Below are positions 1 to 64,000 of a DNA stretch of 64,000 nt, one piece after another; positions within the stretch are counted from its first letter, which is position 1; each line of letters begins with the position of its first letter. The stretch lies in NCBI RefSeq assembly GCF_000301055.1, contig NZ_JH932300.1, positions 62,001 to 126,000 of the forward strand. Reading direction: 5' to 3'. Source of the DNA: Falseniella ignava CCUG 37419 (GTDB lineage Bacteria; Bacillota; Bacilli; Lactobacillales; Aerococcaceae). Below the pieces are notes generated by a model, which was given only the letters and a program-made list of their open reading frames with translations, made no database searches and was not told where the DNA came from. The position numbers were made by a program, and so were the translations under genes.

Positions 1-633
1 GAAGAATTGCGCCAAGAGACCCTAGATACGGCATACCGATTTATTGCAGTTCGCTTACCCTACGGCGTACAACTGGATGAGGAAGACGCACAATTAGCGC
101 TTGATTTTATTCAAGCCGATGAAGTATTAACGATTAATATTAAGTCCGCTACGGATCAATTGGTTGAAGAATTAACACAAAATGAAGTCGTGATGACGGA
201 CTTTAATAAAGGGAATATTAAAGCGCGTCAACGGATGATTGTACAATATGCGATTGCGGGAGCGCGTCAAGGGGTTGTACTTGGGTGTGATCATGCAGCT
301 GAAAATGTGACCGGATTCTTTACCAAATTTGGCGATGGTGCAGCGGATTTAATGCCATTGTGGCGCTTAACGAAATCGCAAGGTGCCCAGATGTTGCAAT
401 ATTTAAATGCTAATGAGCGCCTCTATACTAAAGTTCCGACCGCAGATTTAGAAGATCTCCAACCGCTACAATCGGATGAGGAAGCACTTGGAGTAACTTA
501 TCGTGAAATTGATGCGTATTTACATGGAGAAGCCATTGCGGAAAAAGCGGCAGAACGGATTGAAAGTTTATATCTAGCGAATCAACATAAGCGACATATG
601 CCGATTACAATTTTTGATGATTTTTGGAAATAA
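1..633 (+). CDS. nadE: NAD+ synthetase, ammonia-dependent (3' part)
   Basis: The reading frame is open from the first base, so the gene begins before the window. The visible ~210 residues match the C-terminal two thirds of the NadE family, which adenylates nicotinate adenine dinucleotide and amidates it to NAD+. Recognisable stretches are VRLPYGVQ near the left edge, the GNIKARQRM segment and [26 protein letters not shown], which lines the active site. The ATP-binding SGGxDS loop must lie outside the window. The protein ends with DDFWK, as in the short single-domain bacterial enzymes. No terminator is obvious before the next gene. Family assignment is firm; whether the full protein is intact cannot be judged here. 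Confidence 0.95.
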
Positions 634-714
634 TAGCTAAATCGATGCTCTAGTTCATATTGAGTTAATTTAACGGTGATATGATGGGGGTATAATCGAG
701 GAGGCGAATTAAAA

Positions 715-1587
715 ATGCCAAAAACGGCTTATATTATTGATAGCACTGCCACCATATCAGATACCTTAAGAGCGCGGCCTGACGTCTATGAAGTGCCGCT
801 CTCACTTATTTGGGATGATGAAGTGATTCAAGATACATCGGATCCTTCAGCGCTTCAATTATTTTACCAACGTTTAGCTGATTCGGATACGTTACCAACG
901 ACATCTCAACCAGAGCCCTACCAATGGGCCGCTTGTCTTGATGAGATTGTAGAACAAGGCTATCAGCAAGTCTTAATGATTTCAATGGCCAAAGGATTAA
1001 GTGGAACCTATCAAACAATGCAAATGATTGCTTCAGAATACCAGTCGAAGTTGACCATTCGGGTGGTAGATTCAAAGCGCGTATCTTTTGTCATGGAACG
1101 GATGTTAATGGATGCGATTGAATTAGAAGCGAAGGGATGGGAACTTGATGCCATCGTCGAACAACTCGAGTGGTTTGCAGCGCAATCTGAAGTGTATGTC
1201 GTGATTCCACATCTTGAAAATTTAGTTAAAGGCGGACGTTTAAGTAAGGCGGGCGCTTTTATTGGTGGCCTATTACAAATTCATCCGATTGTCTACTTTA
1301 CTTCTGACTCGAAGGTAGATATTTTTGAAAAACAGCGGACACTCAAACGCGTATATCAACGCTATTTACAAATTGTTGATGACGCCGTTGAGAAATACGA
1401 ATCAGGTATTGAAGTAGGTCTGGCGCATGGGGATAACTTGGCTGATACGGAATGGCTCAGCCAACAAATCAAACAAAAATACCCCCATATTTCGATTCGA
1501 ACAGGCTATTTATCACCTGTAATCGGAACACATGGAGGTAAAGATTGTATGGGGTTAGGTATTTTGCCTATCTTACCTAAGAATTAA
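715..1587 (+). CDS. DegV family fatty-acid-binding protein (first copy)
   Basis: This 290-residue protein has the DegV signature: an N-terminal IIDSTATISD strand-loop, the LPTTSQP motif near residue 60, SKGLSGTYQ-type SMAKGLSGTY near 95, and KGGRLSKAGAFIGGLL near 170. DegV (FakB-type) proteins bind a single fatty acid and present it to the FakA kinase domain for acyl phosphate formation. GAGGAGGCG lies about 8 bases before the ATG, behind a possible TATAAT at 691-696. Its 3' end overlaps the convergent yigZ gene by 11 bases. A second DegV lies 0.75 kb downstream, so the two may differ in fatty-acid preference (inference). Which acyl chain is bound cannot be told from sequence. Confidence 0.93.
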   Translation: MPKTAYIIDSTATISDTLRARPDVYEVPLSLIWDDEVIQDTSDPSALQLFYQRLADSDTLPTTSQPEPYQWAACLDEIVEQGYQQVLMISMAKGLSGTYQTMQMIASEYQSKLTIRVVDSKRVSFVMERMLMDAIELEAKGWELDAIVEQLEWFAAQSEVYVVIPHLENLVKGGRLSKAGAFIGGLLQIHPIVYFTSDSKVDIFEKQRTLKRVYQRYLQIVDDAVEKYESGIEVGLAHGDNLADTEWLSQQIKQKYPHISIRTGYLSPVIGTHGGKDCMGLGILPILPKN

Positions 1588-2239
1588 TTTCTTCAAGCTG
1601 GGCCGCAGGAATACGGACTTGTTGGATATGGATGGGATTAATAATACCTTGTCCATGAGTTAGATTATTAATTTGTTGCGTAAAATCTGCTAAATTATGT
1701 GGAAAGAGTGCAAGTTGATAGCGCACTTGTTCAGTATATTCAGTATTGATGATTTGAATGGGTTGAGGAGCATCAACGCTTAAGTAGTGAAAGACCGTAT
1801 CGTTATGTTCATAAGCAATCGATAATTCGATAATTTGCTGATCAACTTGAGCTACAATCGTAGCATGGTCTAACGCCGAACTAACACTGCTACTATACGC
1901 ACGAATTAATCCACCAGCCCCTAATTTAACGCCACCAAAATATCGTACACAGACAGCCATAATATGATTTAAATTATTTTTTTGCAAAACTTCAAGCATT
2001 GGAACCCCTGCTGTACCAGAAGGTTCACCATCATCACTCATCCGCTGGATAATTTGTTCACCTTCTAAGATATAAGCATAACAGTGGTGGGTGGCTTTGG
2101 GGTGTTGTTTTTTAATCTCATCATAAGCTTGATGAAATTCATCTTCATTTTCGATGGGGATCAGGTAAGTGATAAATCTTGATTTACGAATTTCAATTTC
2201 ATCTTCGATCGGCTGCTGGATCGTGAGTAAATTAATCAT
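1577..2239 (-). CDS. yigZ: YigZ/IMPACT family protein
   Basis: A 220-residue member of the UPF0029/IMPACT family. The N-terminal domain carries the conserved KSRFITYLIPI segment, HHCYAY and the RMSDDGEPSGTAGVPMLEVL signature around residues 65-85, followed by VRYFGGVKLGAGGLIRAY. The C-terminal ~80 residues match the DUF1949 ferredoxin-like domain. The eukaryotic relative IMPACT modulates translation through GCN1/GCN2; the bacterial role is unknown, though ribosome association is suspected. It is transcribed alone from a promoter at 2270-2298 and converges on the first degV gene with an 11-base overlap. Confidence 0.93.
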   Translation of the reverse strand: MINLLTIQQPIEDEIEIRKSRFITYLIPIENEDEFHQAYDEIKKQHPKATHHCYAYILEGEQIIQRMSDDGEPSGTAGVPMLEVLQKNNLNHIMAVCVRYFGGVKLGAGGLIRAYSSSVSSALDHATIVAQVDQQIIELSIAYEHNDTVFHYLSVDAPQPIQIINTEYTEQVRYQLALFPHNLADFTQQINNLTHGQGIINPIHIQQVRIPAAQLEEINS

Positions 2240-2269
2240 CTAATGAACTCCTTTGTTTATTCTTTCTTT

Positions 2270-2298
2270 ACTGTATCATGTGAAATCAGAATAGACAA
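2270..2298 (-). promoter_or_regulatory. Promoter of yigZ
   Basis: Read on the minus strand, TTGTCT (2298-2293) and TACAGT (2275-2270) are separated by exactly 17 bases. AAAGGAG follows a short distance before the yigZ start at 2239. Confidence 0.6.
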
Positions 2299-2343
2299 TC
2301 TAAACAAAAGGGAACAAACAACATTTATAAGAAAGGATAGAGC

Positions 2344-3210
2344 ATGAAAGTTGCAATTATAACAGATTCTTCGGCTTATTTACCGTCGGAACTTCAAGCA
2401 CTAGCAAACATTTATATTGTGAATTTGAATGTTCATTTTTCAGACGGTATTGATATGGTTGACTCAGCTGTTGATCAAGCCGATTTTTATCAAAAGTTAG
2501 CCAAGAGTGATCCGCTACCCACAACTTCACAACCTCCCGCTGGCGCTTATATTGAAGTGATGGAAAAGATTACTAATGAAGGGTATGACGCGGTCTTTGG
2601 TGTATTTATGTCATCGGGTATTAGCGGGACTTTCCAAACTGCTTCGATGATCTTAGAAGATTATGAAGATCAGTTGCCAATATACTTGGTTGACTCTAAA
2701 GGAGCTTCCGTTGTTGAAGAGGTTCTTGTTCGCCATATTATGGACCGAGTCGCTTTAGGGATAGACTTTGAACAAGTCTATCAAGAAGCGTTGTGGTTAG
2801 CTGAGCAGAGCGAGATTTATTTAACGGTAGAAAATCTCGATAACTTGAGCAAAGGGGGAAGATTATCAAGCGGAAGTGCTTTGATTGGAAATCTTTTAAA
2901 GATTAAACCTTTGATGGTCTTTGATGAGGCCGGACAGATTGTTTTATTTGAGAAGTTACGTACTGATAAAAAAGTGATTCAACGGTGGTGTGAACTCGCT
3001 GCAGACCGATTAGAACAATATCCAGCAGGCATTGAGATTTGGTTAGCTCATGGAGATATTGAACCAACTATTCAGTCTATTAAAGAGTCTATTCAATCAA
3101 AACACCCGAATATCCCGATTCAAATTCGCCCACTTGGATCCGTGATTTCAACTCACTTAGGACATGGGGGACGCGGCATCGCACTGATTCCAAAGATTGA
3201 TAATCGCTAA
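2344..3210 (+). CDS. DegV family fatty-acid-binding protein (second copy)
   Basis: A 288-residue DegV paralogue with ITDSSAYLPSEL at the N terminus, LPTTSQPPAG near residue 60, MSSGISGTFQTA near 95, and SKGGRLSSGSALIGNLLKIKP near 175. The C-terminal HGDIE and STHLGHGGRGIALI segments match the family lid. AGAAAGGATAG precedes the ATG by about 5 bases. Like the first copy it should be a FakB-type carrier for exogenous fatty acids working with a FakA kinase encoded elsewhere. It diverges from yigZ and ends at a strong terminator. Confidence 0.93.
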   Translation: MKVAIITDSSAYLPSELQALANIYIVNLNVHFSDGIDMVDSAVDQADFYQKLAKSDPLPTTSQPPAGAYIEVMEKITNEGYDAVFGVFMSSGISGTFQTASMILEDYEDQLPIYLVDSKGASVVEEVLVRHIMDRVALGIDFEQVYQEALWLAEQSEIYLTVENLDNLSKGGRLSSGSALIGNLLKIKPLMVFDEAGQIVLFEKLRTDKKVIQRWCELAADRLEQYPAGIEIWLAHGDIEPTIQSIKESIQSKHPNIPIQIRPLGSVISTHLGHGGRGIALIPKIDNR

Positions 3211-3247
3211 AATGATCACTATGAACTTATTCAATTTATTATTTAAT

Positions 3248-3276
3248 CGCTAAACAAATTTGTTTAGCGTTTTTTT
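3248..3276 (+). terminator. Rho-independent terminator after degV
   Basis: CGCTAAACAAA pairs perfectly with TTTGTTTAGCG (3248-3269) and is followed by seven T. It closes the second degV transcript before the com operon. Confidence 0.85.
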
Positions 3277-3334
3277 ATTTTAATCAAAATTTTTAAATTT
3301 TATGCGTATCTATTCATAAGGAGGGAATTGATGA

Positions 3335-4729
3335 ATGTTTTCGATTGATTATGAATTACAAGGCTGTGAGTTAACAATGGATGAAATTGTTCGGTTTTTA
3401 AATTTACCAAAGCAACAAAAGTCAGAAATACCCGAATTAGAGAGTAGTCAAGTGGTGATAAAGTACCCTGCCGTCGAGGCAACAATGTCCGGAGGCTATC
3501 GTTGCTTACGATGTTCGAATATGGATTCTGCCAGGTTTTTCCAACATGAAGTTTATTCAAGGCTAATCTATTGTCTGGAGTGTTTAACTTTAGGTCGGAT
3601 GTCTTTGTCCACGCAGCTTTATTATTGGCCTTCTCTACCATCGGACCCCAATCCAACGATTCGTTGCGCTTGGCAGGGGCACTATTCTCCCGCACAACAC
3701 CAAGCTGCACACCAGCTGATTGATCAATTATCCGATGTAACACGCGCTGATTTGGTGCATGCAGTAACAGGATCTGGGAAAACTGAAATTATATATCCTC
3801 TGATCGAGCATCAACTACAACAAGGTAAGCGTACTGCGCTAGCGTCGCCCCGTATTGATGTTGTGTTGGAATTGGCACCTCGCTTGGCCCAAGCCTTTCC
3901 ACAAGTTGAGATTCAATTAATGTATGGTGGTAGCGAGGAAACTTATCGTTACGCTCCTTTGGTGATTAGTACAACGCATCAATTGCTTCGATTTAAACAT
4001 GCGTTTGATTTAATCATTGTGGACGAAGTCGATGCGTTCCCATACGTTAATAGCGAAATGCTGCATTATGCCGTTCAAAAAGCGAATCGGCCTCAGGGTA
4101 AATGCGTCTTTTTAACGGCAACACCGGATGCGAAGTTACAGCAACAAATTGCTAACCATGAGGTGAATTCGATTTTAATTCCTGCACGTTACCATCGTCA
4201 TCGCTTACCAGAACCACAATTTGTATGGTTGGGTGATTGGCGACGTGCCATTCAACGGCGAGATCGATGGAGTCATTTAGCGAATCATTTGCAATCTTTT
4301 TTGCATTTATCGGGGGTAAAATTAATTTTTCTACCAAGTATTCCGATGGCAGAAGCCTTATTTGATTGGCTAAGTGAACTGGATACGTCCGTACGCTTAG
4401 CTTGTGTTCATGCACAAGATGTTGATCGAAAAGAGAAAGTATTGCAGTTGAGGGAAGGGGAGTTGGACGGTTTGATAACGACAACGATTTTGGAAAGAGG
4501 GGTAACCTTTCCGCAATGTCATGTTTTTGTCGTTGGGGCTGAACATCCTCAATTTAATATGTCTTCTTTGGTTCAAATAAGTGGGCGGGTAGGTAGGCGA
4601 CCTGATTATCCGACGGGGACACTGATTTTTGGTCATTTCGGTCGTTCCAAATCGATGGTGCAAGCTCGAGAAGAGATTCAGCAGATGAATCAGCTTGCAA
4701 TAGAAAAGGGGATGTTAGCGAATGAATAA
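3335..4729 (+). CDS. comFA: Competence helicase ComFA
   Basis: ComFA is the DEAD-box ATPase that helps pull transforming single-stranded DNA through the ComEC channel at the inner face of the membrane. The 464-residue protein has the family's N-terminal zinc site (CLRCSNMDS...YCLECL, residues ~50-90), Walker A HAVTGSGKTE near residue 145, the Walker B variant DEVDAF near 230, LTATPD, and a helicase C domain ending with QISGRVGRRPDYP. The start is fixed by AAGGAGG nine bases upstream; an ATG four bases earlier is in a closed frame. The comFC start overlaps its stop by 8 bases. I saw no recognisable competence box upstream. Confidence 0.95.
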   Translation: MFSIDYELQGCELTMDEIVRFLNLPKQQKSEIPELESSQVVIKYPAVEATMSGGYRCLRCSNMDSARFFQHEVYSRLIYCLECLTLGRMSLSTQLYYWPSLPSDPNPTIRCAWQGHYSPAQHQAAHQLIDQLSDVTRADLVHAVTGSGKTEIIYPLIEHQLQQGKRTALASPRIDVVLELAPRLAQAFPQVEIQLMYGGSEETYRYAPLVISTTHQLLRFKHAFDLIIVDEVDAFPYVNSEMLHYAVQKANRPQGKCVFLTATPDAKLQQQIANHEVNSILIPARYHRHRLPEPQFVWLGDWRRAIQRRDRWSHLANHLQSFLHLSGVKLIFLPSIPMAEALFDWLSELDTSVRLACVHAQDVDRKEKVLQLREGELDGLITTTILERGVTFPQCHVFVVGAEHPQFNMSSLVQISGRVGRRPDYPTGTLIFGHFGRSKSMVQAREEIQQMNQLAIEKGMLANE

Positions 4730-5492
4730 TATTTCAGAGTGTTTAATGTGTGAACAACCTTTAAATAATGACTTAACCATCCAACAAATATTATCGTTTC
4801 AGCCAGTAATTCAACCGGTAATCTGTCAGAAATGTGAAAAACGTTGGAAACGGTATGGTTCCAAAAATCATGAGTTATCTTGTTCGGGTTGCCAGCGTCC
4901 TCTGGATACGAAAGCCTCATCTCCATACACTCAATGTTATCATTCAGAAGGAGAAAGCTGGTGCTATGACTGTTATCGTTGGTTATCAGTCTATCCTCAA
5001 GAACAATTGTATCATCAAGCTATTTTCCACTATAATCAAGTATTTCGCGAATGGATCACTCAATATAAGTATGTGGGGGATGTGCGAATGGCTCATGTGA
5101 TGTGTCTTCCACTCCGTGAGATGTATCGAAAATATCAATCATGTTACTGGACTTACTTACCCAATTCTCCTCAGTCAATTGAAGAGCGTGGTTTCCCAGC
5201 CACATTAGAATTACTTCGGGTGGCGCAGATTCCGGTCGAATCTATTTTTAGTTATATTGGCGATGGTACAAAGCAGGCTAAAAAGAATCGAATGCAACGT
5301 ATGTCGTTGTCACAACCTTTCAGAATTACTACATCTCGGCAACTTCCTTCGGATAAACCGTGGGTAATTTTTGATGATATTTATACAACTGGGGCGACCA
5401 TGCATTGTTCTAAATCGCTACTGATATTTGCTCTTCCAAAAGGAAGTAAAGTGTTGAGTTTAAGTTTAGCGCGAGATATTTTATCTGATTGA
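4722..5492 (+). CDS. comFC: Competence protein ComFC (phosphoribosyltransferase-like)
   Basis: The 256-residue protein has paired cysteines typical of ComFC (CLMCEQP, CQKCEKRW, CSGCQRP, CYDCYRW in the first ~90 residues) and a C-terminal type I phosphoribosyltransferase loop VIFDDIYTTGATM near residue 215. ComFC is required for efficient transformation and partners ComFA. The start overlaps the end of comFA by 8 bases, so translation is probably coupled. It ends with TGA, one of several intact genes here showing TGA is an ordinary stop. Confidence 0.94.
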   Translation: MNNISECLMCEQPLNNDLTIQQILSFQPVIQPVICQKCEKRWKRYGSKNHELSCSGCQRPLDTKASSPYTQCYHSEGESWCYDCYRWLSVYPQEQLYHQAIFHYNQVFREWITQYKYVGDVRMAHVMCLPLREMYRKYQSCYWTYLPNSPQSIEERGFPATLELLRVAQIPVESIFSYIGDGTKQAKKNRMQRMSLSQPFRITTSRQLPSDKPWVIFDDIYTTGATMHCSKSLLIFALPKGSKVLSLSLARDILSD

Positions 5493-5520
5493 TTGCATTC
5501 TAAGCAAAAGAGTATATACT
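5493..5520 (+). promoter_or_regulatory. Promoter of the ktr operon
   Basis: TTGCAT (5493-5498), a 16-base spacer and TATACT (5515-5520) lie just after the comFC stop. The start site would fall near 5527, with AGGAGAG before the ktrB ATG at 5554. Confidence 0.5.
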
Positions 5521-5553
5521 ACTTGAATAGAATGTGTCAGGAGAGAATGCAAC

Positions 5554-6891
5554 ATGGAAAAATATAAAATAAAACAATTAACGATTCCACAATACATTGT
5601 GGTAAATTACATGGCAATTATCTTAATCGGAGGTATCTTACTCGCATTACCTTTTGCATCGAATGCCCATCAATGGACAAACTTATTAGATGCGATGTTT
5701 ACAGCAACTAGTGCTGTGTGTGTGACGGGGCAGACAACGCTAAATACGGCACAACATTGGAGTCCGTTTGGCAAGTTAGTGATTATTACACTGATTGAAA
5801 TTGGTGGAATTGGTTTTATGACTTTGTGGGTGGTTTTCTTTACTCAAAGTGGTCGGCGAACGAATTTGCGACAACGTCGTGTTTTACTTGAAACGCTAAA
5901 TATTGAGACGATGAGTGGTTCCATCGATATTGTGAAGTATATCATTAAATTTACACTTGCAGTCCAATCTTTGGGAGCGTTAGTCCTTTCGTTAGTCTTT
6001 ATTCCTCAATTCGGTTGGGTCAAAGGGACGTTATATTCTGTATTCCACAGTATTTCTGCTTTCAATAATGCAGGATTCGATTTATTTGGTAATAGTTTGA
6101 TTAATTATCAAGCGAATCCATTAGTAATGTTGACGATTAGTGTGTTGATTATTGCGGGTGGCTTAGGTTTTATTGTTTGGCGCGACTTATTGACAGTGTA
6201 TCGTAACCGTAAGTTAATGCGCTATACGAAGTTAATTATTATTGGAACTTTAGCGCTCCTGTTGTCCAGTACGTTACTATTTATTTGTTTTGAATGGAAT
6301 AATCAAACTTGGCAGCATTTATCGCCTGTGAATCGGGTGATTAATTCATTCTTCTTAGCGGTAACTCCTCGTACGGCTGGATATGCTAATGTTGATTATA
6401 ATTTTCTAATGCCAGGGAGTTTATTTTTAACAATCGCATTAATGTTTATTGGCGGGACTTCAGGGTCAACAGCAGGTGGGGTTAAAGTATCGACTGTAAT
6501 TGTGGCCGGCTTGTTCCTAGTTAATACGTTCCGAGGGCATCCGATGACGTTGTATCGTCGAGAATTACGTGAAGAAACATTGCGACGTGCCTTTTTCATT
6601 TTAACAATGGGCTTTACTTTCATACTGTTTGCAACTTTAATTTTATTAATTACTGAACCTTTTCCCCATGGTACAGGGATTGAAGTAATATTAATGGAAG
6701 TTGTATCGTGCTTTAGTACAGTAGGATTAACAATGGGAATAACGCCACAATTATCTGCAGTCGGTAAGCTTGTCTTAATTTGGTTAATGTTTATGGGACG
6801 TTGTGGTTTGGTAACATTTTTATGGTCATTGGGTAGTCATGAAAAAAATTGGCAAATTCACTATCCAGAAATGAATATGATGATAGGTTAG
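5554..6891 (+). CDS. ktrB: TrkH/KtrB-type K+ transporter membrane subunit
   Basis: A 445-residue polytopic membrane protein with the four MPM repeats of the TrkH/KtrB family. Selectivity-filter-like stretches are SAVCVTGQTT (~residue 55), SAFNNAGFDLFGNS (~170), TPRTAGYANVD (~270) and SCFSTVGLTMGITPQL (~390). The third pore region is followed by MFIGGTSGSTAGGVKVST, which matches the gating loop. It moves K+ into the cell, driven by Na+ or membrane potential, and is gated by the cytoplasmic RCK ring made by the next gene, 10 bases away. Length and absence of a TrkH N-terminal extension favour Ktr over Trk. Confidence 0.93.
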   Translation: MEKYKIKQLTIPQYIVVNYMAIILIGGILLALPFASNAHQWTNLLDAMFTATSAVCVTGQTTLNTAQHWSPFGKLVIITLIEIGGIGFMTLWVVFFTQSGRRTNLRQRRVLLETLNIETMSGSIDIVKYIIKFTLAVQSLGALVLSLVFIPQFGWVKGTLYSVFHSISAFNNAGFDLFGNSLINYQANPLVMLTISVLIIAGGLGFIVWRDLLTVYRNRKLMRYTKLIIIGTLALLLSSTLLFICFEWNNQTWQHLSPVNRVINSFFLAVTPRTAGYANVDYNFLMPGSLFLTIALMFIGGTSGSTAGGVKVSTVIVAGLFLVNTFRGHPMTLYRRELREETLRRAFFILTMGFTFILFATLILLITEPFPHGTGIEVILMEVVSCFSTVGLTMGITPQLSAVGKLVLIWLMFMGRCGLVTFLWSLGSHEKNWQIHYPEMNMMIG

Positions 6892-6901
6892 GAGAGACAG
6901 T

Positions 6902-7561
6902 ATGGAACAAAAAACATTTGGTGTATTAGGATTAGGCCTATTTGGGGCAGCCTTAGCTCGAACATTGACTCAAGAAGGTCATGATGTCATTATTATGGAC
7001 AAATTAATGGATCACGTTGAGGAAATGATGGATATCGTTGAGCAAGCAGTCCAAGGAGATTTTACAAAAATCGAGAATTTAAAAGAAGCAGGTATCGATA
7101 CGTGCGATATAGTGATTATTGCGACCTCAAGTCAGCTTGAAGATACAATTGTTGCGTTATTACATTTGAAGAAAATGGGTGTGCCGCATATTATTGTTAA
7201 AACAAAGAATATGACTTATCGTGAAGTCTTATTAAAGCTAGGAGCAGATCAAGTTATTTTACCTGAGACGGAAATGGGTGTGAGAATCGGTCGTGAATTA
7301 GCTAACCCATCTTTTGGTCAGTTAGCAGAGTTGAACAAAGAGTATGCGATGGGCTTAATTCAAGTTCAGCCAGATTGGATTGGGCATACGCTTAGAGAGT
7401 TAGATTTAAGATCAACTTATGGAATTAATATTTTAGCCATTAAGACCGGCAGTGACCAGCGCCATACGATGGAATTCTCACCGGATTATATTTTGAAAGA
7501 CGGGGATGCGCTAATTGCGATTTCACAAGAAGATGACTTTACAGACCAGTTCATATCTTAA
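6902..7561 (+). CDS. ktrA: KtrA/TrkA-type RCK regulatory subunit
   Basis: A 219-residue cytoplasmic protein made of an N-terminal RCK_N Rossmann domain (VLGLGLFGAALARTL, GxGxxG type, with acidic residue MDK after strand 2) and a C-terminal RCK_C domain (~residues 135-219). KtrA octamers bind ATP/ADP to open and close KtrB, and RCK_C domains in Firmicutes commonly bind cyclic-di-AMP (family knowledge; ligand not provable here). It follows ktrB with 10 bases between them and AGGAGAG as ribosome-binding site. Confidence 0.94.
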   Translation: MEQKTFGVLGLGLFGAALARTLTQEGHDVIIMDKLMDHVEEMMDIVEQAVQGDFTKIENLKEAGIDTCDIVIIATSSQLEDTIVALLHLKKMGVPHIIVKTKNMTYREVLLKLGADQVILPETEMGVRIGRELANPSFGQLAELNKEYAMGLIQVQPDWIGHTLRELDLRSTYGINILAIKTGSDQRHTMEFSPDYILKDGDALIAISQEDDFTDQFIS

Positions 7562-7608
7562 GATTTACTTTTTTGATTGTTTGCGTTTTCTAAAATACCT
7601 TTTTATGT

Positions 7609-7677
7609 TATAATTAATAAAAGTGGTTGATACTACTTTTTCGCTAAATAAGTCTCTTTGTTTGAAAACTTATTTAG
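7609..7677 (+). promoter_or_regulatory. Promoter and structured 5' leader of hpf
   Basis: An extended -10 (TGTTATAAT, ending at 7614) lacks a good -35. It is followed at once by a small hairpin with a T-run (AAAAGTGGT/ACTACTTTT, 7619-7640), then a 10-base inverted repeat CTAAATAAGT (7644-7653)/ACTTATTTAG (7668-7677) upstream of the hpf ribosome-binding site. The first hairpin could end ktrA transcripts or attenuate hpf. Confidence 0.4.
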
Positions 7678-7701
7678 AATATTTGGAAAAGAGGGATAGA
7701 T

Positions 7702-8259
7702 ATGTTTAACTACAACGTACGCGGAGAAAATATTGAAGTCACTGAAGCTATACGTGCATATGCAGAAAAACGCGTCAGTAAATTAGAAAAGTACTTTGAT
7801 GATGTCGCAGAAGCTACCGCTTATGTGAACTTAAAAGTATATCATGATAAAACAGCGAAAGCTGAAGTGACAATTCCACTCTCATTTTTAGTGTTACGAG
7901 CGGAAGAAACAACGGACGATCTATATAAGAGTATCGACTTTGTCGTCGATAAGTTAGAGCGTCAAGTTCGCAAATATAAAACACGTATTAATCGTAAATC
8001 ACGTGAAAAAGGCTTGGAAGAAGCAGCCATCTTCGTTGAGTCTTCTGAACCAGAGGAACACCCTGAAAATGAATTGAAGATTGTCCGTAGTAAACGTATT
8101 AATCTTAAACCGATGGATAGTGAAGAAGCGGTCTTACAAATGAATATGTTAGGGCACGACTTCTTTATCTTTACGGATGCTGAAACGATGGAAATTGCGA
8201 TTGTTTATCGCCGAAACGATGGCCGCTATGGCTTAATCGAGACAGCAGAATTAGACTAA
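7702..8259 (+). CDS. hpf: Long-form ribosome hibernation promoting factor
   Basis: A 185-residue Hpf of the long type: N-terminal S30AE/YfiA domain (MFNYNVRGENIEVTEAIRAYAEKRVSKLEKYF, residues 1-100), a charged linker, then the C-terminal dimerisation domain (SEEAVLQMNMLGHDFFIFTDAETMEIAIVYRRNDGRYGLIE, residues ~130-185). The long form binds the decoding centre of idle 70S ribosomes and joins two of them into 100S dimers through its C-terminal domain. AGAGGGAT precedes the ATG, with the leader structures described above. It is monocistronic, closed by a strong terminator. Confidence 0.96.
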   Translation: MFNYNVRGENIEVTEAIRAYAEKRVSKLEKYFDDVAEATAYVNLKVYHDKTAKAEVTIPLSFLVLRAEETTDDLYKSIDFVVDKLERQVRKYKTRINRKSREKGLEEAAIFVESSEPEEHPENELKIVRSKRINLKPMDSEEAVLQMNMLGHDFFIFTDAETMEIAIVYRRNDGRYGLIETAELD

Positions 8260-8277
8260 TCTTAACGTAAAATTAAG

Positions 8278-8311
8278 ACACTTCTTATCGAAAGATAAGA
8301 GGTGTTTTTTT
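8278..8311 (+). terminator. Rho-independent terminator after hpf
   Basis: ACACTTCTTATC (8278-8289) pairs perfectly with GATAAGAGGTGT (8294-8305) around a GAAA tetraloop, followed by a T-run. Confidence 0.9.
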
Positions 8312-8353
8312 GCTGAAATTGAAAAACAAATGAAAAAATATTCATATGATAGA

Positions 8354-8382
8354 TTGACATTTTCGAAGCGAGAGACTAGACT
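8354..8382 (+). promoter_or_regulatory. Promoter of metN-metI
   Basis: TTGACA (8354-8359) is followed 17 bases later by TAGACT (8377-8382); a better -10 hexamer TATGAT (8382-8387) sits at 22 bases. No T-box or SAM riboswitch fits in the roughly 30 bases between this and the metN start. Confidence 0.5.
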
Positions 8383-8416
8383 ATGATACATTGAGTGAAA
8401 AGGGAGTGATAAAATC

Positions 8417-9487
8417 ATGATTAAATTAGACAATGTCAGTGTCGTATTCCAAAATAAAAACTCAGCGGTCCAAGCCGTTAAAGATGTGAATATCCATATT
8501 CAGCCGGGAGAAATTTTTGGAATTGTAGGTTATAGTGGCGCGGGTAAAAGTACCTTAGTTCGTACGATTAATCTTTTACAACCGCCAACGGAAGGAACAA
8601 TTTGGGTAAAGGGACAGAACATGATGGCGTTAACTCCTAAAGAATTACGTCAAGCTCGTAAAAAAATCGGGATGATTTTTCAACATTTTAATTTAATGGA
8701 ATCAAGAACCATCTTTGATAATGTAGCATTCCCGTTGAAAGGGAGCGGGCTTAGCCGAGAAGAAAAAGGTCGACGTGTGGCAGAACTATTGGATTTAGTA
8801 GGTCTTGCTGATAAGGTTGATAGCTATCCAACCCAATTATCGGGTGGTCAAAAGCAACGGGTTGCGATTGCCCGTGCTTTAGCTAATGAACCGGATATCT
8901 TGCTATGTGATGAGGCGACCAGTGCTTTAGACCCGAAAACAACGAGTTCGATTTTAGAATTATTAGCGAAGTTAAATCAACAGTTAAATCTTACGATTGT
9001 GATGATCACACATGAAATGTCTGTGGTCAAAGACTTATGCCATCGCGTTGCGGTGATGGAAGACGGGAGTGTACTCGAACAAGGCTCAATTGTGGAGATC
9101 TTTACCGCACCAAAACGTCCTTTAACGCGTGAGTTTATTAATACGGCAACTCACTTCGACCAAGAAATGGAAATTGTTTTGAAGCATCCATCCACACAAG
9201 CCTTGAATGAACGTGGCGAAATCATTAGTATTCGCTATATTGGTGACCAAACGTTGGAACCTTTTATTACGCATTTAGTGCAAGAGTATGATTTAACGGC
9301 GAATATTTTATACGGGCATATTGAAATTTTAGATAATACGCCTGTAGGTAATTTACTTATTGGATTAGAGGGAAATCGACAACAAGTTGAACATGCTGTG
9401 CAAGGCATGACAGACCAAGGCATTATGGTTCAACGCTATAACGAACTATTACGTGAATATGTAAATGTAGAAGGGGGCGATTATTAA
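8417..9487 (+). CDS. metN: Methionine ABC transporter ATP-binding protein MetN
   Basis: A 356-residue ATPase that drives import of D/L-methionine. The nucleotide-binding domain shows Walker A GYSGAGKST (~residue 40), Q-loop IFQHFNLM, signature LSGGQKQRVAIARAL (~140), Walker B ILLCDEATSALD and the switch histidine MITHEM. Residues ~250-345 form the C-terminal NIL (ACT-like) domain, which in MetN binds methionine and inhibits transport when the pool is full. The ATG follows GGGAGTGATAAAATC. Its stop shares one base with the metI start, so the two are coupled. Confidence 0.95.
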   Translation: MIKLDNVSVVFQNKNSAVQAVKDVNIHIQPGEIFGIVGYSGAGKSTLVRTINLLQPPTEGTIWVKGQNMMALTPKELRQARKKIGMIFQHFNLMESRTIFDNVAFPLKGSGLSREEKGRRVAELLDLVGLADKVDSYPTQLSGGQKQRVAIARALANEPDILLCDEATSALDPKTTSSILELLAKLNQQLNLTIVMITHEMSVVKDLCHRVAVMEDGSVLEQGSIVEIFTAPKRPLTREFINTATHFDQEMEIVLKHPSTQALNERGEIISIRYIGDQTLEPFITHLVQEYDLTANILYGHIEILDNTPVGNLLIGLEGNRQQVEHAVQGMTDQGIMVQRYNELLREYVNVEGGDY

Positions 9488-10218
9488 TGCAACCTGTATT
9501 AACTTGGGAAGACACTTCTGTCCAAATGCTCGATTTTATTCAGCAGCACTTCCCATATGCTTGGGATTTACGTGATGAATTTGTAACAGCAACTTGGGAA
9601 ACAATCTATATGTTACTCGTATCGATGGTTATCGGGGGCTTAATTGGCCTTGTTATGGGAGTTATTATGACCGTTACCGGAAAAGGGGGCATCTTAGAGA
9701 ATCGGTTTATTTACCGTGTCTTAGATACCTTTGTCAATATTTTCCGATCGATTCCTTTTATTATTTTACTCGCATTATTGGTAGGGGTGACACGTTGGAT
9801 TGTCGGTAAAACAACCGGACCTACCGCTGCAACTATTCCGACGATTATTAGTACGATTCCATTTTTTGCCCGTCAAGTTGAGATTGCTTTGCTGGAAGTA
9901 AACCCTGGCGTTGTTGAGGCGGCTCAAGCGATGGGCTCATCAAACTTTGATATTATTACGCGAGTCTATTTAAGAGAAGGACTGACCTCGCTCTTACGCG
10001 TAACAGCTTCAACCGTGATTAATGTAATTGGTTTAACGGCGATGGCTGGCTATGTTGGTGGGGGTGGCTTAGGAACGATTGCGATTGCCCGAGGTTATAA
10101 CCGTAGTCGCTACGATGTTATTATTGTTTCTACCCTATTGATTTTATTGATTGTTTTTATTTCGCAATTAATTTTCAATTATTTAACACGACGTGCCAGT
10201 AAACATCTAGAAAATTAA
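9487..10218 (+). CDS. metI: Methionine ABC transporter permease MetI
   Basis: A 243-residue inner-membrane permease of the MetI family with about five membrane segments. The EAA loop that docks onto MetN is visible as EAAQAMGSSNFDIITRVYLREGL around residues 140-163. The N terminus carries a longer hydrophilic leader (first ~30 residues) before the first helix WETIYMLLVSMVIGGLIGLVMG. The start overlaps the metN stop by one base. The partner binding-protein gene metQ is 465 bases downstream behind its own promoter and T-box. Confidence 0.94.
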   Translation: MQPVLTWEDTSVQMLDFIQQHFPYAWDLRDEFVTATWETIYMLLVSMVIGGLIGLVMGVIMTVTGKGGILENRFIYRVLDTFVNIFRSIPFIILLALLVGVTRWIVGKTTGPTAATIPTIISTIPFFARQVEIALLEVNPGVVEAAQAMGSSNFDIITRVYLREGLTSLLRVTASTVINVIGLTAMAGYVGGGGLGTIAIARGYNRSRYDVIIVSTLLILLIVFISQLIFNYLTRRASKHLEN

Positions 10219-10244
10219 TTTCTGAAAAGTTTTTCAAAAAAGTG

Positions 10245-10273
10245 TTGACATTTATTTTATGAGAGGGTAAGAT
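10245..10273 (+). promoter_or_regulatory. Promoter of metQ
   Basis: TTGACA (10245-10250) and TAAGAT (10268-10273) are separated by 17 bases, immediately before the T-box leader. It lets metQ be transcribed separately from metNI. Confidence 0.7.
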
Positions 10274-10279
10274 AATGTC

Positions 10280-10582
10280 ACAGATTAAGAAACGCAATGA
10301 TGTGAAAAGTAAATTGAGCAATTCTTCTCAGAGAGCTTACGTGTGGTGAGAGTAAGTAAGAAAAACTTAATTGAAAATGGTCACTGAGCGGTCATTCTGA
10401 ATGCTTAAGCAATAAGAATGAACGGAAGCACCCGTTATCCATGCCACAGTATCGAAGGTATCGTAGTTTAGTATCCTTCCGCACTGGTAGAGGTTGTTAT
10501 AGTAATATAACAACAAATAAAGGTGGTAACACGAAGTATAACTCTCGTCCTTTCAATTATGAAGGACGGGAGTTTTTATTTT
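10280..10582 (+). promoter_or_regulatory. T-box leader, methionine specifier, upstream of metQ
   Basis: A T-box senses uncharged tRNA: the specifier loop reads the anticodon and the T-box bulge binds the free acceptor end, blocking the terminator. Here stem I bases GTGA (10302-10305)/TCAC (10381-10384) and AATT (10312-10315)/AATT (10369-10372) enclose an S-turn (AGTA opposite GAA) and the codon ATG at 10377-10379 followed by a purine. AGAGAG (10330-10335) and GGTGAGAG (10345-10352) are the distal stem I motifs. The T-box AAAGGTGGTAACACG contains TGGT (10524-10527), whose last base would pair with the A73 discriminator of tRNA-Met. The terminator hairpin (10541-10573, T tail) closes it. It fills the 465-base metI-metQ gap. 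Confidence 0.92.
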
Positions 10583-10683
10583 GGATTGTGGTTAATCTGA
10601 GAGAGTCTGTCGCATAGCCAATCTGAAACGATTGGTGAGTCAAGTTGTTGTCGTACTAGATTTTATAAAAAGGAGAATGTAAA

Positions 10684-11529
10684 ATGAAAAAATTTTTAAA
10701 AGCTTTATCTGCAGCGGTTGTTTTAGCGGGGTCATTCATTGGTCTAGGTACCGAAGTATCCGCAGAGCCTAAATTTGAAGATGAAAAAGTAACGGTTGGC
10801 GTATGTAGTGAGGCTGAAGAAGAAGTTTGGAAAGTTGTAGCGGAGAGAGCGAAGGAGGAAGGCATCGAAATTGAGATTGTCTTATTCACAGACTACGTAC
10901 AACCAAATATTTCACTGCAAGATGGCTCAGTTGATTTAAATGCATTCCAACATGTCGCATTCTTAAATGATTGGAACGACTCAAACGATGGAGATTTAGT
11001 TCCAATTGGTTATACATATGTCACACCAATCGGAGTTTACTCTGATAAAATCGAATCATTAGATGAATTAAAGGATGGCGATACGGTTGCAATTCCTAAT
11101 GACCCTACTAATGGTGGTCGCGCGTTGCTTGCTTTAGAATTAGCGGGCGTCATTGAAGTTGATGATGCCGCAGGCATCTTACCAGAAGTGAAAGATATTA
11201 CTTCAAATCCAAAAAATATTCAATTTGAAGAATTAGAAGCGGGTCAATTAGCTCGTGTGTTACCGGACGTTGCAGCCGCAGTAATTAATAATACTTTTGC
11301 ACTGGATGCAGGTTTAAATCAAGAAAGTGCTATTTTCTTAGATACGGATAATCCAGCAGAATTAAGTGATGACTACAAAAATGTTATTGCAACACGTAAA
11401 GACGACAAAGATAACGAAGTATATCGCTTTATCGTTTCTCTATACCAAACAGATGAAGTCAAAGAAAAATTAGCTGAAGTCTCAGACGGTGGCGATGTGC
11501 CCGCTTGGTCAGATCAAGATGACCTATAA
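10684..11529 (+). CDS. metQ: Methionine-binding protein MetQ without a lipobox cysteine
   Basis: A 281-residue NlpA/MetQ-family substrate-binding protein that delivers methionine to MetNI. Family features are the KVTVGV strand after the signal peptide, DYVQPNISLQDGSVDLNAFQH, the PNDPTNGGRALL motif and the C-terminal VPAW. The signal peptide is KKFLKALSAAVVLAGS: the lipobox position expected to be LAGC reads LAGS (Ser17), so no diacylglyceryl anchor can form there. A signal peptidase I-like site (VSA before EP, ~residue 27) follows. The only nearby cysteine is inside the mature fold (GVCSEAE). How the protein stays at the membrane is unclear. Expression is under the Met T-box. Downstream the terminator is split by an IS. 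Confidence 0.93.
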   Translation: MKKFLKALSAAVVLAGSFIGLGTEVSAEPKFEDEKVTVGVCSEAEEEVWKVVAERAKEEGIEIEIVLFTDYVQPNISLQDGSVDLNAFQHVAFLNDWNDSNDGDLVPIGYTYVTPIGVYSDKIESLDELKDGDTVAIPNDPTNGGRALLALELAGVIEVDDAAGILPEVKDITSNPKNIQFEELEAGQLARVLPDVAAAVINNTFALDAGLNQESAIFLDTDNPAELSDDYKNVIATRKDDKDNEVYRFIVSLYQTDEVKEKLAEVSDGGDVPAWSDQDDL

Positions 11530-11552
11530 GAATTTAATTTAATTCTAAATCA

Positions 11553-11565
11553 AAACACCTCACAA
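11553..11565 (+). repeat. Left arm of a terminator split by the IS
   Basis: AAACACCTCACAA is the perfect complement of TTGTGAGGTGTTT at 13136-13148 on the far side of the IS. Together with the T-rich right flank they would form a bidirectional terminator for metQ and the convergent HD gene. Confidence 0.75.
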
Positions 11566-11575
11566 AATGAACTGA

Positions 11576-11615
11576 CCCCCTAAAGTTGGACCAAGAAAAA
11601 TCCAACTTTAGGGGG
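11576..11615 (+). promoter_or_regulatory. 15-bp hairpin in the IS left end, just before orfA
   Basis: CCCCCTAAAGTTGGA pairs perfectly with TCCAACTTTAGGGGG around a 10-base loop. The 3' arm ends eight bases before the orfA ATG and contains the only G-rich stretch able to act as a ribosome-binding site. Transcripts entering from outside would fold it, hiding the site, whereas the left inverted repeat is half of the stem. Confidence 0.75.
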
Positions 11616-11622
11616 TATTTGT

Positions 11623-12210
11623 ATGGCTAAATATCGTTTAGAATTCAAGATGAAAGTGGTCGCAGAGTATCTTTCTGGAACCATCAGCTTAAGATCATTG
11701 GCTAAAAAATATCAGTTCAAATCGACTATTCAAATTAGAACATGGATCAACGCTTATCAAACTTTAGGTATAGAAGGTTTAAAACGTTCTCGCAAAAGTA
11801 ATTCATACAGTGTAGAATTTAAGTTGAAGGCAATTACGTTGTATGAAGCAAGTGAGAAGTCCTATCAAGACGTAGCGAATGAGTTGGGATTAAATAATCC
11901 AAGTCTCATTGCTAGATGGCGTCAAGAGTACCATAATCAAGGGGTTGAAGGACTTTCTCGAAAACGAGGGAGGCCACCGATGTCTAGAAATAAACAATCT
12001 AAAAACAAAAATCAAATGGATTCTCAGCCACTGAAAATAACGGATTTAGAACGGGCAAACAATCGCATTAAAGAGCTTGAATATGAGCTTAAAATGCAGA
12101 CCATTAAAAATGAGTACTTGGAAATGCTAAAGAGCTTGCGGCTACAGAAAGCAACGAAGACAAAGCAAGAATCATCCACAAGCTCCGTCAACAAGAAAGA
12201 TTTACCTTAA
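11623..12210 (+). CDS. IS3-family transposase OrfA (DNA-binding part)
   Basis: A 195-residue protein with two tandem helix-turn-helix domains (YRLEFKMKVVAEYLSGTISLRSLAKKYQF at residues ~4-32 and YSVEFKLKAITLYEASEKSYQDVANELGL at ~66-95), a basic KRGRPPMSR hook and a C-terminal coiled coil (LERANNRIKELEYELKMQTIKNEYLEML). This is the IS150-type OrfA layout; it binds the IS ends. Translation can slip -1 near 12129-12132 (A AAG in CTAAAG) to make the OrfAB transposase; after the slip the chain reads LKELAATESNEDKARIIHKL, the usual OrfB leader. Confidence 0.92.
   Translation: MAKYRLEFKMKVVAEYLSGTISLRSLAKKYQFKSTIQIRTWINAYQTLGIEGLKRSRKSNSYSVEFKLKAITLYEASEKSYQDVANELGLNNPSLIARWRQEYHNQGVEGLSRKRGRPPMSRNKQSKNKNQMDSQPLKITDLERANNRIKELEYELKMQTIKNEYLEMLKSLRLQKATKTKQESSTSSVNKKDLP
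12127..12132 (+). other. Probable -1 programmed frameshift site
   Basis: CTAAAG: slippage by one base at A AAG (12129-12132) moves ribosomes from orfA into the orfB frame, which is open from 12114. No other A-rich slippery stretch lies in the overlap. The downstream stimulator was not identified. Confidence 0.5.
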
Positions 12211-12251
12211 CTGAGATTCTTGCGGCAATCAACTTCCCTAAATCCACCTAT

Positions 12252-13049
12252 ATGTATTGGCAGTCTCAATGGAAAAAACCAGATCCAGATCAAGAAGTAA
12301 AAGAAAAAATAATGTCAATCCGTGAGGCACATTCAAATTATGGCTACCGTCGAATTCATGCAAAACTTGTAAAAGATGGCTTGAAAATCAATCGAAAGAA
12401 AGTTCAACGCATCTGTCAAGAATTAAAGATTCAAGTCAAAAACTTTGGACGCAAATATCGTCGATATAATAGTTATAAAGGCATTGTCGGACAAATTGCA
12501 CCCAATCGAATCAATCGTCGATTCGAAAGCTCGATACCGTATCAGAAGATTACGACGGACACAACAGAGTTCAAATACTATGAAGCAGATGATTCGGGCA
12601 AGCTTCAAGTAAAGAAATTATATTTAGATCCTTTTATGGACTTGTACAATCTAGAAATCATTAGTTTTAAAGTTTCTCATCAGCCTAATAAAGAAACGAT
12701 GCTTGAAGCATTAGTGGAAGCGATTGAAGTTTCAAAAGACTGCTCTTATCGACGAACCTTCCATTCAGACCGTGGTTGGGCTTATCAAATGAAAGAATAT
12801 CAAGCGTTATTGGAAGAACATCAAATATTTCAAAGTATGTCACGTAAAGGCAACTGTTACGATAATGCACCGATAGAGAATTTCTTTGGTGTAATGAAAC
12901 AAGAGATGTATTATGGAAAAGTTTATCGAAGTTACAAGGAATTGGAACAAGCAATCATTGATTATATTCGTTACTATAACGAAGAGCGAATTAAGGAAAA
13001 GTTGAGCTGGTTAAGTCCTGTTGAATATAGACAGGCACAAACTGCTTAA
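12252..13049 (+). CDS. IS3-family transposase OrfB (DDE integrase core)
   Basis: The first ATG gives 265 residues, but the frame is open back to 12114 and the conserved OrfB start (ARIIHKLRQQERFTLTEIL) lies upstream of it, so the functional product is the OrfAB fusion. The HTH_21 region SIREAHSNYGYRRIHAKL is followed by the rve integrase core with the three acidic catalytic residues in TTDTTEF, FHSDRGW and APIENFFG. It carries out strand transfer of the IS. It ends 75 bases before the right inverted repeat. Confidence 0.93.
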   Translation: MYWQSQWKKPDPDQEVKEKIMSIREAHSNYGYRRIHAKLVKDGLKINRKKVQRICQELKIQVKNFGRKYRRYNSYKGIVGQIAPNRINRRFESSIPYQKITTDTTEFKYYEADDSGKLQVKKLYLDPFMDLYNLEIISFKVSHQPNKETMLEALVEAIEVSKDCSYRRTFHSDRGWAYQMKEYQALLEEHQIFQSMSRKGNCYDNAPIENFFGVMKQEMYYGKVYRSYKELEQAIIDYIRYYNEERIKEKLSWLSPVEYRQAQTA

Positions 13050-13072
13050 GGATTAAATCCTATACACATAAA

Positions 13073-13103
13073 AAAGAGACAAGCAAAATATGCTTATCTC
13101 TTT
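13073..13103 (+). terminator. Hairpin near the IS right end
   Basis: AAAGAGACAAGCA (13073-13085) and TGCTTATCTCTTT (13091-13103) form a 13-bp stem with one mismatch and a 5-base loop. It lies between orfB and the right inverted repeat and probably ends the transposase mRNA. Confidence 0.5.
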
Positions 13104-13135
13104 GGTCCAACTAATTGGGGTCACTCTAAAAAGCG

Positions 13136-13148
13136 TTGTGAGGTGTTT
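13136..13148 (-). repeat. Right arm of the terminator split by the IS
   Basis: TTGTGAGGTGTTT complements 11553-11565 perfectly. The HD gene on the minus strand formerly ended at the combined hairpin; now only this half adjoins it. Confidence 0.75.
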
Positions 13149-13153
13149 ATTTA

Positions 13154-14551
13154 TTAAAAGAGTCTTTCTTGAATATTAAAGGTCACGTCATTGATTTCGG
13201 CTTGATAAGCCAATAGTACTTTCGTTTGATTTTCTGTCAATAATTCCGGATCTGTTTCTAGCAGTTGATGAATTAGCTCACGTGGATAATAGAGCCGGTG
13301 GTCTCCGCGTTGCTCTCCAGCAAATGATTGGACTAGCGGGCTAACTTGGCTGAGCTCAACAATTTGGCCCATTTTGGTAATTAAATCAATTTGAGTTCTT
13401 TGACTTGTAGCATTCGGTCGATAGAAGTCATATGGTAAATCAAATGAAGAATTAGAACCGAAATAATACTCAGGGTCTAAATTCATTTGAACTAATTCTT
13501 CTTGAATGGCTAAAGTTAATTCCGTAATGGTTGCTTCTGTGGTGAGTAAGGATTTGAAAGGTTTGCGATTGATAAAGCGATAAGCTAAGTCGGATAAGAT
13601 GGTATCTTCTTCCTCAATCCATGCTGAGATATAGCTTGTTAATACATAATCGTCTAACTTGAGATAGTCCGCGAGTGTCCAATGATTTTCTAGAAATGGT
13701 GCCAAATATTCACTGCAGGAGGCGATCCGACTTGGATATTGTTGGAAGTAATCTCGGGCTCGAGCGAGGAGATTTTTTAAGACTTCCTCCATACCTCGTG
13801 CAACTGGGTGAAAGTATACTTGCATATACATTTGATAACGGCTAATAACATAATCTTCAACCGCATGCATCCCAGTAAAATCAAAGACAATCTGGCCTTG
13901 GTAAGGGCGGATGACGCGTAAGATACGTGTTGTATCGAATTTGCCATAAGTTACTCCAGAGTAATAAGCATCTCGAACTAAATAGTCCATACGGTCAGCA
14001 TCAATTTGACTTGAAATAATGTGAACGACTTGACGGTTCGGATAACTTTTATTAATCACACTGGCGACTTTATCCGGGAAATCAGTTCCCATTTGAAGCA
14101 GCACTTGGTGCACTTCGGTCTCAGGAGAAGTGATAATTTGTTGCGTCACTGCTTCATGATTTGTCTGGAAAATAGACTCAAAAGTATGCGAGAATGGGCC
14201 ATGCCCTATATCATGCAATAAAGCGGCACAAAGTGTCACTAGGCGCTCGTTGTCATCCCAAAGACCATCCCCAGCTTCTACTGAAGGATAGTTTCGCTGG
14301 AAATTATTTATAATACGGCGTGTGATTTCGTAAACGCCTAACGAATGATTGAAGCGACTGTGCTCAGCGCCATGAAAGATATAAGCTGAAGTACCTAGTT
14401 GGCGAATTCGGCGCAGACGTTGAAACTCTTTCGTATCAATTAACTGTAAAATTAAGTTATCTCGAATATGTATATAACCATGAACAGGGTCACGAAAAAC
14501 TTTTTCACGAGGTAAAATTTGTTGCTCGTATCGGGCTTGATAAGTAGTCAT
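13154..14551 (-). CDS. HD-domain phosphohydrolase (YwfO-like)
   Basis: A 465-residue HD-superfamily enzyme related to dNTP triphosphohydrolases. Metal-binding residues are visible in GAEHSRFNHSLGVYE (~residue 60), LLHDIGHGPFSHTFE (~110) and SSQIDADRMDYLVRDAYYSG (~190). The N-terminal DPVHGYIHI and EFQRLRRIRQLG segments are typical of the SamHD1-like YwfO group. The substrate is probably a dNTP, but this is by homology only. The lipL gene is 19 bases upstream, so they form an operon read from 15484. Its original terminator was split by the IS. Confidence 0.9.
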   Translation of the reverse strand: MTTYQARYEQQILPREKVFRDPVHGYIHIRDNLILQLIDTKEFQRLRRIRQLGTSAYIFHGAEHSRFNHSLGVYEITRRIINNFQRNYPSVEAGDGLWDDNERLVTLCAALLHDIGHGPFSHTFESIFQTNHEAVTQQIITSPETEVHQVLLQMGTDFPDKVASVINKSYPNRQVVHIISSQIDADRMDYLVRDAYYSGVTYGKFDTTRILRVIRPYQGQIVFDFTGMHAVEDYVISRYQMYMQVYFHPVARGMEEVLKNLLARARDYFQQYPSRIASCSEYLAPFLENHWTLADYLKLDDYVLTSYISAWIEEEDTILSDLAYRFINRKPFKSLLTTEATITELTLAIQEELVQMNLDPEYYFGSNSSFDLPYDFYRPNATSQRTQIDLITKMGQIVELSQVSPLVQSFAGEQRGDHRLYYPRELIHQLLETDPELLTENQTKVLLAYQAEINDVTFNIQERLF

Positions 14552-14570
14552 CGTCTGCTCCTTTATAGTG

Positions 14571-15416
14571 TTATAGCTGATACTTAGAACTGCGTTGGTG
14601 TTGCTTTAATAGCATCTCTTGATAGATTGAATCAAGGGTAGAATCTTGATAGCTTAGTGGTTGAATTTCGGTGTGCGATTCAAAATATGTCATAATCATT
14701 TGCTCGAATTGCTCTACCGTAATGGGTTGGTCGAGCAATTGACTGAGTGTCGTCATACTTGCTGGATTGACAAGCGGATAGGTCGGATCGGCCTCGCTAA
14801 TCCGGTAGAAAGTTTGAACTAATCGGCTACGTTCTTCTTGATTACCTTCAATACTTAGATAAGCCGCAATGGCTACGCCTGATTTGAAACGTCTTTGGGC
14901 AATGCCCCCTAATTTTAAACCATTTACAACAATGTCATAGCTCCCTGGGCAATAGGAATCAACAATCTCGTAGCTTTCTACTTGAAGATGGTATGGGTTG
15001 AGTAGTGTTTCTATTAGATCGACCATCAATTGATAGCCTTCATCAATTGATAAGGCGAAATAATCTGAGTCTACAACGAAACTGACATTACAAATTCCAG
15101 GATCACTAATGACGCATAATCCACCATGAGGTCGAACCGCAATTCGATAGTCATTATCCTTTAAATAAGCGATTCCTTGATTGAATCTTTCAACGCGGGT
15201 ATCTTTTGCTCCAAGGTAGATGCTGTCGATTTTTGTTGAATAGAAGTGGAGAACGCCATAGGGTTTGTCATGCTGAGTTTGATTTTGCTGTACGATATAG
15301 CGTACTAAAGCGTCCTGATAAGCTAAGGCACTGTTTACATCTTGATCATCTGGGTTGTTCGCTTCATTTAATGTCTGCCATTGGAAAGTTGCTAGAAAAT
15401 CATTTAATTGTGTCAT
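14571..15416 (-). CDS. lipL: LipL-type octanoyl-[GcvH]:protein transferase
   Basis: A 281-residue BPL/LPL-superfamily acyltransferase. LipL moves octanoyl groups from GcvH to the E2 subunits of oxoacid dehydrogenases. Visible features are RPHGGLCVISDPGICNVSFV (~residues 90-110), DSYCPGSYDIVVNGLKLGGIAQRR (~155-180) with the catalytic-type cysteine in SYCPGSYD, and KSGVAIAAYL. The usual RxxGG motif reads RPHGG. An upstream ATG at 15440 would add eight residues, but only the ATG at 15416 has a ribosome-binding site (GGAG five bases away). Lipoate ligase or LipM are less likely alternatives. Confidence 0.82.
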   Translation of the reverse strand: MTQLNDFLATFQWQTLNEANNPDDQDVNSALAYQDALVRYIVQQNQTQHDKPYGVLHFYSTKIDSIYLGAKDTRVERFNQGIAYLKDNDYRIAVRPHGGLCVISDPGICNVSFVVDSDYFALSIDEGYQLMVDLIETLLNPYHLQVESYEIVDSYCPGSYDIVVNGLKLGGIAQRRFKSGVAIAAYLSIEGNQEERSRLVQTFYRISEADPTYPLVNPASMTTLSQLLDQPITVEQFEQMIMTYFESHTEIQPLSYQDSTLDSIYQEMLLKQHQRSSKYQL

Positions 15417-15474
15417 AAAAACTCCAATCTTAAACTTCATTGTTATCGATTTATAAAGTTATCTGTAACGATAG

Positions 15475-15503
15475 TTTCATTATAGCAGAAATTTGATTAT
15501 AAT
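15475..15503. promoter_or_regulatory. Overlapping divergent promoters (lipL-HD / DUF1934-rpoE)
   Basis: On the plus strand TTTCAT (15475-15480), 17 bases and TATAAT (15498-15503) face the DUF1934 gene. On the minus strand an extended -10 TGCTATAAT (15487-15479) overlaps that -35. The two polymerases would compete for the same ~30 bases. Confidence 0.6.
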
Positions 15504-15530
15504 AGGAATGTGTACAGGAGGAGAAATTGA

Positions 15531-15944
15531 ATGAAGCGTCAAAGCGTAGAGGTTAAAGTAAAGCAATTAATTCGATATAGTCACTGCGATGAATGGGAAG
15601 TCGAAGAATTGTCTTGTGAAGGAATCTATACGGAATTGAAGTCATACCGAAAAATTGAATATCAAGATGCGATGCAACGTAATGTGAGTTTAAAATGGGC
15701 GAACGATGCGCAAATAGATCACTTGGAGATTCGAATGCCAGAATATACCTTACAATTCAAGCATCAATTAACAACGCAAACACCGTATATGACCCCCCAG
15801 GGATTATGGTTACTTGATGTACATACCAATCAATTAGCTTATCAAGCATCTTCAGATTATGTCAGCTTGGATATCGCTTATCAGCTCTCTGTACCCCAAG
15901 GACCTTTGGGAGAATATCAATTTCAATTGCAATTTAATCACTAA
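15531..15944 (+). CDS. DUF1934 beta-barrel protein (YwiB-like)
   Basis: A 137-residue protein of the DUF1934 family, which folds as a small calycin-like barrel. Typical positions are the N-terminal VEVKVKQLIRY, a YTLQFKH strand, the MTPQGLWLLDVHT motif near residue 85, and a C-terminal LDIAYQLSVPQGPLGEYQFQLQF. Function is not known; in related genomes the gene neighbours rpoE or argS. AGGAGGAG precedes the ATG. The rpoE gene follows 38 bases later in the same direction. Confidence 0.85.
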   Translation: MKRQSVEVKVKQLIRYSHCDEWEVEELSCEGIYTELKSYRKIEYQDAMQRNVSLKWANDAQIDHLEIRMPEYTLQFKHQLTTQTPYMTPQGLWLLDVHTNQLAYQASSDYVSLDIAYQLSVPQGPLGEYQFQLQFNH

Positions 15945-15982
15945 GTCGGTAAGATAATAAAGTCAGGAAGGAAGTGCCCATA

Positions 15983-16594
15983 ATGGAATTAAAAACCTTA
16001 GCAGGTCAACAAAAAAATGAATTGTCTTGGATTGAAGTTGCTTATGCTATTCTTGAAGAAAGTGGAGAAATCCATCACTTTAATGACCTTTTAATGAAGT
16101 TACAAGAATATTTAGAATTAAATGATGATGAGTTGAATCGTTTTATGGCCCGTTTTTATACCGATTTAAATATTGATGGTCGTTTTATCTCTGTTGGAGA
16201 TAACCGTTGGGGATTAAGATTATGGTTCGCAATTGATGAGATTGATGAAGAGACAGCCACCTCTGATGAGGAAAGCGCGCCACGCCGCCGTCGTAAATCG
16301 AAACGAAGTGTTTACGGAGATGATGTGGTCGACTATGATTCGGATGACCCAGAAGATTCAGATCATTACGACGAAGAATTTGAAGATGATGATCTCGATG
16401 AAGATAGCGATGAAGATGAAGATGATGACGATATCGAATATGATCGTGAACTTGATGACTTTGAAGATGATCCCGATGAACTGGACGATGATCTCGAAGA
16501 TTATGATGATGAGATCGGAGATATCGGTGAAGAGTACGATGAAGATGAAGATAGTTTAGATGAAGACGAAGAATATGATGAGGATCACGAATAG
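15983..16594 (+). CDS. rpoE: RNA polymerase delta subunit
   Basis: The folded N-terminal domain (ELSWIEVAYAILEESGEIHHFNDLLMKLQEYLELNDDE...RFISVGDNRWGLRLWF, residues 8-85) matches the delta subunit that binds core polymerase, speeds recycling and sharpens promoter selectivity. The remaining ~110 residues are almost pure Asp/Glu with some Tyr, after a short basic patch PRRRRKSKRS; at 203 residues the acidic tail is longer than in Bacillus subtilis (173 in all). The ATG at 15983 is preferred over the GTG at 15974, which lies inside the AGGAAGGAAG ribosome-binding site. The promoter and attenuator of pyrG follow. Confidence 0.95.
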   Translation: MELKTLAGQQKNELSWIEVAYAILEESGEIHHFNDLLMKLQEYLELNDDELNRFMARFYTDLNIDGRFISVGDNRWGLRLWFAIDEIDEETATSDEESAPRRRRKSKRSVYGDDVVDYDSDDPEDSDHYDEEFEDDDLDEDSDEDEDDDDIEYDRELDDFEDDPDELDDDLEDYDDEIGDIGEEYDEDEDSLDEDEEYDEDHE

Positions 16595-16620
16595 TTGACA
16601 GAATAGAGCAGAACTCACTG

Positions 16621-16657
16621 TTGACTCTCGTGTGAAAATCAATTATTATTTATCTTG
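16621..16657 (+). promoter_or_regulatory. pyrG promoter with GGGC start site
   Basis: TTGACT (16621-16626), a 17-base spacer and TATTAT (16644-16649) place the start at the GGGC tract 16657-16660. The same initial GGGC is required for CTP-sensitive reiterative transcription at pyrG in Bacillus subtilis. Confidence 0.8.
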
Positions 16658-16732
16658 GGCACTTCTCATAGCGAGAAGTCGAATCAAAACAAACTGAGCC
16701 TCCTTATCCCATGCTGGATGAGGAGTTTTTTT
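16657..16732 (+). promoter_or_regulatory. CTP-responsive pyrG attenuator leader
   Basis: The transcript would begin GGGCAC, fold a small hairpin ACTTCTC/GAGAAGT (16661-16679), then meet a terminator CTCCTTATCC (16700-16709)/GGATGAGGAG (16716-16725) with seven T. The 5' arm and flank (CCTCCTTATCCC) are C/U-rich. In the known B. subtilis mechanism, low CTP stalls polymerase after GGG, extra G residues are added, and the G-rich 5' end pairs with this arm so that the terminator cannot form. All required parts are in place, which makes the same control likely here. Confidence 0.8.
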
Positions 16733-16790
16733 ATTTTAAGAAGCAACCAGTCAGCAGATCTTAATCGCCAAATTAATGAGGAGGAGTAAT

Positions 16791-18410
16791 ATGACTAAAT
16801 ATATATTTGTAACAGGTGGCGTCGTTTCATCCATCGGAAAAGGAATTATCGCAGCCTCACTTGGAAGACTTTTAAAAAATCGTGGATTAAAAATTAATAT
16901 CCAAAAATTTGATCCGTATTTAAATATCGACCCAGGGACGATGAGTCCTTATCAACATGGGGAAGTCTATGTGACAGAAGATGGCGCTGAAACCGACTTA
17001 GACCTAGGGCACTATGAACGGTTTATTGATATTAACTTAAACCAATACTCTAGCGTGACTGCTGGTAAAGTCTATGACACGATTTTACGCAAAGAGCGTC
17101 AAGGTGCCTACGATGGTCGTACCGTTCAAGTAATCCCTCATGTCACGAATGAAATCAAAGAGAAAATCATGCGAGCGGCTGAAACAACGGATGCAGATAT
17201 TGTGATTACGGAAGTAGGAGGAACCGTAGGGGATATTGAAGGTCTTCCTTTCTTAGAGGCGCTACGTCAAATGCGGGCAAATGTTGGGCCTGAGAATGTT
17301 CTCTATATTCATACAACATTAATCCCATACTTGAAAGCATCGAGTGAATTAAAAACAAAACCGACCCAGCATAGTGTAAAAGAACTTCGTTCACTCGGTA
17401 TTCAGCCTAATATGCTAGTCGTTCGAACCGAAGAGCCAATCCCTTCTTCTACAAAAGAAAAATTGGCGCTATTTTGCGACGTACCCTATAAGGCAGTCTT
17501 TGAATCTCGCGATGTTGAAACACTTTACACGATTCCTTTATCCATTCAAGAGCAAGGGATGGACCAATTTGTCGTTGATTATTTTGGTTTTGATGTTCCG
17601 CCGGCTGATATGACCGCTTGGGAAGAATTGGAACAACGTGTTTTAAATCTATCTAAGAGCGTTAAAATTGCGATTGTAGGGAAATATATTGAGTTACCGG
17701 ATGCTTATCTTTCAGTCGTTGAAGCATTGAAACATGCGGGGTACCAATATGATGCAGATATCGATATTAAATGGGTTGCGTCTGACAAAATTAATGAAAA
17801 AAATGTTCAAGAAGCATTGCAAGATGTTGATGGAATTGTTGTTCCTGGCGGATTTGGGAAACGTGGTATCGATGGTAAGATTTTAGCAATTAATTATGCA
17901 CGCACGCATAACGTACCGTTTTTAGGAATTTGTCTAGGGATGCAACTCGCTGCCGTAGAGTTTGCGCGTTATGTTGCGAATTTGACAGATGCGCATTCTG
18001 TTGAAATCGACCCGAATACGCCATACCGTATTATCGATTTAATGACCGATCAAACGGACGTCGATCAAGTGGGAGGTACCTTGCGTTTAGGTTTATATCC
18101 AGCGGTCTTAGAAGAAAGTTCATTAGCAAAACGCCTTTATGGTAATGCGGACCAAATGAATGAACGACACCGTCACCGTTATGAATTTAACAATGAATAT
18201 CGTGAAATGTTAAAAAAACACGGCTTACACTTCTCCGGTGTGAGCCCAGATGGCAAATTAGTTGAAGTGATTGAGCTGCCAAATCATCCATTCTTTATTG
18301 CAACACAAGCACATCCAGAATTCACTTCACGACCAAACCGACCAAATCCACTCTTTGCGGGATTAATTCAAGCAAGTATTGAACATAGCGAAAATTACGA
18401 TGTAAATTAA
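16791..18410 (+). CDS. pyrG: CTP synthase
   Basis: A 539-residue enzyme converting UTP, ATP and glutamine to CTP. The N-terminal synthetase domain starts [17 protein letters not shown] and contains [15 protein letters not shown] and [10 protein letters not shown]. The C-terminal class I glutaminase domain carries the nucleophile in [11 protein letters not shown] (~residue 380) and the His-Glu pair in [11 protein letters not shown]. The start at 16791 follows GAGGAGG; an upstream ATG at 16776 overlaps that site and is not used. Expression is probably governed by the attenuator just upstream, which is the rpoE-pyrG arrangement common in Firmicutes. Confidence 0.97.
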
Positions 18411-18434
18411 AACAAAAAGTTTTCATAAAAATAC

Positions 18435-18463
18435 TGTTGTCATCGAAAACAATAAGGTATAAT
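18435..18463 (+). promoter_or_regulatory. Promoter of fba
   Basis: TATAAT (18458-18463) lies 17 bases after TGTTGT (18435-18440); the better hexamer TTGTCA (18437-18442) is 15 bases away. GAGAGGAG precedes the fba ATG. Confidence 0.5.
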
Positions 18464-18493
18464 AGAATCAGAATATCTGAGAGGAGATTATAA

Positions 18494-19351
18494 ATGAGTC
18501 GATTAGTCAGTATGACAGAAATGTTAAATAAAGCAAAAGAGGAACATTATGCGGTTGGTCAATTCAATATTAATAACCTTGAATGGACCCAAGCTGTATT
18601 GCAAGCAGCACAAGAAAATAAATCTCCAATTATTTTAGGAGCTTCTGAAGGAGCGACAAAATATATGGGAGGGCCAGAAGTTGTTGTAGCGATGGTCAAT
18701 GCTTTATTAGAAACAATGGATATTACGGTTCCAGTTGCTTTACACTTAGACCACGGTTCAAGTGTTGAAACATGTAAAGCAATGATTGATGCAGGTTATT
18801 CATCTGTTATGTTCGATGGATCTCATCATCCAATTGAAGACAATATTCGTATGACGAAAGAAGTTGTTGACTACGCGCATCCTAAAGGCGTATCGGTCGA
18901 AGGAGAAGTAGGTACGGTTGGTGGAGAAGAAGATGGCGTAATTGGTGGTATCCAGTATGCAGACCTTCATGAATGTGAACGTATGGTAAAAGAGGCTGGA
19001 GTGGATGCGTTAGCAGCGGCACTCGGTTCTGTTCACGGACCTTACCAAGGAGAACCTGTTTTAGGTTTTGATGAAATGTTAGCTATTTCTGAAGCGACTC
19101 AAACACCGCTAGTATTACACGGTGGATCTGGAATTCCAGAACATCAAATTAAAAAAGCAATTGAACGTGGTCATGCTAAAATTAACGTGAACACGGAATT
19201 GCAACAACAATGGACGAAAGCGGTTCGTGAAAAATTAGCAACCGATGACAAAGTCTATGACCCACGTAAAATCATTGGGCCTGGTAAAGAAGCGATTATT
19301 AAAATTACCAAAGAAACAATGGATATGTTTGGATCAACAGGTAAAGCATAA
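18494..19351 (+). CDS. fba: Class II fructose-1,6-bisphosphate aldolase
   Basis: A 285-residue zinc-dependent aldolase that splits fructose 1,6-bisphosphate into dihydroxyacetone phosphate and glyceraldehyde 3-phosphate. Zinc and substrate positions are seen in [10 protein letters not shown] (~residue 80), [34 protein letters not shown] (~180) and LHGGSGIP (~210), then INVNTE. The length and the N-terminal [13 protein letters not shown] match the Gram-positive FbaA group. It is transcribed alone between pyrG and a clear terminator. Confidence 0.97.
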
Positions 19352-19360
19352 AATTCAAGA

Positions 19361-19389
19361 AAGCTGTGACGGATGTCACAGCTTTTTTT
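19361..19389 (+). terminator. Rho-independent terminator after fba
   Basis: AAGCTGTGAC/GTCACAGCTT form a perfect 10-bp stem around GGAT, followed by T residues. Confidence 0.9.
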
Positions 19390-19459
19390 GTGGGTTTCAT
19401 TATCAGCGTTATCTATAAATCATGTTATAATGAGACTTAAAGAGACGAAGGAGAAGCCG

Positions 19460-20293
19460 ATGAATATATTATTTTCTATTGATGAACGATTTGTCGAACC
19501 GATGCTGACGACATTATATTCTATTCGCATAAATAATCCACAACCACATTTCGATATTTTTGTTTTACAAAAACAACCTTTAGCGCAAAATCAACGGATC
19601 AGCCAATGGTGTGAAGCTTATCAGATGACGTACCACCCTATTTTAATTGATGCGGAAGCCTTTCAACATGCCCCGGTCCTAAAACACTGGAATGAGACAA
19701 TCTACTATCGACTGTTGGCGCACGATTATTTACCTCATCATTTAGAGCGAGTCTTATATTTAGATGCTGATATATTATGTATTAATGCGCTCGATTCATT
19801 GTATGATTTAGAAATGGGAGCTAACTATTACGCGGGAGCGAGCCATGGGCGATTAATTAATGAGACGAGGGAAAAATTTAATCGATTGCGTCTACAAAAT
19901 CCTCAGCTTGAAGAATATATTAATACAGGCGTATTATTAATTAATTTGGAAGCTTGCCGGCAGAATGTGTCAGATAAGGTGATTTTTGATTATATTGAGG
20001 CCAATCGGCGCCTATTACTTTTACCAGACCAAGACGTCTTAAATGGTCTGTACGGAGCCCATATTCATTTAATTCCAGATGAAATTTATAACTATGACGT
20101 TCGCTATCCAAAAGTGTATGAACTATTTAGCGAACATCCCATGACTGCTCAGCGCGTGATGCAAGAAACTGTCTTCTTGCACTATTGCGGCAAAGATAAG
20201 CCATGGGATGCTAAAACAAATAATGATTTTAATTTATTATACTTACATTACCAAGCAAAACGAGAACAACAACAAAAGTTATGGGTAGATTAA
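19460..20293 (+). CDS. Family 8 glycosyltransferase
   Basis: A 277-residue GT8 (GT-A fold) enzyme. The N terminus NILFSIDERFVEPMLTTLYSI is the nucleotide-sugar binding start; the metal-binding DxD is in RVLYLDADILC (~residue 95), followed by EYINTGVLLINL (~155), LPDQDVLNGLY and a C-terminal HYCGKDKPW. GT8 members in Firmicutes transfer glucose or galactose to lipopolysaccharide-like, teichoic or protein acceptors; the acceptor here is unknown. The start is the ATG at 19460 after AAGGAG; the frame is open further upstream through the fba terminator, which is not coding. It overlaps the convergent TraX-like gene by 15 bases. Confidence 0.88.
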   Translation: MNILFSIDERFVEPMLTTLYSIRINNPQPHFDIFVLQKQPLAQNQRISQWCEAYQMTYHPILIDAEAFQHAPVLKHWNETIYYRLLAHDYLPHHLERVLYLDADILCINALDSLYDLEMGANYYAGASHGRLINETREKFNRLRLQNPQLEEYINTGVLLINLEACRQNVSDKVIFDYIEANRRLLLLPDQDVLNGLYGAHIHLIPDEIYNYDVRYPKVYELFSEHPMTAQRVMQETVFLHYCGKDKPWDAKTNNDFNLLYLHYQAKREQQQKLWVD

Positions 20294-21013
20294 GTAGCGA
20301 GCCAAACCTGCTAAAATAATTAAATGAATTGGGTAAAATAAGTAAAATAGTTTTGAGTTGAATTTACCCCGCTGTCCATTATAAAAGTAAATCAAAATAA
20401 AGCTTGGTAAAGCGTAAAAATTATAGCCTAAGTAAATGAAGCTTCCAGCTAGCACTTGATAAAGACGTTCGGCTTTAAAAAGATACAATACAACAATCAA
20501 TAAAACACCAAAAATATCATAATCTGTGTTTAAAAAATAACTGAGTGCGCAAGTGGAAGAAATAATCGCTACTTGAATTAGTGTGTTGGCTTTAAAATGT
20601 TTCATACCGGCCAATGTGAGTAATCCTAGAAAGAGCGTAAAGTATACATTTTGGGCAGAAAAATCAAAAATCACTTGCGATCTGGCAAGATCAAAGGGGA
20701 TCTCAGATAATAAAGCGAATATCCCTAAACGAAGTAGGTAACGTTGGATATTACGAGTATGAATAGCACCTTGAACAATTAGAAAGCAAAAAATAGGGAA
20801 GGCCAACCGGCCAATAGCACGCGTAGCATAGTAAATCTGTTGCCAAGTGGCAGCAGATTGAGCGTCCGCAGATGTTATGCCTATCAATTGAAAATTGATC
20901 CATGGCAACAATAAAAAAGCCCCCACATGATCAATCAACATTGACAGCATTCCGACAATTTTAAGGGTAGTACCGCTGATTGGAGAGCGATCTGTTAAGT
21001 GCGATGAATTCAT
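20279..21013 (-). CDS. TraX-like multispanning membrane protein
   Basis: A 244-residue membrane protein with about seven hydrophobic segments. The N-terminal TLKIVGMLSMLIDHVGAFLL and the RAIGRLAFPIFCFLIVQGAIHTRNIQRYLLRLGIFALLSEIPFDL block are the TraX signature. In the F plasmid, TraX acetylates the pilin N terminus; chromosomal homologues in Firmicutes are numerous and uncharacterised, and probably act as acyltransferases on surface molecules (inference). There is nothing conjugative nearby, so the plasmid name should not be over-read. It converges on the GT8 gene with a 15-base overlap; surface glycan modification would link the two. Confidence 0.85.
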   Translation of the reverse strand: MNSSHLTDRSPISGTTLKIVGMLSMLIDHVGAFLLLPWINFQLIGITSADAQSAATWQQIYYATRAIGRLAFPIFCFLIVQGAIHTRNIQRYLLRLGIFALLSEIPFDLARSQVIFDFSAQNVYFTLFLGLLTLAGMKHFKANTLIQVAIISSTCALSYFLNTDYDIFGVLLIVVLYLFKAERLYQVLAGSFIYLGYNFYALPSFILIYFYNGQRGKFNSKLFYLFYPIHLIILAGLARYLIYP

Positions 21014-21158
21014 CTAAGTGATCCTTTCTTTTAAATTACATCGTATTAATAAGTGAGCTTTATTATAGCAATGATTGAATAGGTATATCAACTTTATATT
21101 TATAGCCAAATGTGTTAAAATCGATGAGCGATATGAATGAAATGGAGGGGAGCGCAAA

Positions 21159-21986
21159 ATGGAAGTACAATACAAAGAATGTGAGCATCACGTATTTGCT
21201 GCATTAACAGAGCATATGATTGAGCATCGTCAGTATTCAATCCTTCAAGAAACCCTTCACCAAGCAGATGCCAAGAAGTGGCAAAAGCAAATCACCTTAA
21301 CGCAACTTGCGCAAGCATATCTCACCAATGATTTAGAGTCAATCCGTGAATTAGCCGTGGTGTTAGAACGAAATTACTTGCTAGCACCTTCGCAATTAGA
21401 ATTAAGAATCTACAGCTATATTCACCATATGAATCAACTCTATGAGCGTCAAGCTTGGACAGACTATTTCAGAGCAATCTCACCAGTTATGGTAGATCTC
21501 TTTGCATTATTAATTGAACGGCATGCCATTCCGGAATTGAGTCATTATATGGAACCTGTTATTAAACCAACTGATGATGGGCGCCAGATTTATAAAGGTC
21601 TTCATTGGATTCAAGAAAAAATTGAGGCGGATGATAATGTAATCCGCAAAACATGGCAAAATTATTATGGTGATTATTTTAACTATGGCCATTATGTGTC
21701 TTCGAGCCATTTAATTAAATTGATGCAAGATACAATGGATCCGTCCTTTGTAACCCCTGCACAAACATTGCGTCGAATTGAAAAAGATATACGTAATATC
21801 GTTGCGCACGAAGCCATTTACTTGTCGCCAGAGCGGATTTATCACCGGAGCTTAATGACAGCGGAAGAGATTCACCAACTGTTGCATCATTTATGTCAGC
21901 AAGCTCAATTGAATGATCCAAGACAGATAGGTATTTTAAGTAATATTGACGAAGAATTGCGCACGTCGATACATCAAGATTTTTAA
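21159..21986 (+). CDS. Orphan HEPN protein resembling the C-terminal part of Csm6
   Basis: A 275-residue, all-helical soluble protein. Residues 212-217 read RNIVAH, the R-X4-H catalytic motif of HEPN ribonucleases, set in EKDIRNIVAHEAIYLSPERIYHRSLMTAEEIHQLLHHL. That layout (charged helix, RNxxAHE, short strand, helix) is what I recall from the HEPN domain of type III CRISPR Csm6. The part before it looks like helical linker. No CARF domain with its Rossmann glycine motifs is visible, so it would lack the usual cyclic-oligoadenylate sensor. No CRISPR array or cas gene is in the window. It is followed after 16 bases by murA, probably in one transcript. Enzyme activity is an inference. Confidence 0.6.
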   Translation: MEVQYKECEHHVFAALTEHMIEHRQYSILQETLHQADAKKWQKQITLTQLAQAYLTNDLESIRELAVVLERNYLLAPSQLELRIYSYIHHMNQLYERQAWTDYFRAISPVMVDLFALLIERHAIPELSHYMEPVIKPTDDGRQIYKGLHWIQEKIEADDNVIRKTWQNYYGDYFNYGHYVSSSHLIKLMQDTMDPSFVTPAQTLRRIEKDIRNIVAHEAIYLSPERIYHRSLMTAEEIHQLLHHLCQQAQLNDPRQIGILSNIDEELRTSIHQDF

Positions 21987-22002
21987 ACTAAGGGAGTAAA
22001 CT

Positions 22003-23265
22003 ATGAAAAAGTTGATTATACGCGGTGGAAATCCACTGAATGGAGAAATTACAATTAACGGTGCCAAAAATAGTACTGTGGCTTTAATTCCAGCAGCTAT
22101 TTTGGCTGATTCTGAAGTTGTCTTAGAGGGTGTACCAGATATTCAAGACGTGCACTCATTGATTGAAATATTGAATGATTTTCACGTTAAAACAGAATTC
22201 AAAGATAACGTATTACGAATCGACCCGACAGAAATTCAATCCATTCCGATGCCAACAGGTAAAATTCAAAGTTTAAGAGCGTCATATTACTTTATGGGGT
22301 CACTTTTATCTAAGTTCGGTGAGGGAGTCATTGGATTACCTGGCGGTTGTGTCATAGGGCCTCGCCCGATTGACCAACATTTGAAAGCTTTTCGCTCTTT
22401 AGGCGCACAAGTTGATGATCAGTACGGTGTCATTACCTTGACATCGCCAAATGGACTAAAAGGCAACCGAATTTATATGGACGTCGTGTCTGTTGGAGCA
22501 ACAATTAATGCTATTTTAGCTGCTGTTAAAGCAGAAGGTAAGACTATTATCGAGAATGCGGCAAGAGAACCTGAAATTATTGATGTTGTCACATTACTGA
22601 ATAAAATGGGAGCCAACATTCGTGGTGCTGGAACCAACGTAATCCGGATTGAAGGTGTGAAAGAATTAACAGGTACCAATCATACGATTATCCCTGACCG
22701 TATCGAAGCCGGGACGTATATTTCTTTAGCAGTAGCTATGGGAGAGAAAGTCCGGATTAATAACGTGATTTATGAACATATTGAAAGTTTTATTGCGAAA
22801 TTAGATGAGATGGGCGCACGAATGACGATTGGCGAAGATTCGATCGATATCGAGCGCACAGATGAGCTCAATATGGTTAACATTAAGACCTTACCATATC
22901 CTGGTTTTGCAACTGATTTACAACAACCTTTAACTGCATTATTGCTGAAGACGCGCGGAGAAGGGACCATTATGGATACAATTTACCCACAACGCGTGAA
23001 GCATATTCCAGAACTAAATCGAATGGGAGCAGATATTCGTGTCGATGGCGATATTATTCGCCTAAAAGGCCCTTGCAAGCTGACCGGAGCTCCGGTTGTT
23101 GCAAGTGACTTACGAGCAGGAGCTTGTCTTGTCATCGCAGGTCTCATGGCTGAGGGAGAGACGGTGATTACTGGAGTTGACCATATTTTAAGAGGCTATG
23201 CGCATATTGTTGATAAATTAAAAGCAATCGGCGCGGATATTGAGATGATTGAAGAGGACGAATAA
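22003..23265 (+). CDS. murA: UDP-N-acetylglucosamine 1-carboxyvinyltransferase
   Basis: A 420-residue EPSP-synthase-fold enzyme that transfers enolpyruvate from PEP to UDP-GlcNAc, the first committed step of peptidoglycan synthesis. The N terminus [27 protein letters not shown] and the catalytic loop [15 protein letters not shown] (~residue 115) with the fosfomycin-target cysteine are intact. [18 protein letters not shown] closes the C terminus. Position next to fba and rho matches the second Firmicutes paralogue (MurZ/MurAB); the other copy is expected elsewhere. AAGGGAG precedes the ATG. Confidence 0.95.
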
Positions 23266-23296
23266 TTGGAATGAACGTATTAGAAAGAGGCAATCA

Positions 23297-24565
23297 ATGA
23301 GCGATGAATTCTCCTTAGAAACGTTACTCAATAAAGAAGTGAAAGAACTCTATAATTATGCGAAAGAGTTGGAAATTCCTAATTATAGTGAATTAAATAA
23401 AAAAGAATTAGCACTCGCAGTAATGCGTACGCAAGAAGAAAAACAAGGCTTTTTCAATGTTGAAGGAGTCCTAGATATTATCCCTGGTGATAATTTCGGT
23501 TTTCTACGTCCGATTAACTATTCACCAAGTCAAGAAGATATTTATATTTCTAACTCTCAAATTCGTCGTTTTGATTTGAGAAATGGTGATAAAGTGGCAG
23601 GGCCAGCTCGTCCTGCCAAATCAAACGAACGTTATTATGGCTTAATGCAAGTCTCAACGGTTAATGGGAAAGATCCAGAATTAGCGAAGGAACGAGATCA
23701 CTTCCCGAGCCTGACACCACTGTATCCTGATGAGCAAATTAAATTAGAGTATCAAGTCAATGTGTTAACCAATCGGATGATTGATATTGTATCACCCGTT
23801 GGATTTGGACAACGTGGGTTGATTGTATCGCCACCGAAGGCCGGTAAGACATCGACTTTAAAAGAAATCGCGAATGGAATTGCAACCAATTACCCAGATG
23901 TCGAGTTATTAGTGCTTTTAATCGACGAACGTCCCGAGGAAGTGACCGATATTGAACGTTCAGTAAGAGGCGAAGTTATTTCGTCAACCTTTGACCAAAA
24001 ACCTGAAAATCATATTCGAATTGCGGAACTCGTTTTAGATCGGGCAATGCGACTGGTAGAAGATGGACGAGATGTTGTAATTCTAATGGATAGTATTACT
24101 CGCTTAGCTCGAGCATACAACTTAGTAGTCAAACCGAGTGGGCGAACATTAAGTGGTGGTTTAGACCCGGCTTCGTTTTATTTCCCAAAACGCTTCTTTG
24201 GAGCGGCTCGCAATATTGAAGACGGTGGCTCACTGACTATTTTAGCGACTGCTTTAGTTGATACGGGAAGCCGGATGGACGATATCATTTATGAAGAATT
24301 TAAAGGGACCGGGAATATGGAGTTGCACCTGTCACGTCAGTTAGCGCAGCGACGTATTTTCCCTGCGATTGATATTCAACGTTCAGGTACGCGAAAAGAA
24401 GAACTATTAATGATGCCGGAACAGCTAGAATCGATTTGGAATTTCCGTCGAATGATGACCGGTGATTCGCTAGATTATACCGATCAATTTGTTAATATGT
24501 TGCGGAATACAGCGAATAATGAAGATTTCTTTGCACAAATGAATCAACTAACTCAAATGAAATAA
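23297..24565 (+). CDS. rho: Transcription termination factor Rho
   Basis: A 422-residue hexameric RNA-dependent ATPase. Domains in order: N-terminal helical Rho_N ([28 protein letters not shown]), cold-shock-like RNA-binding domain ([16 protein letters not shown], ~residues 60-130), and the RecA-type motor with Walker A PPKAGKTS (~residue 180), Walker [17 protein letters not shown] and Q-loop region [21 protein letters not shown]. The ATG at 23297 with an AGAGG site is preferred over an in-frame TTG inside murA. It ends just before a perfect palindromic terminator. Confidence 0.96.
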
Positions 24566-24570
24566 TAAGG

Positions 24571-24592
24571 CGACGGTACCGTCGTCTTTTTT
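24571..24592 (+). terminator. Rho-independent terminator after rho
   Basis: The palindrome CGACGGTACCGTCG (24571-24584) is followed by TCTTTTTT. Confidence 0.8.
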
Positions 24593-24629
24593 GATCTATA
24601 GAAGTATCATGAAATATTCTTGGAAGCGC

Positions 24630-24658
24630 TTGGCGATAAAGGGTGTTTCTTCTATAAT
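24630..24658 (+). promoter_or_regulatory. Promoter of the M42 peptidase cluster
   Basis: TTGGCG (24630-24635), 17 bases and a perfect TATAAT (24653-24658). It probably serves the peptidase, ybaK, ydbC and patB genes. Confidence 0.7.
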
Positions 24659-24684
24659 TAGATATATAGAAAGTGAGGCAGGCG

Positions 24685-25770
24685 ATGAAATATATTGACT
24701 TAATTACGGCACTATCGAACGCGAAAGGAGCTCCTGGATTCGAAGAGGAAGTTGTTGAAGTGTTGCAACAATTTAGGGGTTCTTACTCGATGCAGGTAGA
24801 TTCCATGCATAATACTTACTTTAATCTCCAGTCTATCGATTCAAGTAAACCAACTGTGATGTTAGATGCGCACTTAGATGAAGTAGCCTTAATGGTTAAA
24901 GGCATTGATGCGCACGGCTTAATTACGCTCCAGACATTGGGAGGGTGGATGAATGAACATATTGCCGGACAGACGTACTTTGTCCGTAATCGTTGGGGAG
25001 AATATATTCGAGGTATTTGTACTTCCAAACCCATTCACTTCTTAACCCCAGCTGAACGTGAACGCAAGATAGAACTTCAAGACTTGAAAATTGATGTGGG
25101 CGTAAGATCACGCGAAGAAGCCATTGAAGTCTATGGAATTGAAGTAGGACAGCCAATCGTTCCAGCCACGCAAGCGGAAGTAAAAAGCGAGACCGGCTTT
25201 GTTTTAGGCAAAGCTTTTGACGATCGGATTGGCGTTGCATTGTCGGTAGCGATTATGAATGAGCTGGCGGATGAATTAGATCAGCTACCGTATAATCTAG
25301 TGGCTGCATTCTCTACTCAGGAAGAAGTTGGACTTCGCGGCGCTAAAGTGACAGCACAACGGGTCAAGCCACAAATGGCTTTTGTATTTGAAGGTTGCCC
25401 AAGTGATGACTTTACATCGAGCGATGCACTCGAACAAGGAAAATTAGGTTTTGGACCGCAAATACGTCACCGCGATGTAAGCTATATATCAAATTCACGA
25501 ATTATTCAATGGCTGCAATCCGCAGCTGAGGCAAAGAACATCTCGCTTCAACATGCTGTAAGGGAAGGTGGCGGTACGAATGCTGGTTCGATTCATTTAG
25601 CGCAACAGGGTATTCCATGTGGTGTGATCAGTGTGCCTGCAAGATATGTTCACAGTCATGCAAGCTATATTTGTTATCAAGATTTTGAGGATGCACTTCA
25701 ACTGATGTTAGCGACATTGAGAGGGTTAACTCAAGAAGATATCGATCAATTTGAGTTGCGTTCGTATTAG
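24685..25770 (+). CDS. M42 family metallo-aminopeptidase
   Basis: A 361-residue member of peptidase family M42 (glutamyl aminopeptidase/endoglucanase-like tetrahedral peptidases). Metal ligands are visible in MLDAHLDEVALMV (~residue 65), KAFDDRIGVAL (~175), FSTQEEVGLRGAK (~210, with the catalytic Glu pair) and VFEGCPSDD (~235); the last His is in VPARYVHSHASYI. It trims N-terminal residues from cytosolic peptides. The start is the ATG at 24685 after GAGG; an in-frame GTG at 24673 is poorly placed. ybaK follows 12 bases downstream. Confidence 0.92.
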   Translation: MKYIDLITALSNAKGAPGFEEEVVEVLQQFRGSYSMQVDSMHNTYFNLQSIDSSKPTVMLDAHLDEVALMVKGIDAHGLITLQTLGGWMNEHIAGQTYFVRNRWGEYIRGICTSKPIHFLTPAERERKIELQDLKIDVGVRSREEAIEVYGIEVGQPIVPATQAEVKSETGFVLGKAFDDRIGVALSVAIMNELADELDQLPYNLVAAFSTQEEVGLRGAKVTAQRVKPQMAFVFEGCPSDDFTSSDALEQGKLGFGPQIRHRDVSYISNSRIIQWLQSAAEAKNISLQHAVREGGGTNAGSIHLAQQGIPCGVISVPARYVHSHASYICYQDFEDALQLMLATLRGLTQEDIDQFELRSY

Positions 25771-25782
25771 GTGATGAATAAA

Positions 25783-26235
25783 ATGGCAAAAAAAGATAAA
25801 ACAAATGTAATGCGAATATTAGATCAACAACGTCTGGACTATGATGCATATCAATTTGAAGGTGATACTCCTTCTATCCCCGATGCCCCAATCTATAAAA
25901 CGTTGGTAACCGTTGGGAAGTCAAAGGAACACTATGTCTTTGTAATTCCACTCGATTGTGAGTTGGATCTCAAGAAAGCAGCCCAAGTCGTGGGTGAGAA
26001 GAGTATCCATATGATTAAAGAGAAAGAATTATTACCTTTAACTGGCTATGTGCACGGAGGGTGCTCGCCAATCGGGATGAAAAAACACTTCGTGACAATT
26101 CTTGATGATTCGGCGAAGACACTTGATAAAATAATTTTTAGTGGTGGAAGAATTAAATTTTCAGTTGGGATGAAACCAGACCAATTACTAGAACTTGTAA
26201 ACGGACAATATGGCAATGTAGCTTTAGAGCATTGA
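25783..26235 (+). CDS. ybaK: YbaK/EbsC-type Cys-tRNA(Pro) deacylase
   Basis: A 150-residue editing-domain protein. YbaK removes cysteine mis-attached to tRNA-Pro. The pattern YKTLVTVGKSKEHYVFVIPLDCELDLKKAAQVVGEKSIHMI, then LTGYVHGGCSPIGMKK around residues 95-110 (the GGxSP loop, here GGCSP) and FSGGRIKFSVGMKPDQLLELVNG, is diagnostic. The ATG at 25783 has AGGTG nine bases upstream; two earlier in-frame starts overlap that site. It ends with TGA. Cotranscribed with the peptidase and ydbC. Confidence 0.92.
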   Translation: MAKKDKTNVMRILDQQRLDYDAYQFEGDTPSIPDAPIYKTLVTVGKSKEHYVFVIPLDCELDLKKAAQVVGEKSIHMIKEKELLPLTGYVHGGCSPIGMKKHFVTILDDSAKTLDKIIFSGGRIKFSVGMKPDQLLELVNGQYGNVALEH

Positions 26236-26248
26236 AAGGATAGAAGAG

Positions 26249-26470
26249 ATGGCAGAATTTAGTTTTGAAATTCAAGAGCACGTCGGTGTATTATCGGAAA
26301 AACCGAACGGTTGGTCTAAAGAATTAACCCGCGTTTCTTGGAATGGGCGCGAAGCAAAGTATGATATTCGTGACTGGAGTTCGGACTATTCAAAAATGGG
26401 GAAAGGAATTACCTTTACTGAAGAAGAATTACATAGTTTATATAATATATTAGGCGAATTATTTGACTAG
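26249..26470 (+). CDS. YdbC-like PC4 family ssDNA-binding protein
   Basis: A 73-residue protein of the PC4/p15 fold. The conserved core GWSKELTRVSWNGREAKYDIRDWS...KMGKGITFTEEEL is present; the family binds single-stranded DNA or RNA as a dimer, as shown for Lactococcus YdbC. The ribosome-binding site GAAAGGATAG overlaps the ybaK end, and patB begins 24 bases after its stop, so it sits mid-operon. Cellular role is not established. Confidence 0.88.
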   Translation: MAEFSFEIQEHVGVLSEKPNGWSKELTRVSWNGREAKYDIRDWSSDYSKMGKGITFTEEELHSLYNILGELFD

Positions 26471-26494
26471 AGATTACGAAAGAAGGGGCAGAAG

Positions 26495-27682
26495 ATGTAT
26501 CAATTTGATGAAGTTGTGGAACGGCGAGGCACTTTAAGTAAAAAGTGGGATCCACAGACCTTAGAAGAGATGTTTGGTAATCAAGAAGCGCTACCACTAT
26601 GGGTAGCAGACATGGATTTTCGAGTACCACCCGAAGTAATCAACCATTTAAAACAAGCAGTAGAACATGGAATTTATGGATACTCAATGGGGGAACAAGC
26701 AAATCAAGCTTTTGCAAGTTGGGTCGAACGCCGTCACCATTGGACAATCAAATCCGAATGGATTGTAAATACACCAGGGGTCGTCGTAGGTTTAAATAAT
26801 GCGATTCAAGTTTTTACCCAACCCGGGGACCAAGTACTAATCCAACAACCCGTCTATCCACCTTTCTATCACAGTATTATCAATAATGGAAGACAAGTAG
26901 CTAATAACCCATTAATTCGTCAGGGAGATCAATATCAAATCGATTTTGAACACTTCGAAACGCTAGCCAAAGATCCACTGACTCGCTTATTTATTTTATG
27001 CTCACCGCATAATCCATTAGGTCGAATTTATACACCTGATGAATTGAAACGGATGTTTGATATTTGCTTCAAATATGATGTTCAAGTCATTGTGGATGAA
27101 ATCCATAACGATATTATTATGCCAGGGTATGAGTTCACAACGATAGGACAATTAGGCGAAGCCTATTATCAAAGGATTATTACTTGTATGGCTCCGAGTA
27201 AATCATTTAATATTGCGGGATTACAGTGGTCGGCGATGGTCATTCCAGATGAAGGAATTCGTCAAAAATTCAGTCGTCACTTAGAACAAATGGGAATTCG
27301 ACTCTGTAATCCTCTCAGCTTTGTTGGAGTGGAAGCGGCTTATCAGTATGGAGATAGCTGGTTAGACACGTTAATTGTCTATCTCAATGATAATTATCAT
27401 TATATGAAAGAGCGTTTGGCTCAATCACTGCCGTCACTTGAAGTACTAGAATTACAAGCTACCTACCTATCTATTTTAGACTTCTCGAATTATCTGCTCG
27501 ATGAGGCCACGCTCGAAGATTTAATTTATCGAAAAGCTGGGGTAGCATTGAATGCAGGAATTTGGTTTGGAGAAGCGGGTGAGGGATTGATGCGAATCAA
27601 TCTCGCTTGTCCGAGAGCAACTTTAGAAGAAGCACTCAATCGTTTGATTGAAGCTTTAACCCCCTTTGAAAACAAGGCTTAA
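26495..27682 (+). CDS. patB: PatB/MalY-type C-S lyase (aminotransferase fold)
   Basis: A 395-residue fold-type I PLP enzyme of the MalY/PatB group, which cleaves cystathionine or cysteine S-conjugates to thiol, pyruvate and ammonia. The start region RRGTLSKKWDP and LPLWVADMDFRVPPEV is specific to this group, not to ordinary aminotransferases. ILCSPHNPLGRIY carries the Asn that contacts PLP, VDEIHNDI the Asp, and APSKSFNIAGLQ (~residue 235) the Schiff-base Lys. It may supply homocysteine for methionine synthesis, a link to the met transporter 16 kb away (inference). GAAGGGG precedes the ATG. Confidence 0.92.
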   Translation: MYQFDEVVERRGTLSKKWDPQTLEEMFGNQEALPLWVADMDFRVPPEVINHLKQAVEHGIYGYSMGEQANQAFASWVERRHHWTIKSEWIVNTPGVVVGLNNAIQVFTQPGDQVLIQQPVYPPFYHSIINNGRQVANNPLIRQGDQYQIDFEHFETLAKDPLTRLFILCSPHNPLGRIYTPDELKRMFDICFKYDVQVIVDEIHNDIIMPGYEFTTIGQLGEAYYQRIITCMAPSKSFNIAGLQWSAMVIPDEGIRQKFSRHLEQMGIRLCNPLSFVGVEAAYQYGDSWLDTLIVYLNDNYHYMKERLAQSLPSLEVLELQATYLSILDFSNYLLDEATLEDLIYRKAGVALNAGIWFGEAGEGLMRINLACPRATLEEALNRLIEALTPFENKA

Positions 27683-27686
27683 CATA

Positions 27687-27726
27687 AATACCGTGGAAGA
27701 CCGAAAAATTCGGCTCCACGGTATTA
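27687..27726. terminator. Bidirectional terminator between patB and mntR
   Basis: AATACCGTGGA (27687-27697) pairs with TCCACGGTATT (27715-27725), enclosing CCGAA/TTCGG. Both converging genes end within a few bases of it. Confidence 0.85.
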
Positions 27727-28377
27727 TTAGTTTAATTCAATATAGATTGATTGAGCTAAATCAAGACTAATTATCAACTCATCACCTTGCGAATTCATAA
27801 TACGATAGGCTTGGTCAATGGGCTCTTGTTGAATAAATTGATAGGATCCATTGAGAGAGATGCCTAATCGATCAGCGTAATCTAACACCTCACGCTGGTC
27901 ATTAAATGCTCGAATCACGAATTTAACAGGTTCTTCAAGGGATGATAATGGCAAATAATTATCGCTCGTCCAACCACTGCCGAGCACCGGAATGGTCCCG
28001 CCATGAGGATCCTGCGTTGGCTGTCCTAAAAATTGATAGAGACGTTCAATCAGTCGGTCGCTCGAAGCGTGTTCGAGGCGATCGGCTTCTTCATGTACTT
28101 CAGACCAATCATAATGTAATACGTCGACGAGAAAAACTTCCCAAATTCGATGTTTACGAATTAATTCAATGGATAAATCTAATCCAGACTGAGTTAATTT
28201 AGCACCTTTATAGGGAATATAGTGGAGTAATCCTTGCTGTTCCAGGCGAATATTCATTTCCGTTGCGGAAGCTCCAGAGATGTTAAGTAATTGGGTAATT
28301 TCTTTATTTGACACATGCCGTGTGCCACCACCCATTTCAAAAATCGCCTTCAGGTAGTTTTCTTTACTCGGTGTCAT
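27727..28377 (-). CDS. mntR: DtxR/MntR-family metal-dependent repressor
   Basis: A 216-residue regulator: winged-helix domain (residues 1-60, with KEITQLLNISGASATEMNIRLEQQGLLHY), dimerisation/metal domain (RKHRIWEVFLVDVLHYDWSEVHEEADRLEHASSDRLIERL, ~75-115), and a C-terminal FeoA/SH3-like domain (~145-216). In the LEH motif the residue matching DtxR Cys102 is Asp, as in manganese-type members, and the residue matching Met10 lies in YLKAIFEM. It should bind Mn2+ and repress the divergent mnt operon through the boxes between them. Length matches ScaR/SloR/MtsR of streptococci more than the short Bacillus MntR. Confidence 0.9.
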   Translation of the reverse strand: MTPSKENYLKAIFEMGGGTRHVSNKEITQLLNISGASATEMNIRLEQQGLLHYIPYKGAKLTQSGLDLSIELIRKHRIWEVFLVDVLHYDWSEVHEEADRLEHASSDRLIERLYQFLGQPTQDPHGGTIPVLGSGWTSDNYLPLSSLEEPVKFVIRAFNDQREVLDYADRLGISLNGSYQFIQQEPIDQAYRIMNSQGDELIISLDLAQSIYIELN

Positions 28378-28428
28378 AGGTCGCCTCCTTTAAGGTTAGT
28401 ATAACATGAAAAATTAACCCCGCACCAA

Positions 28429-28468
28429 TTTTAGGATGACTTAAAAATTATTTTAGGGTAGCCTTAAA
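28429..28468. promoter_or_regulatory. Tandem DtxR-type operators in the mntR/mntA gap
   Basis: Two similar imperfect palindromes, TTTTAGGATGACTTAAAA (28429-28446) and TTTTAGGGTAGCCTTAAA (28451-28468), sit 22 bases apart, two helical turns. The second closely resembles the TTAGGNTAGCCTAA core of DtxR-type boxes. They lie just upstream of the mntA ribosome-binding site; a TATACT -10 for mntR is at 28403-28398 on the other strand. Cooperative Mn-dependent repression of mntABCD is expected. Confidence 0.75.
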
Positions 28469-28495
28469 TTAGAAAATATTAAAGGAGATGTAAAG

Positions 28496-29416
28496 ATGTC
28501 AAAATTTAAAAAAATAATTGTTGCATTCGTTTTAGGAATGTTATGTTTAGGTCAAGTTGGTCTTGTAGGTCATGCTGAAGAGAAGAAAACTGTAACCGCC
28601 ACTACTTCGTTTTTGTATGATATGGTGAATGTTTTAGCTGGGGATGCAGTGAATAATGAGTTAATTATTCCGGCGGGAGAAGATCCGCACGTTTATACGC
28701 CGAAGCCACAAGATTTAGTAAAGTTAAAGGAAGCAGATTTGGTATTATATCACGGTTTGCACTTTGAAGGTCGAATGATTGATGTTTTAGAAGAAATAGG
28801 ATACGCAGTTTCAGAGACTTTTACTGAAGATCAGGTTGGTCGGATGGAACAGGACGGTGAGATAGTCATTGACCCTCACTTCTGGTTTGATATCGATTTG
28901 TATAAAGAGGCGGTTAATAATGCTGCGGCAAAATTATCTGAATTAGTTCCTGAAGCGAAAGATAGCATTGAAGCGAATAAAGAAGCTTATTTAGCAGAAC
29001 TCGATGAACTCGACCAGTACGCGCAAGAACAATTCCAAGCAATCCCAGAAGAAAATCGTTTTTTAGTCACTCCGCATGATGCATTTAATTACTTATCAAG
29101 ACGCTATGCAATTCCTGTAATTGCACCACAAGGTGTATCAACGGATACAGAGGTGGCGAATGCCGATATTGATGAGACGGTTAATGCGATTGTCGAGAAC
29201 AAGATTAAAGCAATTTTTGCAGAATCTACGACAGACCCTGCTCGAATGGAAAAACTAAAAGAAGCTTGCAAAGCAAAAGGGTTTGATGTGGAAGTCGTTC
29301 ACGGTGAAGGTCAAGAATTATTCTCAGACTCTCTGGCACCGGAAGGACAACCTGGAGATACATACTTAACAATGTATCGACATAATATTGATTTAATTAC
29401 AAGTCACTTAAAATAA
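28496..29416 (+). CDS. mntA: Manganese ABC transporter binding protein, no clear lipobox
   Basis: A 306-residue cluster A-I (TroA/PsaA-type) metal-binding protein. Ligands are the His in AGEDPHVYTPKP (~residue 63), the His in IDPHFWFD (~125), the Glu in IFAESTTD (~205) and the Asp in GDTYLTMY (~285); His-His-Glu-Asp is the manganese set. GLHFEGRM is the typical post-ligand motif. The signal peptide is hydrophobic, but its only cysteine (C17 in GMLCLGQ) has Leu at -1 and lies inside the hydrophobic core, which does not fit a lipobox. A signal peptidase I-like GHA site before EEKK is more convincing. AAAGGAGATG precedes the ATG. Confidence 0.92.
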   Translation: MSKFKKIIVAFVLGMLCLGQVGLVGHAEEKKTVTATTSFLYDMVNVLAGDAVNNELIIPAGEDPHVYTPKPQDLVKLKEADLVLYHGLHFEGRMIDVLEEIGYAVSETFTEDQVGRMEQDGEIVIDPHFWFDIDLYKEAVNNAAAKLSELVPEAKDSIEANKEAYLAELDELDQYAQEQFQAIPEENRFLVTPHDAFNYLSRRYAIPVIAPQGVSTDTEVANADIDETVNAIVENKIKAIFAESTTDPARMEKLKEACKAKGFDVEVVHGEGQELFSDSLAPEGQPGDTYLTMYRHNIDLITSHLK

Positions 29417-29437
29417 TTAAATAAAGGAGTGTTGATG

Positions 29438-30178
29438 ATGAGTCAACCATTGATTCAAGTTCGCGATTTGACAATGGCTTATCATGACAAACCGGTCATC
29501 TGGGATGTGGACTTAGATATTCCACAAGGATCAAGGACTGCGATAATTGGTCCCAATGGCGCGGGTAAATCCACTCTACTGAAAGGGATTCTAGGCTTAG
29601 AGTCCCTTTTAGCAGGTGAAGTCTTGATTCAAGGTAAAAAAGCGAAAGAATTATTGAAAGATATCGCATATATTCCACAAACTTCTTCGGTGAATTGGAA
29701 TTTTCCGACAACCGTTGAAGATGTGGTTTTAATGGGCCGTTATGTCCACTTAGGATGGCTTAAACGCCCTACGAAGCTCGATCGAGAGATTGCTGATGCG
29801 GCATTAGAAGAGATTGGCTTATATGAATTGCGCCATCGTCAAATTTCACAATTATCAGGCGGTCAACGCCAACGTACGTTTATTGCAAGAGCAATCGCTC
29901 AACAAGCAGATATTTATATGATGGATGAGCCACTCGCGGGGGTGGATAAGCGAACCGAAGCAATTATTATTGATTTTCTTGAACGTTCTCAATCTGAAGG
30001 AAAAACATCGATTGTTGTTCACCATGATTTGAATACTTTATCAAGTTATTTTGATTATTTAGTCATCTTGAATAAAGAATTAATTGCTTCTGGCCCTCTT
30101 GATCAGGTCTTTACAAAACAAAATCTCGAGGAAGCTCAAATGCTGTCTGCGCAGGCTATCCTTCTGAAGGAGGAATAA
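29438..30178 (+). CDS. mntB: Manganese ABC transporter ATP-binding protein
   Basis: A 246-residue ATPase with Walker A GPNGAGKSTLLK (~residue 40), Q-loop IPQTSSVNWNFPTTV, signature LSGGQRQRTFIARA (~140), Walker B IYMMDEPLAGVD and the switch His in VVHHDL. The NWNFPTTVEDVVLMGRY stretch is characteristic of Mn/Zn transporter ATPases. AAAGGAG lies eight bases before the ATG at 29438; an ATG at 29435 and a GTG at 29429 are in frame but less well spaced. It energises the two permeases that follow. Confidence 0.93.
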   Translation: MSQPLIQVRDLTMAYHDKPVIWDVDLDIPQGSRTAIIGPNGAGKSTLLKGILGLESLLAGEVLIQGKKAKELLKDIAYIPQTSSVNWNFPTTVEDVVLMGRYVHLGWLKRPTKLDREIADAALEEIGLYELRHRQISQLSGGQRQRTFIARAIAQQADIYMMDEPLAGVDKRTEAIIIDFLERSQSEGKTSIVVHHDLNTLSSYFDYLVILNKELIASGPLDQVFTKQNLEEAQMLSAQAILLKEE

Positions 30179-30180
30179 TT

Positions 30181-31065
30181 ATGCTTGATTGGCAAATCTT
30201 AACGAGTTATTCCTTTATATTAATTGCGGTAGGGACCTTCCTTCTCGCTAGTTCTGCAGGTGTGATTGGGACGATAAGTGTGTTAAAAGGACAATCGCTG
30301 ATTGGCGACGCGATAGGGCATGCGGCTTATCCAGGGATTATTATTGCTTTTATGCTGACGTTAACAAAAAATCCAACTTATTTATTATTGGGAGCTCTAT
30401 TTACTGGGACGTTAGCTTTTGGCTTAATTCAGTTAATCAATCATTATTCAAAAGTTGAGTTAGATGCGATTCTAGCCATTGTGTTATCGATGTTCTTTGG
30501 GATGGGGATGGTATTAAAAACTTGGATTCAAGGACACCCCATTTATTCACAACAATCGCAAGCAGGATTAAATAATTATATCTTTGGTCAAGCAGCGTAT
30601 ATTATGGAACAAGATGTCCGTTTGATATTGATTGTTTCGATTATTTCATTATCCATTTTCGCTCTGTTTTTTAAAGAATTTAAAATTTTTATTTTTGATG
30701 AAGGGTATAGTCAAGCTACAGGATTTCATGCAAAAACAATGTATACCTTACTCGTCTTAATGACAATGTTTATCATTGGGGTAGGTCTTAAATTAGTCGG
30801 AACAATCCTTATTGCTTCATTGTTAATCGTTCCAGCGGTTACAGCCTTACAATGGAGTAATCAATATCATAAAGTCTGTTTTATTGCTGCAGGTGTTGGA
30901 GGTATCTCGGCAGTGATTGGAACTTATATTTCAACTGTCCATCTCGGATTTAGTACAGGCCCCACCATTATTGTCGTAATGACAACCTTAGCCCTAATCT
31001 CTCTAGTCATCGGACGGCGTGGTGTCATCCATCGTTGGCGACAAAGGAGGTCATCAAAGTGTTAG
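30181..31065 (+). CDS. mntC: Manganese ABC transporter permease (ABC-3 family)
   Basis: A 294-residue ABC-3 permease with about eight or nine membrane segments. The conserved QSLIGDAIGHAAYPGI (~residue 38) and the later KLVGTILIASLLIVPAVTALQWS (~205-225) cytoplasmic coupling region identify the family. It begins two bases after the mntB stop, with AAGGAGG inside the end of mntB, and its end overlaps the next permease by 7 bases. Confidence 0.92.
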   Translation: MLDWQILTSYSFILIAVGTFLLASSAGVIGTISVLKGQSLIGDAIGHAAYPGIIIAFMLTLTKNPTYLLLGALFTGTLAFGLIQLINHYSKVELDAILAIVLSMFFGMGMVLKTWIQGHPIYSQQSQAGLNNYIFGQAAYIMEQDVRLILIVSIISLSIFALFFKEFKIFIFDEGYSQATGFHAKTMYTLLVLMTMFIIGVGLKLVGTILIASLLIVPAVTALQWSNQYHKVCFIAAGVGGISAVIGTYISTVHLGFSTGPTIIVVMTTLALISLVIGRRGVIHRWRQRRSSKC

Positions 31066-32204
31066 TATGGGATGAAATATTAAAGTTATTTATAACGTCA
31101 TTTGAATCTTATGTCTTGTTAATTTTAACTGCGGTGACCTGTGCTTTGATTGGCGCCTTTTTGGTACTACGTAAATTATCAATGATTGCCGATGCCATTT
31201 CACATTCTGTTTTGCTTGGGATTGTCTTAGGTTTCTTTTTAGCAGGAAATTTAGACTCGCCTTTGCTGATTATTGGTGCAGCAACTTTTGGCATTTTAAC
31301 GGTTTGGGCGACTGAAGGATTGACTCAAACGGGTCTGGTAGAAAATGATGATGCGGTTGGAATTGTTTACCCATTTTTCTTTGCGCTAGCAGTCATTTTA
31401 ATTACACGCTTTGCTAGCAATGTTCATTTGGATATGGATGTGGTGTTAACTGGGGAAGTATTATTCGCTCCATTTGCTCGAATCGAATTATTCGGGTGGG
31501 ATTTACCACGAGCGGTGGTTGAGATGGTTGTTTTATTCGGGGTTAACCTTTTATTTATGACGCTATGCTTTAAAGAATTAAAAGTTACTACCTTTGACCG
31601 TGATTTTGGTTACATGGCAGGTTATAATATGACCGTGCTCTTTTACTTATTGATGACATTGGTCTCAATTACGACGGTCGTATCCTTCGATGCTGTAGGG
31701 GCGATTTTAGTGGTTGCTTTTTTAGTGGGGCCTGGAGCAACAGCTTATTTAACGAGCAAAACCTTAAGTGGTATGCTCACGTTATCGGCTTGTTACGCTT
31801 TTTGGAATGCCACTTTGGGTTATATTATCGGCATTGTTCTGAATGTATCGATTGGGGGGATGGCTTCCGTCATTACAGGCTTAACATTTATCCTAGTATT
31901 TTTATTCCATCGTCAAGGCTTAATTACTTCGCTAATTATTCAAAGACGTCGTAAACATCAATTGAAGCAAGATTTGATTTTATTACATATTCAAAGTCAT
32001 ACTCAGCAAAATCAAGAACAAGAAGAATTGGAAGTCGATACGCTGTCAGAACACTTTAAGTGGAATCAAAATATCATTAACACGACTTTGAAAGAGTTAT
32101 TTAAAGCGGATTTAATTTATGTTGATGCAGACCGGAAAATTTATCAATTAACTTCCTTAGGACAAGCTCGTTTAGATTATATTCGAGAATATTACGAAAT
32201 TTAA
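31059..32204 (+). CDS. mntD: Manganese ABC transporter permease with C-terminal winged-helix domain
   Basis: A 381-residue protein. Residues 1-~285 are an ABC-3 permease (SMIADAISHSVLLGI near 40; FDAVGAILVVAFLVGPGATAYL near 210). After a basic stretch IQRRRKHQLKQD comes a ~75-residue cytoplasmic tail with a winged-helix look (LSEHFKWNQNIINTTLKELFKADLIYVDADRKIYQLTSLGQARLDYIREYY), resembling the N-terminal domain of DtxR regulators. Bacillus MntC has a comparable extension. Its role could be metal-state sensing or docking. The GTG at 31059 follows AAAGGAGG by eight bases and overlaps mntC by 7 bases. Confidence 0.9.
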   Translation: MLVWDEILKLFITSFESYVLLILTAVTCALIGAFLVLRKLSMIADAISHSVLLGIVLGFFLAGNLDSPLLIIGAATFGILTVWATEGLTQTGLVENDDAVGIVYPFFFALAVILITRFASNVHLDMDVVLTGEVLFAPFARIELFGWDLPRAVVEMVVLFGVNLLFMTLCFKELKVTTFDRDFGYMAGYNMTVLFYLLMTLVSITTVVSFDAVGAILVVAFLVGPGATAYLTSKTLSGMLTLSACYAFWNATLGYIIGIVLNVSIGGMASVITGLTFILVFLFHRQGLITSLIIQRRRKHQLKQDLILLHIQSHTQQNQEQEELEVDTLSEHFKWNQNIINTTLKELFKADLIYVDADRKIYQLTSLGQARLDYIREYYEI

Positions 32205-32227
32205 TCGATTTTAAATCGAATTCTGAT

Positions 32228-32308
32228 TGAGTTCTATAATGGTATGTGTTACAATTCGTATGTTACACAATATAGGTACGAATAACTGTGGTCTAGCCTA
32301 TAGATCAC
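32228..32308 (+). promoter_or_regulatory. Promoter and structured leader of rpmE2
   Basis: TTGAGT (32228-32233), 16 bases and TACAAT (32250-32255) form one candidate promoter; TATAAT (32235-32240) another. Downstream, GTGGTCTA (32288-32295) pairs with TAGATCAC (32301-32308) over a 5-base loop, and TCGTA/TACGA (32256-32260, 32277-32281) brackets the region before it. The position fits an autoregulatory L31 leader, but I cannot match it to a defined class. Confidence 0.4.
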
Positions 32309-32328
32309 GGCAGAAAGGAAGTAATAGA

Positions 32329-32589
32329 ATGAAGAAAGATATCCATCCAGAATACCATCCAGTCGTATTCCGTGATACTACGACAGGTTATGAATTTCTA
32401 TCTGGTTCTACAAGAACTTCTAACGAGACAGTTGAATGGGAAGATGGCAATACGTATCCATTAATTCGTGTTGAAATTTCATCAGACTCTCATCCATTCT
32501 ACACTGGACGTCAGAAATTCACGCAAGCCGATGGTCGTGTGGACCGTTTCAACAAGAAATACGGCTTCAAAGACGAAAACGCAGAATAA
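32329..32589 (+). CDS. rpmE2: Ribosomal protein L31 type B
   Basis: An 86-residue L31 of the longer B type: [28 protein letters not shown] at the N terminus and [28 protein letters not shown] at the C terminus. It has no CxxC pairs, so it is the zinc-independent form, which many bacteria make under zinc shortage or as their only L31. The ATG follows AGAAAGGAAG; an upstream open stretch from 32227 is leader. It sits right after the Mn uptake operon, but its own promoter and terminator make it a separate unit. Confidence 0.95.
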
Positions 32590-32625
32590 TCATTTTGATA
32601 TGCCACTGGAATATTTCCAAGGTGA

Positions 32626-32657
32626 AAGCTACTCTCTTCGGGGAGTAGCTTTTTTTA
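32626..32657 (+). terminator. Rho-independent terminator after rpmE2
   Basis: AAGCTACTC pairs with GAGTAGCTT across a TCTTCGGG loop region, followed by T residues. Confidence 0.9.
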
Positions 32658-32725
32658 TGTATCAACGCTACACTTAGAGCAGAGATTCATTGGGGGAATA
32701 ATATTCGTAAAGGAGAGGTTAAAAC

Positions 32726-33451
32726 GTGGATCATTATCAAAAAGCAGCTCAATTAATTAAGGATGCCAAGCATTTGGTCGCTTTGACAGGCGCAGGGATA
32801 TCGACCGAATCGGGAATTCCAGATTTTAGAGGGACCGGAGGGTATTATCAAACGATCCTGCCGCAGGAAGCTTTATCTGTGAGTATTTTGTATCAAAATC
32901 CTGAACGATATTATCGAGAGGGCTATACCATTATTCAAGATGTGCTCGATAAAGAACCGAACGTGTCACATCAAATATTAGTAGATTGGCAACAAAGAGG
33001 TTATTTGCAGGAGATTATTACTCAAAATATCGATGATTTGCATCAAAAAGCAGGAAGCCAATCGGTATTGCAAGTACACGGCGATGCCTCAAAGAATCAT
33101 TGTGAAGCTTGTGGGTATGCAGAGGATGCGATGACTTTTGATCAACGGATTCAACGTGGAGAGATTCCTCCGCGCTGCCCTGAGTGTGGTGGAATATTAC
33201 GAACCAATGTCGTTTTATTTGGCGATTCGATGCCGACAGCGTTTGATCAAGCGATGACGGCCGTTGAACGTGCGGATACGATGATTGTTATCGGATCATC
33301 CTTAGAAGTCATGCCGGTGGCATATTTGCCTAGCCTGGTCAAACATTTGATTATTATCAATTTAGAACCCACGCCGTTAGACTCTTATGCAGATGTTGTT
33401 CTTCATCAAAAAGCCAGTCAGGCACTTCAACAAATTCAACATTATCTATAG
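32726..33451 (+). CDS. NAD-dependent protein deacylase, Sir2 family
   Basis: A 241-residue sirtuin. NAD-binding GAGISTESGIPDFRG (~residue 21), catalytic TQNIDDLHQKAG (~105) and the general-base His in VHGDAS (~122) are intact. A zinc ribbon CEACGY...CPECGG spans residues ~130-158, and VLFGDSMP plus IGSSLEVMP complete the cofactor pocket. It removes acyl groups from lysines, producing nicotinamide and O-acyl-ADP-ribose. It starts with GTG after AAAGGAGAGG and is transcribed alone up to a bidirectional terminator. Confidence 0.93.
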   Translation: MDHYQKAAQLIKDAKHLVALTGAGISTESGIPDFRGTGGYYQTILPQEALSVSILYQNPERYYREGYTIIQDVLDKEPNVSHQILVDWQQRGYLQEIITQNIDDLHQKAGSQSVLQVHGDASKNHCEACGYAEDAMTFDQRIQRGEIPPRCPECGGILRTNVVLFGDSMPTAFDQAMTAVERADTMIVIGSSLEVMPVAYLPSLVKHLIIINLEPTPLDSYADVVLHQKASQALQQIQHYL

Positions 33452-33459
33452 ATATAAAT

Positions 33460-33504
33460 ACGTGCGAGAGATGTATCGATAAAGCATCTTCCGCACGTTT
33501 TTTA
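33460..33504. terminator. Bidirectional terminator between the sirtuin and FAD protein genes
   Basis: ACGTGCG (33460-33466) pairs with CGCACGT (33492-33498), with inner AGATG/CATCT, then a T-run. Confidence 0.85.
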
Positions 33505-33511
33505 ATAATAT

Positions 33512-34963
33512 TTATAGTTGATTGATCAAGTTTCGGGCCAATTCACGCGCTTTTTGTTGGATCAATAAAATATTATTATTGGCATATTGAATCTTTGAAA
33601 TCCAATGTCCTAATAGATAAAGATTTGGTTGGCGACCACTTCTCGGCCGGATAACTTCACAATTAGGCCAACTGACATGGATTCCACCTCGGTAGTAAGG
33701 GGTAATGATTTCGCGATCATAAAGATTTTTGACGAAAGGATCATGGTGAGCGGCTCGAGTCACATCGAATTCAAATCCTGCAGTATTAATTAATAGATCT
33801 ACTGCAATTTGTTTATTTTCTTGCGTTGTAACGAGAAAGTTTTTATCATCTTGAATATCAATCGACTGAATATTTGAGACAAGATTAACTTGGCCTTGAT
33901 GGTATGCTTTAAAAAAGACATCAAAAGATTCAGCTGGAATTTGACTGAGATAGCGATTAAATTTCGGTGCGTAATCTTGTTCATAGCGGTCTCGGTCGCT
34001 TGGTGTCAGTGCTTGATAGAGATCAGGGAAAAATTGGTTTAAATAAACAATATAGGATTGTAATTTGTTGATTTCTGGTTCATCATGCTTAAGCGCAGCT
34101 TCAACAGATTTAAGAGACCCCATTGACTCGGATATTTTGAGTTGCTCGAGATCAATTTGATTTTCTTTTAAATCACTTTTTAGGGTTTTGATGAATTGAT
34201 TAAGCGGTAAGTGGCCCCATTTCTTAACTTGTGAATCAATCCAGTTATGATTAATGGCACTATAAATTTCGCCTAAATCTCTTGGTTTTTTTATCGAGTT
34301 AAAAGGAATGTCAATGTGGCTGAGTAATTGAACAGGTTCATCGAATTGGGTGTGATGAACGAGAAACTTTAAAGCGTCCATTGCCGAAAGCGACGTACCG
34401 ATAATTCCAACACGTTGAGTTGAGTGAATATGCTGGAGCTTTTCCTGAATTGGAAATGGATTTTGAATAAAGTTTGGCTGGCCAGCTAATTCATAATAAT
34501 CGGCATAGGGGGGGTGTCCGATACATAAGAACACAGCGTCATAGGCATCACTCCAGAGCTCATGATGAGACTGAAGATAATATTTGGTGCCATCGATTTT
34601 CAAGTCTTTAATGTCATGCTGAATTACGTGGACATGCGGGTGTTTAAAAGCACCCCCCAAGCGATCTATTAAATATTCACCATAAATCGACCGAGGTAAA
34701 AAAGTATGGGGATTAGCGTAACTTGGGTAATATTCGTCTAACCACTTGAGCGCATCTGAAGGATCATCGGGTTTAACAGATACGTCTTGGGCATGTAAGT
34801 TAAGAATTGCTTCGTCAGTATCAGGTTGATAGGCTTGTCCCACACATAGTAAGTCTCGGGGTTCATAGACGTCAATTTGTAGTTTGTTGATTGTTGGATG
34901 GTTGACGAATTCATTGACTAATGTCGCACCGCTTAATCCGGCGCCAACGATGGCCATTTTCAT
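33512..34963 (-). CDS. FAD/NAD(P)-binding protein (PF13454-like)
   Basis: A 483-residue flavoprotein-like enzyme. The N-terminal Rossmann motif MAIVGAGLSGATLV (residues 3-16), followed by an acidic YEPRD, binds FAD; VGIIGTSLSAMDALKFL (~165-182) looks like a second dinucleotide site, and VDLLINTAGFEF (~390) and LYLLGHWIS close the FAD domain. The match is to the FAD-NAD(P)-binding family that includes YdhS-like and monooxygenase-like proteins; the substrate is unknown. AAAGGAG lies ten bases before the ATG. It follows the Nudix gene after 24 bases in the same direction. Confidence 0.8.
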   Translation of the reverse strand: MKMAIVGAGLSGATLVNEFVNHPTINKLQIDVYEPRDLLCVGQAYQPDTDEAILNLHAQDVSVKPDDPSDALKWLDEYYPSYANPHTFLPRSIYGEYLIDRLGGAFKHPHVHVIQHDIKDLKIDGTKYYLQSHHELWSDAYDAVFLCIGHPPYADYYELAGQPNFIQNPFPIQEKLQHIHSTQRVGIIGTSLSAMDALKFLVHHTQFDEPVQLLSHIDIPFNSIKKPRDLGEIYSAINHNWIDSQVKKWGHLPLNQFIKTLKSDLKENQIDLEQLKISESMGSLKSVEAALKHDEPEINKLQSYIVYLNQFFPDLYQALTPSDRDRYEQDYAPKFNRYLSQIPAESFDVFFKAYHQGQVNLVSNIQSIDIQDDKNFLVTTQENKQIAVDLLINTAGFEFDVTRAAHHDPFVKNLYDREIITPYYRGGIHVSWPNCEVIRPRSGRQPNLYLLGHWISKIQYANNNILLIQQKARELARNLINQL

Positions 34964-34987
34964 GAGATTTAATCTCCTTTAATATAA

Positions 34988-35596
34988 TTAATTTTCGTAA
35001 ATAAATTGAATCAAACGATTAACAAACGTTGCGGTGATTCCCCACAGACGTTCATCGGGTAGCGAATAAAATAGGATCGGATAATCACTCAATGCATCAA
35101 AAGGATAACGCTGTCCTTCGGGGATAAGGTCGAATGGAAAGCGATCACGTTTGACGTCGTAAGTTCTTGTTAAAGCGTGTATTTCAGGGGGATGGGTTTT
35201 AAAGAATTCGATGGGTACGGTAAAGATTCGTTCCACTTCTGAATTTGCTGTAAAATTTTCGATATCAAAATCAGTTAATACACCGACAAAGCAGTGAATC
35301 CATCTTCCAAAATCGATAATCGAATCCAATTCCCCAAGAATTTGGATGGCTTCAGGTTCGATTAGCAGCTCTTCGCAAGTCTCGCGAATTGCGGCTTGCC
35401 CTGGAGTTTCATCGTTGTCAACGCGTCCGCCAGGGAATGAGGTCTCCCCAGGTTGGGAGATGGTTGCGCTGCGTATTTCAAAAAGAAGGTGCCATTCGTC
35501 CTGAATTTGGACGAGCGGCATTAAAATCGCATAGATGCGCTGGACGCCTAGGGGCTGAGGTTGATATGATTTTAATCGTTTCATCCATGAATCCAT
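34988..35596 (-). CDS. Nudix hydrolase, CoA pyrophosphatase-like
   Basis: A 202-residue Nudix enzyme. The Nudix box GGRVDNDETPGQAAIRETCEEL (~residues 65-87) has all its catalytic Glu residues. Directly before it, LLFEIRSATISQPGETSFPGG matches the extra signature of CoA diphosphatases (YeaB/NudL group), which split CoA into 4'-phosphopantetheine and 3',5'-ADP. The ATG at 35596 has GGAG nine bases upstream; an earlier in-frame start at 35623 overlaps that site. It forms a two-gene unit with the FAD protein. Confidence 0.9.
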   Translation of the reverse strand: MDSWMKRLKSYQPQPLGVQRIYAILMPLVQIQDEWHLLFEIRSATISQPGETSFPGGRVDNDETPGQAAIRETCEELLIEPEAIQILGELDSIIDFGRWIHCFVGVLTDFDIENFTANSEVERIFTVPIEFFKTHPPEIHALTRTYDVKRDRFPFDLIPEGQRYPFDALSDYPILFYSLPDERLWGITATFVNRLIQFIYEN

Positions 35597-35668
35597 TAAG
35601 AATATCTCCAATCTACTATTCAAATCACAAAATAATCGGTATACTTAGTGTATCAGAGGAGGGAGCAT

Positions 35669-36232
35669 ATGGGTAATATAAAACCAGATGTAATTCACAA
35701 ATTTTTAATGTTTTTGCGAAATCATCGCGGACCGTATGTTGCATTCGATCAAATTATTGAAGGGTTCATACAACAGTTTAGAGTGACAGATCAAGAGTTG
35801 GAAAGATTGTTTGAATATTTCGTTCATATGAAACCATGGGATGAAGTAGCCCAATTAATCGATGCGTCGCTAATCCGTGAAGAAAGACAAGGCAATACGG
35901 CGAAACAGGAAAAGGCAACGATTGTAGCTTTTCCAAAGAGTAAGACAAAAAACAAATCAAAAGCAAAGCCTAAAATAAAAGCAGTGTCCAAAAAAGCATC
36001 GGCAAATACTTCAGTGAAAACTCAAGCGAAAAATAATTCCTCTAAGACAGAGGTTGATTCGCCACTTAAAGGGGTCCGAGGACGAGCTCATTCTAAGCTA
36101 ACGGAAATGGGACTGACAACCGTTGAGTCCTACCGGAATGTGACCGTAGCGGAATTAGTGAGTCAGCCTGGAATTGCTGAGGGGACGATCAAGTGTCTTC
36201 GAACAAATGGCGTTGTCTTTAAAGGAGAATAA
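35669..36232 (+). CDS. Unknown protein with Lys-rich linker and C-terminal HhH-like domain
   Basis: I do not recognise this 187-residue protein. Residues 1-~75 look like a compact helical domain (PDVIHKFLMFLRNHRGPYVAFDQIIEGFIQQF...LERLFEYFVHMKPWDEVAQLI). Residues ~85-135 form a Lys/Ser/Ala-rich, probably disordered linker. The last ~50 residues (HSKLTEMGLTTVESYRNVTVAELVSQPGIAEGTIKCLRTNGVVF) resemble a helix-hairpin-helix like the RNA polymerase alpha C-terminal domain, with the PGIAEGT hairpin. A DNA- or RNA-binding role is plausible. GAGGAGGG precedes the ATG; pgeF starts one base after the stop, so they are cotranscribed. Confidence 0.7.
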   Translation: MGNIKPDVIHKFLMFLRNHRGPYVAFDQIIEGFIQQFRVTDQELERLFEYFVHMKPWDEVAQLIDASLIREERQGNTAKQEKATIVAFPKSKTKNKSKAKPKIKAVSKKASANTSVKTQAKNNSSKTEVDSPLKGVRGRAHSKLTEMGLTTVESYRNVTVAELVSQPGIAEGTIKCLRTNGVVFKGE

Positions 36233-36233
36233 A

Positions 36234-36968
36234 GTGAAGTCGAAGTTATTAACAGCCAATGGCATTAGTCATTATTTGGCAGGTCGAGGCGAAGCGAACT
36301 TTAAGGCTGAGACGGCAGGGGACCAGCTTATCCCATCTTATCAATGGATTGAAAAGCAACTTGAATCAACCCCGCAGGCGCTTTATACCGCACGGCAAGT
36401 TCACGGAAATCGGGTCATCTATTGCGATGGCAATAATGGGGAGCAAATGCCTTGGGGAAGATTGGCAGGAGATGCCGATGGATTGATCACGGACCGACCT
36501 GGCATTGCCTTACTGGTAAAATTTGCCGACTGTACACCGGTAGTTTTATATGATACGCAGCGTAAAGTACTATCCATCGTGCATTCAGGTTGGCGAGGAA
36601 CGGTACAACGAATAGCCCAGCAAGCATATGACCAGATGGTGAATGAATTTGGATGTCAGTTGAAAGATATGATTGCCTATATTGGACCTTCAATTGATCA
36701 AGCGAATTACCAAGTTGGTCGTGAAGTCTATGAAGCATTTGATGTTTTTTCAGAACGTGACACTTTTATCGTTCCGGATGATGAAGGGCGTTATCGGCTC
36801 AGTATGATCAATGCGAATCGATCGATTTTGACGGAGTTAGGTTTCTCACAAGAGCAAATTGAAGTTGCGAGCCAATCAACCTATACAACATCGACGCTTC
36901 ATTCTTGCCGAAGAGATTCACCACAATTTGGCTTGAATGCCTTGGCGGTTATGATGCCGATAGAATAA
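36234..36968 (+). CDS. pgeF: Peptidoglycan editing factor / multicopper-oxidase-like (YlmD)
   Basis: A 244-residue member of the DUF152/YfiH/PgeF family. Conserved zinc-site and core motifs are ARQVHGNRVI (~residue 50), GDADGLITDRPG (~80), VKFADCTPVVLYD (~97), IVHSGWRGT (~120) and YIGPSI (~150). In E. coli PgeF removes L-Ser-containing mistakes from peptidoglycan precursors; related proteins cleave purine nucleosides (FAMIN-type). The GTG at 36234 follows AAAGGAG by six bases and comes one base after the upstream stop, indicating coupling with the HhH protein. Peptidoglycan genes are frequent in this window. Confidence 0.9.
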   Translation: MKSKLLTANGISHYLAGRGEANFKAETAGDQLIPSYQWIEKQLESTPQALYTARQVHGNRVIYCDGNNGEQMPWGRLAGDADGLITDRPGIALLVKFADCTPVVLYDTQRKVLSIVHSGWRGTVQRIAQQAYDQMVNEFGCQLKDMIAYIGPSIDQANYQVGREVYEAFDVFSERDTFIVPDDEGRYRLSMINANRSILTELGFSQEQIEVASQSTYTTSTLHSCRRDSPQFGLNALAVMMPIE

Positions 36969-36998
36969 AAAAGTTTCATAGCGCAAGTATATTGAATT

Positions 36999-37008
36999 AT
37001 GCTATAAT
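36999..37008 (+). promoter_or_regulatory. Extended -10 promoter of efp
   Basis: TGCTATAAT ends at 37008, with no good -35. AAAAAGGAGATG follows before the efp ATG at 37043. Confidence 0.55.
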
Positions 37009-37042
37009 GTGAACGGATTTGATTCAAAAAGGAGATGAGAAG

Positions 37043-37600
37043 ATGATTTCTGCAGTAGATTTAAAAGCGGGAATGACCATTATTGTTGATGGGAAATTAA
37101 TTAAAGTATTGGAAGCGAGTCACCACAAACCAGGTAAAGGAAATACCGTAATGCGTATGAAATTACGTGATGTTAGAGCGGGATCAACGGTTGAGACGAC
37201 TTTCCGCCCAGATGAAAAATTTGAGCGTGCTTATTTAGAAGATAAAGATGTTCAATATCTATATAACGCAGACAATAATGCGGTCTTTATGGATATGGAA
37301 ACATTTGAACAATATGAAATTCCAATGAATACGATCGAAGATGAGTTAAAATACTTATTGGAAAATGAACAAACTAGCATCCAATTTTACGGCTCAGAAG
37401 TGATTGGGGTATCTTTACCACAAACAGTAGTTCTAACGGTAACTGAAACACAACCGTCAATTAAAGGTGCGACGGTAACAGGATCAGGAAAACCTGCGAC
37501 AATGGAAACGGGATTAGTGGTTAACGTTCCAGACTTTATTGAAGTTGGCGAAAAACTAATTATTAATACAACTGACGGAACGTACCAAAAACGTGCATAA
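37043..37600 (+). CDS. efp: Elongation factor P
   Basis: A 185-residue translation factor that enters the ribosomal E site and rescues stalls at consecutive prolines. N-terminal KOW-like domain with [18 protein letters not shown]; the modified lysine corresponds to K32 in HHKPGKGNT, followed by the OB domains (EFP, EFP_C) to the end GTYQKRA. In Bacillus this lysine gets 5-aminopentanol; which modification is used here is unknown. The ATG at 37043 with AAAAAGGAGAT upstream is preferred over an earlier in-frame start at 37019. Confidence 0.96.
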
Positions 37601-37608
37601 TTGTTAAT

Positions 37609-37652
37609 AAAGACTGCCATTATGGAGGGACACCTCATAATGGCAGTCTTTT
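37609..37652. terminator. Bidirectional terminator between efp and the transaldolase gene
   Basis: AAAGACTGCCATTATG and CATAATGGCAGTCTTT form a 16-bp stem with a small GAGG/CCTC inner stem; T residues follow on the plus side, and the plus-strand A-run serves the minus strand. Confidence 0.9.
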
Positions 37653-37669
37653 GTGTTAAAGATTATTAT

Positions 37670-38323
37670 TTATTTTTGTTCGGATTGGTATTTTTCCCAG
37701 TCTGCTAAAAATGAATCAATCCCGCGATCGGTTAATGGGTGAGACCATAATTTAGGGAAAATGGATCCAGGTACTGTCGCAATATCAGCACCTGCTAAAG
37801 CAGAACCTTCTAAGTGTGGTAAGTGGCGGATACTTGCTGCAATAATTTCGGTTGAGAAGCCATAAATATCCATCACTTCTTTTAAATCTGCAACGAGTTG
37901 GAGACCGTCTGCACCAATATCATCAAGGCGACCTAAAAATGGACTAATATAAGTAGCACCAGCTTTTGCTGCCATCAGTCCTTGGGCGACGGTGAAGATT
38001 AAGGTTACATTGGTCTTAATACCTTCTTGTGAAAGTGTATGGACGGCTTTTAGACCTGCTTCGGTCATCGGAATTTTAACGACAACATTATCAGCCCAAG
38101 CCGCGACTTCGCGAGCTTCACTAACCATCTCTTCGTAAGTTAACCCGACAACTTCTGCGCTGACAGGACCTTTAACTTCACGACAGATGTCAACGATCAC
38201 TTCTTTGAATGGTAAGTTCTCCTTAGCAATCAACGTAGGGTTAGTGGTTACTCCATCGACTAAGCCGAGTGCGTTGATGCGTTTGATTTCTTCGATATTT
38301 GCTGTGTCTAAGAAAAATTTCAT
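37670..38323 (-). CDS. Transaldolase-like / fructose-6-phosphate aldolase family protein
   Basis: A 217-residue TIM-barrel enzyme of the short transaldolase subfamily (TalC/FSA/MipB). [29 protein letters not shown] and the Schiff-base lysine in [16 protein letters not shown]-type [13 protein letters not shown] (~residue 85) are intact, as is [10 protein letters not shown]. The ATG at 38323 has AAAGGAG seven bases upstream; a longer frame from 38374 lacks a site. Sequence cannot easily separate true transaldolase (pentose phosphate pathway) from fructose-6-phosphate aldolase; transaldolase is the usual activity in Firmicutes. Confidence 0.9.
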
Positions 38324-38422
38324 CCCAATACTCCTTTGCTTTTTAATGATTTTATTATAACATAATTGTTTCAAGTAATCGCTTTAATCGTCTGTCGATT
38401 GAGAAATTAAAGTAAGATGACT

Positions 38423-38450
38423 TTTACAAATAGAGTCGCTATGATATGAT
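38423..38450 (+). promoter_or_regulatory. Promoter of yrrN-trhP
   Basis: TTTACA (38423-38428), 16 bases and TATGAT (38445-38450), upstream of AGAGGA and the yrrN ATG. Confidence 0.55.
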
Positions 38451-38515
38451 ATGACAAGCGAATTAGTGTGTACTGAATGAAGTGTGTACAGTGCATGATG
38501 AAAGAGGAAATAAAT

Positions 38516-39436
38516 ATGATAAAAGTTCTAGCAACAGCAGAATCCTTAGAGCAAGGACGCGAATTGGTCGACCTTGGCGTTGATCAATTACTGATTGGAG
38601 AAGCTGTTTTCGGTTTGCGCATTCCAGGACATTTTTCGGAAGAAGCGATGGCGGAGATGATTGACTATGCGCATCAACATAATGTCGAAGTAATTGTGGC
38701 AGCCAATGCCATCTTGCATAATGATAAGATAGAGCAGGCACGTCCTTTTTTAAGACGGATTAAAGCGTTAGGCGCGGATAAATTATTAGTTGGTGATACC
38801 GGTCTGATTCAAATCTTAAAAGAGCCGGATTGTTCGATGCCTTATATTTATGATGCGGCAACCTTAGTTGCTAGTGCGGGGCAAGTGAATTTTTGGAGTC
38901 GATATGGTGCGGTAGCTTCGTTTGTAGCTAGAGAAGTTCCTTATTATGAATTAGTTGAGATGGCAAAAGAAGCGGTAATTCCATTGTACTATCAAGTATA
39001 TGGAGCTACGTGTATTCATCATAGCCGTCGTCAATTATTGGAGAATTATTTTAACTATATTCAAGCGGAACCCAGTCGATTTGAAGATCGACACTTAGCG
39101 TTATCGACCCCAAATAATCCGGACTCGCATTATGCAATCTTTGAAGATTCGCATGGTACCCATATTTTTGCAGATAATGACTTAGATCTACTACCTTACT
39201 TAAATGATTTGGTAGAATGTGGCGTGAATCACTGGTTTTTAGATGGTATTTTATGCCCTAAGGAAAATTATAATCGCATTATCAGTGTATATTTAGAGGC
39301 GAAACGACGGATTGAAAGTAATCAGTGGAATGAAGAAGCGATGCAAGCTCTAGATGAACAATTGCATCAATTTCAACCGGCTTATCGAGATTTAGATACT
39401 GGATTCTTCTTACATGAACCAGGAACTGTTAAATAA
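38516..39436 (+). CDS. yrrN: U32 peptidase-like protein (YrrN-type)
   Basis: A 306-residue member of the U32 family. It begins IKVLATAESLEQGRELVDLGVDQLLIGEAVFGLRIPG, the truncated form of the barrel start seen in YrrN, and carries YYQVYGATCIHHSRRQLLENYF near residue 170. In Bacillus YrrN and YrrO (TrhP1/TrhP2) jointly hydroxylate uridine 34 of tRNAs using prephenate-dependent chemistry. The ATG at 38516 with AGAGGA seven bases upstream is preferred to an earlier in-frame start. trhP follows after 13 bases. Confidence 0.88.
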   Translation: MIKVLATAESLEQGRELVDLGVDQLLIGEAVFGLRIPGHFSEEAMAEMIDYAHQHNVEVIVAANAILHNDKIEQARPFLRRIKALGADKLLVGDTGLIQILKEPDCSMPYIYDAATLVASAGQVNFWSRYGAVASFVAREVPYYELVEMAKEAVIPLYYQVYGATCIHHSRRQLLENYFNYIQAEPSRFEDRHLALSTPNNPDSHYAIFEDSHGTHIFADNDLDLLPYLNDLVECGVNHWFLDGILCPKENYNRIISVYLEAKRRIESNQWNEEAMQALDEQLHQFQPAYRDLDTGFFLHEPGTVK

Positions 39437-39449
39437 TAAGGAGTAAATG

Positions 39450-40727
39450 ATGACAGAAATATTAAAACAACCAAGACCTGCGATGGAGAATGGGTTAAAA
39501 CGTCCAGAATTATTAGCGCCTGCAGGTAGCTTAGAAAAATTAAAAATCGCGATTCATTATGGAGCCGATGCGGTCTATATTGGTGCTCCTGCGTATGGCT
39601 TAAGAAGCCGTGCACGTAACTTTGACTACGATCAGATGCGTGAAGGAGTAGAATTCGCACACGCCCGAGGTGCTAAAGTCTATTGTGCGACTAATATGGT
39701 CACCCATATGGGGGACGAAAAAGGAGCGGGAGAATTTTTCCGGACAATTCGAGATATTGGGATTGATGCGGTTATTATATCAGACCCTGCCTTAATGCAC
39801 ATTTGCGCAACAGAAGCACCTGGTTTAGAGATGCACCTATCTACACAACAATCTGCGGTAAACTATGAAACGTTGAACTTCTGGCAAGATGCAGGATTAA
39901 CTCGCTGTGTATTAGGTCGTGAAGTTTCAATGCAAGAAATTGAAGAAATTCGAGCTAATACCGATGTAGAAATCGAAGTCTTTATTCATGGTGCGATGTG
40001 TATTTCTTATTCGGGTCGTTGTACTTTATCAAACCATATGGCACATCGTGATGCGAACCGTGGTGGCTGTTGTCAATCTTGCCGCTGGAAATACGGGTTA
40101 TCAGATATGATTACGTTAGATGAACGCTTAACCGTTGAGAGTGAGCATGAAGAGTTAGAGTCAGCCTTTGCAATGAGTGCGGTTGACCTATCGATGATTG
40201 AGCACATTCCGGATATTGTAAATTCGGGGGTAGACTCATTAAAAATTGAAGGTCGCATGAAGTCGATTCACTATGTCTCTACGGTTTGCAACGTTTATCG
40301 TAAAGCAATCGATTCTTACTTAGAAGACCCAGAGAATTACGAGCTCAAGCAAGAGTGGGTGGATGAATTATGGAAGACCGCTCACCGTGAGTTAGCGACA
40401 GGTTTCTTCTATGGTCAACCGACAGAGAAGGAGCAAATTTTTGGACAACCCCGTGAAATACGTCAATATCGCTTTGTGGCAGAAGTTCTAGATTATGATG
40501 AAACCACACAAATTGCGACCGTCCAACAACGTTATAAGTTTGAAAAAGGGGACGAAGTTGAATTTTACGGACCTGGCTTACGTCATCAATATGATGTGAT
40601 TGATGAGATATGGGATGAGGAGGGTGTACTCGTTACGGAGGCACCAAACCCAATGGACATCTTTAAAATTCGGGTAAAACACCCACTTAAACCACATGAT
40701 ATGATTCGAAAAGCAGATTTAGATTAG
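39450..40727 (+). CDS. trhP: U32 family tRNA U34 hydroxylation protein TrhP (YrrO)
   Basis: A 425-residue U32 protein. LLAPAGSLEKLKIAIHYGADAVYIGAPAYGLRSRARNF starts the barrel; EVFIHGAMCISYSGRCTLSNHMAHRDANRGGCCQSCRWKY (~residues 170-210) is the U32 signature with its cysteine cluster, and SLKIEGRMKSIHYV follows. The C-terminal ~80 residues form the U32_C beta-barrel. TrhP makes 5-hydroxyuridine at the wobble position of tRNAs, later methylated by TrmR, whose gene lies at 53190 in this window. The ATG at 39450 (six bases after AAGGAG) is preferred to the one at 39447. Confidence 0.92.
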   Translation: MTEILKQPRPAMENGLKRPELLAPAGSLEKLKIAIHYGADAVYIGAPAYGLRSRARNFDYDQMREGVEFAHARGAKVYCATNMVTHMGDEKGAGEFFRTIRDIGIDAVIISDPALMHICATEAPGLEMHLSTQQSAVNYETLNFWQDAGLTRCVLGREVSMQEIEEIRANTDVEIEVFIHGAMCISYSGRCTLSNHMAHRDANRGGCCQSCRWKYGLSDMITLDERLTVESEHEELESAFAMSAVDLSMIEHIPDIVNSGVDSLKIEGRMKSIHYVSTVCNVYRKAIDSYLEDPENYELKQEWVDELWKTAHRELATGFFYGQPTEKEQIFGQPREIRQYRFVAEVLDYDETTQIATVQQRYKFEKGDEVEFYGPGLRHQYDVIDEIWDEEGVLVTEAPNPMDIFKIRVKHPLKPHDMIRKADLD

Positions 40728-40734
40728 AGTAGAG

Positions 40735-40763
40735 AAAAGACAGCCATAGCGCTGTCTTTTTTG
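40735..40763. terminator. Bidirectional terminator after trhP
   Basis: AAAAGACAGC pairs with GCTGTCTTTT across CATAGC, between convergent trhP and the chorismate mutase gene. Confidence 0.85.
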
Positions 40764-40781
40764 TGTAGAGATTCTATAAAC

Positions 40782-41051
40782 TTAATTTTGATCGATCCAC
40801 TGTTGTTGGTGTTGGCGCGAAATGCGCATAAGCTCTGTATAAAAATCAGCCAGTGCATGTTCAAATTCTGAATTGGCAAGGTATCCTTGCACTTTCGTAA
40901 TAACTTGTTTTTCGCGTTGAGCATCTAAGATCGGTAAATGATGTTTTGATTTTATTTGAGCAACTTCTTGAACGACATGCATGCGCGCTTCAAAAAGTCG
41001 GACGAGTTCACGGTCGATTTGATCAATTTGCTGACGTTGTTGTTCTAACAT
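40782..41051 (-). CDS. Chorismate mutase, AroQ class
   Basis: An 89-residue all-helical AroQ domain: LEQQRQQIDQIDRELVRLFEARMHVVQEVAQIKSKHHLPILDAQREKQVI, with the catalytic Arg and Lys positions in the first long helix and the DAQREKQV signature. It converts chorismate to prephenate for Phe/Tyr synthesis; prephenate is also a cofactor for TrhP-type tRNA hydroxylation, whose genes lie next door. The second ATG (41051) is used, since AAAGG abuts the first. It follows the DASS transporter gene by 20 bases on the same strand. Confidence 0.9.
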   Translation of the reverse strand: MLEQQRQQIDQIDRELVRLFEARMHVVQEVAQIKSKHHLPILDAQREKQVITKVQGYLANSEFEHALADFYTELMRISRQHQQQWIDQN

Positions 41052-41071
41052 TTGAATCATCCTTTCTATTT

Positions 41072-42544
41072 CTATGGAAGAGAAATCAGATAATGGCCTA
41101 ATGGATAGCCTATAAATGTAGCGGTTAAAATGCTAATGACGAGAATCCATCCTCCATATTTAAGACAGTCGCGGGAGGAGGTCCAATTGGAACCGATGGA
41201 TATGGCGACATATGGCATGGCTGGCGGGGTCATTAATGCGATGGAGGCAATAAAGCCAATTAAGCAAGCGACCACACCGACGTTAAAGTTCTGTGTCATT
41301 TGAGTAGCAGCAACCGTTGTTAAAATGGTTGTAACCATTGTTGTGGTGACCAAGTTGGAAGCAAAGTTGGTTTGTATTCCAGCCCAAGTGATAAATAATA
41401 AGCACATCATAAGGGGTGTTAAACCAATCAAAAGGGTCCCGAGATAAGACTCGATTAATTGGGTCACGCCAAATTCTGGATTCGTTAGTACGCTCCCTAA
41501 ACTTAATGTAGCTGCAACTATTAGTAGACTTGGCCAGTAGACACCACGCTGAATGGCTTCAGGCAAATGGATTAAAGGTTTGCCTTGAAGATGGATGCCG
41601 GCAAGTAGTAAGCAGCAGAGCATTGGGGGAAAGGCAATGCCCGCGGTTTTGAAAAAGAGTGTCACATTCGGCCAGAGCCCCCCCAGCAGTTCCGGAACAA
41701 TCCACATTAGAACCATTGCGATAAAAACTGCAATCGTCCACCGCTCCTGAGTGTCTACCGGAGGCAAATCTTTCAGAGAATGGACAGTTTTAATTTGAAT
41801 GTCTGACAAATCAAAATGCCATAAATATTTGAGTGAAAAGAGTAGTAAAAGATAAATTACCAACCCCGCTGGGACTGCAAAAGACATATATTGCGCATTA
41901 CTGATAGTAACATCAGAAGCACTCGAATAGATTCCCATTGCAGTAATCGCAAACACATGATTAATGGGTGTCATCGCTGTCCCAATCGCAATCGTTGAAA
42001 ATAGGGCAATTAACAGTTGAGATGCTCGTCGATCTCCCTTTTTTAAGTCAAATTGATGCATGATTTCTTCGTAAAGTGGAAAGACAATCATAAATAAAAT
42101 GGTTGGAGAAATAAAGGATGCCAATAGCAAAACAACAGACAAAAACGCGAAGATAAATCGCTCTGCAGATACTTGTGCAAAACGGCTATTCATCGCCCAG
42201 GCAATCACTCGTTTTAGGGCATAAGTTTGTTCGAGGGCATAGGTCACAATAAACGTAAAGAATAAGAAAACAAAGGTCGTATTGCCAAAGGATAATGTAA
42301 AGACTTCGCTATATGTCAGTCCTGGCAGCAAACCTAGACCGATAAGTGTAATTAAGCTCGGCCAGTCAATGGCTACCTTGAGCCATAAAATAAGACTTGC
42401 TAAAAATAATGCGAGCAATTGACTCGTTACAGGGGCAATATTTCCAATATACCAACCTTGCCATCCAATCAGGACTCCGATGGATAGCATCATCAAACTA
42501 AGAAATATATAAGGGTTAAATTGACGTGATTTTGTAGGGGGCAT
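41072..42544 (-). CDS. DASS/SLC13-family anion transporter
   Basis: A 490-residue membrane protein with about twelve hydrophobic segments and two inverted repeats. The family signatures are the SNT-type TLSFGNTTFVFLFFTF (first hairpin) and ASNLVTTTMVTTILTTV...LMTPPAMPYVAISIGSNW (second). DASS proteins import di- and tricarboxylates or sulfate with Na+, or exchange them. The substrate here cannot be read from sequence. A -10 TATAAT with ATGACT 16 bases away lies upstream on the minus strand. It is followed by the chorismate mutase gene. Confidence 0.88.
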   Translation of the reverse strand: MPPTKSRQFNPYIFLSLMMLSIGVLIGWQGWYIGNIAPVTSQLLALFLASLILWLKVAIDWPSLITLIGLGLLPGLTYSEVFTLSFGNTTFVFLFFTFIVTYALEQTYALKRVIAWAMNSRFAQVSAERFIFAFLSVVLLLASFISPTILFMIVFPLYEEIMHQFDLKKGDRRASQLLIALFSTIAIGTAMTPINHVFAITAMGIYSSASDVTISNAQYMSFAVPAGLVIYLLLLFSLKYLWHFDLSDIQIKTVHSLKDLPPVDTQERWTIAVFIAMVLMWIVPELLGGLWPNVTLFFKTAGIAFPPMLCCLLLAGIHLQGKPLIHLPEAIQRGVYWPSLLIVAATLSLGSVLTNPEFGVTQLIESYLGTLLIGLTPLMMCLLFITWAGIQTNFASNLVTTTMVTTILTTVAATQMTQNFNVGVVACLIGFIASIALMTPPAMPYVAISIGSNWTSSRDCLKYGGWILVISILTATFIGYPLGHYLISLP

Positions 42545-42720
42545 AAGTGATCTCCTATCTTAATGTTCTTAACGCATATCTTATGTCATTAATTCAAACG
42601 TATTATATCATATACAATGATAAAGTCATTGCACCAATTCGAGGATATTACGTGTGCGCAGACGTTGAATATGTTATACTTTAGTAAGAATTAATTATCA
42701 TAATCAAGGGAGTTGTTAAT

Positions 42721-43275
42721 ATGTTATGGATTATTTTAGGAATCGTGGTTATTATTGGACTCGTGTGGGTTAGTACCTATAATCGTTTAATCAAATTACG
42801 TAACTGGGTCAAAGAAGCATTCTCTCAAATTGATGTTCAATTACAAAGACGAAATGATTTAATTCCAAACTTAGTTAATACTGTTAAAGGTTATGCGACG
42901 CATGAATCAGATACACTTGAATCCGTCACAAAAGCACGTCAACAATTAATTAATTTGCCAGCGAATGCAACGCCTGAACAAATTAATGCGGCTTCCAATC
43001 AATTATCAGGGGCATTATCAAGATTATTAGCAGTGGCAGAACAATATCCAGATTTAAAAGCGAATACGAACTTCTTACAATTGCAATCAACCCTTGAAGA
43101 ATTGGAAAAACAAATTGCGACAGCACGTCAATTATTTAACTCTAGTGCTACCCAATACAATACAGCCATCCAAAGTTTTCCAACGAATTTAATCGCAGGC
43201 ATTCATAACTTTGAACCATCCAACTTGTTAGAAACACCTGAAGAAGATCGAAAAGTCCCAGAAGTTCAATTCTAA
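42721..43275 (+). CDS. lemA: LemA family protein
   Basis: A 184-residue protein with one N-terminal membrane helix (LWIILGIVVIIGLVWVSTY) and a long helical cytoplasmic domain starting NRLIKLRNWVKEAFSQIDVQLQRRNDLIPNLVNTVKGYA, the LemA signature. The C-terminal FPTNLIAGIHNFEPSNLLETPEEDRKVPEVQF is the family end motif. Function is unknown. In many Firmicutes lemA is followed by the htpX membrane protease; here it stands alone and ends at a terminator. AAGGGAG precedes the ATG. Confidence 0.93.
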   Translation: MLWIILGIVVIIGLVWVSTYNRLIKLRNWVKEAFSQIDVQLQRRNDLIPNLVNTVKGYATHESDTLESVTKARQQLINLPANATPEQINAASNQLSGALSRLLAVAEQYPDLKANTNFLQLQSTLEELEKQIATARQLFNSSATQYNTAIQSFPTNLIAGIHNFEPSNLLETPEEDRKVPEVQF

Positions 43276-43303
43276 GAGGACTCACTCTTTAAAAATGCTT
43301 AGG

Positions 43304-43357
43304 TATATCCGAATAGTTGCTTGAACTTTGACTTCAACGAACTATTCGGGTATTTTT
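43304..43357 (+). terminator. Rho-independent terminator after lemA
   Basis: ATATCCGAATAGTT pairs with AACTATTCGGGTAT (one wobble), followed by TTTTTG. Confidence 0.85.
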
Positions 43358-43436
43358 GTGACAAAGAATGATTTCAAATCATCTCAAAAAATGTTAAAAT
43401 AATTCGGTATGAACCATTGTAGAAAGGAGCTCGGTG

Positions 43437-44219
43437 ATGCGTAAAAATTTATATATCCATTATGATTCGGTAACGAACCATGTGATGACTCGCGGTATGG
43501 ATTTAAAATTAATAGATTTTGATCCGAGCTTTATTCCGAAAGCGATGATTTTATCTGATGCGGCGCTAGATTTTGGGCGTTTCGATGTGCAAACAAACTT
43601 TAAAATTTTGCGAACACGCGGTGAAGTGATTAACTATTTCAGAGCGGTTGAAGATTATAAAACACGTCTGTGTGCCTGGATTGACTTTGAGAGTGTCGAG
43701 GCGATGCATCAACTAACACCGAATGAAATATCTGAAATGCTATATTTATTTCATGCGAATCGTCCGTTAAAATCCGCTTTTTTCTATAAATTACAAAATA
43801 ACTATGTGTTTTTGACCTTACCGAACGGATTGATAAAGGTTTATTATCGACATGTAGCACATTTTCTACCGAGATTTCAACGGATGATATGTCAACAGAC
43901 CCAATTGTTGGTTGAGGAATCCAATCGATTTTCATTGTTCCGCAAAAAAGAAGTGGCAAAAATGCCTTTGGAAATTGCTGAGCAGATGGCCCCGCTCTTT
44001 GTAGATGGGTTGAAAATTAATTTTTCCCAAGCAGTCCCGATTGGTGAGAGTTGGCGTATTCCAATTAATATTATTGAAGATGAATTAACTTTATTAACCC
44101 AACATCAACTTCCGAAAGAACATGTTGGTTTTATAACTTATGATGATGCGACTAAAACATGGTTGTTCGAATTGAATGAAGAGCAGTTGAGTACAGATAC
44201 GGAGGATTTATCAAGATGA
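43437..44219 (+). CDS. Unknown 260-residue protein coupled to ddl
   Basis: I do not recognise this protein. It is soluble, without signal peptide or membrane helices, and mixed alpha/beta (RKNLYIHYDSVTNHVMTRGMDLKLIDFDPSFIPKAMILSDAALDFGRFD at the start; a central HVAHFLPRFQRMICQQTQLLVEE helix; a C-terminal HVGFITYDDATKTWLFELNEEQ strand pair). It carries four cysteines without a motif. The stop overlaps the ddl start (ATGA), so expression is coupled and a role in D-Ala-D-Ala or cell wall metabolism is a fair guess. ATG at 43437 follows AAAGGAG; GTG at 43434 is less well spaced. Confidence 0.75.
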   Translation: MRKNLYIHYDSVTNHVMTRGMDLKLIDFDPSFIPKAMILSDAALDFGRFDVQTNFKILRTRGEVINYFRAVEDYKTRLCAWIDFESVEAMHQLTPNEISEMLYLFHANRPLKSAFFYKLQNNYVFLTLPNGLIKVYYRHVAHFLPRFQRMICQQTQLLVEESNRFSLFRKKEVAKMPLEIAEQMAPLFVDGLKINFSQAVPIGESWRIPINIIEDELTLLTQHQLPKEHVGFITYDDATKTWLFELNEEQLSTDTEDLSR

Positions 44220-45301
44220 ATATCATTTTACTATATGGTGGACAAAGTGCGGAACATGACATTTCAATATTATCCGCGCACAATATTGCACAAATGATTA
44301 CTTACGAAGTGTATTCTGTACAACCTGTGATGATTACGCGTGATGGTAGATGGTTGCAAGGGCCAAAACTATCTGCTCCTCCGGCATATGAAGGTCAACT
44401 TCATCTGATAAAATCTGAAGAAGCAAGTTGGGGAGAAAATGCCTCAGATACGTCTTACGGCGTCGAAATTTCACCTTGTGAGATTCACCAAGAAGACGCG
44501 ATTGTATTTCCAGTGTTACATGGCCCCAATGGCGAAGATGGAACGATCCAAGGGTTTCTAGAAACATTAGGTCTGCCGTATGTTGGTGCCGGTGTTTGTG
44601 CTAGCGCGTGTGGGATGGATAAAATTATCACCAAACAATTATTCGATCATGTTGGAATTCCTCAAGTTCCATATATTGCATTTGATCGTCGAGAATGGAA
44701 TGAAGATCCAGATGCACTGATTAATAAAGCTGAGGGTAGTTTGTTGTATCCATTATTTGTCAAACCAGCAAATATGGGTTCATCAGTTGGGATTTCACGT
44801 GTTGAAGACAGTGAAGCACTCGTTCAAGCAATTAATTTAGCTTTAGAGTATGACCACCGAATTGTTGTAGAACAAGGAATTAATGCCGATGAAATTGAAG
44901 TTGCCGTTCTTGGAAACGATGATGCCCATGTAAGCGTAGTGGGCCGTTTAGTAAAAGGGGCTTCTTTCTACGACTATGAAGAGAAGTACATTAATAATAC
45001 AGTAGATATGGAAATTCCGGCGAATATTGAGGAGTCTCTTTCAGATACGATTCGTGAGTATGCATTGAAAGCTTATCGAGCGATTGACGGTAGTGGCTTA
45101 GCGCGTGTCGATTTCTTCTTAACATCCAATGATGATGTGTATATTAATGAGATTAATACCATGCCAGGATTTACGCAGTTTAGTATGTATCCTGTTTTGT
45201 GGGAACGAACAGGCTTATCGCAAGTTGATTTAGTTGAAGAGTTACTTCAGCTAGCTATACGCCGCCACGAGCAATTAGCACAAAAGCGGGTTGAATATTA
45301 G
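44216..45301 (+). CDS. ddl: D-alanine--D-alanine ligase
   Basis: A 361-residue ATP-grasp enzyme that joins two D-Ala for the peptidoglycan stem. The N-terminal LYGGQSAEHDISILSA, HGPNGEDGTIQG (~residue 103), FVKPANMGSSVGI (~180), the omega loop YDYEEKYINN and the C-terminal EINTMPGFTQFSMYP are intact. The length and LYGGQSAEHD start match Gram-positive Ddl. Its start overlaps the preceding stop by four bases. Murf follows behind an 81-base gap holding a neat hairpin. Confidence 0.96.
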   Translation: MNIILLYGGQSAEHDISILSAHNIAQMITYEVYSVQPVMITRDGRWLQGPKLSAPPAYEGQLHLIKSEEASWGENASDTSYGVEISPCEIHQEDAIVFPVLHGPNGEDGTIQGFLETLGLPYVGAGVCASACGMDKIITKQLFDHVGIPQVPYIAFDRREWNEDPDALINKAEGSLLYPLFVKPANMGSSVGISRVEDSEALVQAINLALEYDHRIVVEQGINADEIEVAVLGNDDAHVSVVGRLVKGASFYDYEEKYINNTVDMEIPANIEESLSDTIREYALKAYRAIDGSGLARVDFFLTSNDDVYINEINTMPGFTQFSMYPVLWERTGLSQVDLVEELLQLAIRRHEQLAQKRVEY

Positions 45302-45313
45302 AAAAAGATGCTG

Positions 45314-45356
45314 GGCACGAATCTACTCTGTGGATTGAACAGAGCTTATTCGTGTC
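45314..45356 (+). repeat. Two-part hairpin in the ddl-murF gap
   Basis: GGCACGAAT (45314-45322) pairs with ATTCGTGTC (45348-45356), and after a symmetric 3+3 internal loop CTCTG (45326-45330) pairs with CAGAG (45340-45344). No T-run follows, so it is not a classic terminator. It could be a processing or attenuation signal, or a copy of a small dispersed repeat. Confidence 0.6.
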
Positions 45357-45382
45357 TTTGCGCATTATGTAAGGAGAGTACT

Positions 45383-46810
45383 GTGGAGACAATAAACATC
45401 CTTGATATCGTTCAGGCGGTTGGTGCGAGTGAATTTACGGCGCCTGGACCGGATCATGAAATTAATATAACAGGTGTCGAGTTTGACTCACGAAAAATTA
45501 AGCCGGGAGATTTATTTGTACCATTAACGGGTGGTGCTTCGGACGGACATGATTATGTAGTAAATGCAATTGAGCAAGGAGCTGTCGCAACTTTTTGGTC
45601 GCGTGAAGCGGATAGCGCTCCGATCGATCAACTTGCGGTAATTTATGTGGATGATACATTGCGGGCGATGCAATCTTTAGCTAATTATTACCGTCATTTG
45701 ATTGATCCGATTGTTATTGGGATTACCGGTAGCAACGGGAAAACAACGACTAAAGATATGATGGCAAATGCCTTAACCGCCAAATATCATATCCACAAGA
45801 CTGAAGGCAACTATAATAATGAAATCGGCTTGCCTTACACGATTCTTTCGATGCCGAAAGAAACAGAAGTGGCAGTGTTGGAGATGGGCATGAGTGGCTT
45901 TGGTGAGATAGCATTATTAAGTCATATTGCGGAGCCCGATATCGCCGTAATTACTTTGATTGGCGAAAGTCATTTGGAGTTTTTAGGAAGCCGGGCTGGA
46001 ATTGCGCAAGCTAAGTTAGAGATACTATCAGGTTTAAATCCAGAGGGAGTCTTTATTTATCCTGGGGCGGAACCGCTAATTACCGATTTTCTCGAAGACT
46101 GGGTTTCTTCTGTTGAGTGTATTAGTTTTGGTTTGGAAGAGGACAACGATGTCTATGCTTATGACATTATTGAGGAAAAAGACCAAACTTATTTTAAAAC
46201 GAATTTAGATTCAAATGTCATATGTAAAATTCCAGTAATGGGCGCCTATAATGTGAATAATGCGGTCGTTGCATTAAGTGTTGCGAAGCGATTAAATGTT
46301 CCAATCGAACAAGCGATTTTCCAGCTCGCACAATTTAAATTGACCGCCAGTCGCTTGGAATGGATTCAAGCTGACAATGGTCTTCAAGTATTGAATGATG
46401 CGTATAATGCGAGCCCAACATCGATGAAGGCGGTACTTCAAGCCTTTGCACGACTGCAACGTCCAAAAGGTGGTCGACGGATTGCTGTTTTAGGGGATAT
46501 TCGCGAACTTGGTGAGAAGAGTGAAGCCTATCATCGTAGTATCGCAGAGGTGATTGATCCGGAAACCATAGATCTAGTCTATCTCTTTGGTGATGAAATG
46601 GGTGCGCTATATGAAGAAATCCACCCAAATTATCCTTCCGATCAGATTCATTATATTCGCAAAGATCACGATCGTTTGATTGAACGAATCCAAGCATCGA
46701 TTCGCCCTGAAGACATCGTGCTCGTAAAATCCAGCTTAGGTGTCGATTTGTTACAAGTCGTTACAGCGTTAACCAATCATGAAACACATAATTTTTTACG
46801 AAAAGAATAA
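45383..46810 (+). CDS. murF: UDP-MurNAc-tripeptide--D-alanyl-D-alanine ligase
   Basis: A 475-residue Mur ligase that adds the D-Ala-D-Ala made by Ddl to the UDP-MurNAc tripeptide. The substrate domain has GVEFDSRKIKPGDLFVPLTGG (~residue 30), the ATPase loop GITGSNGKTTTKDM (~112), HIHKTEGNYNNEIGLP, and the C-terminal domain LNDAYNASPTSMKAVLQAF and VLGDIRELGE. The GTG at 45383 lies six bases after AAGGAG; the longer frame from 45308 runs through the hairpin and is not coding. cshA follows 26 bases later. Confidence 0.95.
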   Translation: METINILDIVQAVGASEFTAPGPDHEINITGVEFDSRKIKPGDLFVPLTGGASDGHDYVVNAIEQGAVATFWSREADSAPIDQLAVIYVDDTLRAMQSLANYYRHLIDPIVIGITGSNGKTTTKDMMANALTAKYHIHKTEGNYNNEIGLPYTILSMPKETEVAVLEMGMSGFGEIALLSHIAEPDIAVITLIGESHLEFLGSRAGIAQAKLEILSGLNPEGVFIYPGAEPLITDFLEDWVSSVECISFGLEEDNDVYAYDIIEEKDQTYFKTNLDSNVICKIPVMGAYNVNNAVVALSVAKRLNVPIEQAIFQLAQFKLTASRLEWIQADNGLQVLNDAYNASPTSMKAVLQAFARLQRPKGGRRIAVLGDIRELGEKSEAYHRSIAEVIDPETIDLVYLFGDEMGALYEEIHPNYPSDQIHYIRKDHDRLIERIQASIRPEDIVLVKSSLGVDLLQVVTALTNHETHNFLRKE

Positions 46811-46836
46811 CCGATAGAGAAAGAGGAATGTACTGA

Positions 46837-48480
46837 GTGGAATTTAACCAACTTAATATAAAACCAGAATTAATACAAATTTTTGATGAATTAGGCTTTG
46901 AGGAATTAACACCGATACAGCGCGATGCGATTCCTATTGCTTTAACGGGTGACGACCTTATCGGTCAAGCGCAGACAGGGACTGGAAAGACCGCAGCTTT
47001 TGGCATCCCGATGCTAGAACATCTCGATTTATCGAATCGAACGATCCAAGGACTCATTATCGCACCGACGCGTGAATTAGCAATTCAAGTTCAGGAAGAA
47101 TTATACCGTTATGGTAAATTATTAAAAGCCAAAGTCTACTCAGTCTATGGCGGAACGCCGATTGGCAAACAAATTGAACGACTTAAACGCTATAATCCGC
47201 AAATTATTGTCGGAACACCGGGGCGTATTTTAGATTTGATGAACCGTAATGTGCTCGATTTTAGTCAATTGGAACAATTGGTGCTTGACGAAGCGGACGA
47301 AATGTTGAATATGGGATTTATTGAAGATATTCGCGCGATTATTCGAGCTACTCCGGATTCACGCCAGACAATGTTATTTTCAGCTACGATGCCTTCAGAA
47401 ATTAAGGCATTGGCAGAGGAGTTTTTACGTCATCCTCAACATGTTCAAATTGAAGCCCAACAGATGACAGCGGATTTAATTGATCAATATTTTACCAAGT
47501 GTAGTGACGGTGAAAAATTTGATATTTTAACACGTTTTATTGATATTCATAACCCGAAACAAGCGATTATCTTTTGTCGCACGAAAAAAAGGGTGGATGA
47601 AGTAGGTCGTGGGCTCGCATTGCGTGGCTATAATGCGGAGATGATTCACGGAGATATTACCCAACAGAAACGAACGAGTGTGATCAAAGAATTAAAAGAC
47701 GGCGTCTTAGAAATATTAGTGGCTACCGATGTAGCCGCTCGCGGACTGGATATATCGGGTGTAACTCATGTCTATAACTATGATATTCCTCAAGACCCTG
47801 AAAGCTATGTTCACCGCATCGGGCGAACGGGTAGAGCGGGCAAAGAGGGGATGTCGATTACCTTTGTGACCCATAACGAGATGGCATATTTAAAGACGAT
47901 TGAGCAATTAACTCGTATTCAGATGATGCCAATGCGTCCACCAACTTCGAAAGAAGCCCAACACGGTCAAATACAACAGTTGATTGATCGCATGAATTTA
48001 ACGTTACAATCTGAAGAAGCGGATGCATTACGTAATACAGCGAAGATGTTATTAGAACACTATGAAGTGAATGACTTAGTAACGGCCTTATTGACGGAAG
48101 TCATCAGTGATTCGACGCAAATTGATGTTGTGATTTCGCCCCAAAAACCATTACCAAAGCGTAAAAGCAAGCGGCATAACAGTCATTCCCGTCAACGAGA
48201 TTCAAAGTCGAAACATCATCAACAGCGCCGGAAGCACACTTCATCGAACCGTTCAGAACGGATTAAACCAGAAAATAAGCAGTATGATACTAAAGATATA
48301 AGAAAGAAAAAATATTCCAAACGTTCAAAACATGAACGAAAAAATAAGGAAGAACAATCAAGATACTCGGGCAAAAGATCAAGAAATTTTAAGGAAACAT
48401 CCAAACGCTCTAGCACTAAAAGAAATAGCCAAGTGAGAAAGAATAATAAAGGATTTAAAATACGACAACGTCAACGTTAA
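46837..48480 (+). CDS. cshA: DEAD-box RNA helicase CshA
   Basis: A 547-residue helicase of the degradosome/cold type. Q motif FEELTPIQRDAIP, motif I AQTGTGKTAA (~residue 45), Ia PTRELAIQ, DEAD in LVLDEADEM (~150), SAT in FSATMP, and domain 2 ARGLDISGV and HRIGRTGRAGKEG. The last ~110 residues are a basic, Ser/Lys/Arg-rich low-complexity tail (RKSKRHNSHSRQRDSKSKHH onward) that should bind RNA non-specifically. Starts with GTG after AGAGGAATG. Placement before acpS-alr is conserved in Firmicutes. Confidence 0.94.
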   Translation: MEFNQLNIKPELIQIFDELGFEELTPIQRDAIPIALTGDDLIGQAQTGTGKTAAFGIPMLEHLDLSNRTIQGLIIAPTRELAIQVQEELYRYGKLLKAKVYSVYGGTPIGKQIERLKRYNPQIIVGTPGRILDLMNRNVLDFSQLEQLVLDEADEMLNMGFIEDIRAIIRATPDSRQTMLFSATMPSEIKALAEEFLRHPQHVQIEAQQMTADLIDQYFTKCSDGEKFDILTRFIDIHNPKQAIIFCRTKKRVDEVGRGLALRGYNAEMIHGDITQQKRTSVIKELKDGVLEILVATDVAARGLDISGVTHVYNYDIPQDPESYVHRIGRTGRAGKEGMSITFVTHNEMAYLKTIEQLTRIQMMPMRPPTSKEAQHGQIQQLIDRMNLTLQSEEADALRNTAKMLLEHYEVNDLVTALLTEVISDSTQIDVVISPQKPLPKRKSKRHNSHSRQRDSKSKHHQQRRKHTSSNRSERIKPENKQYDTKDIRKKKYSKRSKHERKNKEEQSRYSGKRSRNFKETSKRSSTKRNSQVRKNNKGFKIRQRQR

Positions 48481-48503
48481 TAAGGTCTCTAAGAGGTGAG
48501 GGA

Positions 48504-48857
48504 ATGCGGCTAGGAACAGATATTATTGAAATCGATCGAATTCAACATGTTTTGGCAAAACACCCACACTTTGTCGAACGTATCTTAAGTGTTGAAGAAC
48601 AAACACAATTTTTTTCCTACCAACACCCAGGCCGTCGTCTAGCCTATTTAGCTGGAAGATTTGCTGCGAAAGAAGCTTTTATCAAAGCACTTGCTTCCGC
48701 TGAAGCGAAGCGAATTCCATTTCATAGTTTATCGGTAATAAATACCGCTGACGGTGAACCTAGGATGATAGCAGGTCCAGTCTTGTACCCGGAAGTGGTT
48801 GTATCGATTAGTCATAGTCGAGATTATGCGATGGCTACAGTTATTATTGAAGAATAA
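48504..48857 (+). CDS. acpS: Holo-[acyl-carrier-protein] synthase
   Basis: A 117-residue AcpS-type phosphopantetheinyl transferase that turns apo-ACP into holo-ACP. GTDIIEIDRIQ carries the Mg-binding Asp and GRFAAKEAFIKAL the Glu/Lys pair; SISHSRDYAMATVI closes the fold. AGAGGTGAGGG precedes the ATG. It lies 23 bases after cshA and 32 before alr, the usual arrangement. Confidence 0.96.
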   Translation: MRLGTDIIEIDRIQHVLAKHPHFVERILSVEEQTQFFSYQHPGRRLAYLAGRFAAKEAFIKALASAEAKRIPFHSLSVINTADGEPRMIAGPVLYPEVVVSISHSRDYAMATVIIEE

Positions 48858-48889
48858 TTAAAATAAGGTTCTACGAAAGGAGCAATTTT

Positions 48890-50062
48890 ATGCAATTTAC
48901 GGATCATCGTCCAACAATGGCTATTGTAGATTTAGCAGCGATCCGTCACAATGTTCAGCATGTGCTTGAGACGTTGTCGGCAGATCAGAAGTTATATGCA
49001 ACGGTTAAAGCCAATGCGTACGGCCATGGCAGTGTGCCAGTATCCAAGGCAGCTCTTGAAGCAGGAGCAACGGGATTGTTGGTAGCAACAGTTGATGAAG
49101 CGATTGAACTGAGAGAAGCTAACATCACCTCGGTACCGATTATTGTTCTGGGTCTCACCGACCCAAGAGGGATTGCAGAAATTTTGCATTATCAAATTAC
49201 CGTTACAGTTGCGCATCCAAGTTGGTTTGATCAAGCATACCGCCAATTAGAACAAACGGATCAATTAGACTTGTTGAAGCATCACCGTTTAATTTGTCAT
49301 CTCCCGCTTGATACAGGAATGGGACGGATTGGGCTTCGCACGTGTGACGAGATTGAGATGTTCCATCAGGCAGTATCCCAGTTGGATTGGGTAGATTGGC
49401 AAGGGGTTTTCACCCATTTTTCAACGGCTGGGGGAGGACCTGCTGATTATATTGAACATCAATTAAATCAGTGGAATACTTTGCTTGAATCGGTCCCTAG
49501 CTCCGTCAAAGAACGTCACTTTGCCAATACGGCGATGGGTATTTGGCACAATGATTCAGCTTGGTTAGCAGCGCACCAGACGCAAAAAAGTGACATCATC
49601 CGTTTTGGAATTGGAATGTACGGAATTGATCCGAAAGATCAATTAGATAGTGGCGCGCAATACACGTTGCAACCCGCGTTAGAACTAGTATCGGAGTTAG
49701 TATACGTCAAACAAGTCCCTGCTGGACAATCTATCAGTTATGGTGCGACTTATACAACCGAGAGTGACGAGTGGATTGGCACCATTCCGATTGGTTATGC
49801 TGATGGTTGGTTGAGACACTATCGGGAGGTCACTTTAAGTGTTAAGGGTCAACCATGCCCAGTATTAGGGGTAATCAATATGGATCAATTGATGATTCGA
49901 CTCCCAGAAAATTATCCCGTCGGCACGTCAGTCATTTTGATTAGTCCGGAGACGCAGTCGAATAATAGTGCGTCGAATATTGCGAAACAAGTTGGAACGA
50001 TTGGTTACGAAATTGTCACCTCAATCGGGGAACGTGTTCCTAGAGTTTATTTGAATGAGTAA
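48890..50062 (+). CDS. alr: Alanine racemase
   Basis: A 390-residue fold-type III PLP enzyme giving D-alanine for Ddl. The PLP lysine is in YATVKANAYGHG (~residue 40); the second-subunit catalytic tyrosine in QSISYGATYTTES (~285). LPLDTGMGRIGLR, FTHFSTA and GVINMDQLMIRLP are family landmarks. GAAAGGAGC precedes the ATG. A toxin-antitoxin pair that often follows alr in Firmicutes is absent; an MBL hydrolase follows after 17 bases. Confidence 0.96.
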   Translation: MQFTDHRPTMAIVDLAAIRHNVQHVLETLSADQKLYATVKANAYGHGSVPVSKAALEAGATGLLVATVDEAIELREANITSVPIIVLGLTDPRGIAEILHYQITVTVAHPSWFDQAYRQLEQTDQLDLLKHHRLICHLPLDTGMGRIGLRTCDEIEMFHQAVSQLDWVDWQGVFTHFSTAGGGPADYIEHQLNQWNTLLESVPSSVKERHFANTAMGIWHNDSAWLAAHQTQKSDIIRFGIGMYGIDPKDQLDSGAQYTLQPALELVSELVYVKQVPAGQSISYGATYTTESDEWIGTIPIGYADGWLRHYREVTLSVKGQPCPVLGVINMDQLMIRLPENYPVGTSVILISPETQSNNSASNIAKQVGTIGYEIVTSIGERVPRVYLNE

Positions 50063-50079
50063 ATAAGGAGTTATGTAAA

Positions 50080-50727
50080 ATGTATCAAGTAGAGCAAATG
50101 GAAGTAGGTCGTTTGCAAGAAAATACCTACCTCTTAATCAATGAACAAAAAGAAGCGCTTATTATTGATCCTGGTGCTCAAAGTGATCGATTGATTGAGT
50201 GGATTGATTCATTGAAAGTACGCCCTATAGCAATCTTAATTACCCACTGTCATTTTGACCATGTAGGGGCAGTCAATGACATTAGAGAACACTATCAAGT
50301 TGAAGTATATATTCCTGAAGCAGAAGAAGATTTATTTATTGAATATACTGCAGATCAAATGGGGCATTACCGAGCACCTGAACATTATTGGCAGCATAAG
50401 GGAACGTATCAAATTGGGAATTTTGAATTTGAAGTCCGCTTTGTTCCCGGTCACAGCCCTGCGCATGTCGTGTATGTGTTCCATGATCAAGCTCTAATAT
50501 TCAATGGAGATACGATTTTCAAAGGGACGATTGGTCGTACAGACCTTCCAGGAGGAAGTTACTTTGATCTCATCTATTATATTGGTCAAGAAATTATTCC
50601 ATTACCAGAAAATTACCGGCTATATCCAGGCCATGGTGGTACTACAACCATTGGTGAAGAATTAAAAACTAATCCTTTCTTTGAAGTATTCCGTCGTAAA
50701 GACATGCATAACTTTAGCGATCAATAA
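50080..50727 (+). CDS. Metallo-beta-lactamase fold hydrolase (glyoxalase II-like)
   Basis: A 215-residue MBL-fold protein. THCHFDHVGAV (~residue 54) is the HxHxDH zinc motif; VPGHSPAHVVYVF (~125), IFNGDTIFKGTIGRTDLPGG (~145) and LYPGHGGTTTIGEE (~187) supply the other ligands. It belongs to the YcbL/YqgX group related to glyoxalase II. Substrate is unknown; thioester hydrolysis is typical. It shares the alr transcript and ends at a bidirectional terminator. Confidence 0.9.
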   Translation: MYQVEQMEVGRLQENTYLLINEQKEALIIDPGAQSDRLIEWIDSLKVRPIAILITHCHFDHVGAVNDIREHYQVEVYIPEAEEDLFIEYTADQMGHYRAPEHYWQHKGTYQIGNFEFEVRFVPGHSPAHVVYVFHDQALIFNGDTIFKGTIGRTDLPGGSYFDLIYYIGQEIIPLPENYRLYPGHGGTTTIGEELKTNPFFEVFRRKDMHNFSDQ

Positions 50728-50750
50728 TTTTTGTTTGGCAGTGATGCGCT

Positions 50751-50797
50751 CAAAAAAATCCTAGTGCACTGAATGAGACAGTTACACTAGGTTTCTT
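50751..50797. terminator. Bidirectional terminator
   Basis: CCTAGTG (50760-50766) pairs with CACTAGG (50785-50791), with an A-run before and a T-rich stretch after, between the MBL and CBS genes. Confidence 0.75.
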
Positions 50798-50805
50798 ATT
50801 GAGTC

Positions 50806-51438
50806 TTAGATTGGATAAGAATTGACGCGATAATCTCGTTTTGTTAAATGATGGATAAACTGATTAACTTTAATATCCGAGATATGATTTGGAATTAAGA
50901 GGCATAAACAATTTGGTGTATCATATGTTGTTTCCTCAAAAGTTAATTGGCCAGTAACATTGAGATGGCGCCTCATTAACCACCATAATTTGATTTCTTC
51001 AAAGGGAGTATGTTGAAGATCAATCTGTATAAAGTAGCTCGCATTTTTTAGATCCCATCCCTGTACGATATAATCACGCATCGTTTTATGGTAAATAATA
51101 CCAATAAAAGAACGTTGTTCATTTAATACAGCAATATAGGGTAAGTCACGAATAGCGAAAAATAAATGCAAAATAGAATTAGGTTCTTGGATGACATGAC
51201 TTGAATTTTTTAATAAATGTGTTACTGGAATCGTTTCTAGTTGTGTGTCAGGATGCTCATATGCATACTTATAGATATGATATCGATAAATATTCCCGCG
51301 ATATAATTGCCCGCTGTTATCAATCACTGGTGCACAGCGGAGTTGGTGTTTTTCCAATACTTCTAAGGCTGATTGAAGATTAAATGATTCTGCAATTGTA
51401 ATAACTTGTGATGCGGGTACCATTAAGTGCTCTAGCAT
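50806..51438 (-). CDS. CBS-pair protein with C-terminal ACT-like domain
   Basis: A 210-residue soluble protein. Residues ~5-125 form two CBS motifs (VPASQVITIAESFNLQSALEVLEKHQLRCAPVIDNSGQLYRGNIYR and LKNSSHVIQEPNSILHLFFAIRDLPYIAVLNEQRSFIGIIYHK); the remainder has the spacing of an ACT domain. Proteins of this layout in Listeria and relatives bind cyclic-di-AMP or adenine nucleotides (CbpA/CbpB-type), so a signalling role is plausible but unproven. It is monocistronic, transcribed toward the alr cluster. Confidence 0.75.
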   Translation of the reverse strand: MLEHLMVPASQVITIAESFNLQSALEVLEKHQLRCAPVIDNSGQLYRGNIYRYHIYKYAYEHPDTQLETIPVTHLLKNSSHVIQEPNSILHLFFAIRDLPYIAVLNEQRSFIGIIYHKTMRDYIVQGWDLKNASYFIQIDLQHTPFEEIKLWWLMRRHLNVTGQLTFEETTYDTPNCLCLLIPNHISDIKVNQFIHHLTKRDYRVNSYPI

Positions 51439-51603
51439 GCTTAACCTGCCTTTCGTATGTATTAACTACTAGATTATATCATTTACCCATTATAATAGCT
51501 ATCTTTCTCTCATAGTATTTTAACATTAATCTGATAAAAATCATAAACATTTAATAAAATACCATTGAGTCGCGTGTTAACGTTGCATCGTTTAGGGCAA
51601 TGA

Positions 51604-51632
51604 TTGATTTTTTAACTGAAATTGCTTATATT
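51604..51632 (+). promoter_or_regulatory. Promoter of the CorC/CNNM-family gene
   Basis: TTGATT (51604-51609), 17 bases and TATATT (51627-51632). The rest of the 265-base gap between the divergent CBS and CorC genes shows no further structure. Confidence 0.55.
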
Positions 51633-51703
51633 ATTGTAGAGAAAACATTATGAAAAAATAGAAGAAAACTGAAATATTTTTTATCAAAAAGGAGAGAATA
51701 AAC

Positions 51704-53116
51704 ATGGATTCCCCGGGTTCCTTGTGGCCGCAGTTGTTGGTACTACTAATATTAATTATGCTAAATGCATTTTATGCGGCAAATGAGACGGCTTATGTGT
51801 CATTGAATCAATCCAAAATTCGTGCCATGGCGGATGACGGCTCACGTAATGCACGTCGTGTGCTTCAATTGATTGAATTACCTGAAACTTTCTTAGCTAC
51901 GATGCAAGTGATTACCACCTTAATCACGTTGGTCATCGGATCACGAATGACATTGTATTATTTATCGTATATGTCTTCCAATGGAACCATGGCGACATGG
52001 AATGTTTTGCAGTATGTAGCGATTGGACTAGGATTTTTAGGATTAGCCTTATTAATTATCGTATTAGGTGAAGTTTATCCTAAGCAAGTGGCGTTGCAAG
52101 CACCAGAACAAGTAGCACTGTCAACGAGTTTCATTATTATGGGAACTTATCGTTTATTTAAACCCTTCGTTTGGTTAATTCAAGTAGCCTCAAGTGGTTT
52201 GCGAAAAATTACGCCAATCGATTTCCATAAGGGAGACGAACGTTTCACACGAGATGAGATGAAAGCCATTCTCTCTGAAAGTCGCGATGAAGGTTCGATT
52301 GACCTAGAGGAATTTACCATGTTGCAAGGGGTATTGTCATTAGATGACAAAATGGCACGGGAGATTATGGTGCCTCGAACAGATACATTTATGATCGATA
52401 TCGAAGACAACTACACTGAAAATATCGCAGAAATTTTGAGTTCACCTTTTTCACGGATCCCAATTTATGAAGATGATAAAGATAATGTGGTAGGGGTCTT
52501 GCATATTAAACACGTACTTAAAGCAGCAGCGGAACATGGGTTTGAACATATTCAGTTGCATGAATTGGCGAGTCCGCCATTGTTTGTTCCTTCAACGATT
52601 TATATCGATGATTTATTGGTAGAGTTTCGCCGAGCGGAGAATCATATGGCGATTTTACGAGATGAGTATGGTGGTGTTGAAGGAATTGTGACGATGGAAG
52701 ATGTCTTAGAGGAAATTGTGGGAGATATCGAAGATGAAACGGATGAAATCTCGTTAGGGGATATTGAACAAATCGATGAGACGCACTTTTATATCAATGG
52801 AATAGTACCATTAGATAAATTCAATAATTATTTTGAAGAGACGTTAGAATCCGATGAAGTAGATACGATTGCAGGATTAATGATCTACCATCTCGGATAT
52901 GTTCCTGAAAATGACGAGCAATTGACATTTCGTGCCAATCGATATGTTCTTACTACCGATACCATCGAAAATGGTCGAATTCGCGGCATTCGCGTTGAGC
53001 TCGATCCGCTTGCCACGATTGATACAGACTATAATTTATATAGTGATGTGGATCAAGAACGCGTCCATCAAGAGTTGACTCGTGAGATAAATGAATTAGA
53101 AACACTCAAGGATTAA
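51704..53116 (+). CDS. CNNM/CorC-type membrane protein (DUF21-CBS-CorC_HlyC)
   Basis: A 470-residue protein. Residues 1-~190 are a DUF21 membrane domain with about four helices (LNAFYAANETAYVSLNQSKIRAMADDG is its signature start; LGEVYPKQVALQAPE lies near 125). Residues ~205-335 form a CBS pair (MVPRTDTFMIDIEDNY, MAILRDEYGGVEGIVTMEDVLEEIVGDI), and ~345-430 the CorC_HlyC domain. Family members such as MpfA and YhdP export or gate Mg2+; hemolysin is a misnomer. AAAAGGAGAG precedes the ATG. Confidence 0.92.
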   Translation: MDSPGSLWPQLLVLLILIMLNAFYAANETAYVSLNQSKIRAMADDGSRNARRVLQLIELPETFLATMQVITTLITLVIGSRMTLYYLSYMSSNGTMATWNVLQYVAIGLGFLGLALLIIVLGEVYPKQVALQAPEQVALSTSFIIMGTYRLFKPFVWLIQVASSGLRKITPIDFHKGDERFTRDEMKAILSESRDEGSIDLEEFTMLQGVLSLDDKMAREIMVPRTDTFMIDIEDNYTENIAEILSSPFSRIPIYEDDKDNVVGVLHIKHVLKAAAEHGFEHIQLHELASPPLFVPSTIYIDDLLVEFRRAENHMAILRDEYGGVEGIVTMEDVLEEIVGDIEDETDEISLGDIEQIDETHFYINGIVPLDKFNNYFEETLESDEVDTIAGLMIYHLGYVPENDEQLTFRANRYVLTTDTIENGRIRGIRVELDPLATIDTDYNLYSDVDQERVHQELTREINELETLKD

Positions 53117-53121
53117 TGATG

Positions 53122-53170
53122 AACGAGCCTACAGTATCCTCGAATGAGGGGTAGGTTCGTTATTTATTTT
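53122..53170 (+). terminator. Rho-independent terminator after the CorC gene
   Basis: AACGAGCCTAC (53122-53132) pairs with GTAGGTTCGTT (53151-53161), with inner CCTC/GAGG, then a T-rich tail. Confidence 0.85.
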
Positions 53171-53189
53171 AATAAAGGAGAAATAAAGA

Positions 53190-53867
53190 ATGTTAAATGA
53201 AATGATGCATCACCCTGTTGTGATGGAGAAAGTAGTCGAATTTATGCGGACGGCTCAGGGTGGATTTGATAGTGAAGGTGTTAATCAAATTCAAGCTTAT
53301 GCCAATGAAAGAGGGATTCCAATTATTCCTCATGAAACCGCAAAGTTCATTGATCTATTCATGAGTATTATTCAACCTGAACAAATATTAGAAATTGGCA
53401 CTGCTATCGGTTTCTCTGCTAGTTTGATGGCGCAACATTTGACCTCTCAAGGCCATTTAACAACTATTGACCGTTATCCCTTAATGTACGAACGAGCGAA
53501 AGAAAATTTCAAACACCTAGCCTTGGAGGAGCGGATCACCTTATTAGAAGGAGATGCGGCTGACATATTACCAACACTAAATGGGCCGTATGATGTTATT
53601 TTTATGGATAGTGCCAAAGCAAAATATGTCGAATTTTTCCCAGAATGCATGCGACTTCTGAAGGTTGGAGGCGTATTATTAATCGATGATGTGCTTCAAG
53701 GAGGAACCGTCTTGGATGATGAATCAACCATTCCAAAACGAGTTCGAAAAATTCATCGAAAATTGAACGAGTTATTTGAAGTAGTCTATGCATCGCCTCA
53801 CCGCGCTTCTTTGATTCCGTTAGGGGATGGGTTGTTGTTGATTCGTAAAGAAATAATTGAAGAATAG
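53190..53867 (+). CDS. trmR: tRNA 5-hydroxyuridine methyltransferase TrmR (YrrM)
   Basis: A 225-residue class I SAM-dependent O-methyltransferase of family 3. SAM motifs are ILEIGTAIGFSASLMA (~residue 68), TIDRYPLMYERAKENF (~95), DVIFMDSAKAKYVEFFP (~135) and GGVLLIDDVLQGG (~160). The match is to Bacillus YrrM/TrmR, which methylates 5-hydroxyuridine-34 to 5-methoxyuridine after TrhP acts. In Bacillus yrrM-N-O are adjacent; here TrhP/YrrN lie 12.5 kb upstream. GGAGAAAT precedes the ATG. Confidence 0.88.
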   Translation: MLNEMMHHPVVMEKVVEFMRTAQGGFDSEGVNQIQAYANERGIPIIPHETAKFIDLFMSIIQPEQILEIGTAIGFSASLMAQHLTSQGHLTTIDRYPLMYERAKENFKHLALEERITLLEGDAADILPTLNGPYDVIFMDSAKAKYVEFFPECMRLLKVGGVLLIDDVLQGGTVLDDESTIPKRVRKIHRKLNELFEVVYASPHRASLIPLGDGLLLIRKEIIEE

Positions 53868-53959
53868 TTTTATAAAACGAAAAGGTCAAGCAAATTTAGC
53901 AAAAAATTCACATCTCTTTGCTATACTGTGAAGAGAAATGGACAAAGAAGAGAGGTAGT

Positions 53960-55342
53960 ATGTCGATGAAGAAATTTCTTATAGGGTTATTGTCATTGTT
54001 TCTTATTTTGTTGATAGGATACGGCGCAGGTATTGGCTACTACGCTGATCGATTTCAAGTAAATACAACATTCGATTCAGTTGATGTGAGTAATTTAACG
54101 TTAGCTCAAGCTCGAGAGAAAGTCCAAAATCACTTAGATCAACAAGTGGTCGACATCAAGGAAAATGGTAAGGAATTGGGTCAATTACAGCTTAAAGATT
54201 TAAAGAGTGAGTTTAAGTTTGAAACAGCGTTAAATAATACTTATCAAAATCAAAATCCGAATTATTGGATTATGAACTTTTTTAATTCTAATCATCACGC
54301 ATACTCTTCAAACCAGGGTGTCACTTTTGATGATGAATCGTTGCGCCAGCGACTTGCTGATATGGGTATTAATAATGAACAACGTTCTGTAGGTCAGCCC
54401 GTTAGTATTGCCTATTCAGATCATCAAGGGTACTACTTAACCGAAGCGACGCAAGGCGATATGATTGATTACGATAAGCTAGCGACACTTATTGGGAAGA
54501 CAATAGCGAACGATGAGCATACAGTAGAATTAAATCAAGCTTATCGTGAAGTAGAAGATGACAGCGAAATTAAGGAAAAAGCTGAAAAGGTGATGGAACG
54601 CATCAATCAAGTTATCGCAACAAAAATCACCTTACAAATTGCAGGAGAAGACGTTGTGATTCCAGAGGAGAAAATTCAAAGTTGGATCCAATTTGACCAA
54701 AGCAATCAATTAGTCTTTGATGAAGAAGCAATTTACGATTATTTAGGTGAATTAAATGATCAATATGCGACATATAATAAATCACGCCAATTCAATTCAA
54801 CTTATGACGGCCCCGTAACGGTTCAGCCCGGCACGTTAGGTTGGTCTATCGACCGTGAAAGTGAAACGCAGGCTATCGTCAATGATCTACAATCGGGGCA
54901 ATCCGTTACGCGAGAACCTGTTATTGTTGGGACTGGATATAATCAAGCCGATGATATTGGCAATAGCTATGTTGAAGTATCAATTACCCATCAACATATG
55001 TGGATTTATCGCGATGGACAGTTGGTGATAGAAACCCCAATCGTTACAGGACAAGTAGGAACAGATACGATTCCCGGGGCTTACTCTGTTTGGAATAAAG
55101 CTGAAAATGAAAATCTGAAAGGCTATAACCCACGAACGGAAAAGGAATATGATGTCCCAGTAAGCTACTGGATTCCATTTGATGATACCGGTCAAGGGAT
55201 TCATGATGCAGATTGACAAGCGAACTTTGGTGGAACGACTTATTTAGAAAGAGGCTCCCTAGGATGTGTCAATACACCACCATGGATTATGGGCGAGGTA
55301 TATGCAGCGATTGATATTGGCATGCCAGTGATTGTTTACTAA
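53960..55342 (+). pseudogene. L,D-transpeptidase gene interrupted by in-frame TGA
   Basis: Residues 1-418 are open: membrane helix (KKFLIGLLSLFLILLIGYGAGIGYYA), two peptidoglycan-binding-type repeats (~35-300) and the start of a YkuD L,D-transpeptidase domain (VEVSITHQHMWIYRDGQLVIETPIVTG, ~345). At 55214-55216 a TGA stands where the family has Trp in IHDADWQ; reading on in the same frame gives QANFGGTTYLERGSLGCVNTPPWI...MPVIVY and a TAA at 55342. The catalytic box also reads GSLGC instead of GSHGC, so two lesions hit the active site. It would have crosslinked or anchored cell wall. An extended -10 TGCTATACT (ending 53927) drives it. A sequencing error could explain the stop but hardly both changes. 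Confidence 0.8.
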
Positions 55343-55358
55343 TTATGAATTATAGTAA

Positions 55359-55397
55359 AGCGTTGGATTGATGATTTACGATCAATTCAACGTTTTT
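55359..55397 (+). terminator. Rho-independent terminator after the L,D-transpeptidase remnant
   Basis: AGCGTTGGATTGAT pairs with ATCAATTCAACGTT (two wobbles), followed by a T-run. Confidence 0.85.
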
Positions 55398-55499
55398 TAT
55401 TAAGGAAAAGCTACGTATAACCTAACTAATTCGGTGAGGATTGGCAGTTATCCTTGGAATTGGTATAATAAGATGATTAATAAAGAAGGAGTGGTATCC

Positions 55500-56366
55500 A
55501 TGGCTGAATCATTGGAATTAGTTGTCATTACAGGAATGAGTGGAGCAGGTAAAACGGTTGCGATGCGAAGCTTTGAAGATCTAGGGTTTTATTGTATTGA
55601 TAACATGCCACCGTCAATTCTGCCAACTTTTTGGGAATTGATTAAAGAATCAGGTAAAATTAACCGAGTCGCGCTCGTGGTAGACTTAAGAACGCGGGAA
55701 TTTTTTGATGATTTAGAGCGCGTATTATCCAATATGATTGATACACAACATGTTACCACCCGAATTTTATTTTTAGATGCATCAGATACGACACTGGTCT
55801 CAAGATACAAAGAAACCCGTCGCAAGCACCCATTAGCAGAAGATGATCGTATTTTGGTGGGAATTCAACGAGAGCGCGCCTTGCTTGAAACCTTAAAAGC
55901 ACGGGCTCAAATTATTATTGATACAACTGGATTAAAACCCAAACAATTACGAGCAAAAATTAATGAACATTTTGACACGCTGAATCAAGAAACATTTCAT
56001 ATTGAAGTAATGTCTTTTGGTTTTAAATATGGTGCACCCATTGATCCGGATATTATTATGGATGTAAGATTCTTACCTAATCCTTATTACATTGAAGAGT
56101 TACGTCCACTAACGGGGGAAGATAGCCGGGTATATGATTATGTGATGCAACAACCTGAGACTGAACAGTTTTATAAACGTTTTATGGAGTTGATTCGCTA
56201 TTGTATGCCGGGTTATAAGAAAGAAGGCAAGGCAGTAGTTACGATTGGTATTGGATGTACAGGTGGGAAACACCGCTCGGTTTCTTTAGCGCGACGCATT
56301 GCTAAAGATTTGGCAAACGATGATTATCGAGTCAATATAACTCATCGCGATAGCCAGAAGAAATAG
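55500..56366 (+). CDS. rapZ: RNase adapter RapZ / nucleotide-binding YvcJ
   Basis: A 288-residue P-loop protein: Walker A GMSGAGKT (~residue 14), DLGFYCIDNMPPSILP, FLDASDTTLVSRYKETRRKHPL (~85) and the C-terminal GCTGGKHRSV (~245). Enterobacterial RapZ controls glmZ and so GlcN-6-P synthesis; in Firmicutes the role is less clear, with competence and UDP-GlcNAc links. The ATG at 55500 with GAAGGAG upstream is preferred to the longer frame from 55434. It heads the conserved rapZ-yvcK-whiA operon; yvcK follows 14 bases later. Confidence 0.95.
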   Translation: MAESLELVVITGMSGAGKTVAMRSFEDLGFYCIDNMPPSILPTFWELIKESGKINRVALVVDLRTREFFDDLERVLSNMIDTQHVTTRILFLDASDTTLVSRYKETRRKHPLAEDDRILVGIQRERALLETLKARAQIIIDTTGLKPKQLRAKINEHFDTLNQETFHIEVMSFGFKYGAPIDPDIIMDVRFLPNPYYIEELRPLTGEDSRVYDYVMQQPETEQFYKRFMELIRYCMPGYKKEGKAVVTIGIGCTGGKHRSVSLARRIAKDLANDDYRVNITHRDSQKK

Positions 56367-56380
56367 AGACGAGGAAAATT

Positions 56381-57376
56381 ATGAGTGAAATAAAACCTAA
56401 TAAAAAAGTAGCAGTCATCGGAGGAGGAACGGGGCTTCCTGTTATTTTACGAGGACTTAAGGGCATTAACGCTCAAATTACGGCCGTGGTCACGGTAGCG
56501 GACGATGGTGGTAGTAGTGGGATTATTCGTGACTATGTGAATGTGGTGCCACCAGGCGATATTCGTAACTGTATTTGTGCGCTATCAGAAAGTCCGGAAG
56601 AAGTTATTGAAATGTTTCAATACCGCTTTAATACGGATGATGCCTTTTTAGCTGGACATGCGATTGGAAATTTATTAATTGCTGCCCTTAAAGAAATGAA
56701 CGGCTCATTGCAACAAGCGATTGATACCTTATCAAAATGGATGAGTGTGAAAGGCCAAATCCTCCCTGCAGCACAAGAAGCCTTAATCTTAAATGCTTAC
56801 TTTAAAGATGGGACGATGGCGAAAGGTGAATCGAAAATTGCGCTTCATCGTAAGCCGATTGATTATGTCACGGTAACGCGTCACAACGGAGAGCCTGCGG
56901 TAGACGCATCGCCACGTGTTGTACAGGCTATTTTAGAAGCTGATATGGTGGTGTTGGGTCCAGGAAGTCTTTATACAAGTATTTTACCGAACTTGATGAT
57001 TGAGCAAATCCGGCATGCGATGATGGAGACATCTGCGGAGATTGTTTATATTTGCAATATTATGACTCAACTTGGAGAAACGGAGAACTTTACTGATGCA
57101 AATCATGTGGAAGTATTAAATCATCATCTAGGAAAACCACTGATTGATACCGTACTTGTAAACACTGCAAAAGTTCCCGAAGACTATATTATGAACCAGC
57201 CCAATGAAGAATATTTATTGCAAGTGAAACATGATTTCCAAGCTTTGCGAGATCAAGGATGTCGTGTCATCTCAGCTGAATTCTTGAGTATGAAAGATGG
57301 TGGAGCGTACCATGATACGCAAAAAGTTGTCCATGAATTAAGTTATTTATTAAACACACCAGAATTTAAACTTTAA
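56381..57376 (+). CDS. yvcK: Gluconeogenesis factor YvcK (CofD-like, UDP-GlcNAc-binding)
   Basis: A 331-residue CofD-fold protein. VAVIGGGTGLPVILRGLK, TVADDGGSSGIIRDYVNVVPPGDIRNCICALSE (~residue 37-70) and GPGSLYTSILPNLM (~205) are diagnostic. YvcK/CuvA binds UDP-GlcNAc, directs envelope precursors and is needed for growth on gluconeogenic carbon; it is often phosphorylated by Ser/Thr kinases. Operon position between rapZ and whiA is conserved. Confidence 0.95.
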   Translation: MSEIKPNKKVAVIGGGTGLPVILRGLKGINAQITAVVTVADDGGSSGIIRDYVNVVPPGDIRNCICALSESPEEVIEMFQYRFNTDDAFLAGHAIGNLLIAALKEMNGSLQQAIDTLSKWMSVKGQILPAAQEALILNAYFKDGTMAKGESKIALHRKPIDYVTVTRHNGEPAVDASPRVVQAILEADMVVLGPGSLYTSILPNLMIEQIRHAMMETSAEIVYICNIMTQLGETENFTDANHVEVLNHHLGKPLIDTVLVNTAKVPEDYIMNQPNEEYLLQVKHDFQALRDQGCRVISAEFLSMKDGGAYHDTQKVVHELSYLLNTPEFKL

Positions 57377-57402
57377 TCATGATTATTTAGGGGGTGGATG
57401 CT

Positions 57403-58326
57403 ATGACCTTTGCAGCGGATGTCAAAAAAGAATGCACGCTGTTAGAGGTGCATAAAGAGCATGCCAAGGCAGAACTGGCCGCTTTAATTCGAATCAATGG
57501 GAATGTGTCAATCTATCAGCAACGATTCATCTTAAATATTCAAAGTGAAAACGCAGCGATTGCTCGACGCATCTACACACTTATCAAAGAGCACTATAAT
57601 GTGGAAGGCGAACTTCTCGTCCGCCGAAAAATGAAACTTAAGAAAAACAACGTCTATATTGTGCGTGTACGTACTCAGGTCAAAGAAATTTTAGAAGATT
57701 TAAGTGTAATGGGACCAGCTGGAATTCAATCAAAAATCCCAGAAGATATTTTACAAAGTGATGCTAAAAAGCGTTCCTATTTGCGGGGCGCATTTTTAGC
57801 GAGTGGTTCGGTCAACAGTCCTGAAGGCGCAAATTATCACCTTGAAATCTACACTAACTATGAAGAACATAACGAAGCATTATGCCATATGATGAATGAA
57901 TTTGGTTTAAATGCCAAAATGGTACAGCGACGCAACGGCTATATTACTTATTTAAAAGAAGCGGAAAAAATCGCAGACTTTTTAATTTTAATTGGGGCTA
58001 CCAGCGCAGTGCTGCGGTTTGAAGATATACGGATTGTGCGAGATATGCGTAATTCGGTGAATCGACTTGTCAATATGGAAAATGCGAATTTGAATAAGAC
58101 GATTGATGCGTCGCAAAGGCAACGTGAAGCGATTCAAATTATTGAAGAAACTAAAGGGTTAGATTGGTTGCCGGATAAGTTACGAGAAATGGCAATCTTT
58201 CGTCAAGCTAATCCAGATATGAGCTTAAAGCAATTGGGTGAAGAAATTCCTGGAGGTCCGATTAGTAAATCCGGAGTAAATCATCGACTACGAAAACTGG
58301 TCCAAATTGCAGAAACTTTAAAATAA
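57403..58326 (+). CDS. whiA: Sporulation/cell-division regulator WhiA
   Basis: A 307-residue protein: N-terminal LAGLIDADG-endonuclease-like domain that has lost catalysis (residues ~1-200, with [29 protein letters not shown] near 125) and a C-terminal helix-turn-helix (~225-307, [34 protein letters not shown]). In Firmicutes WhiA affects chromosome segregation and fatty-acid composition. The ATG at 57403 follows AGGGGGTGG; an in-frame GTG at 57394 overlaps it. Confidence 0.95.
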
Positions 58327-58328
58327 AA

Positions 58329-58402
58329 AAAGTATTTCACTCCTTTTTTGTGTACTTATTACTAGCCCCGATTTTTTGGGTAAAAAAGAAAGGAGTGACT
58401 TT
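58329..58402 (+). promoter_or_regulatory. Stem that would mask the ssb ribosome-binding site
   Basis: CACTCCTTT (58338-58346) is the exact complement of AAAGGAGTG (58389-58397), which is the ssb ribosome-binding site. After a 4-base bulge the helix continues with AAAGT (58329-58333)/ACTTT (58398-58402). The pairing would hide the site on transcripts reading through from whiA. Confidence 0.55.
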
Positions 58403-58403
58403 A

Positions 58404-58832
58404 ATGAATAAAGTCGTTTTTGTAGGTCGAGTTGTCCGAGATGTTGAAGTGAGACAAGTAGGGAGTAATGGACGAGTGGTTAATAATGTGATTGCGATTC
58501 AACGACACCATCGTGATAGTAATGGTAATCGTGCCACAGATTTTATTCCATTTGTTGCTTGGGATCATTTGGCAGAGTTAATGGATCGTTATTGTAAAAA
58601 AGGGGATCAAATCTCTTTGGCTGGACGGATGCAAAGTAGAAAATATAAAAATCGAGAAGAACAGGATGTCTATGTCATTGAATGTCTCGTTGAAGAACTG
58701 ACATTGATTGGATCAAACCCTACTTCTAATACGAATGAATCCGCGCAAGCCGTGCCCCCAGCCCCACGTGAAGAAGAAAAAGTTGGAGTAATAAGTTCAG
58801 ATACTCCGCTGACGGTCGGGCAACCGAAGTAA
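58404..58832 (+). CDS. ssb: Single-stranded DNA-binding protein, short second copy
   Basis: A 142-residue SSB: OB-fold KVVFVGRVVRDVEVRQVGSNGRVVNNVIAIQRH...DFIPFVAWDHLAELMDRYCKKGDQISLAGRMQSRKYKNREEQDVYVIECLVEEL (residues 1-~105), then a short tail ending VGQPK. The acidic tip (DDDIPF-type) that recruits replication partners is missing, as in competence-induced SsbB proteins. With comF in the same window, a role in DNA uptake is possible, though no competence box was seen. The ATG follows AAAGGAG, possibly masked by the stem upstream. No rpsF/rpsR neighbours, so this is not the housekeeping ssb. Confidence 0.9.
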   Translation: MNKVVFVGRVVRDVEVRQVGSNGRVVNNVIAIQRHHRDSNGNRATDFIPFVAWDHLAELMDRYCKKGDQISLAGRMQSRKYKNREEQDVYVIECLVEELTLIGSNPTSNTNESAQAVPPAPREEEKVGVISSDTPLTVGQPK

Positions 58833-58846
58833 GATGAAGTAGATTT

Positions 58847-58876
58847 AAGAAGCGGCTTTAGGTCGCTTCTTTTTAA
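58847..58876 (+). terminator. Rho-independent terminator after ssb
   Basis: AAGAAGCG pairs with CGCTTCTT around GCTTTAGGT, followed by T residues. Confidence 0.8.
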
Positions 58877-59013
58877 TGGCTAAGATGAATGTGTGAAAAA
58901 ATCATGAAAACAAAGAGAGTTTTTATGTTAATCGATGAAACATCAGCGATTTTTCGGTGAATCGTGTATAATAAAGCTGACAGAATACGCTGAACAACAA
59001 AAGGAGAAGACCG

Positions 59014-59736
59014 ATGAATATATTGATGATTGAAGATAATGACTCTGTAATTGAAATGATGTCGATGTTTTTTGAAAGTGAACAATTTAACGCAAGCTTT
59101 TATCAAGACGGACTTGAAGGGTATCAAGCCTATAAAAATGCATCGAATCAATGGGACATTATCTTGTTAGATTTAAATCTACCTTCAATGGATGGCATTC
59201 AAATTTGTCGTGCGATTCGCGAAGAAGATAAAGAAACGCCAATTATTATGTTAACGGCACGTGACTCCGAGAGCGACCAAGTGATTGGTCTAGAGCTCGG
59301 CGCAGATGATTACGTCACCAAACCTTTTAGCCCAATGACTTTAATTGCTCGGATGAAAGCTCTGCATCGTCGCTCACAACATCATCATGTAACAAGTGAA
59401 GAAACATCACAAAAAACGAGTGAATTCGATGTTGAGACAGACTTAATTCATATTAATACATCAACTCGCGAAGCCTATTATCATGATAAACCAATTGAAA
59501 ATCTAACGCCGAAAGAATTTGATCTTTTGGTGACATTTGTCCAAAGTCCCAAGCGGGTCTTTAGCCGAGATGATTTATTAACGAGTTTGTGGGAAGATCC
59601 ATTTTATGGTGATGAGCGGACGGTTGATGCGCATATTAAGAAGCTTCGCCAAAAAATCGAAGCAGTTGGACCGCAAGTGATTCAAACAGTCTGGGGTGTA
59701 GGTTATAAATACGAAGCACCAGGTGAGGAAGCATGA
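59014..59736 (+). CDS. OmpR-family response regulator
   Basis: A 240-residue regulator: receiver domain (ILMIEDND acidic pair at residues 7-8, phospho-acceptor D53 in ILLDLNLPSMDG, MLTA, KPFSP) and a C-terminal winged helix (LTPKEFDLLVTFVQSPKRVFSRDDLLTSLWEDPFYGDERTVDAHIKKLRQKI...QTVWGVGYKY). The linker is long and His/Ser/Thr-rich (~125-145). AAAGGAGAAG precedes the ATG. It overlaps the kinase start by four bases (ATGA), and the kinase in turn overlaps the reductase, giving one coupled unit. Confidence 0.93.
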   Translation: MNILMIEDNDSVIEMMSMFFESEQFNASFYQDGLEGYQAYKNASNQWDIILLDLNLPSMDGIQICRAIREEDKETPIIMLTARDSESDQVIGLELGADDYVTKPFSPMTLIARMKALHRRSQHHHVTSEETSQKTSEFDVETDLIHINTSTREAYYHDKPIENLTPKEFDLLVTFVQSPKRVFSRDDLLTSLWEDPFYGDERTVDAHIKKLRQKIEAVGPQVIQTVWGVGYKYEAPGEEA

Positions 59737-61154
59737 AAGTATTTTGGCAACAATTATTAGGATTCTCCTTAATCATTGTCATTGCCATTATGTTGTTTGC
59801 TTTTCGAATTGAGCGCCAAATTAGTAATAATTTAATTGATTCGCGAGAACAACAATTGCTTAATTATGGGAATAATATTGTTAACAATAATTTTTCTCGT
59901 TATGATCTAGTACGGACATCACAGCTATTGGCTCGCGAAAATATTTCGATCCAAGTTTATTTATCCGACGGGCGAATTATCTATCCAACTTATGACCAAC
60001 GCTATCAATCAAGCTTAACCCAGGAAGAATTAGCGAAGCTTCAGTCAGGAAATTATTTGGGATTTCGTTCGGTTGAGCGGCAAATATCTGATCATGGAAC
60101 AGAAACTTACTTAATGGTTTATTTACCGCACCAAGATGTGGGGGAGTTTCCATCGGGATTTATTAGTCTGGCTGCGCCGCTCAATGATTTAGAAGAGCAG
60201 TTACACAGCCTGAGGGTGACGATTGCAGTTTCGCTATCCATTTCGTTAATCATCGGTGGTGCATTAAGTGCATTTTATTCAAATTACAGTACGCGCAAAA
60301 TTCGTCGGTTACAAGAGGCGACCCAGCAAATTGGACAAGGCAACTTTGATGTTGTTCTAGACACTTCTTCGCATGATGAATATGGTGACTTGGCACGCGA
60401 TTTTGATAGTATGACTCAGTCTTTGATTGCTTCCCAAGAGGAAATTAAACGTCAAGAAGAACTTAGAAGACAATTTATGATGGATGTGGCGCATGAAATG
60501 CGTACCCCACTCACAACGATGAGTGGATTACTGGAAGGACTAATCCATAAAGTAATTCCTGAACATCAACAAGATCGAAGTTTGAAGTTAATTGAACAAG
60601 AAACACATCGACTAACGCGCTTGGTGAATGAGAATTTAGATTATGAGAAAATTCGCAGTCGACAAATTGTCTTGAAAAAGCAATCGATTAATGGTGTAGC
60701 GCTATTTGAACAAATCCAAACGCAGTTGAGTGAGAAAGCCGCACAAAAAAATGACACGATTCTCACTCAAGCAGCGGAAGATTTAGTGATTTGGGGCGAT
60801 TATGATCGAATTGTACAAGTGCTCATTAATCTAGTCACCAATGCAATCCAATTCAGTCAAGAAAGCGACATTATTTTACATGGCTCAATGCATTCAGATT
60901 ATAGCGAGATGATTGTAGAAGATTTTGGCATTGGAATTGATCCGGATGAAGTGAATCGGATTTGGGAGCGATTCTATAAAGCCGATGTGTCGCGTAAAAA
61001 CACCGAGTTTGGTGAATCAGGAATCGGGTTGGCGATTGTCCAATCCATTATTGAAACGCATGATGGGCAAATTTTTGTCGAAAGTAAAAAAGGTGAGGGA
61101 ACACGGTTTATTATTCATTTGCCCCACCAAGAGACAACGAAAGGAAATCAATGA
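59733..61154 (+). CDS. Sensor histidine kinase
   Basis: A 473-residue membrane kinase. First helix ~5-22, extracytoplasmic sensor ~25-165 (no named fold seen), second helix ~167-188, HAMP (~190-242), HisKA with the phospho-acceptor H254 in MMDVAHEMRTPLTT, and HATPase_c (N box NLVTNAIQFS, G1 EDFGIGIDPDEV, F/G2 GESGIGLAIVQSI). The cognate regulator precedes it. The stimulus is unknown; coupling to a flavodoxin-fold reductase gene suggests redox or electrophile stress (inference). Confidence 0.93.
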   Translation: MKVFWQQLLGFSLIIVIAIMLFAFRIERQISNNLIDSREQQLLNYGNNIVNNNFSRYDLVRTSQLLARENISIQVYLSDGRIIYPTYDQRYQSSLTQEELAKLQSGNYLGFRSVERQISDHGTETYLMVYLPHQDVGEFPSGFISLAAPLNDLEEQLHSLRVTIAVSLSISLIIGGALSAFYSNYSTRKIRRLQEATQQIGQGNFDVVLDTSSHDEYGDLARDFDSMTQSLIASQEEIKRQEELRRQFMMDVAHEMRTPLTTMSGLLEGLIHKVIPEHQQDRSLKLIEQETHRLTRLVNENLDYEKIRSRQIVLKKQSINGVALFEQIQTQLSEKAAQKNDTILTQAAEDLVIWGDYDRIVQVLINLVTNAIQFSQESDIILHGSMHSDYSEMIVEDFGIGIDPDEVNRIWERFYKADVSRKNTEFGESGIGLAIVQSIIETHDGQIFVESKKGEGTRFIIHLPHQETTKGNQ

Positions 61155-61858
61155 AATCAACTTTAATTATTGTAGGACACCCTGCAGGGGTGAATTCAAC
61201 AACGCAACAATTTTTATACCAAACGAGTCAAGCTTATACTTCAGCGGATGTACTAATTCTTGCTGACGAGATCAGCGATATGACCCACCCAATCGATGGT
61301 GATCGCTACCGCGATCAACTGGCGCAATATGACCGACTTATTTTTCAATTTCCAATGTATTGGTATCAAGCACCTAGTTTGTTGAAATTTTGGATGGATG
61401 AGGTCTTTCAAGATTGGCAGTCCAATCCTGGATGGGCACAAAAAATGCAGGGAAAGGAATTCGGCGTAGTAATTACTGCAGATGTTGCTGCGACACGATT
61501 CCATCCTGGAGAAGATGTTGGAGTTACGATGGATCAACTATTGTCACCCTATCAAGCGCTGGCTACTTATTATCGGATGGAGTATCTTGCGCCATTTGCA
61601 ATCCATCGTTTTAGCATGATGGATGAGCCGACACAAATGCGTCTAATGTTAACTTATGCATGCTATTTATCCACCGGGAAACAAGGAAGCTTGCGAGTTT
61701 TCCAACAATTTATTTTGGAACAATTAGCACATCCCACTATATCGAGTTTGCCGCTCGATTCAACTCAAGCATTAACTTTCCAAATGTGGCAAGAAGATAT
61801 TAGCCATCAAGCGGAAGAACTTGAAGAATTATTTACGATGAATGGATGGTGGTATTAG
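61151..61858 (+). CDS. NAD(P)H-dependent FMN oxidoreductase (KefF/MdaB-like)
   Basis: A 235-residue flavodoxin-like-fold protein. IIVGHPAGVNSTTQQFL forms the FMN phosphate loop, QFPMYWYQAPSLLKFWMDEVFQ (~residues 73-95) is the conserved quinone-reductase segment, and a GVVITADVAATRFHPG loop follows. Such enzymes reduce quinones or other electrophiles with NAD(P)H. Start overlaps the kinase stop (ATGA), so it is made together with the two-component system and may be either its output or part of the sensing loop. Confidence 0.88.
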   Translation: MKSTLIIVGHPAGVNSTTQQFLYQTSQAYTSADVLILADEISDMTHPIDGDRYRDQLAQYDRLIFQFPMYWYQAPSLLKFWMDEVFQDWQSNPGWAQKMQGKEFGVVITADVAATRFHPGEDVGVTMDQLLSPYQALATYYRMEYLAPFAIHRFSMMDEPTQMRLMLTYACYLSTGKQGSLRVFQQFILEQLAHPTISSLPLDSTQALTFQMWQEDISHQAEELEELFTMNGWWY

Positions 61859-62034
61859 TGGAATTGAAGGAATATCCAATTGAAGAATGGCAAACGCTCG
61901 CTAAGACATATCCAACTAAGGCATTAATTTATGTGGCTGAGCAGTTGCGTCATGAACAGGCTACTTTACTTGAAGGCGCACGAAACCGACAAGTTGGCCA
62001 AGCGTGGAGCCCCGAACAATGGGATGAACGATAG
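61858..62034 (+). CDS. Small unknown protein after the reductase
   Basis: A 58-residue, acidic-basic mixed helical protein (ELKEYPIEEWQTLAKTYPTKALIYVAEQLRHEQATLLEGARNR...WSPEQWDER). I do not recognise it. The GTG at 61858 shares its first base with the reductase stop and has GGTGG five bases upstream; an ATG at 61846 in the same frame is the alternative. Overlap and base composition match the upstream operon, so it is likely real and the last gene of the two-component unit. The next 50 bases lead into the truncated IS. Confidence 0.6.
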   Translation: MELKEYPIEEWQTLAKTYPTKALIYVAEQLRHEQATLLEGARNRQVGQAWSPEQWDER

Positions 62035-62054
62035 AAAATTAAATTATTGCAACA

Positions 62055-63133
62055 TAAAGAGGCTGTAAGATAAGTCAGGCTAAAAACCCACCAAGAATGT
62101 TATTATATCAACATTCTTGGTGGGTTTAATGGTATAATAAAGGTAGTAAAAATAAAAAACAGAGGAGCAGACCCTCTGTTTAAAGATAATCCAGAAAGAA
62201 CTACCTTCAATGTGTAACCATTATAACATAAACCAACTCACTTTAGAACTCTCAACTCAATATTCTCCTGAAGTCAATCATATCGTCTGGACGATTCACG
62301 AATTTGTTGAAACTTTAGAAATTCATCACCCCTATATCTTTGGTCGACCTAGAGAGTATGATTTTTCCATGTTGTTAAAACTTCTCCTATATGCTTATTC
62401 AAGGGGAATCTTTACCAGTCGACCAATCGCTCGTTTTGCACAAGAGAATTTACCGGCTAGATGGCTCACACAAGAACAGTGCCCCAGTCACGAGACAATC
62501 TGCCGTTTCAGACGCTCTGATGAATTAGCGGAGATTTTGACGGATAGCTTTGACTATTTTGTTTCATTTTTGAAAAAGCAGGGATTCATTGATGATAAAG
62601 TATTTATTGATGGCACCAAGTTACTCGCTGATGCCAATAAGTATACTTTTGTTTGGAAGAAGAATACGATTCGCTACGAAGAAATGAATCGCCAACAACT
62701 CGTGACACTGTTAAATGAATTGTACGATTATTACGGCAGAGCCTCCATCCCTGAAGATACCCCGCTAACCGTGGAGGACTTAGGAGAAATCATTACGGTG
62801 TTAGAAGTCAAATTACAGGATCTTGAACAACAAATTGAATCAAATCCCAAGCTGTCCCCCAATCCTGATAAGCGAGAACGACGCTTTCTAAAGCGTCAAA
62901 TGAAGCAGGTGAAGGAACGCCAATCGAAAGCGATGAATTATCAAAAACAGCACGAAACATTCGGTTCACGCAACTCGTATTCAAAAACTGACAAAGATGC
63001 GACTTTTATGCGAATGAAGGAAGATCCCATGCGTAATGGGCAACTCAAGCCAGGTTATAATCTTCAAGTCGCTACCCGTAATCAATTCTTTTTAGCCTAT
63101 CAACTGTTTCCTGAAATGATAATGGCTCAAAGC
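62055..63133 (+). mobile_element. Truncated IS1182-family insertion sequence
   Basis: The left part has a non-coding end with a long perfect inverted repeat and a TATAAT (62133-62138), then a transposase that stops after about 60% of the family length. The edges are approximate: no terminal repeat pair could be matched because the right end is missing. Confidence 0.75.
62084..62127 (+). repeat. Perfect 18-bp inverted repeat in the IS1182 left end
   Basis: AAACCCACCAAGAATGTT (62084-62101) and its exact complement (62110-62127) enclose an 8-base loop. T-rich sequence follows, so it can act as a terminator shielding the transposase from read-through. Confidence 0.8.
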
Positions 63134-63154
63134 ATACAATTTAATAGAGTATAA
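62210..63154 (+). pseudogene. IS1182-family transposase, 3'-truncated
   Basis: 314 residues remain of a ~500-residue transposase. The N-terminal DUF772 region ([62 protein letters not shown]) and the first part of the DDE core ([64 protein letters not shown]) are intact. After LFP, where the family continues NPTDT, the frame runs into unrelated residues [13 protein letters not shown] and stops, so the last catalytic acid is lost and the protein cannot work. The breakpoint is near 63112. Confidence 0.85.
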
Positions 63155-63210
63155 AAGCCTTGATATAACGGTTTTACTGGAGAGTAGAGAGGCTATATCA
63201 GGGCTTTTTT
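63153..63210 (+). terminator. Large hairpin with T-run after the truncated IS
   Basis: AAAAGCCTTGATATA (63153-63167) pairs with TATATCAGGGCTTTT (63194-63208; one wobble) over a 26-base loop and is followed by T residues. It probably terminated whatever gene once lay to its left; it does not belong to the IS. Confidence 0.6.
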
Positions 63211-63676
63211 GGTTGCTGAAAGGGTGGAAATTGGTGGGTGAGATGGGGAGGTGCACTCTTTAAAAGTTGAGAGCGGGGTTGGTGTTAAATTGTTAGGTGG
63301 GGCGTTAAATAGTTAGTAAGCATTATATAAAGAAGCACAATTTATTTGAACAATAGATAATTATGTTCATATGAATGGATTTAATATAATACGACATCAA
63401 CTCAACTTATAATATGAGTGTTTTACGGATATAAATATCGTATGATGAATTCATAATTCTTATATGTAGTGGGAGCGTCGGTAATTATACTGAAACATGA
63501 TAGGGTAGATTAGATAAACAATACGAAAACAACCATCGAATTGTGTAACAATTTTTTAAAGATTGCTAATCAAACACGTATGGATAATGCGTGATGATTC
63601 TTATTTGTCATTGCCGTTGTATAGATGGAGAAAGTAAATATAACTTCCATTTATATATATACATATAAAACACATG
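63211..63676. other. AT-rich non-coding stretch
   Basis: Apart from an initial G-rich patch (63211-63305), this segment is clearly more AT-rich than its surroundings, with stops in all frames and a TATATATATAC run near 63650. I see no gene or RNA in it. It looks like decayed or foreign DNA. Confidence 0.5.
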
Positions 63677-63705
63677 TTGAACTTTCGGTTGAGCTTTGCT
63701 ATAAT
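63677..63705 (+). promoter_or_regulatory. Strong promoter near the right edge
   Basis: TTGAAC (63677-63682), 17 bases and an extended -10 TGCTATAAT (ending 63705). It should give a transcript with a ~160-base leader before the AAGGAGG at 63859-63865. Confidence 0.7.
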
Positions 63706-63872
63706 CATCGCAAACATTAAAGAGAGGGTGTTGTAAACCTTTTAGAAGTGTATAAATATAAACGCCAATGAAGAGTATAGGTTTTAAGAGATGATATACA
63801 TATTACCCTGAATTGGCTATAAACGATAGGTTTATATTGATTGTCTTTAGGATTTTTTAAGGAGGTAAGGTT

Positions 63873-63905
63873 ATGTTAATTAATGGAATACAATTTAAAC
63901 GATGA
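63873..63905 (+). CDS. Decapeptide ORF, or start of a gene broken by TGA
   Basis: ATG eight bases after a perfect AAGGAGG opens MLINGIQFKR and ends at TGA (63903-63905). The same frame stays open for another 27 codons (VHLTKRWDNEYKNHLFLSLGECFIVKY) to a second TGA at 63987, and on to the window edge. Either this is a genuine leader peptide with a long 5' UTR, or a gene that has decayed through TGA codons. No family is recognised. Confidence 0.35.
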   Translation: MLINGIQFKR

Positions 63906-64000
63906 GTACATCTCACTAAGCGTTGGGACAACGAGTATAAAAATCATTTGTTTCTAAGTTTAGGTGAGTGTTTCATTGTGAAATATTGACCTGAACTTAG

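Follow-up and report, generated by a model that had tools for sequence, protein, structure and literature searches.

The window analysed here, a stretch of 64,000 nucleotides from Falseniella ignava CCUG 37419, carries on its forward strand (21159–21986) a gene for a Csm6-type HEPN protein of 275 residues that is devoid of a CARF domain. We consider it rather probable that this protein is a fixed chromosomal relative of Csm6, likely an RNase domesticated for the control of growth or envelope stress, and that it does not take part in CRISPR immunity.

Profile matches and predicted fold

The open reading frame starts with ATG behind a GGAGGGG ribosome-binding site, and its stop codon ends at 21986, leaving a gap of 16 nt before the start of murA at 22003, as given in a preliminary description of this DNA. 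The Csm6-type HEPN assignment made there agrees with Pfam, PADLOC and NCBIfam profiles and with the predicted fold. The Pfam family PF09659 (Cas_Csm6_HEPN) covers residues 83–247 with an E-value of 4.6e-16 and a score of 59.6 bits, above its cut-off of 23.4 bits. The protein is also matched by the PADLOC CARF_HEPN (E 1.4e-25) and Csm6 models and by the NCBIfam Csm6 model TIGR02672 (E 3e-20), all of them over the part that follows CARF; the profiles align from about residue 14. Of the 433 positions of TIGR02672, the match takes in only those from 187 onward, which means that the protein has no CARF part, as the preliminary description had it. Of the features by which Csm6 is defined, the protein thus has neither the N-terminal CARF domain nor a score at the equivalog level of TIGR02672 (72.7 vs. 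150 bits), nor is its gene, which precedes murZ-rho, associated with a Cas10/Csm locus. It does have the HEPN helical fold, recognized both by PF09659 and by comparison of the model with Csm6 HEPN chains (Z 16–20), and the R-X4-6-H motif that characterize the Csm6 branch of the HEPN superfamily. A Pfam match to the Death effector domain (E 0.0077) fails to reach its cut-off and probably reflects a chance resemblance between helices. A search of the PDB with the single sequence gave a chance hit only, and a profile search was needed to recover the Streptococcus mutans structure 4RGP (E 1.3e-4).

The AlphaFold2 model, built from 20 sequences, has a mean pLDDT of 92.3 and a pTM of 0.88. When it was submitted to Foldseek, every match at E ≤ 0.001 was a Csm6, with 4RGP at the top (E 1.7e-7). 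VIA-align likewise found 4RGP to be the closest solved fold (Z 20.4, 3.8 Å over 245 residues, model residues 10–272), followed by the Csm6 proteins of S. epidermidis (Z 17.5) and E. italicus (6TUG, Z 17.1, chain residues 176–430, i.e. after CARF) and by S. thermophilus Csm6' (Z 16.3, chain residues 169–386). Unrelated helical structures gave Z < 8, except for the archaeal protein 2q00 (Z 9.2), and a search of BFVD gave no viral structural relative below E 0.001. Since the matches are all Csm6 and lie well above the unrelated helical ones, the protein is, as modelled, Csm6 minus CARF, with a complete 6H+HEPN half, and the comparison with Csm6 structures proposed in the preliminary description did reveal a HEPN fold.

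In the model, residues 1–75 (21159–21383) form helices 2–22, 26–37, 42–55 and 59–68, which align with the 6H linker of Csm6 chains just past CARF and contain few invariant residues in an alignment of 18 sequences. They are followed by the HEPN ribonuclease domain, approximately residues 76–253 (21384–21917; HEPN-only PDB matches span 76/77–252), from which a β-hairpin projects at residues 131–150 (21549–21608; strands 131–137 and 143–150) that is longer than in most full-length Csm6, most Csm6 rows of the alignment being gapped here. The helical N-terminal 150 residues had been expected to be the novel part of the protein; in Csm6 and 4RGP they have their counterpart in 6H and the initial HEPN helices, on which they superpose. 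Together with the start of the profile alignments this rules out a novel N-terminal domain. The motif R212-N213-I-V-A216-H217 (21792–21809), already noticed as RNIVAH, can be read directly in the open reading frame.

Full-length type III-A Csm6 proteins (6TUG, S. thermophilus 8PE3, T. thermophilus 5FSH) have the 6H and HEPN fold and the R-X4-H motif in common with the window protein, which differs from them in the absence of CARF, in its location outside a CRISPR locus and in its sub-threshold equivalog score. The HEPN fold and the R-X4-6-H chemistry are also shared with HEPN-MNT toxin-antitoxin systems, but there is no nucleotidyltransferase partner among the neighbours examined (glycosyltransferase, TraX, murZ, rho, M42 peptidase, YbaK-type and PC4-type genes), the di-AMPylated HEPN toxin 7ae6 gives a weak helical match (Z 7.5), and the closest family is Csm6.

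Conservation and the murZ locus

Orthologues of about 33–46% identity, or 35–46% by the pairwise search, were found in 25 Aerococcaceae genomes, including Ruoffia, Facklamia, Globicatella, Eremococcus, Ignavigranum, Hutsoniella, Vaginisenegalia, Fundicoccus and Dolosicoccus. Among the 36 genomes of the family sampled first, 18 carry the gene (that of the window counted) and 18 do not, and a wider draw of the order added seven carriers; the gene is therefore non-essential family-wide. All orthologues are 269–290 residues long and begin past the CARF boundary. R212 and H217, whose conservation had been put forward as a test, are invariant in two sets of 18 and 20 orthologues, as are N213 and A216, and all four are retained in the Csm6 and streptococcal rows. 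In the alignment of 18 sequences, R205, E208, K209 and E218 are invariant as well (R..EK..RN..AHE). The Aerococcaceae group is further marked by the signature YVSSSHLLK (YVSSSHLIK at residues 179–187 of the window protein) and by the long hairpin with its invariant Y145 and G147. Values of dN/dS for close orthologue pairs range from 0.09 to 0.17, and by this measure the gene is held under purifying selection; with the constant length, the intact motif and the promoter they rule out a pseudogene or a decaying Csm6 fragment.

The gene had been placed in an fba-murA interval. The murA side of this description stands, the murA2/murZ gene (UDP-GlcNAc enolpyruvyl transferase, PF00275, 22003–23265) being directly downstream in all 25 carriers with junction gaps of −4 to 39 nt (20 nt in L041). 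The fba, glycosyltransferase and TraX-like neighbours vary among carriers, which identifies murZ as the real partner. In the window, murZ is followed by rho (23297–24565; Rho_RNA_bind PF07497) and by an intrinsic-terminator-like hairpin at 24567–24588 (a stem of 9 pairs, then TTTTGATCTA), because of which HEPN, murZ and rho probably constitute one transcription unit. Upstream, a promoter-like site at 21093–21121 contains the extended −10 element TGTTAAAAT (21113–21121), 46 nt ahead of the start codon; of 22 orthologues, 15 have the motif TGnTA(A/T)AAT close to their start codon, where 0.49 would be expected from base shuffling. Beyond the presumed unit, a YbaK-type aminoacyl-tRNA editing gene and a 73-residue PC4-type gene (25771–26470) remain close to murZ in most carriers. 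On the other side, a TraX-family membrane protein gene (20279–21013, reverse strand) is divergent from the HEPN gene, which it also adjoins in two other genomes (L030 and L031); it is absent from this place in the other carriers compared.

An operon-specific RNase, which would set the levels of MurZ and Rho by cutting its own HEPN-murZ-rho mRNA or else further mRNAs of cell-wall genes, would suit a first gene with its own promoter and a tight murZ junction in every carrier, as well as the strong conservation around the active site, e.g. at residues 179–187, which suggests a defined substrate. However, leader and junction comparisons of four pairs gave no clear conserved RNA element besides the promoter and the ribosome-binding site, and rho is not always adjacent to murZ in other carriers; we regard such autoregulation as quite unlikely.

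Non-carrier genomes have murZ and lack the HEPN gene. In the MurZ tree, all carriers fall inside one clade of 22 rows (support 100/98) that also contains 4 non-carriers, a topology that a single gain followed by a few losses would explain. HEPN and MurZ distances are correlated (Mantel r 0.77, with none of 5000 permutations reaching this value). These data bear on the reading of the protein as a stand-alone abortive-infection or dormancy toxin, in which phage or cell-wall stress would free the HEPN RNase to cut host RNA, the site before murZ providing low constant expression or MurZ acting as the restraint. HEPN RNases are frequently toxins or abortive-infection effectors (PMC3710099), the window protein is matched by the PADLOC defence library, its orthologues diverge much faster than MurZ (mean identity 40% vs. 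80%), and repeated loss, as read from the MurZ tree, is also what a defence gene might show. Unlike mobile defence genes, though, it occupies a single fixed housekeeping locus with descent congruent with MurZ, no MNT antitoxin gene was found among the neighbours examined, and the phage and plasmid collections hold no record matching it, by which a mobile defence gene was rejected; the toxin is in our opinion an unlikely explanation.

CRISPR context and a second CARF-less group

The window's genome, 97.9% complete, gave no match to Cas1, to Cas10/Csm1 or to a Csm6-type CARF, and as regards type III these searches agree with the absence of CRISPR claimed earlier. The same applies more widely: 16 of the 18 carriers tested, that of the window included, lack both Csm1/Cas10 and a Csm6-type CARF, Csm1/Cas10 being present only in G001 and G010. 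With no CARF domain and no Cas10 cyclase found, canonical control of the window protein by cyclic oligoadenylate appears unlikely. A full-length Csm6 exists alongside the CARF-less gene in G001, G010 and G275, the first two being those with confirmed Csm1/Cas10, and cross-talk between the two proteins is possible there; as a general explanation, an effector still serving type III CRISPR in trans, e.g. paired with full-length Csm6, is nevertheless very improbable in view of the 16 carriers, and it is largely refuted for the window's genome. Over 395 sampled genomes of the order, those with the CARF-less form outnumber those with a complete Csm6 by about 5:1. Two genomes of the order (loci L137 and L139) each hold two tandem Csm6-type genes of about 387 and 429 residues resembling the S. 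thermophilus Csm6/Csm6' pair.

A second group of CARF-less Csm6-HEPN genes, of about 250–260 residues, occurs in one genus of the same order, inferred to be Streptococcus because the protein of locus L047 matches S. mutans 4RGP at E 4.6e-67. This structure, labelled "Csm6_III-A", is the precedent for a CARF-less "Csm6": like the window protein, its 257 residues comprise 6H and HEPN and no CARF, with RNPLAH as the motif, although the two are only about 13% identical in the structural alignment. The streptococcal family belongs to a separate clade that has neither the long hairpin nor YVSSSHLLK, and its genes lie in the deoD operon instead of before murZ, immediately downstream of deoD in all 18 genomes checked, with SIR2 following in 13 of them. 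In L047 (6973–8473) and L048 (7139–8638), the start codon of this 4RGP homologue overlaps the deoD stop (TAATG in L047), and a SIR2-family deacylase gene follows. Of the genomes G095 (L181) and G174 (L107/L178), one apparently has the gene broken by in-frame stops and the other has it shortened, so that some streptococci may manage without it. The lack of CARF in 4RGP was pointed out in 2016 by Niewoehner and Jinek (PMC4748810), and since S. mutans UA159 is described as having CRISPR types II-A and I-C only (PMC10434267), 4RGP probably does not belong to type III. In the tree, the two CARF-less groups emerge among CARF-bearing Csm6 as separate clades, each with 100/100 support; a common origin is neither established nor rejected (p-AU 0.153), and owing to long branches the branching order is unsure.

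Proposed function and significance

The window protein, made up of the 6H linker and a catalytic HEPN domain, would most likely be a homodimer. TtCsm6 is a metal-independent single-strand RNA endonuclease whose HEPN dimers share a composite R-X4-6-H site; removal of its CARF domain left the activity unchanged in that assay (PMC4748810). The window protein is likely, by analogy, to be an endonuclease of this type that cuts RNA independently of CARF, with a composite R-X4-H site and without control by cyclic oligoadenylate. Transcription probably starts at the promoter of this gene and continues into murZ and, in the window, into rho. Other Csm6 proteins show little activity in the absence of cyclic oligoadenylate, and an unstimulated HEPN may therefore be nearly silent; it could be restrained by low expression, by specificity for its substrate or by a partner bound to the free 6H face. 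Because the surroundings of the active site are strongly conserved and 6H is conserved little, we favour a defined RNA substrate over a conserved partner of 6H; selected transcripts or tRNAs might be cut.

Given the fixed coupling to murZ, envelope-linked growth control is our leading guess ahead of an abortive-infection toxin or operon autoregulation; the case for domestication is one of synteny and phylogeny. For the monitoring of envelope precursor state with MurA, which the preliminary description had suggested as a possibility, the data extend to the strict co-location with murZ. A further-reaching proposal, which we find doubtful but worth stating, is that a CRISPR effector nuclease, having lost its sensor, was taken over for good as a housekeeping RNase tied to the making of peptidoglycan precursors (MurZ) and to transcription termination (Rho), with MurZ or the free 6H domain taking part in a new switch, and that the streptococcal deoD-HEPN-SIR2 arrangement represents a second recruitment.

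Csm6 has been studied as an effector triggered by cyclic oligoadenylate and dangerous when uncontrolled. The window gene was not encountered in literature searches on Csm6 with Aerococcus, murA or deoD, or on Csm6 that is orphan or devoid of CARF. Here the sensor-less catalytic half of Csm6 is maintained by purifying selection beside a cell-wall gene across Aerococcaceae. Streptococcus widely carries a similar CARF-less gene, and its solved representative, 4RGP, still bears the label of a type III-A CRISPR protein, a likely misannotation. The path from a defence effector to a resident RNase thus becomes directly testable, and the findings suggest that a defence enzyme has turned resident in a family mostly without type III CRISPR.
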